Shown: positions 1 to 24,937 of the stretch, piece after piece
Layout of the letters: the number at the start of each line of letters is the position of its first letter
Numbering within the stretch: the stretch's first letter is position 1
Program-made: the position numbers and the translations under genes
Notes under the pieces: generated by a model
Seen by the model: the letters and a program-made list of their open reading frames with translations, nothing else
Told to the model about the DNA's origin: nothing
The model's database searches: none
Virus record (IMG/VR): IMGVR_UViG_3300032322_001803
Coordinates: 1-24,937 of that record
Strand: one strand, 5' to 3'
Length of the DNA stretch: 24,937 nt
Source of the DNA: a virus

Positions 1-144
1 TTAATGAATGAGTTAGTCTTGCCTACAAATCAGTCGCAGGTTTACATAGATGAAACTTATGAGTTGTTAATTAAATCTCTTGGTGCTGCTGATGTTGAGT
101 ATGAATCTTTAGATGAACTGTTAGGCGCTGCTGAGCAAGAGTAG
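1..144 (+). CDS. C-terminal part of an unidentified protein (5' end outside window)
   Basis: An open frame enters from the left edge and stops at TAG 142-144, giving 47 residues from the ATG at position 4, or a longer protein if it continues leftward. The tail is acidic (ends AAEQE). I do not recognise a family. A start at the ATG at 4 cannot be excluded, but no ribosome site is visible in the three bases before it, so a truncated larger gene is more likely. It is followed by the long gene-free, repeat-rich region. Confidence 0.6.
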   Translation, partial: LMNELVLPTNQSQVYIDETYELLIKSLGAADVEYESLDELLGAAEQE

Positions 145-182
145 ATCTGCGGCGGGGCGGCCCAAATCATATCAAACTAGGA

Positions 183-298
183 CAAACCTCCCAAACCTTA
201 TTTTCCAAAAAGACATTAAGAACCCTTTATAAAAAATCCCAGAAAGTTTGCCAAACCTTTCTATCTCAAACCTTTCAAACCTTATAGCCGACAAACCT
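183..298 (+). repeat. CAAACCT repeat cluster, forward orientation
   Basis: Exact CAAACCT words start at 183, 192, 252, 267, 276 and 292, usually followed by TT or TA; two further copies lie at 476 and 508. Several are spaced 9 bp apart (183/192, 267/276). All in this half have the same orientation, opposite to the copies at 591-685. Iteron-like. Confidence 0.7.
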
Positions 299-430
299 TT
301 ATACTAGGCTATAGGGTTTTGTATCTTATACTATAGGTATTACGATCATATCTTTTTATCCCCCGCCCTTTAGCGTTTTAATTATCCTATTAGACATTAC
401 GACGGGCCTCAAAAAATCCCAGGAAGTTTG
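211..430. repeat. Diverged direct repeat, about 40 bp, two copies 180 bp apart
   Basis: Positions 211-250 and 392-430 both begin AGACATTA and both end in AAAAAATCCCAG-A/G-AAGTTTG (231-250 and 411-430), separated by a variable middle. The conserved 20-mer differs at one base between copies. It sits inside the gene-free region and overlaps the first heptamer cluster. Confidence 0.7.
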
Positions 431-590
431 GCGGGGGGTCCAGAAAGATACAACTAATTACCCCCTATAAGATAACAAACCTTTTCTCCTGGTTTTTAAA
501 TATTTATCAAACCTTTCTATTCTTTTTGCTGGATTTTGCTACAGTTTTTGTAGATTTTTGTACAAAATTTATAGGGGTTTTTAGCATACA

Positions 591-685
591 AGGTTTGACA
601 AATAGAAGGTTTGGGAGTATAATCCGCTATCGGGATATGGGGTTTGAAGGTTTGAAGGTTTGGGATATGAAGGTTTGGTGGTTTG
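591..685 (-). repeat. AGGTTTG repeat cluster, inverted relative to the first
   Basis: Exact AGGTTTG words start at 591, 607, 648, 656 and 671, with one-base variants at 640 (GGGTTTG) and 679 (TGGTTTG). A longer unit GGGATATG followed by the heptamer occurs twice (633-646 and 663-677). The cluster mirrors the CAAACCT copies across an AT-rich core, so the whole has dyad-like organisation. Confidence 0.7.
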
Positions 686-866
686 GCATTACGAAGCCGT
701 TATAAAAATGTGCTTAATCCCCCACTATCCTCCACTTTCCTCCATTCTAACTAAATCTAAAAAATATCAGTAAGATTTAATTTGCTTACCAAACTTCACC
801 AGATGGCATTTATAAGCCTTCTAAGCCTATTTTGGGAGGGTATCAAACCATCGTCCTGGATGGATA

Positions 867-895
867 TTGTCCATATCAAACAAATATGATATCCT
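867..895 (+). promoter_or_regulatory. Promoter of the gene at 902 (leaderless type)
   Basis: TTGTCC at 867-872, a 17-bp spacer, TATCCT at 890-895, then 6 bp to the ATG at 902. The start of transcription would fall on or next to the A of the start codon, and no Shine-Dalgarno sequence precedes it. The same geometry recurs at 1139, 2038, 2769 and 21138. Confidence 0.65.
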
Positions 896-901
896 TAATA
901 T

Positions 902-1051
902 ATGGCAATATTAGATAATCTAGAAGCATATCTAGACTTTGGACCAGACAAGATACCAGGATATAAACAAACTCCACCAGATTGGTGTGATGATTGTGTA
1001 GCAAGTCCAGGTGAAACATGTCCTGATTGTGGTTGTACACACAATTGCTAA
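902..1051 (+). CDS. Small cysteine-rich protein, 49 aa
   Basis: The frame encodes 49 residues whose C-terminal half carries six cysteines: WCDDC near residues 28-32, then CPDCGC and a terminal C. Two CxxC pairs suggest a treble-clef or zinc-ribbon knuckle, so DNA or RNA binding is possible but not shown. The start is fixed by a strong -35/-10 pair ending 6 bp before the ATG. It is the first gene of a rightward string of micro-proteins. No named family recognised. Confidence 0.65.
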   Translation: MAILDNLEAYLDFGPDKIPGYKQTPPDWCDDCVASPGETCPDCGCTHNC

Positions 1052-1103
1052 AAACAAGGTTTTATATATAGGGTTATGTCTTATAGGGGTGATTAGGCTA
1101 TCC

Positions 1104-1132
1104 TTGACTTCCCCCGCAAAATTTGAGATAAT
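1104..1132 (+). promoter_or_regulatory. Promoter of the gene at 1139 (leaderless type)
   Basis: TTGACT 1104-1109, 17-bp spacer, GATAAT 1127-1132, then 6 bp to the ATG at 1139. No Shine-Dalgarno is present before the start codon. Confidence 0.7.
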
Positions 1133-1138
1133 AGTTAT

Positions 1139-1303
1139 ATGACATATAAACATAAAAAATCTAAATGGGGCAATGCCTATGATCCAAACTGCATGTGCGA
1201 AAAATGTCATGCTGTTTGGGAACAATTATTTATGGCTGGTGATTCTGTAACTATAAACGGATGGGTACAAGATATGAATGAATTGTCCAATGACCCACGA
1301 TGA
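1139..1303 (+). CDS. Small hypothetical protein with one CxxxxC knuckle, 54 aa
   Basis: Encodes 54 residues with a lysine-rich N terminus and a CMCEKCH cluster at about residues 18-24 that could bind a metal. Its promoter ends 6 bp before the ATG. The 3' end overlaps the next gene, which starts inside it at 1278, so the two are probably translated from one message. No family recognised. Confidence 0.65.
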   Translation: MTYKHKKSKWGNAYDPNCMCEKCHAVWEQLFMAGDSVTINGWVQDMNELSNDPR

Positions 1304-1532
1304 ATTATTAGCAAGATTAGATGGTCAGATTGCAGGTTCTAAAGCAATAGGTTGCAAATGTTCTGCTTGCGATAACGCTGTCGCACTTCGTGCAGTAGTG
1401 GAACTGCATAAGCCAATAAAAGATGAATGGATTGAGTATACAACTTGCAAGGCTTGTCGTGTAGGAGATGATGACCACTACAGCCCCGAATATCCTTGCC
1501 CAACTATTCAGGCTATTGAGAAAAATTTATGA
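1278..1532 (+). CDS. Zinc-finger-like protein of an actinophage-typical type, 84 aa
   Basis: It has an N-terminal helix (THDELLARLDG), a CKCSAC pair near residues 26-31, the stretch ALRAVVELHKP, a second CKAC pair near 57-60 and the ending YPCPTIQAIEKNL. I recall this layout (VELHKP, CxxC, YPCPTI-AIEK) from many actinobacteriophage hypothetical proteins; the role is unknown, with zinc-dependent nucleic-acid or protein binding plausible. The start at 1278 overlaps the previous gene by 26 bp; an ATG at 1290 is an alternative. Its TGA overlaps the next ATG (ATGA, 1529-1532). Confidence 0.8.
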   Translation: MNCPMTHDELLARLDGQIAGSKAIGCKCSACDNAVALRAVVELHKPIKDEWIEYTTCKACRVGDDDHYSPEYPCPTIQAIEKNL

Positions 1533-1738
1533 TAAAACAATACGATATCCCAGATCCCTTTGCTAGGTTTGTCGCTAGGAAAGAACGTAAGTCTAAAGGT
1601 TTTATATATGATTGGTTTGCTGGAGAGTGGTCTATGAACTGTGGGTGTTGTGGGTATCTTATCTGTGCCCCCACAAAAAAGACAATAACTATGACCAGAC
1701 TTTACCATACTAGAAATGAATGTTTAAATGGATACTAA
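1529..1738 (+). CDS. Small hypothetical protein with Cys cluster, 69 aa
   Basis: Encodes 69 residues with a basic segment (ARKERKSKG) followed by WFAGEWSMNCGCCGYLIC, a tight CxCCxxxxC cluster. It starts on the ATGA overlap with the preceding gene and its stop overlaps the start of the next (ATG at 1728), as expected for translationally coupled phage genes. Function unknown. Confidence 0.65.
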   Translation: MIKQYDIPDPFARFVARKERKSKGFIYDWFAGEWSMNCGCCGYLICAPTKKTITMTRLYHTRNECLNGY

Positions 1739-1835
1739 ATGTACTAAATGTAATATGTCAGAAGATGAGGAAGACTTTTACGAAACCCATCAATGGCTTC
1801 CAGGAAAATTGTGGTGCGTTAATAAAAATGACTAG
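1728..1835 (+). CDS. Tiny zinc-ribbon-like protein, 35 aa
   Basis: Begins MDTKCTKCNMSEDEED and ends GKLWCVNKND. The N-terminal CTKC pair plus a later cysteine resemble half of a zinc ribbon. It overlaps the previous gene by 11 bp and the next by 8 bp, fitting the coupling pattern here. It is short, so the call rests on the sensible composition and the position in the overlapping series rather than on homology. Confidence 0.55.
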   Translation: MDTKCTKCNMSEDEEDFYETHQWLPGKLWCVNKND

Positions 1836-1935
1836 GATAATAATCTGTCCTACCTGCAATAAAGAGTGGGAACTTAGATGGGGTATCTTTGCTCACGATT
1901 CTTTATTTAGGCATATGAAGACTACTCACCGATAG
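1828..1935 (+). CDS. C2H2-type zinc-finger micro-protein, 35 aa
   Basis: Encodes 35 residues beginning MTRIIICPTCNKEW and ending RHMKTTHR: CxxC followed by HxxxxH, close to a single C2H2 finger. A longer frame reaches back to 1720, but the ATG at 1828 is preferred because it overlaps the previous gene's stop and because the upstream residues are that gene in another frame. Probably a nucleic-acid binding protein. A small inverted repeat follows at 1936-1949. Confidence 0.6.
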   Translation: MTRIIICPTCNKEWELRWGIFAHDSLFRHMKTTHR

Positions 1936-1949
1936 TGCCCTTTAGGGCA
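1936..1949 (+). terminator. Short inverted repeat, weak terminator candidate
   Basis: TGCCC-TTTA-GGGCA directly follows the stop at 1935. The stem is only 5 bp and there is no clear T-run behind it, so termination is uncertain. It lies between the first micro-gene run and the promoter of the oxygenase gene. Confidence 0.3.
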
Positions 1950-1974
1950 TAGGGAGGTTTGATATTTCTATATT

Positions 1975-2022
1975 TCGCCGAACTTAAAACCTATTTTGCG
2001 CCTTGCTTTTATCGCCGAACTT
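1975..2022 (+). repeat. TCGCCGAACTT direct repeats around the promoter of the 2038 gene
   Basis: The 11-mer TCGCCGAACTT occurs at 1975-1985 and again at 2012-2022, 37 bp apart. The second copy fills most of the spacer between the -35 (2003-2008) and -10 (2026-2031), and the first lies upstream of the -35, a placement expected for operator half-sites. Regulatory use is inference. Confidence 0.45.
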
Positions 2023-2031
2023 TGATATACT
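2003..2031 (+). promoter_or_regulatory. Promoter of the 2OG oxygenase gene (leaderless type)
   Basis: TTGCTT 2003-2008, 17-bp spacer, TATACT 2026-2031, then exactly 6 bp to the ATG at 2038. No Shine-Dalgarno is visible, so a leaderless transcript is predicted. Confidence 0.65.
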
Positions 2032-2037
2032 AAATGT

Positions 2038-2547
2038 ATGAATAAAGAAGAAATTAAATCAATTAAAAACCATGTAGAGCCGCAAGATGCTCAGGCCATT
2101 ATTGATTTAATGGATGACTTAAAGTTAAAAGACCAACTCAAAAATGAGAAAGGCGACAATACTTACAGGCTATACAACTCAGATAATGATGTGCTATCTG
2201 CTTTTGTAAAAAAGTATTCAGATAAGTTTATCAATGGAAGAGACCTTTACCTGTCAGAATATCTTGTAGCCTTGTATGAAAAAAATGCTTTTATGAAGGT
2301 TCACAGGGATGTTGAAAGCGATAGAGAAACTGTTAGCACTGTGCTTTATCTTAATGATGATTATACAGGGGGAGAGTTATCCTTTCCAGAGGTTGATGGT
2401 GGATACACCTATATCCCAGAAAAATACGAATTGGTTTATTTTCCAACTCCATATCAACACGGAGTCAATCCAGTAAAATCAGGTAAACGTTATATTATTA
2501 CAATTAGTTATACAGATCAATTAAAATATAAAAATGAGAGATTTTAA
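2038..2547 (+). CDS. 2-oxoglutarate/Fe(II)-dependent oxygenase, prolyl-4-hydroxylase-like
   Basis: The 169-aa protein has the P4Hc-type double-stranded beta-helix signature: H89-x-D91, then TVLYLNDDYTGGELSFP (101-117), distal H141 and the basic residue near 150-151 (SGKRY) that would bind 2-oxoglutarate. It should hydroxylate a substrate using O2 and 2-oxoglutarate; the substrate could be a protein prolyl or lysyl residue, a base or a small molecule. Such oxygenases are frequent in phages. The promoter is 6 bp upstream. A small membrane protein follows after 1 bp. Confidence 0.85.
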   Translation: MNKEEIKSIKNHVEPQDAQAIIDLMDDLKLKDQLKNEKGDNTYRLYNSDNDVLSAFVKKYSDKFINGRDLYLSEYLVALYEKNAFMKVHRDVESDRETVSTVLYLNDDYTGGELSFPEVDGGYTYIPEKYELVYFPTPYQHGVNPVKSGKRYIITISYTDQLKYKNERF

Positions 2548-2548
2548 A

Positions 2549-2737
2549 ATGACTACATTAATAGCAATGATTGTAGTTTGGTATTTAACTAAAATATATT
2601 ACACACGATCAATGTCTATTAAATCAGAGTATATTGAAAGTGGTCTTATTAGAGCAACATGTATTAAATGCTCTAGGGTATCTATCATATCCGAAAATAA
2701 TATGAGAACACCCTTTTACTGCACTATGTGTCATTGA
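2549..2737 (+). CDS. Membrane-anchored zinc-ribbon micro-protein, 62 aa
   Basis: An N-terminal hydrophobic helix (TTLIAMIVVWYLT) precedes a soluble part with two CxxC pairs (ATCIKCS and FYCTMCH at the C terminus), a layout of a membrane-tethered zinc ribbon. The ATG at 2549 follows the preceding stop by 1 bp and a GAGAG run about 8 bp upstream could serve as ribosome site; an in-frame start at 2534 would overlap the oxygenase gene. The stop codon lies inside the -35 of the next promoter. Confidence 0.6.
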   Translation: MTTLIAMIVVWYLTKIYYTRSMSIKSEYIESGLIRATCIKCSRVSIISENNMRTPFYCTMCH

Positions 2738-2762
2738 CTTAGGCCATTGTGTTTGGTATACT
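2734..2762 (+). promoter_or_regulatory. Promoter of the gene at 2769 (leaderless type)
   Basis: TTGACT 2734-2739, 17-bp spacer, TATACT 2757-2762, then 6 bp to the ATG at 2769. The -35 overlaps the TGA of the previous gene. Confidence 0.7.
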
Positions 2763-2768
2763 AGATAG

Positions 2769-2924
2769 ATGAAACTATATCCATGGGTTGAGTCCCTTGC
2801 TACATTTACTATCAATATCTGCTTTGCTACCGCTTTGGTTTTGGGCATGTCAGTCATTGTTGGCACAGCCTTCTTTGGCATTCACGCAATCTTCAAAAAA
2901 GCAGAAAAAAAACAACATGATTAA
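2769..2924 (+). CDS. Small single-pass membrane protein, 51 aa
   Basis: Begins MKLYPWVESLATF, has a long hydrophobic helix from about residue 12 to 42 and ends with a basic tail (KKAEKKQHD), predicting an outside/N-in or reversed single pass with a cytoplasmic lysine tail. The start is fixed by the promoter 6 bp upstream. It overlaps the next gene by 8 bp. A longer frame in another phase (from 2788) covers it but lacks a supported start. Function unknown. Confidence 0.6.
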   Translation: MKLYPWVESLATFTINICFATALVLGMSVIVGTAFFGIHAIFKKAEKKQHD

Positions 2925-3000
2925 TGCTTTATTGTTAATTCCAGCATTCATTTTGGGATACGTTGCATGTTATTTTGTAATGACATACAAGGTTGATTAG
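2917..3000 (+). CDS. Membrane micro-protein, 27 aa
   Basis: MINALLLIPAFILGYVACYF followed by VMTYKVD: essentially one transmembrane helix. The ATG at 2917 overlaps the end of the preceding gene, and its TAG overlaps a GTG start of the next, so it sits in a chain of coupled genes. Very short proteins of this kind are easily missed; support is the coherent hydrophobic profile and overlaps. Confidence 0.45.
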   Translation: MINALLLIPAFILGYVACYFVMTYKVD

Positions 3001-3098
3001 TGAAAGAACCTAAGATTATGACCATGGACTGGAGAAGTCTTGGATATTGGCCAGTCTGGAAAGATGGTAAAATCGTTTGGGAAAAGGAAGACAAGTAA
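3000..3098 (+). CDS. Micro-protein, 32 aa, GTG start
   Basis: A GTG overlapping the previous stop (TAGTG) opens a 32-residue frame containing MDWRSLGYWPVWKDGKIVWE, an aromatic-rich, phage-like composition. Two in-frame ATGs lie just inside (3018, 3024). Function unknown. A purine-rich stretch near its end (AAGGAAG, 3084-3090) would serve the next gene. Confidence 0.45.
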   Translation: MKEPKIMTMDWRSLGYWPVWKDGKIVWEKEDK

Positions 3099-3250
3099 TT
3101 CATACCTATGAGTTTGTCTGTGATGCTTGTAGTACAAAAGTTACCATGGAAATCCATAAAGAGTTAGATTATAACTTTCATTGTCCTTGTGGATTAAAAA
3201 TGACATTAGTTTTTTATTTAAAAAGTCCAGATGTGAGAGCAAATAACTAA
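3098..3250 (+). CDS. Zinc-ribbon-like protein, about 50 aa, non-standard start
   Basis: The frame HTYEFVCDACSTKVTMEIHK... FHCPCGLKMTLVFYL has CxxC and CxC knuckles spaced like a zinc ribbon, so it is very probably coding. No ATG or GTG lies before the first cysteine. The best-placed candidate is ATT at 3098, 7 bp after AAGGAAG and overlapping the preceding TAA; TTG at 3077 is the alternative. ATT starts are rare, so the exact start is open. Confidence 0.5.
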   Translation: MHTYEFVCDACSTKVTMEIHKELDYNFHCPCGLKMTLVFYLKSPDVRANN

Positions 3251-3260
3251 AATAGATTGA

Positions 3261-3407
3261 GTGGATAAAGTGGAAAAAACATTAGAAATGCATATTAAAG
3301 AAATTAGAGAACAAATAGCCAAAGAAATTGAGGCTATTGAGATTGAAAATAGTATTACGAATGCTCTTGGCATGAGAATTCTTGCTGCTAAAATTGCTAG
3401 AGGATAG
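3261..3407 (+). CDS. Small helical protein, paralogue of the 3834 gene
   Basis: A GTG start (3261, or 3270) gives about 48 residues: KEIREQIAKEIEA, then a short linker, then NALGMRILAAKIARG at the end. The same two blocks (KEIRDQIAVDIE and AAIARG) occur in the protein at 3834-4064, so these are paralogues on either side of the tRNA cluster. I recall similar endings in actinophage hypothetical proteins. Function unknown. Confidence 0.6.
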   Translation: MDKVEKTLEMHIKEIREQIAKEIEAIEIENSITNALGMRILAAKIARG

Positions 3408-3414
3408 TTTTTAA

Positions 3415-3488
3415 GCAGCAGTAGCCAAGTTGGTCAAGGCACCGAACTCATAATTCGGCTATCGTAGGTTCAAGTCCTACCTGCTGTA
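3415..3488 (+). tRNA. tRNA with CAT anticodon (Met, or Ile2 if lysidine-modified)
   Basis: Acceptor GCAGCAG (3415-3421) pairs with CTGCTGT (3481-3487), discriminator A at 3488. Anticodon stem CCGAA/TTCGG encloses the loop CTCATAA, anticodon CAT. T arm GTAGG-TTCAAGT-CCTAC. The initiator's three G-C pairs are absent from the anticodon stem, so it is an elongator Met or an Ile(CAT). No CCA encoded. Confidence 0.9.
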
Positions 3489-3492
3489 CTAT

Positions 3493-3565
3493 TGGTCTGT
3501 AACTCAGTTGGTAGAGTGCCGAACTGTTAATTCGGATGTCGCAGGATCGTGCCCTGCCAGACCAG
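3493..3565 (+). tRNA. tRNA-Asn (GTT)
   Basis: Acceptor TGGTCTG pairs with CAGACCA (3558-3564), discriminator G at 3565. Anticodon stem CCGAA/TTCGG with loop CTGTTAA gives GTT. The T loop reads ATCGTGC between GCAGG and CCTGC, departing from the usual TTCRANN. Only 4 bp separate it from the previous tRNA. Confidence 0.9.
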
Positions 3566-3570
3566 CGAAT

Positions 3571-3646
3571 GCGGAAGTAACTCAATTGGTAGAGTTTCTG
3601 CCTTCCAAGCAGATTGTTGCGAGTTCAAGTCTCGTCTTCCGCTCCA
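3571..3646 (+). tRNA. tRNA-Gly (TCC)
   Basis: Acceptor GCGGAAG pairs with CTTCCGC (3636-3642), discriminator T at 3643, followed by an encoded CCA (3644-3646). Anticodon stem TCTGC/GCAGA with loop CTTCCAA gives TCC, reading GGA. It closely resembles the minus-strand tRNA-Gly at 20222-20296. Confidence 0.9.
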
Positions 3647-3647
3647 T

Positions 3648-3719
3648 GTCTCCATCGTCTAGTGGTTAGGACAACACCCTTTCACGGTGTAAACGAGAGT
3701 TCAATTCTCTCTGGAGATA
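3648..3719 (+). tRNA. tRNA-Glu (TTC), first copy
   Basis: Acceptor GTCTCCA (3648-3654) pairs with TGGAGAT (3712-3718), discriminator A. Anticodon stem ACACC/GGTGT with loop CTTTCAC gives TTC. A second tRNA-Glu with the same anticodon lies at 20149-20220 on the other strand. Confidence 0.9.
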
Positions 3720-3727
3720 CGATCTGG

Positions 3728-3733
3728 TATCAT
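3728..3733 (+). promoter_or_regulatory. -10 element of the gene at 3740
   Basis: TATCAT ends 6 bp before the ATG at 3740, as in the other leaderless-type promoters. The expected -35 (3705-3710, TTCTCT) lies inside the tRNA-Glu gene and is a poor match, so this is less certain. Confidence 0.4.
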
Positions 3734-3739
3734 AGAAGT

Positions 3740-3841
3740 ATGTTTTGTAACTACTGTGGTGGCAGGTTGGTTAATAATGATTGTAATAATTGCTATAGCA
3801 ATTCAAGTGCCCTGAGAGATTTTGAGGATGAAGATGAGTAA
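3740..3841 (+). CDS. Zinc-ribbon micro-protein with acidic tail, 33 aa
   Basis: Begins MFCNYCGGRLVNNDCNNCY: two CxxC pairs separated by about nine residues, a minimal zinc ribbon, followed by an acidic end (DFEDEDE). A longer frame reaches back to 3614 but would read through two tRNA genes, so the ATG at 3740 is chosen. It overlaps the next gene by 8 bp. Confidence 0.6.
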   Translation: MFCNYCGGRLVNNDCNNCYSNSSALRDFEDEDE

Positions 3842-4064
3842 TTGGACAGAAGAACTTACAGAGAAACAAAAAGAAGAAATTTGGGAATTTATAGTGTTTA
3901 CAGTCAAAGAAATTAGAGATCAAATTGCTGTAGATATTGAGGGCACTTCTGCCTTATGGAAAGCAAAAGGTTTAAACAAATCACGTAGAACACAAAAAGC
4001 ATTTGAAATATCAGCAGCGATTGCTAGAGGACAAAATGAGGTTCAAACAAATGCGACTAACTGA
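3834..4064 (+). CDS. Small helical protein, paralogue of the 3261 gene, 76 aa
   Basis: Begins MSNWTEELTEKQKEEIWEF and contains VKEIRDQIAVDIEG and the ending AAIARGQ, blocks shared with the protein at 3261-3407 but with an insertion (ALWKAKGLNKSRRTQKAF) between them. The ATG at 3834 overlaps the previous stop; an upstream in-frame ATG at 3822 is less likely. The end overlaps the next gene by 14 bp. Function unknown. Confidence 0.65.
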   Translation: MSNWTEELTEKQKEEIWEFIVFTVKEIRDQIAVDIEGTSALWKAKGLNKSRRTQKAFEISAAIARGQNEVQTNATN

Positions 4065-4380
4065 AGCAGCGCAACTAAAAGTTGCTGAACTAATTCAAGA
4101 GTCTCAGGTTGCAATTCCAGACAGAAAACTGTTTCTTCGTCTTTCTGTTCAGCCTGGTGGTTGCTCTGGATTAAGATATCAAACCATGTTTGATTACGAT
4201 GCCAATGAAGATGATTCTATATTTAATTATGAAGGATTTGATTTAAGAATAGACAAGATGTCTGCCCCATATTTAAATGGTGCTGTTATGGATTTTGAAG
4301 ATAAGATTGATAAGCAAGGCTTTACCATTGATAATCCTAATGCTGATGGATCATGCTCCTGTGGAGATAGTTTTCACTAA
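4051..4380 (+). CDS. A-type iron-sulfur carrier (IscA/ErpA/HesB family)
   Basis: The 109-aa protein starts MRLTEAAQLKVAELIQ and carries the three conserved cysteines of A-type carriers: C38 in PGGCSGLRY and C102/C104 in the C-terminal SCSCGDSF. The family binds and delivers Fe-S clusters to apo-proteins in the cytosol. Length matches the family. The ATG at 4051 was preferred to 4003 or 4036 because the family begins LTxAA; GAGG lies about 9 bp upstream. The next gene's ATG overlaps its TAA by one base. Phage-borne carriers may help mature Fe-S proteins such as the WhiB encoded here. Confidence 0.88.
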   Translation: MRLTEAAQLKVAELIQESQVAIPDRKLFLRLSVQPGGCSGLRYQTMFDYDANEDDSIFNYEGFDLRIDKMSAPYLNGAVMDFEDKIDKQGFTIDNPNADGSCSCGDSFH

Positions 4381-5336
4381 TGGCTAATATAGTTTTTCTT
4401 GGTAACTTTGAGGTTTCATATAGCAGTGAGAATCATCATGCTAAATCTTTAGAGTCTCTTGGACATACCGTTGAAAAATTGCAGGAAAAGAAAGCAACAA
4501 GCGAACAAATATTAAAAAGGGCATTGCAGTCAAATCTATTTATATGGGTTCACACACATAGATGGAATACTCCAGGGTCAATTCCAATGGATGAAGTACT
4601 AAGACAATTAAACTCCGCTGGTATTCCTACCATGACATACCATCTTGATTTATGGTTTGGAATTGAACGACAAAAAGATTTAGAGAATGATAACTTTTAT
4701 AAAACAATTGGTCACTTCTTTACAGTTGATAAACTAATGGCTGATTGGTTTAATAAAAACACAAATGTAAAGGGACATTTTATTCCTGCTGGTGTTTATG
4801 ATAAAGAATGTTATATACATTCTGATTATGATATTAATAATTTTGAGAATGATGTAATATTTGTTGGAAGTAAAGGGTATCACCATGAACATAAATATCG
4901 CCCAGAACTAATAGACTTTTTAAGAAAAACTTATGGCAAAAGATTTCTTCATGTTGGTGGAGATGGTGATACTGGAACTGTTCGTGGAGATGCGTTAAAT
5001 CGTATCTACGCAAAAAGCAAGGTAGCAATAGGAGACAGTCTTAATATTAACTTTAACTATCCTTACTACACTAGTGATAGGCTATTTGAAAGTACTGGTC
5101 GTGGTGGTTTTACTATTTACCCTCGCATCAAAGGCCTTGAAGAATATTTTGAAGATAACAAAGAAATTATTTTTTATGAACATGGAAACTTTGATGATTT
5201 AAAAACAAAAATAGATCAATATCTTTTTGATGGAGTGTCAAGAGAAAGCATAAGAGTTAGCGGGCATGAAAGAACAAAGAAAGAACATACCTATGTACAT
5301 AGATGGGATGCAATAATTAGAGAGTTGGGCATATAA
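4380..5336 (+). CDS. GT-B glycosyltransferase, CgeB-like
   Basis: 318 aa with a Rossmann-like N terminus (ANIVFLGNFEVSYSSENHH), a middle HxD segment (MTYHLDLW, 86-92) and a C-terminal domain with FESTGRGGFTIYPRIKGL (236-253) followed by EIIFYEHGNFDDL, the pattern of CgeB/group-1 glycosyltransferases where a conserved acidic residue binds the sugar nucleotide. It would transfer a sugar from an NDP donor; acceptor unknown. First gene of the glycan block; its TAA shares a base with the next ATG. Confidence 0.75.
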   Translation: MANIVFLGNFEVSYSSENHHAKSLESLGHTVEKLQEKKATSEQILKRALQSNLFIWVHTHRWNTPGSIPMDEVLRQLNSAGIPTMTYHLDLWFGIERQKDLENDNFYKTIGHFFTVDKLMADWFNKNTNVKGHFIPAGVYDKECYIHSDYDINNFENDVIFVGSKGYHHEHKYRPELIDFLRKTYGKRFLHVGGDGDTGTVRGDALNRIYAKSKVAIGDSLNINFNYPYYTSDRLFESTGRGGFTIYPRIKGLEEYFEDNKEIIFYEHGNFDDLKTKIDQYLFDGVSRESIRVSGHERTKKEHTYVHRWDAIIRELGI

Positions 5337-6265
5337 TGAAAAGCATAGCAATTACTGGAGCAACTGGATTGCTTGGCTCTCATCTATCAAACCATTATCT
5401 TTCTTTGGGCTGGGATGTTTTTGTATTATTAAAGGATGAGCATAGCCGTACAGAACTTTCTAAAGATGTGAACAAGGTATATGGAAGTATTAATAATAAA
5501 ACAGACATTGATTTCTTTATAGAAAAGTCAAGACCAGATTATTTTATTCATCTTGCAGCACAAACACAAGCCTATGACTCAATCAAGTACCCATACAGTA
5601 CTTTTTATACAAACGTAGTTGGCACACTTAATGTTCTTGAATCATTAAGAGAGTATAAAAAATGTAAATCAATTATTGTTGCTTCTAGCGATAAGGCGTA
5701 TGGTGAGTTAACTAACGATGAATACTTTGAAGATCACATTCTCAACGGTATATATCCGTATGACGCTTCTAAATCAATCACAGACATCATATGTAACTCC
5801 TACAGAAATACTTACAATATGCCCATCGTAACTACACGTGCATGTAATATTTATGGAACTGGTGATAATAATATTCAACGATTGATCCCTGGAATTGTAA
5901 GGGCATATAAAAACGATGTGTTGTTTACCATAAGAAATGCTGGTAGAGATATCAGAGAGTATATAAATGTTAAAGATGTTGTATCAGCATACTCAAACAT
6001 ACTTACATACGGAGAAACAACAAACAACATTCCATCATTTAATATATCATCTGGTGAAAGATACTCTACCCTTGAAGTATTTAATATTGTACAAGATGTT
6101 ATTGGTAAAAAGGTTAGACATGAGATAGTTGAAAGTGATGGCTTTGAAATTAAAAAACAATTTATGAATTCATCCTTACTACACGAAAAAACTGGATGGA
6201 AGCCAGAACACACCATGAGAGACACAATGAAAGAAATAGTTGATTTTTATATGGAAAACAAATGA
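5336..6265 (+). CDS. NDP-sugar epimerase/4,6-dehydratase (extended SDR)
   Basis: 309 aa with the NAD(P)-binding GATGLLG (8-14), HLAAQT (72-77), ASSDKAYG (116-123), catalytic Y142-xxx-K146 in YPYDASK and RDIREYINVKDV (204-215), the extended short-chain dehydrogenase signature. The SSDKAYG stretch resembles CDP-glucose and GDP-mannose 4,6-dehydratases, so it likely makes a modified nucleotide sugar for neighbouring transferases; exact substrate cannot be read. It overlaps the next gene by 4 bp. Confidence 0.85.
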   Translation: MKSIAITGATGLLGSHLSNHYLSLGWDVFVLLKDEHSRTELSKDVNKVYGSINNKTDIDFFIEKSRPDYFIHLAAQTQAYDSIKYPYSTFYTNVVGTLNVLESLREYKKCKSIIVASSDKAYGELTNDEYFEDHILNGIYPYDASKSITDIICNSYRNTYNMPIVTTRACNIYGTGDNNIQRLIPGIVRAYKNDVLFTIRNAGRDIREYINVKDVVSAYSNILTYGETTNNIPSFNISSGERYSTLEVFNIVQDVIGKKVRHEIVESDGFEIKKQFMNSSLLHEKTGWKPEHTMRDTMKEIVDFYMENK

Positions 6266-6771
6266 ATATAAACTTTGGATGTGGAAGTATACAGCCATCT
6301 GATTGGGTTAACATAGACCTTGATCCAGAATTTAAAACTGAGCACAGGGATTTAAGTTCAATAACTGACAACTCTTGCGACATTCTTGTTTGCCATGCAA
6401 TAATTTGTTGTGTTAAGTATCATGATATTGAAAAAGTATTATTAGAATTTTATAGAGTTTTAAAACCAAATGGAGTTGTAAGAATTAGTCTTCCAGATAT
6501 AGTCTCTGGGTTTGATGCATACAAAAATAATAATATTAGTTTTTTCCCTAATTCTGAAGATGATTTAGATAAAAGATTTTCTGCATGGTTAACATGGTAT
6601 TCACAGTCAGCATCTTTATTAACAAGCAAAGCATTACAATATAAACTAAATAACGTTGGATTTACTGATGTTTCTGAAACAAACTTTAAACAAACAGTTT
6701 ATTCAAATGAAAAAATTTATGAACTTGATACAAGAGAACATGAATTTTATTTTATGGAAGCAAAAAAATAA
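6262..6771 (+). CDS. SAM-dependent methyltransferase, type-11-like
   Basis: 169 aa with a short motif I (NFGCG, 4-8), an acidic residue after the second strand (NIDLD, 17-21) and RVLKPNGVVRISLPD (65-79), hallmarks of class I methyltransferases of the Methyltransf_11 type. It probably methylates a sugar or sugar-linked group given its position between an NDP-sugar enzyme and an FkbM methyltransferase. It is shorter than many relatives. Confidence 0.8.
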   Translation: MNINFGCGSIQPSDWVNIDLDPEFKTEHRDLSSITDNSCDILVCHAIICCVKYHDIEKVLLEFYRVLKPNGVVRISLPDIVSGFDAYKNNNISFFPNSEDDLDKRFSAWLTWYSQSASLLTSKALQYKLNNVGFTDVSETNFKQTVYSNEKIYELDTREHEFYFMEAKK

Positions 6772-6790
6772 TGAATGGAGAGTTAAAGTT

Positions 6791-7543
6791 ATGAATTTTA
6801 TTGAAAGATCCAATATTGTATGGAAAAATGTTCCATACTTGCGTCAAGGAGAGTCATTTAACTATGACTACACACTTGAACTTAATGAGCCATTAGCAAG
6901 TTGGGATGTCTGGGATTACTGGGAAAAAGAAAGAATACAAAGTATGAAAACTCATTTAAAAAATGGTGACATATTTTTTGATATTGGAACAGAAAGCGGT
7001 TGGTGTAATTTAGTCTATGCAGATATTGTTGGGCCAGAAAATATGGTATTAATTGAGCCAACTCCAGAGTTTTGGGCGAACATTCATGCCTTATGGTATA
7101 AAAGATATTCTGTAGATCCACTAGGATGTTATGCTGGATTAATGAGCGATGAAACAACAGATACTCGCAAAGGAAATGATCTAAATGCTTGGGGAGAAAG
7201 ATATCTTGGCCCTATAATTGATAAAAATAAGTATGTATATATTCATGACAATACAGAAAACATACCAATGATTAAGTTAGATGATTATGTTTCTGAGGTT
7301 AGAATTGTTCCAGACGTATTAAACATAGACGTAGAAGGTGCTGAACTTTTTGTGTTTAGAGGTGCAGAAAAAACATTGCGAGACAATAACTTAAAAATAT
7401 TTGTATCAATTCATGACGATCTAGGTATTCGTGATTATAATACAACACCTGAAGATACAATATCTTATTTAGAATCCTTTGGATATGTAGGAGAATTTTT
7501 AGCAAAAAATCATGAAGCGCATTGGTACTTTGAGAAAAAATAA
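6791..7543 (+). CDS. FkbM-family methyltransferase
   Basis: 250 aa from the ATG at 6791, chosen because GGAGAG (6777-6782) stands 8 bp upstream; an in-frame start at 6656 would overlap the previous gene by over 100 bp. Motif I is FFDIGTESG (62-70), followed by MVLIEPTP (85-92) and DVLNIDVEGAELFVFRGA, the FkbM signature with an IDVEG core. The family O-methylates sugars or polyketides, so methyl capping of a glycan is likely. Confidence 0.85.
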   Translation: MNFIERSNIVWKNVPYLRQGESFNYDYTLELNEPLASWDVWDYWEKERIQSMKTHLKNGDIFFDIGTESGWCNLVYADIVGPENMVLIEPTPEFWANIHALWYKRYSVDPLGCYAGLMSDETTDTRKGNDLNAWGERYLGPIIDKNKYVYIHDNTENIPMIKLDDYVSEVRIVPDVLNIDVEGAELFVFRGAEKTLRDNNLKIFVSIHDDLGIRDYNTTPEDTISYLESFGYVGEFLAKNHEAHWYFEKK

Positions 7544-7547
7544 TTAA

Positions 7548-8165
7548 ATGAGTAGTTTAATTTTTTGTCCACACACAGATGATGCAATTTTTTCTTTAGG
7601 TGATTATATTATTGACAATAATCATAGTTTTACAATTGCATCTGCATTTGCTGGCATACCAACAGATGATATTGGATATAAAAAACATAATACATTAAGA
7701 CAAGAACATGATGAAGCCTGCTCTATGATTAATGCTAAAGTTATTAATGGAGATTTATTAGATGATGTTTACGGAAGGCAAGACAAAGAGCAGTTAATAA
7801 GTTGGACAAAAAGTATTATAGTAAATTTTGACAATGTGTATATTCCATTAGGAATTTATCACCCAGACCACGTATTTTTATCAGATACTTTATTTAATTT
7901 AATGAGAGATTTTGACAAACAATACTTTGTTTATGCTGAACTGCCATATAGATTATTGTATCCAGAGTTACACAAATTAAGAATAAAACAATTTGAACAA
8001 AATTATAATTTAGAAAATGTTAGTGTTAAATTTACACAACATAAAATTAATGCAATAAAAAAATACAACTCACAAATATCACACGTACACAATCCATCAT
8101 ACATAGATGAAGATTTAATTGGAAAACTTATTGTAGAAGAAAAGTTGTGGAAGGTTTTAAAATGA
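7548..8165 (+). CDS. PIG-L/LmbE-type N-acetylglucosaminyl deacetylase
   Basis: 205 aa with the zinc-binding PHTDDAIFSLG (8-18), LRQEHDEA (50-57) and the distal HPDH (105-108). PIG-L/LmbE enzymes remove N-acetyl groups from amino sugars; actinobacterial members act in mycothiol synthesis (MshB, Mca), but a gene inside a glycan block suggests deacetylation of an N-acetylhexosamine there. The end overlaps the next start as ATGA at 8162-8165. Confidence 0.85.
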   Translation: MSSLIFCPHTDDAIFSLGDYIIDNNHSFTIASAFAGIPTDDIGYKKHNTLRQEHDEACSMINAKVINGDLLDDVYGRQDKEQLISWTKSIIVNFDNVYIPLGIYHPDHVFLSDTLFNLMRDFDKQYFVYAELPYRLLYPELHKLRIKQFEQNYNLENVSVKFTQHKINAIKKYNSQISHVHNPSYIDEDLIGKLIVEEKLWKVLK

Positions 8166-9010
8166 TTAAAGCCTACTTGTATTCTCACGATGGTAAAGAT
8201 TATGCTAATGACAAATGGGACTATGGGTTATTAAAAGAAGTATTTGATAGGTATGAAATTGATCAAGTTAAAGTTACTTCTATTCCAAAAGTTGATAGAG
8301 GCTTTGTTGTCGTTCCTGGACCACAGAGTCTTGGACATGAAGAAAATATAAATAAAGAAATACAAAATATATCAAGGGTGCTTTTGTTTATTACTGGTGA
8401 TGAAGAAAGTAGATTTGATATAAATAAGATTAATCATCCTAACATTGAAATATGGATTCAATATCCTAATGAAAGTAATAAACAATATAATAAATTACCC
8501 ATTGGAGTTCCCCAACATTTAAAGAAATTTATGCCAGATTATCCTATTAAGAATTATGACTTATATTTTGGTGGTCAAATAACTCATTCAAGAAGACAGC
8601 AGTTGGCAAAGGCTATACAGACAATGCCAAACACCCTTTATAAGCCTACAGCAGGCTTTGCACAGGGTGATCAACCAATAGACTACTATCAGAACCTTGC
8701 CAGCGCTAGGATTGCCCCAGCCCCTTCTGGTGCGGTAACAATAGATACCTTTAGATTTTTTGAGGCTATAGAAATGTTATGCCTTCCAATAGGAGATAAG
8801 ATTAATTCAAAAGGTGACTCTATTGATTTTTATAACATTGTATTTGGATATGATATTCCTGTAAGCCTTGTCTCTACTTGGTCTGAGTTGCGGTTTCTTG
8901 TTCCTGAGTTATTAAATCAATACCCTCACAATATGCATAAGGTGGTATGCTGGTGGATGAAGTATAAAAGAGATCTTGGAATAAAAATTATGAGGCAAAT
9001 CAATGAATAA
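8162..9010 (+). CDS. Exostosin-like glycosyltransferase
   Basis: 282 aa. The C-terminal half has YFGGQITHSRRQQLAKA and later ARIAPAPSGAVTIDTFRFFE followed by AIEMLCLPI, resembling the exostosin/GT47-like pattern in which an acidic residue near FxxxEAxxxGCIPV contacts the sugar nucleotide. The ATG at 8162 lies on an ATGA overlap and follows GGAAGG; an upstream GTG/TTG start at 8147 is not needed. Substrate unknown. Confidence 0.65.
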   Translation: MIKAYLYSHDGKDYANDKWDYGLLKEVFDRYEIDQVKVTSIPKVDRGFVVVPGPQSLGHEENINKEIQNISRVLLFITGDEESRFDINKINHPNIEIWIQYPNESNKQYNKLPIGVPQHLKKFMPDYPIKNYDLYFGGQITHSRRQQLAKAIQTMPNTLYKPTAGFAQGDQPIDYYQNLASARIAPAPSGAVTIDTFRFFEAIEMLCLPIGDKINSKGDSIDFYNIVFGYDIPVSLVSTWSELRFLVPELLNQYPHNMHKVVCWWMKYKRDLGIKIMRQINE

Positions 9011-9764
9011 AAATGATGTAACAATTATATTGGCTACATCTGTATTGCCAAGCCATCCAGACACACGCATAATTGATGAAACTATTCAATCTTTAAGAGT
9101 GCATTTTCCTAAAAATGAAATAATAATGCAGATAGATGGATTACGACAAGAGCAGATGGATCGTGAAACTGATTATAATGAATATAAAAATAGAATTTTG
9201 TGGAAATGTTTACATGAATATAATAATGTGCTCCCAATAATTTTTGATAAACATAGCCATCAAAGCACAATGATGCGTAAAACTATTGATGAAATTCAAA
9301 CTTCAGGCATGCTGTATGTTGAAGGTGATGCACCACTTACTCCAGACGCTGATATTGACTGGCAAAAATGTTTTGACTTAATTGCATACGATAAGGCAAA
9401 CACAATTCGCTTTCATCATGAATCAGTAATACCAGAACCACATAACCATTTAATGTTTGGCATGGATGATATTTTTATGCGAACATCTCAATGGAGCCAA
9501 AGACCACATCTTAGCAAGGTTTCATATTACAGAGAAGTAATTCTTCCTCCACTTGAAGATAAAGTATTTATTGAAGATACAACTCATGGAAGAATACAAG
9601 ACGATATTTCTCCATATAATAATTTTAATAAAGAAGGTTGGGATAAACATAAACTATGGATATACCATCCAGAGGGAAACATTAAAAGATCTTATCATTT
9701 AGATGGTCGTGAAGGTGGAAGAAAGTTTACATCAGATGACAATGTTTGGTTTAATAAACAATGA
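9003..9764 (+). CDS. GT-A glycosyltransferase (GT2-like)
   Basis: 253 aa starting NDVTIILATSVLPSHPDT, with DETIQSLRVHFPKNEIIMQID in the first strand-helix unit and a candidate donor-site motif YVEGDAPLTPD at 105-115 in place of a classic DxD. It is divergent, but the overall order suits a GT-A fold transferase. GAGG lies just before the ATG, and the gene overlaps both neighbours by 4-8 bp. Confidence 0.65.
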   Translation: MNKNDVTIILATSVLPSHPDTRIIDETIQSLRVHFPKNEIIMQIDGLRQEQMDRETDYNEYKNRILWKCLHEYNNVLPIIFDKHSHQSTMMRKTIDEIQTSGMLYVEGDAPLTPDADIDWQKCFDLIAYDKANTIRFHHESVIPEPHNHLMFGMDDIFMRTSQWSQRPHLSKVSYYREVILPPLEDKVFIEDTTHGRIQDDISPYNNFNKEGWDKHKLWIYHPEGNIKRSYHLDGREGGRKFTSDDNVWFNKQ

Positions 9765-10798
9765 AAGTTGGTATTATTGCCAGATCAGATAACACTGGTC
9801 TTGGAAATCAAACAAGAGAATTAGTTAACATGCTTACTCCAAGCAAGGTTATGCTTATTGACTCAACTCCCTTTAATAAAAATAAACAACATCCAGAATG
9901 GTATCAAGGATATGAAACAATTAAAACAAATGGCTTTCCAACTAAAGAACAAATTGTTTCTTTTCTTGAAAACCTTGATGTTGTTATAAGTTGTGAAACA
10001 TTTTATGATCAAAATTTTGTAAAGTATGCTAAAAGGAGAAACGTTAAAACAATTCTTCAATATAACTATGAACTTTTTGGAAGTCTTTCTACACCAGAAC
10101 TACCAGTCGCAGATGTTTTGTTAGCACCTAGCAGTTGGAATATAAACCATGTTAAAAAACTTTTTGGCAGTAGATCAAATGTTATGCACTTGCCACCACC
10201 AACTAATCCAGTTACTTTTATTAATGCTAAAGAAACAAATATGTCTAAAGATCACAACAGAATATTACATATTACTGGTAGAAAAGCAGCAAAAGATAGA
10301 AATGGAACAGACACAGTTCTTGAAATGTTGCGGTATTCAAAGGCTGACTATCAATTAGTTATAAGAAGTCAAAATGAAATAGAGACTAACATAAAAGATT
10401 CTAGGTTAACAATTGAGGTTGGCAATCCAGACAATAGAGAAGATATGTATACTGGGTTTGACGCTATGATACTTCCTAGACGTTATGCTGGTCTTTGTTT
10501 ACCTATGAATGAGGCATTGCTTTCTGGACTCCCCGTTTTTATGACAGATATATCTCCAAACAATGAAATACTTCCAGCCAATTGGTTGGTTAAATCTTCA
10601 TCTCTTGGTACCTTTAGAACAAAAGTTAGAATTGAGTTTTTTGAGGCTAATAGAAAAGACTTAGCACTATGCGTTGACAATTATATTAGTCTAACAAATA
10701 AACAGGATGAAAAAGAAAAAGCATTTAATATAGGATTTAATAATTTCTCTAACAGTATACTTAAAGATAAGTGGCTAGAAGTTATCTCTCAAATTTAG
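9761..10798 (+). CDS. GT-B glycosyltransferase, group 1 (GT4-like)
   Basis: 345 aa. The N-terminal domain opens MKVGIIARSDNTGLGNQTRE, a glycine loop typical of GT4 enzymes; the C-terminal domain has ILHITGRKAAKDRNGTD (168-184) and YAGLCLPMNEALLSGLPVF (242-260), the donor-binding acidic motif of the family with a shortened E-x7-E. It would use an NDP-sugar. Last gene of the rightward arm; it overlaps the convergent gene on the other strand by 17 bp without a visible terminator. Confidence 0.82.
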   Translation: MKVGIIARSDNTGLGNQTRELVNMLTPSKVMLIDSTPFNKNKQHPEWYQGYETIKTNGFPTKEQIVSFLENLDVVISCETFYDQNFVKYAKRRNVKTILQYNYELFGSLSTPELPVADVLLAPSSWNINHVKKLFGSRSNVMHLPPPTNPVTFINAKETNMSKDHNRILHITGRKAAKDRNGTDTVLEMLRYSKADYQLVIRSQNEIETNIKDSRLTIEVGNPDNREDMYTGFDAMILPRRYAGLCLPMNEALLSGLPVFMTDISPNNEILPANWLVKSSSLGTFRTKVRIEFFEANRKDLALCVDNYISLTNKQDEKEKAFNIGFNNFSNSILKDKWLEVISQI

Positions 10799-11477
10799 TT
10801 TTTGATTTAAATTGTGGTCTAAGGATTTTAGATATCATGTATTTAGAAGAACTATCAGAACTTGATAAATATATTGATTGATCTTGTTTGATATCATGTG
10901 ACTTTGCTACTAGCGCACCATTTAAATAAACTTTAACATCTTCCATATATGTACCACCAACATTAAACATATTTCCATATACAGATCTCCATAAAAAAGT
11001 ATCTCTTTGTAGTAATACTTCTTTTAATTTTTCTTTTTCCATTGGCATTGGAACATGTAGTTCATAATCAAGTGGATCATTGAAACCTAATTTTATTAAT
11101 CTTTCATATGTCATTCTTAGTTTTTTAGTATATGGCGACCTGCCGTTTAATTTTTCATACAGTTCAACCTTTTCAATCAATGGCAAGCCATGAAAAGTTT
11201 CTATTTGTGTTAAAGGTTTCATTATATAAAAATCATCATTCATTAAAACAAAATTTTCATTTATATCTTTTGACTCTGAGATTTCCTTTAAGTTTTCAAA
11301 AGCATTTCTATATTTATGAAAAACTTGGGATACTTGAATAAAGTTACCTGTATACCAATTTGGTTTCCCACCAACAATCCATATGTTTGAGTCTGGGAAA
11401 GATGATACAACAGATCTAATTGAGTACTTTAACTCTTCATTATCTCCATCTTTACATATGTATACGAAGTCCATCAT
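10782..11477 (-). CDS. Stealth-like sugar-phosphate transferase
   Basis: 231 aa. The N terminus DFVYICKDGDNEELKYSIRS matches Stealth conserved region 1 (a VYTWVDG-like start then the LRYSLRS element), and FVLMNDDFYIMKPL (77-89) matches region 2 with its NDD core. Stealth proteins transfer hexose-1-phosphate onto glycans in bacterial capsules and in eukaryotes. At 231 aa it is short, so later regions are reduced. AGGAG lies 4 bp before the second ATG (11474). It is the last gene of the leftward arm. Confidence 0.72.
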   Translation of the reverse strand: MMDFVYICKDGDNEELKYSIRSVVSSFPDSNIWIVGGKPNWYTGNFIQVSQVFHKYRNAFENLKEISESKDINENFVLMNDDFYIMKPLTQIETFHGLPLIEKVELYEKLNGRSPYTKKLRMTYERLIKLGFNDPLDYELHVPMPMEKEKLKEVLLQRDTFLWRSVYGNMFNVGGTYMEDVKVYLNGALVAKSHDIKQDQSIYLSSSDSSSKYMISKILRPQFKSKTKFER

Positions 11478-11481
11478 TCTC

Positions 11482-12201
11482 CTAATTATTATTAAAAAAT
11501 GGTTTATAAAAGTCTTTTTCTTTTTTCATATTTTTAATTTTTTTAATTTGTTTATTAAAGTATAACTCTCTAATATCATTTCCATATTTAAGAATCAAGT
11601 TGTTTCCAGTAATTTGTGAATAATATAAAAGTTGATTAAGTCTATCAATACTATATTTGGTATTTATATTTACATATCTTAACAGTCTATGCCAATACTC
11701 CATATCTGCACCAAAAAAACTGTTATCAAAATATCCTAAAGTTTCAAATGTTTTTTTACTATAAAATGCATGTGCACAATTTGGCATTATTTCTCCAGGT
11801 TTTCCAAGCCAAGCAGGTGGTATTTCACCAATTCTTAAATAGTAATCGTCTAAACAAATTAAATTTTCATCTTCAAAAAAATTCATCAGTTTTTCAAATC
11901 TGGTTGAATCAGAAAAATCATCTGCATCATGTACCGTGTATACATCAAAGTCTTCTGTTTCTAGTATTTGTAAACCAACATTTCTTGAGTAGTAGGCACC
12001 CCTATTTGTTTCATTATTTATTAATCTAACTTTTGGATTATTTAAATATTTTTGTATTTTTTGCAATGAGTTATCTGTTGAAGAGTCATTAATAATGCAT
12101 AAAACAAAATTTTGAAAGGTCTGATTAATTATGCTATTTATAGCCCTTTCAACAAACTCTTCTTCATTGTACAATGGCATTATCACTAATAGTTTTTTCA
12201 T
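11482..12201 (-). CDS. GT2-family glycosyltransferase
   Basis: 239 aa of textbook GT2: MKKLLVIMPLYNEEEFVERA, INDSSTDNS (38-45), NRGAYYSRN (66-74) and HDADD (91-95), where the DxD binds metal and nucleotide sugar. The C-terminal part has PNCAHAFYSKKTFETLGYFD and DMEYWHRLL, as in sugar-selecting halves of the family. It lies 4 bp upstream of the Stealth-like gene in the same transcript. Confidence 0.9.
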   Translation of the reverse strand: MKKLLVIMPLYNEEEFVERAINSIINQTFQNFVLCIINDSSTDNSLQKIQKYLNNPKVRLINNETNRGAYYSRNVGLQILETEDFDVYTVHDADDFSDSTRFEKLMNFFEDENLICLDDYYLRIGEIPPAWLGKPGEIMPNCAHAFYSKKTFETLGYFDNSFFGADMEYWHRLLRYVNINTKYSIDRLNQLLYYSQITGNNLILKYGNDIRELYFNKQIKKIKNMKKEKDFYKPFFNNN

Positions 12202-12222
12202 TGATATCCTTTTTAATTAGAA

Positions 12223-12253
12223 AAGCGGGTATACATTTATTATATACCCGCTT
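12223..12253 (-). terminator. Strong hairpin terminator
   Basis: AAGCGGGTATA (12223-12233) and TATACCCGCTT (12243-12253) form a perfect 11-bp stem with a 9-nt loop. In the leftward direction it follows the holin-like gene ending at 12270 and runs into TTCTAATTAAAAA, an imperfect U-rich tail. It separates the small-gene run from the two leftward glycan genes, which would then need read-through or their own promoter. Confidence 0.75.
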
Positions 12254-12269
12254 CTCATTTTAATACAAA

Positions 12270-12551
12270 CTACTTTTTAGCAGCAGCCTTCTTCTTTGCT
12301 GGAGCCTTCTTAGCAGGTACAATCTTGCTAAGTGCATCTGAAACAGCACCAGTATTTGGCAGTACGCCAAACGCTTTGTCATTAGGATTAAGTGCTCTTA
12401 ATGCAACGGGTGCTAGAGCAGCAACTAGTGCAGCCCAAAGATCTTTAGGATCTGTTACGCCAGCCATGTAAAGTGCAATTACAGCACCAAGAACAGATCG
12501 TCCGTATGATGCAAGAATTGCTTTATTCTTATCGTTTAGTATATTATTCAT
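12270..12551 (-). CDS. Phage membrane protein, holin-like, with Lys/Ala tail
   Basis: 93 aa: a short N-terminal segment (NDKNKAILASYGRS), two hydrophobic segments (VLGAVIALYMAG and AALVAALAPVALRAL), NPNDKAFG, then a low-complexity tail PAKKAPAKKKAAAKK. I recall the SYGRS...RALNPND-AFG pattern from actinophage holin-like proteins; hole formation for lysis is inferred. AGGAGG stands 5 bp before the ATG at 12551, so the longer frame from 12680 is rejected. The basic tail may meet phospholipid or DNA. Confidence 0.7.
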   Translation of the reverse strand: MNNILNDKNKAILASYGRSVLGAVIALYMAGVTDPKDLWAALVAALAPVALRALNPNDKAFGVLPNTGAVSDALSKIVPAKKAPAKKKAAAKK

Positions 12552-12559
12552 TATTCCTC

Positions 12560-12718
12560 CTAGGATATAACTTTTGTTAGTATAGCGTAGCCAGACCATA
12601 GGCCTATTATGCCTGCTACCCCCGCAAAAACTGGAGGTGCTGGTACTGGCAATTTGAATGCAGCAAATATAATGCCACATCCAAAACCTGTTAGTATTGA
12701 AAGTATAAGTTCTTTCAT
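12560..12718 (-). CDS. XapX-domain membrane protein, 52 aa
   Basis: Begins MKELILSILTGFGCGIIFAA and continues FKLPVPAPPVFAGVAGIIGLW: the two short transmembrane helices joined by a proline-rich LPVPAPP turn are diagnostic of the XapX (DUF1427) family. Its function is unknown. The stop lies in the ribosome site of the holin-like gene that follows. It is too short and too overlapped by another frame to stand out by length alone. Confidence 0.85.
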   Translation of the reverse strand: MKELILSILTGFGCGIIFAAFKLPVPAPPVFAGVAGIIGLWSGYAILTKVIS

Positions 12719-12719
12719 A

Positions 12720-13076
12720 TTATTCTGCAACCTTTTCTGGTAATAACTCTAATAATTTTTTTGATTGTTGTTCAAAACCATCTTTGTTTAATTCTTCTGC
12801 AACTTCTTTAATAGTTTTTTGAGAATTTTCTATATATTCAAATGCCCAATCACGAGAGTCAGATAGGAATTTGATAAAGTTTTCTTTATGAAGCGAGTCT
12901 TCGTGTTGTTCATTATTACTAAATTTAAGTTTATTTAAATCTTGAAGCATTGTATACGCAACGTGCAACTCTGCTAAAGCAAAATTAGTCTTTTTTAATT
13001 TTTGCATTGCTGAAATATATCCTATTGCAAAAGAAACTGTTAGTGTTATAAAAAATATTAAAAGCCCTTTTTCCAT
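12720..13076 (-). CDS. Membrane-anchored coiled protein, 118 aa
   Basis: An N-terminal helix (LLIFFITLTVSFAIGYISA, about 5-23) is followed by a charged helical region rich in K, E and N with ENSQKTIKEVAEELNKDG. No family recognised; the shape suits a small phage membrane protein, perhaps a spanin- or Rz-like factor, though that role is not expected in single-membrane actinobacteria. A -10 (TACAAT) ends 6 bp before its ATG. Confidence 0.65.
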   Translation of the reverse strand: MEKGLLIFFITLTVSFAIGYISAMQKLKKTNFALAELHVAYTMLQDLNKLKFSNNEQHEDSLHKENFIKFLSDSRDWAFEYIENSQKTIKEVAEELNKDGFEQQSKKLLELLPEKVAE

Positions 13077-13082
13077 AATTCT

Positions 13083-13088
13083 ATTGTA
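13083..13088 (-). promoter_or_regulatory. -10 element of the gene starting at 13076
   Basis: Read leftward, TACAAT ends 6 bp before the ATG at 13076, the same spacing as the leaderless promoters elsewhere. The expected -35 (13106-13111, ATCTGT) is a poor match. Confidence 0.4.
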
Positions 13089-13103
13089 CTATACTTTCGG
13101 TCA

Positions 13104-13232
13104 TTACAGATCCCAATCGTCATCATCTAGGCTTACACCCTCAAAGGATTTTGATATTGATATAAATAATGCAACACCCGATATAATTAAAATGCTAATA
13201 ATGCTTAAAGGTATTAATAGTCTTTTTTTCAT
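13104..13232 (-). CDS. Small membrane protein with acidic tail, 42 aa
   Basis: MKKRLLIPLSIISILIISGV begins a single transmembrane helix, followed by a short soluble end SLDDDDWDL. The start overlaps the stop of the upstream gene as ATGA (13229-13232), and a TATTAT hexamer 6 bp upstream may be chance. Function unknown. Confidence 0.55.
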   Translation of the reverse strand: MKKRLLIPLSIISILIISGVALFISISKSFEGVSLDDDDWDL

Positions 13233-13348
13233 ATACTAATAATACTTTCACATTTGGTGCATGCATTATATGTTTTGCCAGTAAATGGACAAGATCCAGC
13301 GTCAATAAAATTATGACCTCTAAGTTTACAAATAAATAAATTTAACAT
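13229..13348 (-). CDS. Small cysteine-containing protein, 39 aa
   Basis: Encodes FICKLRGHNFIDAGSCPFTG followed by KTYNACTKCE: four cysteines in a Cx(n)C...CxxC layout with a phage-typical LRGH-x5-GSCPFTG-x-TY stretch. Zinc binding is likely. It starts 2 bp after the preceding gene's stop and overlaps the next gene by ATGA. Confidence 0.6.
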   Translation of the reverse strand: MLNLFICKLRGHNFIDAGSCPFTGKTYNACTKCESIISI

Positions 13349-13350
13349 TT

Positions 13351-13596
13351 TTAGCCATGCCACCTTTCTTGTACCAATAAAACACTTGCACCAAGATCCT
13401 CTAAAGTCTTTTTTACTTCATTAAGATATCCATATACGACTGGTTTTGATTCTTCTGTCATATTGTTATACTGTTCTTCATCAACAGTTACCTTTAAGAA
13501 AAATAGTTTATCTTCAACTTTAATATGAAATCCGCCAGGACATTCAATATTATTAAATGCATCCCACATTTCTTTTGTATAATATGCCTTGCTCAT
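13351..13596 (-). CDS. Hypothetical protein, tandem paralogue 2, 81 aa
   Basis: 81 aa sharing with its upstream neighbour the elements YT-x-M, N-I-x-x-P-x-GF, FL-x-(V/I)-x-(V/L)-DE-x-Q, and an end helix L-x-x-x-GA-x-(V/L)-L-V. The order suggests a small alpha/beta protein. It overlaps the neighbour by 4 bp (ATGA). Neither copy is recognised. Confidence 0.65.
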   Translation of the reverse strand: MSKAYYTKEMWDAFNNIECPGGFHIKVEDKLFFLKVTVDEEQYNNMTEESKPVVYGYLNEVKKTLEDLGASVLLVQERWHG

Positions 13597-13826
13597 TTTT
13601 GTGCTGCCTCCCTTGTAACTAAAACAATTGCACCATTTTGTTCTAAAGCATTCTTTAGGTTAACAACATATTGAAGTGCTTTAATTTTTTCATCATGAAA
13701 CATTTTTGCAAATTGTTTCTCATCTAATTTTATCGTAAGAAAGTGTTCGTTGTCAATAATATTAACCCCAAAACCTTTTGGTGCTTGAATATTATGTACA
13801 ACCCTACGCATAGAATCTGTATACAT
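13593..13826 (-). CDS. Hypothetical protein, tandem paralogue 1, 77 aa
   Basis: 77 aa from the ATG at 13826, which shares a base with the stop of the DUF2061 gene (TAATG) and follows GGGGAAG by 6 bp; its first residues then align with those of the downstream paralogue (MYTDSM against YYTKEM). Starts at 13841 or 13856 would add a stub lacking in the paralogue. Conserved features: QAPKGFGVNII, KLDEKQF, NGAIVLV. Function unknown. Confidence 0.65.
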   Translation of the reverse strand: MYTDSMRRVVHNIQAPKGFGVNIIDNEHFLTIKLDEKQFAKMFHDEKIKALQYVVNLKNALEQNGAIVLVTREAAQK

Positions 13827-14029
13827 TATTTTCTTCCCCATTGAATGTAATTCCAACCACGTTCATGTGCATAATAAATAAATATTTTAACTACAGTTTC
13901 CCAAAATGCAATTGTTATAGAAAGTGAAGCATTTTTTGTAATGGCATAAGCAACAGCAACAGATGATAGAGTTCCCCATATGCGATAACTTAATGCCTTA
14001 ATAAAAGATCTAGCCCTAGTTACTTTCAT
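13826..14029 (-). CDS. DUF2061 membrane protein, 67 aa
   Basis: The protein reads SFIKALSYRIWGTLSSVAVA, then two transmembrane helices, then ETVVKIFIYYAHERGWNYI and WGR, the full DUF2061 pattern with its conserved R-x-W-G-T and ERxW. The family is of unknown function and occurs next to sulfate-activation genes in some bacteria; here a kinase with an APS-kinase-like domain is encoded about 100 bp upstream. Confidence 0.88.
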   Translation of the reverse strand: MKVTRARSFIKALSYRIWGTLSSVAVAYAITKNASLSITIAFWETVVKIFIYYAHERGWNYIQWGRK

Positions 14030-14141
14030 CTTTTATATCTTTCTCAAACATACTCTTAACAAACTTTTCTTCTGCATCAGCAATTCCTTGGCCAATGTTA
14101 GATGCCCAGTTTACGACGTTTTTCAGTAGCCGAAATAGCAT
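14016..14141 (-). CDS. Small hypothetical protein bridging two genes, 41 aa
   Basis: Begins MLFRLLKNVVNWASNIGQGI and continues ADAEEKFVKSMFEKDIKDESN: an amphipathic helix then a charged helix. It fills the only gap between the kinase fusion and the DUF2061 gene, overlapping the first by 44 bp and the second by 14 bp. A longer overlap than usual lowers confidence. A start further inside is possible but lacks an ATG before residue 30. Confidence 0.5.
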   Translation of the reverse strand: MLFRLLKNVVNWASNIGQGIADAEEKFVKSMFEKDIKDESN

Positions 14142-14859
14142 GAATCTCTGCCCCCAAATCTACTTGCTCAATCTTGTATCCAACATCTCTGCCATACACA
14201 ATGTTAGTAATGTTTGGCAAACGCAATACCATTGCACCATCCATAAACTCATCTTTAGCAATATATTCTTTTACTTGATCAAATGTAAGTGGATCTTTTT
14301 CACTTGTGTTATATGTGTTTCGCACTCCAAGTAATACTTGATTAGTTCTCATTCCAGCCTGCAAATACAATGCATGATGTCCTTCATGCCAAGGCTGATA
14401 TCTTCCAAGCATTAATGTTGTTGGAGCAGACCAATCATGTAAGTTATATAATGCTATAACCTCTGTTGCTTTTTCATATGCATTTAACTCATGATTGTTA
14501 AAGGCACAGGAATAACTTTTTGGAACTTCCCACATTTTATTGGTATCTTCAAAACGTCCTTCTTCAATTGTGTTCATCCAAATAAGAATATCAGGCTTAC
14601 CAAAAGCCTCACGAGTTTGTTCTGTAGGACAGACAAAATCTACAATTACTGGAGCAACTCCTTGTTTGGCAATAAGTCTTGCCATCTCTCCCATGCGTCT
14701 TGCTTGCTCTATGCGATCTTCTGGAGTAAATCCAAGATCAGAATTAACAGTTGAACGAACCTCATCTGCATTAAGATGTATAGCATTAATGCGATCTTTT
14801 AATGCTTTTGCTAATTCTGTTTTTCCAGAACCAGGTAGTCCAACTATTTGTATTATCAC
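14098..14859 (-). CDS. APS-kinase-like domain fused to an HxGH nucleotidyltransferase
   Basis: 253 aa from a GTG at 14859 (GGAG 5 bp upstream; ATG at 14886 is the alternative). The N-terminal domain has the P-loop GLPGSGKTE (7-15) and LNADEVRSTVNSDLGFTPED, then RMGEMARLIAKQG, closely following CysC-type APS kinases. The C-terminal domain has LMLGRYQPWHEGHHAL (149-164, HEGH) and ISATEKRR (242-249), the two ends of a cytidylyltransferase/NMN adenylyltransferase active site. It probably phosphorylates a small molecule and activates it with a nucleotide. The order is opposite to NadR. The DUF2061 neighbour suggests sulfate chemistry, the glycan block sugar chemistry; neither is settled. Confidence 0.78.
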   Translation of the reverse strand: MIIQIVGLPGSGKTELAKALKDRINAIHLNADEVRSTVNSDLGFTPEDRIEQARRMGEMARLIAKQGVAPVIVDFVCPTEQTREAFGKPDILIWMNTIEEGRFEDTNKMWEVPKSYSCAFNNHELNAYEKATEVIALYNLHDWSAPTTLMLGRYQPWHEGHHALYLQAGMRTNQVLLGVRNTYNTSEKDPLTFDQVKEYIAKDEFMDGAMVLRLPNITNIVYGRDVGYKIEQVDLGAEIHAISATEKRRKLGI

Positions 14860-14861
14860 TA

Positions 14862-15143
14862 CTACTCCATTGTCAATGCTTGCCATGTATTAGACCAGTC
14901 TTGCTTTGACTTGTGTCTATTAAATTCCCTTGAAATTTCTCCACCCTCTAAGTATACTCCACCCCAAACACCCCACTCTTTGCCAGATATACCATTTGCA
15001 AAACATATTTTTTTAACGGGGCATTGCATACAAATTTTATCTATTCCATTACGAAGTTCTAATTTATCCTCATATTCTTCAAAATAAAGGTTTGTTTCAA
15101 GGCCTAAACAAGATGCCTCATCTTTCCATAAATGCTGTTTCAA
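14862..15143 (-). CDS. WhiB-family iron-sulfur transcription regulator
   Basis: 93 aa with all four cluster-binding cysteines: C12 in EASCLGL, then C38, C41 and C47 in ICMQCPVKKIC, followed by the invariant GVWGG (58-62). WhiB proteins hold a [4Fe-4S] cluster, bind the principal sigma factor and control transcription; they are confined to Actinobacteria and their phages, which is the best host clue here. Phage copies (WhiBTM4) can block host Wbl function. The basic C-terminal tail is short (NRHKSK), so DNA contact may be weak. Confidence 0.93.
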   Translation of the reverse strand: MKQHLWKDEASCLGLETNLYFEEYEDKLELRNGIDKICMQCPVKKICFANGISGKEWGVWGGVYLEGGEISREFNRHKSKQDWSNTWQALTME

Positions 15144-15145
15144 GA

Positions 15146-15355
15146 TTACTCCCTATACTTATTAGGGATATCCCAACCATCACGACCAGGCTTATAAACT
15201 TTGTGGACATACCACTTATCTTTTATTCTAATTCCATTAACCGATGTTTTAGCAACGTCTGATTCTTTTAAATCAATTACGTCCCAACCATTCCACAATA
15301 GGTTATCGTTTTTATTAATAATCTTTTCCATTGTGTTTAAACTTCTAATAAACAT
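15146..15355 (-). CDS. Small hypothetical protein, 69 aa
   Basis: 69 residues with LLWNGWDVIDLKESDVAKTS, IRIKDKWYVHKVYKPGRDGW and an end DIPNKYRE, a beta-rich aromatic composition. AAGGAG is 4 bp before the ATG at 15355. A second start (MEKII) lies at 15331. It ends 2 bp before the WhiB gene, so they share a transcript. Not recognised. Confidence 0.65.
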   Translation of the reverse strand: MFIRSLNTMEKIINKNDNLLWNGWDVIDLKESDVAKTSVNGIRIKDKWYVHKVYKPGRDGWDIPNKYRE

Positions 15356-15363
15356 ATCTCTCC

Positions 15364-15714
15364 TTAGTACCTAAAAAGTCCAACTTCAATATTCTTTGCT
15401 TCAGCAGAGTAAACTAACCTAGACTTTGATTCATTTGGCTTGCTTAAAAAAGCAAAATAGTTTACTTGATCCATATTTTTATCTAGCCACGCTGGAGCAG
15501 TATTATAAAACTTAATTTTTTTTCCTCTGGCTTTCATTCCTCTTTCAGATAAATTTGAAAACTCAGAAACGAAGTTGTTTACATTTGAAGGACCAACAGA
15601 ATAGATTATAAACTCCTGATCATCTTCTTTCATGCTAGATAAAGCAACGCTCATTGCACGAAGAAAGACATTATAGTCTTTAAATTCTGTCGTCCCCTGC
15701 ACTGCTACTATCAT
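15364..15714 (-). CDS. Possible Rossmann/SLOG-like protein, 116 aa
   Basis: The sequence opens with MIVAVQGTTEFKDYNVFLRA, a beta strand, glycine turn and helix, later EFIIYSVGPSNVNNFVSEF and KKIKFYNTAPAWL, suggesting alternating beta/alpha units as in SLOG/DUF2493 nucleotide-binding proteins of phages. No catalytic motif is decisive. The ATG at 15714 is preferred to TTG at 15723; it overlaps the preceding gene by 35 bp. Confidence 0.55.
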   Translation of the reverse strand: MIVAVQGTTEFKDYNVFLRAMSVALSSMKEDDQEFIIYSVGPSNVNNFVSEFSNLSERGMKARGKKIKFYNTAPAWLDKNMDQVNYFAFLSKPNESKSRLVYSAEAKNIEVGLFRY

Positions 15715-16126
15715 TTGGCCCAACCCCTTTGTTTAAATCATCTAAGATGTCCATCATCTTTTTTAATTCTTTATTACTCATAGAGTACATATCTATTGGT
15801 TTTATAGTGTTTTCGTCTATTCTTCCATTAATAGAGTTAGCAGTATAAAACACATTGTCAACTGTCCAATATGCCATATCATCGGCTATAACAACCTTTA
15901 ACATATTTTTCTGAACATGTTTTTGTGATTGAGTTATAACTTTTGGTTTATCAAACATTTCTTTTGGAATAACATCTTTAATGATTTCATATATATTACT
16001 TTGTCTATATGTAATCTTTTTTAAAAATATCTTCCTATCTTTGTTTGATACCTTAAGTATAAACCAAACAGCCATGAATGTCAAGGCTGCTGGCAAGGCA
16101 TAGAAAAATATTTTTAAAGAATCCAC
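15680..16126 (-). CDS. Membrane-anchored hypothetical protein, 148 aa
   Basis: A GTG start opens an N-terminal membrane helix (LKIFFYALPAALTFMAVWFI), then a basic stretch (DRKIFLKKITYRQ) and a soluble domain ending in a low-complexity tail. The ITYRQSNIYEI stretch recalls short actinophage membrane proteins. The GTG lies 2 bp after the TAA of the upstream gene. Function unknown. Confidence 0.65.
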   Translation of the reverse strand: MDSLKIFFYALPAALTFMAVWFILKVSNKDRKIFLKKITYRQSNIYEIIKDVIPKEMFDKPKVITQSQKHVQKNMLKVVIADDMAYWTVDNVFYTANSINGRIDENTIKPIDMYSMSNKELKKMMDILDDLNKGVGPNDSSSAGDDRI

Positions 16127-16128
16127 TT

Positions 16129-16305
16129 TTACTCTTTTTTGTCAATAACTTTTTTTGTTGCTGGAACTGGAACATCGCTATTTACAAGACTAATAGCCTT
16201 ATTTAACTTTATTTGTGTTTGCAACAAACTTAATTCAAGATCAGACTTGCTTTGTCTATAGAATGTTAATAATTGCATTAACTCTTCTCTAGTTAAATCA
16301 TCCAT
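16129..16305 (-). CDS. Small helical protein, 58 aa
   Basis: Reads MDDLTREELMQLLTFYRQSK, then a leucine/glutamine-rich helix DLELSLLQTQIKLNKA, ending VPVPATKKVIDKKE. The heptad-like leucines suggest a short coiled coil. It starts 4 bp after the stop of the preceding gene and its stop lies just before the next GTG. It is a plausible gene missed by length cut-offs. Confidence 0.6.
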   Translation of the reverse strand: MDDLTREELMQLLTFYRQSKSDLELSLLQTQIKLNKAISLVNSDVPVPATKKVIDKKE

Positions 16306-16309
16306 TTAT

Positions 16310-16681
16310 CTACCCCTTTTTGAAACTAAAAGCGCTTCCAATCCACGCCTTTTCTGCCTTATTCTTTTCTCTTTCAACTATTGCACGACTCCATGAAAAG
16401 CCTGCGTCTCCGCCCCAAGCGTCCCACATAATTCTTCCGTTAGATGGAAACTCTGGACCATCATAAAAACCTTTTCCTTTTTTGTCCACTTCGTGACGTG
16501 AAAAAAATGAATACATTCTTTTAACTGTATCTAAAGACATTGACCTACCAGCAACTATATCTGTGGCTCTTCCCCAACCTACAGGAGTTCCTGCACCAGT
16601 AGCCTTGCCATCTTCTTTCCATTTTAAAGCACGACGGGCAGCAGACTTCATACCAGCATTTGGAGAGTATGTATCAGCCAT
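16310..16681 (-). CDS. Phage head-associated protein of unknown function
   Basis: 123 aa containing AGMKSAARRALKWKEDG, GWGRATDIVAGRSMSLDTVK, RMYSFFSRHEVDKKGKGFYD and GRIMWDAWGGDAGFSWSR. I recall this block (GMK..A..GL.W, ARA.DI..G, RHEVDK.GKGF, WxxWGGDAG) from domains at the ends of phage portal, head-morphogenesis or prohead-protease proteins. A stand-alone copy suggests a virion or assembly part; no enzyme motif is evident. Confidence 0.7.
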   Translation of the reverse strand: MADTYSPNAGMKSAARRALKWKEDGKATGAGTPVGWGRATDIVAGRSMSLDTVKRMYSFFSRHEVDKKGKGFYDGPEFPSNGRIMWDAWGGDAGFSWSRAIVEREKNKAEKAWIGSAFSFKKG

Positions 16682-16832
16682 TGACAGTCTTTTTCTGTGA
16701 TTTATTTAAATATGGACCAAGGTCTGCTTTAATGGATCCGTCTTTTCTTAGACGAACAATTCTTCCATTTTTAATTTGCATTGGATTAAATGCTTGGTTT
16801 GAATAATAAGATGCAGAAGATCTTTTAGCCAT
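16674..16832 (-). CDS. Small basic protein, 52 aa
   Basis: Begins MAKRSSASYYSNQAFNPMQI and ends KADLGPYLNKSQKKTVNG, rich in Lys, Arg, Ser and Asn. The ATG shares a base with the stop of the upstream gene (TAATGG) and its TGA overlaps the next start by 8 bp, so it lies in a coupled trio of head-type genes. Function unknown. Confidence 0.6.
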   Translation of the reverse strand: MAKRSSASYYSNQAFNPMQIKNGRIVRLRKDGSIKADLGPYLNKSQKKTVNG

Positions 16833-17767
16833 TATTTTGTAAACCTTTTTGGATCAAAAGACCCATCCCAAATACTTTTTGTTGTATTCTGTGAGTCTGA
16901 TTTATACATACCACCACGACGCTTATATTCCTGCACTACCCATGAATTAGCAACTGCAGATGGATAAACATCAAACTTGTCTTTTGCTTCTTGAACCACT
17001 CTTGCATAAAGTTTTGGATTAGAAGGTGTTGATCCACCTCTACGTGGTTTAATAAATTCGCTATAATTTGGTTTTTTTGCTTTTTCCATATCATCTTCCA
17101 TTTCATTTAATTTACCAACAGGAACACAGTTAGGAACCATGCGTCCACCTTTTTCTTTCATGCCAAGTTGTTCATATCCAACCCAGCAAGCCTTAGCAAC
17201 ATTGTCCCATTTGTCCATCTCTTCATCGTCTGAATAATAAGAATTATCTGATTTGCCAATTTGTGCATCATACATAGCCATCATCATCTCTGAATCCATT
17301 TCTGGAATTCCTGAATCAGTGGACCCCATCTCAACTACAAGATCTACTGATACAGATAATGATTCAACTTTAATAACTTCAGACATGCGATGATAAGAAA
17401 CATATGCTGTTTCTTCCCATGCACCATCTTCTTCTTCATATTCACGAACAATAACTGGCTTATCATTTTCTATGTATTCCATAGAATATTCTGATCCTGG
17501 CAATCCAAGCAATCCTGCATTAGTCATTACGTACTCAACACGACCAACCATATTTTTATCGTCTTCGCCCATATACATAACAAAATCGCCTTCTTTAATT
17601 TCATGCATACTTTTTCCTATGTTACCTTCAGAGCGATTGATTGCATAAATTTGTGCTGCTGCTTCTGCCCTTGTCTGGTGGCACCCCATAACTTCATTAG
17701 TACCTTCTTTTAATGCTGGGTATCCAGAACATCCGAATGAGCCTTTGGCTCCAACTCTATATGGCAT
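16832..17767 (-). CDS. Multi-domain phage head-associated protein
   Basis: 311 aa with three separable parts. Residues 1-50 include CSGYPALKEGTNEVMGCHQT followed by RAEAAAQIYAINRSE, a small cysteine-containing module also seen beside phage prohead proteases. Residues 55-150 form a beta-rich domain (KEGDFVMYMGEDDKNMVGRV). The C-terminal part, KPNYSEFIKPRRGGSTP and then KFDVYPSAVANSWVVQEYKR followed by RGG, fits a DUF5872-type module. It likely belongs to head assembly; no catalytic residues can be assigned. AGGAGG stands before the ATG. Confidence 0.65.
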   Translation of the reverse strand: MPYRVGAKGSFGCSGYPALKEGTNEVMGCHQTRAEAAAQIYAINRSEGNIGKSMHEIKEGDFVMYMGEDDKNMVGRVEYVMTNAGLLGLPGSEYSMEYIENDKPVIVREYEEEDGAWEETAYVSYHRMSEVIKVESLSVSVDLVVEMGSTDSGIPEMDSEMMMAMYDAQIGKSDNSYYSDDEEMDKWDNVAKACWVGYEQLGMKEKGGRMVPNCVPVGKLNEMEDDMEKAKKPNYSEFIKPRRGGSTPSNPKLYARVVQEAKDKFDVYPSAVANSWVVQEYKRRGGMYKSDSQNTTKSIWDGSFDPKRFTK

Positions 17768-17792
17768 AACAAACCTCCTAGGTTATATACTG

Positions 17793-17798
17793 ATTATA
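17793..17798 (-). promoter_or_regulatory. -10 element upstream of the head-type operon
   Basis: Leftward TATAAT right after the stop of the preceding gene, about 25 bp before the ATG at 17767. Initiation 6-7 bp downstream would give a short leader carrying the strong AGGAGG ribosome site. No convincing -35 at 17 bp. Confidence 0.35.
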
Positions 17799-18137
17799 TC
17801 AGAGTTCTTCTTTAGGAGATATCAATAGACGTTTAATTTCATGCAAGGACCATTGGTCTTTTGCTGAAAGTTTATTAATTTCTTCTTTATTTAATGCTTT
17901 TTCCGATAGTGTTATTATTGGGTCTTTTTCAAATAAATCAATATTTATATACCCTTTTTCCCAAAGCCCCATAACTTCAGTATTAACGCTTGATATATGG
18001 TCTTCATATAGTTCTGGCATAAGTTCTTTAATCTTAGGAGTAAAGGCATAAAGCAACTCTCCAGTTTGAGAATCAACTCCAGCAGCCTGAATTCCACCCT
18101 TTAAAATAAGATCTTCTATTAATTCTTCATCACTCAT
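17799..18137 (-). CDS. Hypothetical helical protein, 112 aa
   Basis: 112 aa: MSDEELIEDLILKGGIQAAG, then GELLYAFTPKIKELMPELYE and a charged C terminus (LSAKDQWSLHEIKRLLISPK). The composition is that of a helical phage structural or regulatory protein. It overlaps the thioredoxin gene by 8 bp. No family recognised. Confidence 0.65.
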   Translation of the reverse strand: MSDEELIEDLILKGGIQAAGVDSQTGELLYAFTPKIKELMPELYEDHISSVNTEVMGLWEKGYINIDLFEKDPIITLSEKALNKEEINKLSAKDQWSLHEIKRLLISPKEEL

Positions 18138-18381
18138 TATTTATAAAGTCTTCTAATTGATTTTTTGTTTGTGCTCCAGAAGTGCGCTTAACAGACTTTT
18201 CATTTTTAAATAATATAAATGTTGGTACTGAAGAAATCTCAAACTTTTTAACAAGTTCTTTCTCAATATCAACATCTATAATTTGAAAAGAATAACCATC
18301 TTTGATTAACTCTTCAACAATTGGGCGAACTTTTTTACAAGGTCCACACCAGTCTGCTGTAAAATAAAATACGTGTTTCAT
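18130..18381 (-). CDS. Thioredoxin
   Basis: 83 aa minimal thioredoxin fold with the active site W11-C12-G13-P14-C15 (FTADWCGPCKKVRP) and the cis-proline region SVPTFILF (P53). It would reduce disulfides in the cytosol with host thioredoxin reductase. Shorter than bacterial Trx (about 105 aa), as usual for phage forms, lacking the first strand and helix. Overlaps the upstream nuclease gene by 4 bp. Confidence 0.93.
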   Translation of the reverse strand: MKHVFYFTADWCGPCKKVRPIVEELIKDGYSFQIIDVDIEKELVKKFEISSVPTFILFKNEKSVKRTSGAQTKNQLEDFINNE

Positions 18382-18785
18382 TTTCCAGACTTTACTCTAG
18401 CCTTTTTTAATGCCTCAAAATCTTTAATCTTAGTGTCACCAAGATAGCCCCATGCATATCCATCATTAATCATTTTATCATTAACAGACTCTGTGTCACC
18501 ATTTACATATAGCCAACCTAAAATGCGACCAAACTTTTCTGAAGAGTTCATCTTTTCTGTTTTAATAACTACCGACTTAGCATCCTTAAGATGTTTTTTT
18601 AAATAATCTTTTGATTCAAGACCAAGAGCCTTTTCAACCTTGTCTGTTGTGCGTGACTCTGGTGTATCAATTCCAGCAAGACGAACACGGGAGGCAAATA
18701 ATATATCAAATCCTAAATCAATCACAACATCAATTGTGTCTCCATCAACAACATTTTTTACTTCTTTTACAAAATATTCATACAT
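18378..18785 (-). CDS. Staphylococcal nuclease-like (thermonuclease family) nuclease
   Basis: 135 aa with VDGDTIDVVIDLGF (13-26), ASRVRLAGIDTPESR (31-45) and EKFGRILGWLYV (83-94), covering the catalytic Arg35, calcium-site Asp and Glu43 and the second Arg87 of the SNase fold. It cleaves DNA and RNA to 3'-phosphomononucleotides with Ca2+. No signal peptide, so an intracellular or lysis-released nuclease. Its 3' end overlaps the thioredoxin gene; its ATG overlaps the upstream gene's stop. Confidence 0.9.
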   Translation of the reverse strand: MYEYFVKEVKNVVDGDTIDVVIDLGFDILFASRVRLAGIDTPESRTTDKVEKALGLESKDYLKKHLKDAKSVVIKTEKMNSSEKFGRILGWLYVNGDTESVNDKMINDGYAWGYLGDTKIKDFEALKKARVKSGK

Positions 18786-19039
18786 TAGTAGTCTTTACCT
18801 TTCGCTTTATTTTCAACTAATTTTTCACGTTCGTCAATTATAGTAAGCATAAATGACATCATTTTCGCATAGCCTTCTTTATTATCCATAATTTTATTAT
18901 AGTGATGACCACAAAACATTAAATCTCCAGTTAGTCCAGTTACTTTTACAAGGGCTTCTGCTGCACAAGAGTCGCAGCGATCCATAGGACCAAGAATCCA
19001 CTCTTTATTTACAACTTCTTCTGCAATCATTGTATTCAT
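18785..19039 (-). CDS. DUF7455-type zinc protein, 84 aa
   Basis: RCDSCAAEALVKVTGLTGDL followed by MFCGHHYNKI: a CxxC pair, a beta hairpin, then C-x-H-H, the pattern of the actinobacterial DUF7455 family, here with a longer helical C terminus. Zinc binding is likely; the role is unknown. The start at 19039 could instead be the ATG at 19030. A TATACT abuts the first ATG. Confidence 0.8.
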   Translation of the reverse strand: MNTMIAEEVVNKEWILGPMDRCDSCAAEALVKVTGLTGDLMFCGHHYNKIMDNKEGYAKMMSFMLTIIDEREKLVENKAKGKDY

Positions 19040-19048
19040 AGTATACCG

Positions 19049-19222
19049 TTACTTTCTATTATCAGTAGAATAAAATCCTGGGGCATTAAACATGACTCCA
19101 GGAGATGACCATTGTCTTTGCATTATTACACCACAACATGAAGGCTCTCTGTCTTCACCAAACTCTCTTTTAAATTCAATGCTACAAGAACATGTTGTGC
19201 ACTTATAATCATATGTTGGCAT
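19049..19222 (-). CDS. FmdB-family zinc-ribbon protein, 57 aa
   Basis: Begins MPTYDYKCTTCSCSIEFKRE and continues with SCCGVIMQRQWSSPGVMF: the PxYxYxCxxC start and second cysteine pair are the FmdB/CxxC_CxxC_SSSS signature, a putative regulatory zinc ribbon. GGAG lies 5 bp before the ATG. The second CC pair is compressed compared with the usual CxxC. Confidence 0.85.
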   Translation of the reverse strand: MPTYDYKCTTCSCSIEFKREFGEDREPSCCGVIMQRQWSSPGVMFNAPGFYSTDNRK

Positions 19223-19260
19223 ATTTTCTCCAGTTTAATAATAATATATTAAGTATATCA

Positions 19261-19536
19261 TTAGGCTATGTTGTTTGTCAATCTGTTATGTGTTCTTATT
19301 CTGTGGCAATTAGCACAAACAACTTCACATTTTTCTATTTCTTTTTTAATTGCTTTCCAAGAAAAGCCATCATGAATCATTCTTGATATATTATATTTTT
19401 TATCTCTTATGTGATCAAAGTCTAATATAATATGATTATTAATTCCACAATCAAAACAACCAGAATCTTCTTTTATTTTAGCAAGACGAATTTTATACTC
19501 TTGCTTGTTATAATGGTCTAACTCTTTGTCAGTCAT
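19261..19536 (-). CDS. HNH endonuclease
   Basis: 91 aa with CFDCG (27-31), ILDFDHI (37-43; the catalytic DH) and CEVVCANCHRIRTHNR (70-85), a zinc-supported beta-beta-alpha-metal HNH fold. Stand-alone HNH proteins occur in phages as homing nucleases or as packaging cofactors. It directly follows a candidate structured RNA. TATAAT lies 8 bp before its ATG. Confidence 0.88.
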   Translation of the reverse strand: MTDKELDHYNKQEYKIRLAKIKEDSGCFDCGINNHIILDFDHIRDKKYNISRMIHDGFSWKAIKKEIEKCEVVCANCHRIRTHNRLTNNIA

Positions 19537-19560
19537 TAAACATAATTATATCAGTGTGTA

Positions 19561-19646
19561 TAAGCCCTACACAGGTATTCCAAGCACTTTAGCCAGGGAA
19601 TATATAGAAGGGTAACTACTCCATCCCAAGGTCCTGTGTAGGGACT
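19561..19646 (-). ncRNA. Candidate small structured RNA, about 84 nt
   Basis: Both ends pair: CCCTACACAGG (19565-19575) and CCTGTGTAGGG (19633-19643) make a perfect 11-bp stem, extended by two pairs past a bulge at 19644. Inside, TATTCC (19576-19581) pairs with GGAATA (19597-19602), with a GGC/GCT pairing in its loop. On the minus strand a perfect TATAAT (19658-19653) ends 6 bp before 19646, the first paired base, so an independent transcript is predicted to begin there. No protein frame spans it. It is not a tRNA. The strand is inferred from the promoter; a processed mRNA end is the alternative. Confidence 0.5.
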
Positions 19647-19652
19647 ATTTAT

Positions 19653-19658
19653 ATTATA
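19653..19658 (-). promoter_or_regulatory. -10 element of the candidate ncRNA
   Basis: Leftward TATAAT immediately after the stop codon of the heat-shock gene, followed by 6 bp and then the start of the paired RNA element. The expected -35 (CTAAGT, 19676-19681) is weak. Confidence 0.4.
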
Positions 19659-20075
19659 CTACTTGATCTTAATAGACTTAGGCTTCTTTTCTTCTGGAAC
19701 GATTCTATCAATACTGATTGTTAGCATACCGTCCTTAAGTTCAGCACCAGTTACTTCCATATATTCTCCAAGAGCAAATGTGCGTGTAAACTTACGAGCA
19801 GCAATTCCCTTATGAACAACTTCAGCATCTGTTACCTCTACAAGTTCTCCCTTAATAACAAGAGATCCATTATCAACAGAAACATCAATGTCATCTTTTG
19901 AAAATCCTGCCACTGCAAGAGATAATTTATATGTATCTTCATCTAGTTTAAGAAGATCATATGGAGGGTAAGATTGAGAGTTTGTCCTGTGTGCATTATT
20001 TAGTCTGGATAACTCTCTATTCCAGCCAATAAAAAAGGGATCATTGAATAGATCCATAGTTAGGTTTGTTACCAT
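19659..20075 (-). CDS. Small heat-shock protein (Hsp20 / alpha-crystallin)
   Basis: 138 aa. An N-terminal FNDPFFIGWNREL arm precedes the alpha-crystallin domain: YKLSLAVAGFSKDDIDVSVD, GSLVIKGEL, AARKFTRTFALGE (with the conserved R-x-F-x-R-x-F-x-L-G), and GMLTISIDRIVP, ending in a basic KPKSIKIK where the IxI-like anchor (IKI) sits. sHsps hold unfolding proteins; phage copies may protect assembly or delay lysis stress. AAGGGG precedes the ATG inside a hairpin. Confidence 0.92.
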   Translation of the reverse strand: MVTNLTMDLFNDPFFIGWNRELSRLNNAHRTNSQSYPPYDLLKLDEDTYKLSLAVAGFSKDDIDVSVDNGSLVIKGELVEVTDAEVVHKGIAARKFTRTFALGEYMEVTGAELKDGMLTISIDRIVPEEKKPKSIKIK

Positions 20076-20076
20076 T

Positions 20077-20099
20077 TTATTCCCCTTTCAAGCGAATAA
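20077..20099 (-). promoter_or_regulatory. Hairpin around the ribosome site of the Hsp20 gene
   Basis: Leftward, TTATTC and GAATAA (20099-20094 and 20082-20077) form a 6-bp stem whose loop holds the AAAGGG part of the Shine-Dalgarno, 1 bp before the ATG. A second inverted repeat, TGTACC/GGTACA, lies just upstream in the same leader. Heat-shock genes often use RNA thermometers; this is a candidate. Confidence 0.35.
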
Positions 20100-20148
20100 G
20101 TTAATGTACCCCCTTTTGGCAGGTACAATACTATTATATCAAACTTTG

Positions 20149-20220
20149 TAGCCCTACAGAGAATTGAACTCTGCTCACCAAGATGAAAGCCTGGTATCCT
20201 GACCACTAGAAGATAGGGCC
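20149..20220 (-). tRNA. tRNA-Glu (TTC), second copy
   Basis: Acceptor GGCCCTA pairs with TAGGGCT, discriminator A at 20149. Anticodon stem CCAGG/CTTGG with loop CTTTCAT gives TTC. T arm AGAG-TTCAATT-CTCT. Same anticodon as 3648-3719 but a different body. Confidence 0.9.
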
Positions 20221-20221
20221 T

Positions 20222-20296
20222 TGGAGCGAAAGACGAGATTTGAACTCGCAACATCTACCTTGGCAAGGTAGTACTCTACCATTGAGTTACTTTCGC
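20222..20296 (-). tRNA. tRNA-Gly (GCC)
   Basis: Acceptor GCGAAAG (20296-20290) pairs with CTTTCGC, discriminator T at 20225 and an encoded CCA at 20224-20222. Anticodon stem CTACC/GGTAG with loop TTGCCAA gives GCC. Outside the anticodon arm it nearly matches the plus-strand tRNA-Gly(TCC). Confidence 0.9.
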
Positions 20297-20305
20297 AACA
20301 TTATT

Positions 20306-20920
20306 TTATGGTTTTACCCAAATACCTAAAAGTTCTCTAAGTTTATTAATTTTTGCAGTTAATAAACGAAGATTTTTAAAAGCAACTTCTGTTGAAATTT
20401 CAAGAAAAGACTTTCTTTCATCAAAAGTTAATGACTCATTGCCATCAATTGTTGTAACTGAAACTGTTGCTCCAACATCTGATTTTGGTTCAATTTCTTT
20501 TTCTACATTCAATAAACTATCACCAAGCGTATCTTCATATTTAAATTCATATGCACTTCCATTGACTGTAGCGATAGTAGAACCAACAATATTATTATTT
20601 TCATCGTATTCAATTTCTGAACGTGTAATAGGAATATTTCTATTTACAGTGAAAGTTCCATCTTGAGAATACGTTGCAGTTCCAGGACCATTCCAATATC
20701 CACCACGATTCTCACCTGTTACGGGATCGGCTGCTACTTGAAGAACGACCTTGTTTCCACCAAATTCACCACTAGCGCAAGCACTTCCACAAACAATAAT
20801 GTTTGTTACATTTCCATTTGCATCAAGAACTGCATAAGTTGGATCTGCATTTGCAATTGAAACATTTAAAGTTAATAGTGCTGAAACAAATAATGTAACG
20901 AATTTTACTTTATTTTTCAT
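20306..20920 (-). CDS. Secreted protein with signal peptide, 204 aa
   Basis: A Sec signal peptide (MKNKVKFVTLFVSALLTLNV then ANADP, cleavage likely after ANA) is followed by YAVLDANGNVTNIIVCGSAC, a beta-rich body and a C-terminal helical region KNLRLLTAKINKLRELLGI. I recall the YAVLDxxGNVTNIIVC start from virus-borne exported proteins in freshwater metagenomes. A cysteine pair (VCGSAC) may form a disulfide. AAAGGAG precedes the ATG. Possibly a surface or superinfection factor. Confidence 0.75.
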   Translation of the reverse strand: MKNKVKFVTLFVSALLTLNVSIANADPTYAVLDANGNVTNIIVCGSACASGEFGGNKVVLQVAADPVTGENRGGYWNGPGTATYSQDGTFTVNRNIPITRSEIEYDENNNIVGSTIATVNGSAYEFKYEDTLGDSLLNVEKEIEPKSDVGATVSVTTIDGNESLTFDERKSFLEISTEVAFKNLRLLTAKINKLRELLGIWVKP

Positions 20921-20922
20921 TT

Positions 20923-21138
20923 TTACTCCTTTATTTTAAATACAACTTGACATGGGTCTCCACCTGATTCCCACTCTTCTTGCTCTTCTTCGCTCATGTA
21001 TGGATCGCCATCATGAGTATTACAGAACGGTTCTGTTATCCATCCCCGCTCAATTCCGTTATTAATCCAGATTTCAAACTCTTTGTCTTCAGACTCTTTG
21101 TTTTGAATATCCTTTAGTATTTCTTCAAACTCTTCCAT
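20923..21138 (-). CDS. Acidic small protein, 71 aa
   Basis: 71 residues, strongly acidic, with WINNGIERGWITEPFCNTHD followed by GDPYMSEEEQEEWESGGDPC. The phrase WITEPFCNTHDGxPxM...EEWExGGDPC is familiar from actinophage hypothetical proteins. Two cysteines and a histidine could bind metal. The start is fixed by a promoter with TTGACG, 17 bp, TATACT and 6 bp to the ATG. Confidence 0.75.
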   Translation of the reverse strand: MEEFEEILKDIQNKESEDKEFEIWINNGIERGWITEPFCNTHDGDPYMSEEEQEEWESGGDPCQVVFKIKE

Positions 21139-21144
21139 ACTATA

Positions 21145-21173
21145 AGTATAGCCTTAAATGCTTACTACGTCAA
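21145..21173 (-). promoter_or_regulatory. Promoter of the gene starting at 21138 (leaderless type)
   Basis: Leftward TTGACG (21173-21168), 17-bp spacer, TATACT (21150-21145), then 6 bp to the ATG at 21138. It lies within the 3' end of the protease gene and its -35 is coding there. No Shine-Dalgarno precedes the ATG. Confidence 0.7.
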
Positions 21174-21678
21174 CTGGACCCATGCATGATGGGTTAAATT
21201 TAATTGCTGCATTTACTGCAGATACAACTCTATTTCTTGCATTTTTTTGTTTATCTGTTGCATATAATACTCCGTATGCATACTCAGACCCAGAACCCAT
21301 TGCTAAGTAGTCAATTGTGTATTTAGATAAAGACATATCTACAGAACTATGTTCATATATTTGTCCACGAACAGCAATAATTAAACCAAGATCGCCTTCT
21401 TTTGATGTATCAACCCAAAAATCATTATAAAATTCTCTAAGTTCTTTAATAAATCTAGTTTGCATAAACTTATCAGTATCTTTAATGTTTGGTGCTGATG
21501 GTTTAAAGTTATAACGGATTCTTTCTCCGTCCATTGAACCAGCATAACCAATTAAATATGGACCAATTTTCCAAACTTTTGGGGCATCAAGTGCTAATAT
21601 AGTTCCATCATCGCTAGCACCACGATCACCAGCCATGTATATCTTATCTTCATGGCGAACCACGGCAATACAAGTCAT
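21154..21678 (-). CDS. Proteasome/HslV-like Ntn-hydrolase
   Basis: 174 aa beginning MTCIAVVRHEDKIYMAGDRG followed by APKVWKIGPYLIGYAGSMDG. The Thr at position 2 after the initiator Met, the AGDRGAS strand with Asp17/18, and the lysine of PKVWKIG match the catalytic Thr1/Asp17/Lys33 set of proteasome beta and HslV proteins. SGSEYAYGVL near residue 133 matches the GSG(S)xxA element. Relatives occur in actinophages as predicted proteases. GGAGGGG lies before the ATG and a strong promoter upstream. Confidence 0.8.
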   Translation of the reverse strand: MTCIAVVRHEDKIYMAGDRGASDDGTILALDAPKVWKIGPYLIGYAGSMDGERIRYNFKPSAPNIKDTDKFMQTRFIKELREFYNDFWVDTSKEGDLGLIIAVRGQIYEHSSVDMSLSKYTIDYLAMGSGSEYAYGVLYATDKQKNARNRVVSAVNAAIKFNPSCMGPVDVVSI

Positions 21679-21699
21679 TAGGATACCCCTCCGAAATAC

Positions 21700-21737
21700 G
21701 GTATATTTAGTATACCAGCAAAACTTTAAAGGGTCAA
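21700..21737 (-). promoter_or_regulatory. Promoter with overlapping palindrome, protease gene
   Basis: Leftward TTGACC (21737-21732), 17-bp spacer, TATACT (21714-21709). The -10 lies inside the inverted repeat GGTATA-TTTAG-TATACC (21700-21716), a candidate operator. The transcript would have a leader of about 25 nt carrying GGAGGGG, so this promoter is not leaderless. Confidence 0.65.
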
Positions 21738-21742
21738 GCAGG

Positions 21743-22318
21743 TTATTTTATATTTTGACCACAAGTTGGGCATGTTTTTGCCTTACTTGTAGATTTTTTG
21801 GCAGTAGACTGGGCTGCTGAACCAAACTTAGGTCGCCCAAAACCAACGATTGAGATTAAAACTCCAGCCTTATTTTTCTTATAGGCACGTAGTTGTTTAC
21901 AAACCTCTCCACCATTTCTTTGGCTTCCAGACTTTTTTGAAGAAGTATTTCCTTCAATACACCAAACAGTTCCATCTTCATTATCTTTTACAACAATACC
22001 TACGTGACTAATACGATCAACGCCATCTGAAGGGAAATCAAAATAGGCTATATCTCCTGGCTCTGGATCTGCTATATCAACATCAATCCATTGACCAGCC
22101 TTTTTAAATGCTGCTGCTCCACTGGGTGTGTAAACTGTATTGGGAATTTTTACCCCCGCTTCATTCCCACACCAGTTTACGAAACTTCCGCACCATGGTT
22201 GAAAGTTAGCCTTTGTGTAAGCGCCATACTTTGTTTCGTTATCTTTTGGACCCTCAATGACTCCAATTTCTGCTTTTGCAACTTCAATTAAACGTTCTGC
22301 TGTACCTTGATCTGCCAT
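21743..22318 (-). CDS. Endolysin with CHAP amidase/peptidase domain
   Basis: 191 aa. The N-terminal CHAP domain has the catalytic Cys43 in PWCGSFVNWC, EPGDIAYFDFP (86-96), His105 in RISHVGIVV and the third polar residue in CIEGNTSS. It cleaves peptidoglycan amide or cross-bridge bonds at lysis. The C terminus is a linker then TCPTCGQNIK (C183/C186), half of a zinc ribbon that may aid wall binding or oligomerisation. No signal peptide, so release through a holin is expected; holin-like genes lie upstream (22321) and at 12270. Confidence 0.92.
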   Translation of the reverse strand: MADQGTAERLIEVAKAEIGVIEGPKDNETKYGAYTKANFQPWCGSFVNWCGNEAGVKIPNTVYTPSGAAAFKKAGQWIDVDIADPEPGDIAYFDFPSDGVDRISHVGIVVKDNEDGTVWCIEGNTSSKKSGSQRNGGEVCKQLRAYKKNKAGVLISIVGFGRPKFGSAAQSTAKKSTSKAKTCPTCGQNIK

Positions 22319-22320
22319 TT

Positions 22321-22725
22321 TTATTTATCCCAATCTGTGTCAACTGGTTGTTCTTCTGGCATTGCACCATCTGGTTTTGCTGCCAAACGTGCTGCTGTGG
22401 CATCAATTTCTGCTTCTAATTTTTTATCTGCTTGTGTATTTTTAGCATCTACTTCTTTATTGGTAATTTGTGCAGCCATAATATCTTTTGCACCGTCTCT
22501 ACCAATTAAAATACCAGCAAGTGTTCCAGTAATAAATGTTGCAACTGATGACAAAACATTGAAAAACATTTTATCGTTTTCTGATTGTGCACCAATAGGT
22601 TGTGTTACAAAAACAAGGGCATATAAAATACCCATAGTTGTAAATAATAAAATTGTTCCTAATGTTAGACCAAGAAAGAACTTTAATCTTGCATCTAACT
22701 CATCTGAAGTATATTTTTGTTTCAT
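22321..22725 (-). CDS. Holin-like membrane protein, 134 aa
   Basis: An N-terminal charged part (KQKYTSDELDARLKFFLG) leads into two hydrophobic segments (LTLGTILLFTTMGILYALVF and VLSSVATFITGTLAGILIG), then a charged helical tail ending EEQPVDTDWDK. Two transmembrane helices beside a lysin gene suit a class II-type holin or antiholin. Overlaps the lipoprotein gene by 4 bp, 2 bp from the endolysin gene. Confidence 0.75.
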   Translation of the reverse strand: MKQKYTSDELDARLKFFLGLTLGTILLFTTMGILYALVFVTQPIGAQSENDKMFFNVLSSVATFITGTLAGILIGRDGAKDIMAAQITNKEVDAKNTQADKKLEAEIDATAARLAAKPDGAMPEEQPVDTDWDK

Positions 22726-22916
22726 TTTGTTACCTCTCTTGGATCAAAACCATAAATATCATTTATGCATTCTCCATATCCCAAACAAGTTGGTGGGTTG
22801 CATGACTCTTTATTCCAGTTTTCTGGATCTTGACACTCATAACGATACTTGTTAGCACATCCAGTCAAGGATAAGGCTAATAGTGATATAACTAGTAGGC
22901 TACGAAGGGTTTTCAT
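22722..22916 (-). CDS. Small lipoprotein, 64 aa
   Basis: A signal peptide MKTLRSLLVISLLALSLTGC with an LTGC lipobox would be diacylated at the cysteine after cleavage. The mature part is cysteine-rich (YRYECQDPENWNKESCNPPT then CLGYGECIND). The ATG at 22916 has TATAAT ending 7 bp upstream; an in-frame ATG at 22925 would add three residues. Surface lipoproteins in phages may block superinfection or belong to the lysis cassette. Confidence 0.85.
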   Translation of the reverse strand: MKTLRSLLVISLLALSLTGCANKYRYECQDPENWNKESCNPPTCLGYGECINDIYGFDPREVTK

Positions 22917-22940
22917 ACCCTCCATTATACTATACTATTA

Positions 22941-23117
22941 CTATTCGTCTTCTTTACGGATTCCTATGGTTGCAAACCATATGGCTACTGATGCTAGGGT
23001 TACATACCCAACCACCGTCTTTGCGCTACCCTCTAAAACCACCCATGCTACAAAGAAGCCAAGAAATGTAAAGTTTTCATTAAGGATTGCTAAACCCCAT
23101 TCTTTCAACTTTTTCAT
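22941..23117 (-). CDS. Small two-helix membrane protein, 58 aa
   Basis: MKKLKEWGLAILNENFTFLG leads to two transmembrane helices (FLGFFVAWVVLEG and VGYVTLASVAIWFAT) and a charged end IRKEDE. GAAGGAG lies just before the ATG, and the stop of the tail-fibre-type gene is at 23120. It is another small lysis-region membrane protein, possibly holin-like. Confidence 0.7.
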   Translation of the reverse strand: MKKLKEWGLAILNENFTFLGFFVAWVVLEGSAKTVVGYVTLASVAIWFATIGIRKEDE

Positions 23118-23119
23118 TT

Positions 23120-24937
23120 TTATCTCCTTCTCCTAGGTGCAGTAGCAACAATTATTTGACCAGCGATAATTGTTACAACCACAATATCTTCTGCTTTTTC
23201 ACGTTCTGGAATAGACATATCAGCACCCATATTAAGTAGGGCTTTACCTAACTCACATTTTTGCTCTTCTGTCAAACCTTCAATTGCTTCATCTGGATTA
23301 AAACAAGCAGCAATTGCTCCTGCCAGCGCTGCTGGACTTTCTAATACAAGGAGGGCAGATGCTATTTCTGCTTGAATAACTACTGGATTACCGTTTGCAT
23401 CTTCTCTTACCTCTACTGGAATTGTAGGAGGAAGATCACGATATTCAAGTCCCGCTGCTTCTATGTTGGCAGCAGTTACAGGTGCTCCTTCTGCTGATTC
23501 TACCAATACATCTGCAACTAAATCTTTTTCTGCTAAAGTAAATTTGCCGTCTTCAGATAAGGCTTCAGATAAATTAACAACTTCTGCATTTGTTATTTCT
23601 CCATCTGCAGAAAGCATTTCTGTAATAAATTCTGCTTCTGCTTCTGTTAATCCGCCCTCTGATAAAGATTCAGATACTTCAGCAGCAATCTCTGCAGATA
23701 CTTCTCCGCCTTCAGCAATTGCTTCTAGTACGGCAGAAATTTCAGATGCATCTAAACTGCTATCGCTAATTAAATCAGTAACAACCTCTTGAATATCTTC
23801 TACAGAAAGATTTGCACCGCTTTCTGATATTTCTTCAATAGAAACTTCACTTTCTTCAAATACAGCCTCTGCTTCTTCTGTAGGAGTATCAACTGGTTCT
23901 GTGTCTATTGGCTCTGTATCAATTGGTTCTGTATCTATAGGTTCTGTATCAATTGGTTCTGTATCTATAGGTTCTGTATCAATTGGTTCTGTATCTATAG
24001 GGGTTGTATCAACTGGCTCTGTATCAATTGGTTCTGTATCCACAGGGGTTGTATCTACAGGTTCTGTGTCTACAGGAGTTGTGTCAATAGGGGTTGTATC
24101 AACTGGAGTTGTATTTACAGGACCACTGCCATTTAAATTTGCACCTTGTGGTGCTGGTACAGAAATAACAGTATCAGTATATTGACTTACAGGTCCAGAC
24201 CAGTTAGCAACTCTAACAGTATAGGTAGCGCCTTCTGTCAAACCACTTAACTGAATAGATGCAGGAGCACCATCTGTATTATATGTTCCACCTTCGTATG
24301 GATTTTCTGCATCTGGATCATCTGTTATTACTTGATAGAACCAAGTGTTTGCTGTATATCCTTCAGGTAGAGATGGTGTAATAGTTGCGGTAGTTCCTGC
24401 AACAATTGGAGTTGAAATTATTGGGGCAGGGGTTGGAATGTTGTTATTAATTGCAGTAACTAGTTGACTTGATTTAGTGTTTAATGATGACTCAAGAGAT
24501 GTCTTTGTTGATACCGCTGAGTTTACCGTATTGGTTAAAGATGTAGTATTAATAGCATTTATATTAGATGTGTTTGTAGTATTTTGAGCAACTACTGGAG
24601 TAAGGCTTGAGTTTAATTGTGCAATAGTTGCATTTGCTGAGTCAACCGCTGCCTGAACTGTTTCTGTATTTGGGTCTACATACGGAGTAAATGCTGCACC
24701 TTGACTTATTTGTCCAGCAAAACCTGCTCCAACATTAGTATCTGTAATTGGAATGAGTGCACCGTTAGTTGTTTCTCTAACATTAAATCTCGCTTGATCT
24801 GGTATTGGTCCATTAGCAGTTACATTTGCCATCCATGCACCATCATTTGGATTTACATCAGCATTAAATCTTACCTGAACCATTTGAGTAGAAGCATCTT
24901 GTTGTGGAAATGGTCTTAAATCCCAAGCAATATCTAA
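23120..24937 (-). CDS. Tail-fibre-type protein, N-terminal part outside window
   Basis: The frame continues to the right edge, so the start is missing; 605 residues are present. Order: a beta-rich part (VRFNADVNPNDGAWMANVTA), a Ser/Thr/Asn helical stretch, a fibronectin type III-like domain (PEGYTANTWFYQVITDDP, LTEGATYTVRVANWSGP), fifteen pentapeptides of the type (V/I)DT(E/T)P at 23894-24118, six acidic 18-residue helical repeats, and a C-terminal Ala-rich domain with CFNPDEAIEGLTEEQKCELG ending in RRRR. This is a host-contact or fibre protein by layout; no enzymatic motif was seen. Confidence 0.78.
   Translation of the reverse strand, partial: LDIAWDLRPFPQQDASTQMVQVRFNADVNPNDGAWMANVTANGPIPDQARFNVRETTNGALIPITDTNVGAGFAGQISQGAAFTPYVDPNTETVQAAVDSANATIAQLNSSLTPVVAQNTTNTSNINAINTTSLTNTVNSAVSTKTSLESSLNTKSSQLVTAINNNIPTPAPIISTPIVAGTTATITPSLPEGYTANTWFYQVITDDPDAENPYEGGTYNTDGAPASIQLSGLTEGATYTVRVANWSGPVSQYTDTVISVPAPQGANLNGSGPVNTTPVDTTPIDTTPVDTEPVDTTPVDTEPIDTEPVDTTPIDTEPIDTEPIDTEPIDTEPIDTEPIDTEPIDTEPVDTPTEEAEAVFEESEVSIEEISESGANLSVEDIQEVVTDLISDSSLDASEISAVLEAIAEGGEVSAEIAAEVSESLSEGGLTEAEAEFITEMLSADGEITNAEVVNLSEALSEDGKFTLAEKDLVADVLVESAEGAPVTAANIEAAGLEYRDLPPTIPVEVREDANGNPVVIQAEIASALLVLESPAALAGAIAACFNPDEAIEGLTEEQKCELGKALLNMGADMSIPEREKAEDIVVVTIIAGQIIVATAPRRRR
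23495..23819 (-). repeat. 18-residue helical repeats, six units
   Basis: Residues 356-463 of the visible protein (numbered from the first visible Met) divide into about six units of 17-20 residues on the plan G/D-x-(I/L/V)-(T/S)-x-A-E-x-x-x-(V/I/L)-x-E-x-L-S-x: for example GLTEAEAEFITEMLSA and DGEITNAEVVNLSEALSE. Each starts with a DG or GG turn. Possibly a calcium- or helix-bundle-type spacer. Confidence 0.65.
23894..24118 (-). repeat. 15-bp coding tandem repeat, fifteen units
   Basis: A run of 15-bp units encoding (V/I)-(D/N)-T-(E/T)-P. Within it, a 30-bp super-period alternates IDTEP codons GATACAGAACCTATA and GATACAGAACCAATT over about seven units, which suggests recent expansion by slippage or unequal exchange. 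Confidence 0.9.

Follow-up and report, generated by a model that had tools for sequence, protein, structure and literature searches.

The window studied here (the whole stretch of 24,937 nucleotides of viral DNA that was analysed) carries on its minus strand, between a gene for an Hsp20 heat-shock protein (19659..20075; Pfam PF00011, E = 1.6e-19) and a gene for a 91-aa HNH endonuclease (19261..19536; PHROG 2255, E = 2.7e-21), a small structured RNA, designated RNA A (19562..19646, minus strand). This element of approximately 85 nt runs from 19646, the predicted +1, to 19562, its 3' end being approximate. A preliminary description of this DNA had proposed a new small RNA at this place, without seeing its link to the HNH gene.

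Structure of RNA A

RNA A is closed by a terminal helix, P1, of 11 bp, formed by CCCUACACAGG (19633..19643, minus strand) as 5' strand and CCUGUGUAGGG (19565..19575, minus strand) as 3' strand, and an A-G/C-U extension carries this helix out to 19646, in agreement with the 11-13-bp terminal stem of the preliminary description. The further stem with a 15-nt loop reported there is present and conserved as the inner hairpin P2 (GAUGG - NNUAGUUAC loop - CCUUC; 19607..19625, minus strand), but its loop counts 9 nt and not 15. With 97-98% of cells paired, P2 is the best-conserved part of RNA A; in the window's own copy one of its pairs is a U-U mismatch. A third hairpin, P3 (AUUCC..GGC-UAAAGU-GCU..GGAAU; 19577..19601, minus strand), belongs to the predicted fold and varies between relatives. 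The predicted folding energy of the 86-nt RNA is -33.1 kcal/mol, compared to a mean of -23.6 for shuffled sequences (z = -3.06), and was matched by none of 200 shuffles, while the covariance model R1 matches 19562-19646 in the window's record with 80.1 bits (E = 2.6e-19).

RNA A represents a family that is not in Rfam and was previously uncatalogued. A scan of 19561-19646 against the 4,227 families of Rfam 15 at gathering scores gave no match, and at E<=10 only two weak, meaningless matches were returned, which rules out a known Rfam family or ribozyme. A tRNA or tmRNA is ruled out as well, as had been expected, since neither ARAGORN nor RF00005 detects a cloverleaf there; the six tRNAs that ARAGORN and Rfam find in the window all lie elsewhere. 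No reading frame of at least 50 aa accounts for the region, again in line with the preliminary description, and no tandem repeats were found in 19200-19800.

Covariation in relatives

Relatives were collected from IMG/VR viral contigs in several ways. Among 80 viral loci fetched by the Hsp20 protein, about 30 hold RNA A, mostly just after Hsp20, and a DNA pattern derived from P2 brought in further relatives. In an alignment of 34 diverse copies (A1), 99.5% of the P1 cells are paired and all 11 pairs show two-sided changes; none of 500 shuffles was as good, and shifted P1 registers were only 30-52% paired. Because the choice of the A1 set had made use of P2 and P1, the count was also made on 40 distinct sequences from loci retrieved solely through the HNH protein (A4, aligned by fitting to the model), in which 100% of the P1 cells are paired with two-sided changes in 10 of the 11 pairs. 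Compensatory base changes in a helix are the criterion for a conserved structured non-coding RNA, and P1 meets it; in these relatives from viral metagenomes no stem was broken without compensation. The strand could be fixed as minus because G-U wobbles occur (11 in A1, approximately 30 in A4), whereas A-C mismatches are absent from P1 and P2.

P2 (GAUGG, loop NNUAGUUAC, CYAUY) hardly varies. It served as search pattern for one set, but loci retrieved independently of it show it as well, and the divergent relatives L378 and L381 retain the loop UAGUUAC. The helix P3 is kept to a lesser extent, with 76% of cells paired in A1 and 44% in A4. A single conserved P3 helix was considered and dropped, as a hexaloop, a GNRA-like tetraloop and a class 2 outer helix (such as CUACG/CGUGG) that encloses P2 do not align. 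Judged by these alignments, the relatives in IMG/VR prove the structured RNA and establish both its structure and its strand.

Promoter and stand-alone character

In minus-strand order, Hsp20 ends with its stop codon at 19661-19659; TATAAT occupies 19658-19653, and a spacer of six bases (19652-19647) separates it from the predicted +1 at 19646. The 3' end of Hsp20 thus directly precedes the promoter of RNA A, with its -10 box (19653..19658, minus strand) right after the heat-shock stop codon, as described before. This box recurs before relatives: within the 20 nt before P1, a perfect TATAAT occurs in 40 of 72 distinct relatives and a 5-of-6 match in 31 of 72, compared to 1.6% and 13.6%, respectively, at random places, so that 71 of the 72 distinct copies have TATAAT or a one-off variant. 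It sets the start of RNA A 6-9 nt after the -10 box. The rule of a 6-bp spacing, which the preliminary description had borrowed from the leaderless genes of this virus, does put +1 at 19646 and fits some of those genes (starts 2038, 13076 minus and 21138 minus), but the HNH gene departs from it, since its own -10 box TATAAT (19545..19550, minus strand) lies 8 bp before the ATG of a leaderless start. A TATAAT-like box also precedes HNH in relatives. At starts 2038, 13076 (minus) and 21138 (minus), TATACT or TACAAT stands six bases before the ATG, consistent with leaderless transcripts.

Downstream of P1, the first 12 nt are U-rich (47% versus 31%), and no intrinsic terminator was found on the RNA A strand. 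At least nine relatives have another or a convergent gene after RNA A. In L112, L123, L125, L162 and L192 the gene that follows runs convergently and stops at P1; therefore RNA A is not merely a leader and can be regarded as a stand-alone RNA gene. A dedicated non-coding RNA with its own promoter, as proposed in the preliminary description, is supported by compensation in P1 in two separately gathered sets, a promoter box nearly everywhere, convergent next genes and the lack of an Rfam family; transcription itself is inferred.

Where RNA A occurs

The neighbours of RNA A vary, with Hsp20 upstream in many relatives and Dps-like, methylase-like and DUF5872-like proteins (names read by eye from the sequences) among the other downstream neighbours, and its genome position varies as well. 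Each of 28 RNA-positive records has one copy; three additional rows arise from reading the palindrome on the opposite strand. Many of the relative records are fragments. Two divergent queries gave no match to RNA A in isolated phages, and the exact core CTTAG(N)GATGGNNTAGTTACCYWTT had 0 matches across the bacterial chromosomes of 84,980 species, an exact-pattern search that can miss divergent copies, so that a host version has merely not been found.

The window also encodes a WhiB-like regulator (14862-15143, minus strand), which points to an actinobacterial host. As isolated phages of 'Ca. Nanopelagicales' encode WhiB too (PMC10202952), we infer that the host is likely a freshwater actinobacterium, and the carriers of RNA A are probably freshwater actinophages.

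Linkage of RNA A to the HNH gene

A search with the HNH protein alone gave 80 loci; in 78 of them RNA A lies approximately 25 nt upstream of HNH, and the remaining two contain a cut-off 3' part of RNA A (one at a contig end, one with only the 3' half). Conversely, HNH is found directly downstream in 116 of the 128 RNA A loci with room for it, and elsewhere in the same record in the other 12. Among 50 whole records, HNH is present in all 22 that are RNA-positive, 13 of which were picked without use of HNH, and in none of the 28 that are RNA-negative. This co-occurrence holds even with the genes 0.8-8.5 kb apart. A second subfamily of HNH proteins, with about 40% identity, lies 1-8.5 kb from RNA A and often faces it; of 28 loci obtained by searching with this subfamily alone, 19 contain RNA A, as do two more records, and in this search RNA A was absent from HNH relatives below 50% identity. 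HNH relatives at approximately 50% identity without RNA A occur in Streptomyces, Microbacterium and Arthrobacter phages as well as in L382-L386, and R1 had no match upstream of the HNH relatives in phages of these three genera. In L088 a different, longer HNH occupies the same place.

On a tree of the Hsp20 gene, the pair has been gained or lost at least 14 times and is placed nearly at random, without any RNA-only or HNH-only state; Hsp20 loci without the unit exist, and there both RNA A and HNH are absent. This tree represents one gene, and recombination may inflate the number of gains and losses. Adjacent genes can be lost together by linkage alone, hence only the non-adjacent cases support a functional bond. 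These amount to approximately 30 records of limited diversity, which may be one related phage group. Base pairing between the UAGUUAC loop and the beginning of the HNH mRNA was also considered; it fits ATGACTAAC starts, fails for ATGTCAGAG or ATGATAAGC, and was dropped by inspection.

The HNH protein

The HNH protein is confidently predicted to adopt a small alpha-beta fold (mean pLDDT 89.7). Its HNH motif is intact, with C27, C30, D41, H42, N76 and C77 invariant and H78 nearly so in 21 relatives, and the HNH ORFs beside RNA A are intact and under purifying selection (median pN/pS 0.07-0.23). No domain beyond the nuclease was found, neither RuvC nor a bridge helix, and a profile search against PDB sequences gave no match. 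Fold matches, among them Gme HNH, Cas9 HNH, TasH and T4 endonuclease VII, are weak and reflect HNH domains in general, and do not show kinship to RNA-guided systems. The sole match in defence libraries is a weak one to a PtuB-like HNH (E = 0.008).

Other structured elements in these phages

Other structured elements were encountered in the same phages. An H-type pseudoknot of approximately 30 nt, pseudoknot B (ACCTGAGCATGT...AAAACTGCTC), recurs at L007:3453, L023:3453, L031, L035 (downstream of Hsp20), L091, L162 and many more, in CHAP gene leaders, ahead of tRNAs and at the 3' terminus of other RNA elements. With pairing imposed as a constraint, a scan gave 65 matches versus 2 in reversed controls; in the 13 loci scanned with Rfam, several of which contain pseudoknot B, tRNAs were the only matches, and in loci with RNA A the pseudoknot is absent between HNH and CHAP. 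Downstream of Hsp20 and after the same TATAAT, L008, L016, L024, L053, L058, L064 and L077 have a structured-looking element (CTGCACCCC...GGGGAGTCGCAG and GTCGGGGGAGACAGCGACATTAAATACCTGGCAT) that directly precedes RNA A in L016 and L058. Further unlike elements occupy this slot in L018, L042, L072 and L069 (ACGGATGCTCCCC...; in L069 ACGTTCTTGTGTG...CACACAAG), and the slot looks as if small RNA genes are exchanged there.

In the Streptomyces phages Tribute, Samisti12 and NootNoot (L392:1178-1288, L396 and L397), a structured RNA precedes tRNA-Gly. The Tribute RNA (z = -4.33) is separated from the tRNA by an HNH gene; DNA like it was found in 63 Streptomyces phage records, without an Rfam match. 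The RNA before the HNH gene gp97 of Tribute was considered as a possible RNA A and rejected, being a different RNA.

Discussion

The reading we tentatively put forward, without holding it to be established and in the absence of any transcript, binding or activity data, is that the genes of RNA A and of the minimal HNH protein make up a two-gene unit whose products work together. RNA A would be transcribed from its own promoter, with an inferred start around 19646, P1 would lock its 5' and 3' ends together, and RNA A and the leaderless HNH gene would be gained, lost and moved as one unit. The HNH protein may then bind RNA A, probably at the P2 hairpin and the UAGUUAC loop, and RNA A would either restrain the nuclease or act as its cofactor; both the binding and the direction of control are inferred. 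Such a pairing is modelled, by analogy only, on phage RNA-protein modules such as AbiF-RCd22 and the type III toxin-antitoxin pairs.

The most serious competitor, which we consider nearly as plausible, holds that RNA A is an independent trans-acting sRNA directed at host or phage genes, next to which a selfish homing endonuclease, the HNH, has become established and carries RNA A along by co-conversion. Phages often have free-standing homing endonucleases of the HNH and GIY-YIG types; segB lies between tRNA genes of T-even phages, where flanking DNA is co-converted (PMC2988022), and SegB amplifies neighbouring anti-defence tRNA genes (PMC13096335). The HNH protein matches phage HNH endonuclease families, so that what is expected of a free-standing HNH homing endonuclease is partly met (intact HNH motif, PHROG 2255), and the distribution of the unit over the Hsp20 tree is patchy. 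Moreover, in Tribute a relative of this HNH is inserted between the structured RNA and tRNA-Gly, and relatives such as Samisti12 have the same RNA/tRNA-Gly arrangement without this HNH. Homing genes, however, usually leave empty, decayed sites, whereas RNA A without HNH was seen in none of the 22 records and 128 loci, the HNH reading frames next to it are intact, and the bond persists with the genes kilobases apart. Because no RNA A without HNH was found and the tie survives separation, we prefer a partnership of RNA A and HNH to homing, and only modestly so, because the separated cases may be one related phage group.

That RNA A acts in cis as a leader or attenuator of HNH, its structure controlling read-through from the RNA A promoter, would be compatible with the shared strand and the 25-nt gap in most loci, with the U-rich stretch after P1 and with RCd22, which acts so for abiF (PMC12373285). 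We nevertheless judge it unlikely, given the -10 box and leaderless start of the HNH gene itself, the relatives in which another or a convergent gene follows RNA A and the lack of a detectable intrinsic terminator on the RNA A strand. Least probable of all is a role as DNA, for example as a cruciform, as a palindrome bound by a protein, or as a site of replication or packaging, present once per genome: a long inverted repeat in single copy per record could suggest this, but the asymmetry between G-U and A-C mismatches in P1 and P2, the promoter in register and the varying genome position speak against it.

Should RNA A and HNH indeed work together, the unit could constitute a new kind of phage ribonucleoprotein, with a free-standing HNH nuclease of 90 aa that is inhibited, activated or directed by a structured RNA of 85 nt and serves in phage competition or against the host. 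To this extension we give less credence than to the partnership as such. In any case, these data add a well-supported, uncatalogued structured RNA family of abundant environmental, probably freshwater, phages. It is unusual for such an RNA to be tied this strictly to a minimal HNH nuclease; among RNAs that partner HNH proteins, the best known are the guides of large enzymes (IscB, Cas9). If RNA A binds the small HNH, the pair would be a compact nuclease under RNA control, in which the way phages restrain such enzymes could be tested; if it does not, the unit would be a clear example of an RNA gene whose every copy has been occupied by a homing nuclease.

Compared to known systems, RNA A resembles phi29 pRNA and ROOL/GOLLD in being a phage non-coding RNA gene with covarying helices, a comparison that otherwise rests on general knowledge, and differs from them in having no sequence or Rfam relation to them. 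With SegB and its tRNA genes the unit shares a nuclease gene that adjoins a non-coding RNA gene and a patchy presence among relatives, whereas its occupancy is complete, no RNA A without HNH having been found, and the nuclease family differs. HEARO, the omega RNA of IscB (RF02033), is likewise a structured RNA just upstream of an HNH-domain ORF, and mobile (PMC9755519). It is excluded here, given that RF02033 does not match and the 91-aa protein is HNH only, without RuvC or bridge helix; moreover, the start of RNA A 6-9 nt after the -10 box leaves no room for a 5' guide. From AbiF-RCd22 and the type III systems (ToxIN, CptIN, TenpIN) RNA A is set apart by its partner, an HNH protein instead of a ToxN/AbiQ-type or HEPN RNase, and by the own promoter of the neighbouring protein gene, and from the type III toxin-antitoxins also by its single copy without tandem repeats. 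It has in common with AbiF-RCd22 and the type III systems that a short structured RNA with its own promoter lies directly upstream of a small protein gene; these systems too are phage-carried, their RNA and protein act as a pair, and RCd22, an RNA of 88-115 nt before the abiF gene, binds and neutralises its protein (PMC12373285).
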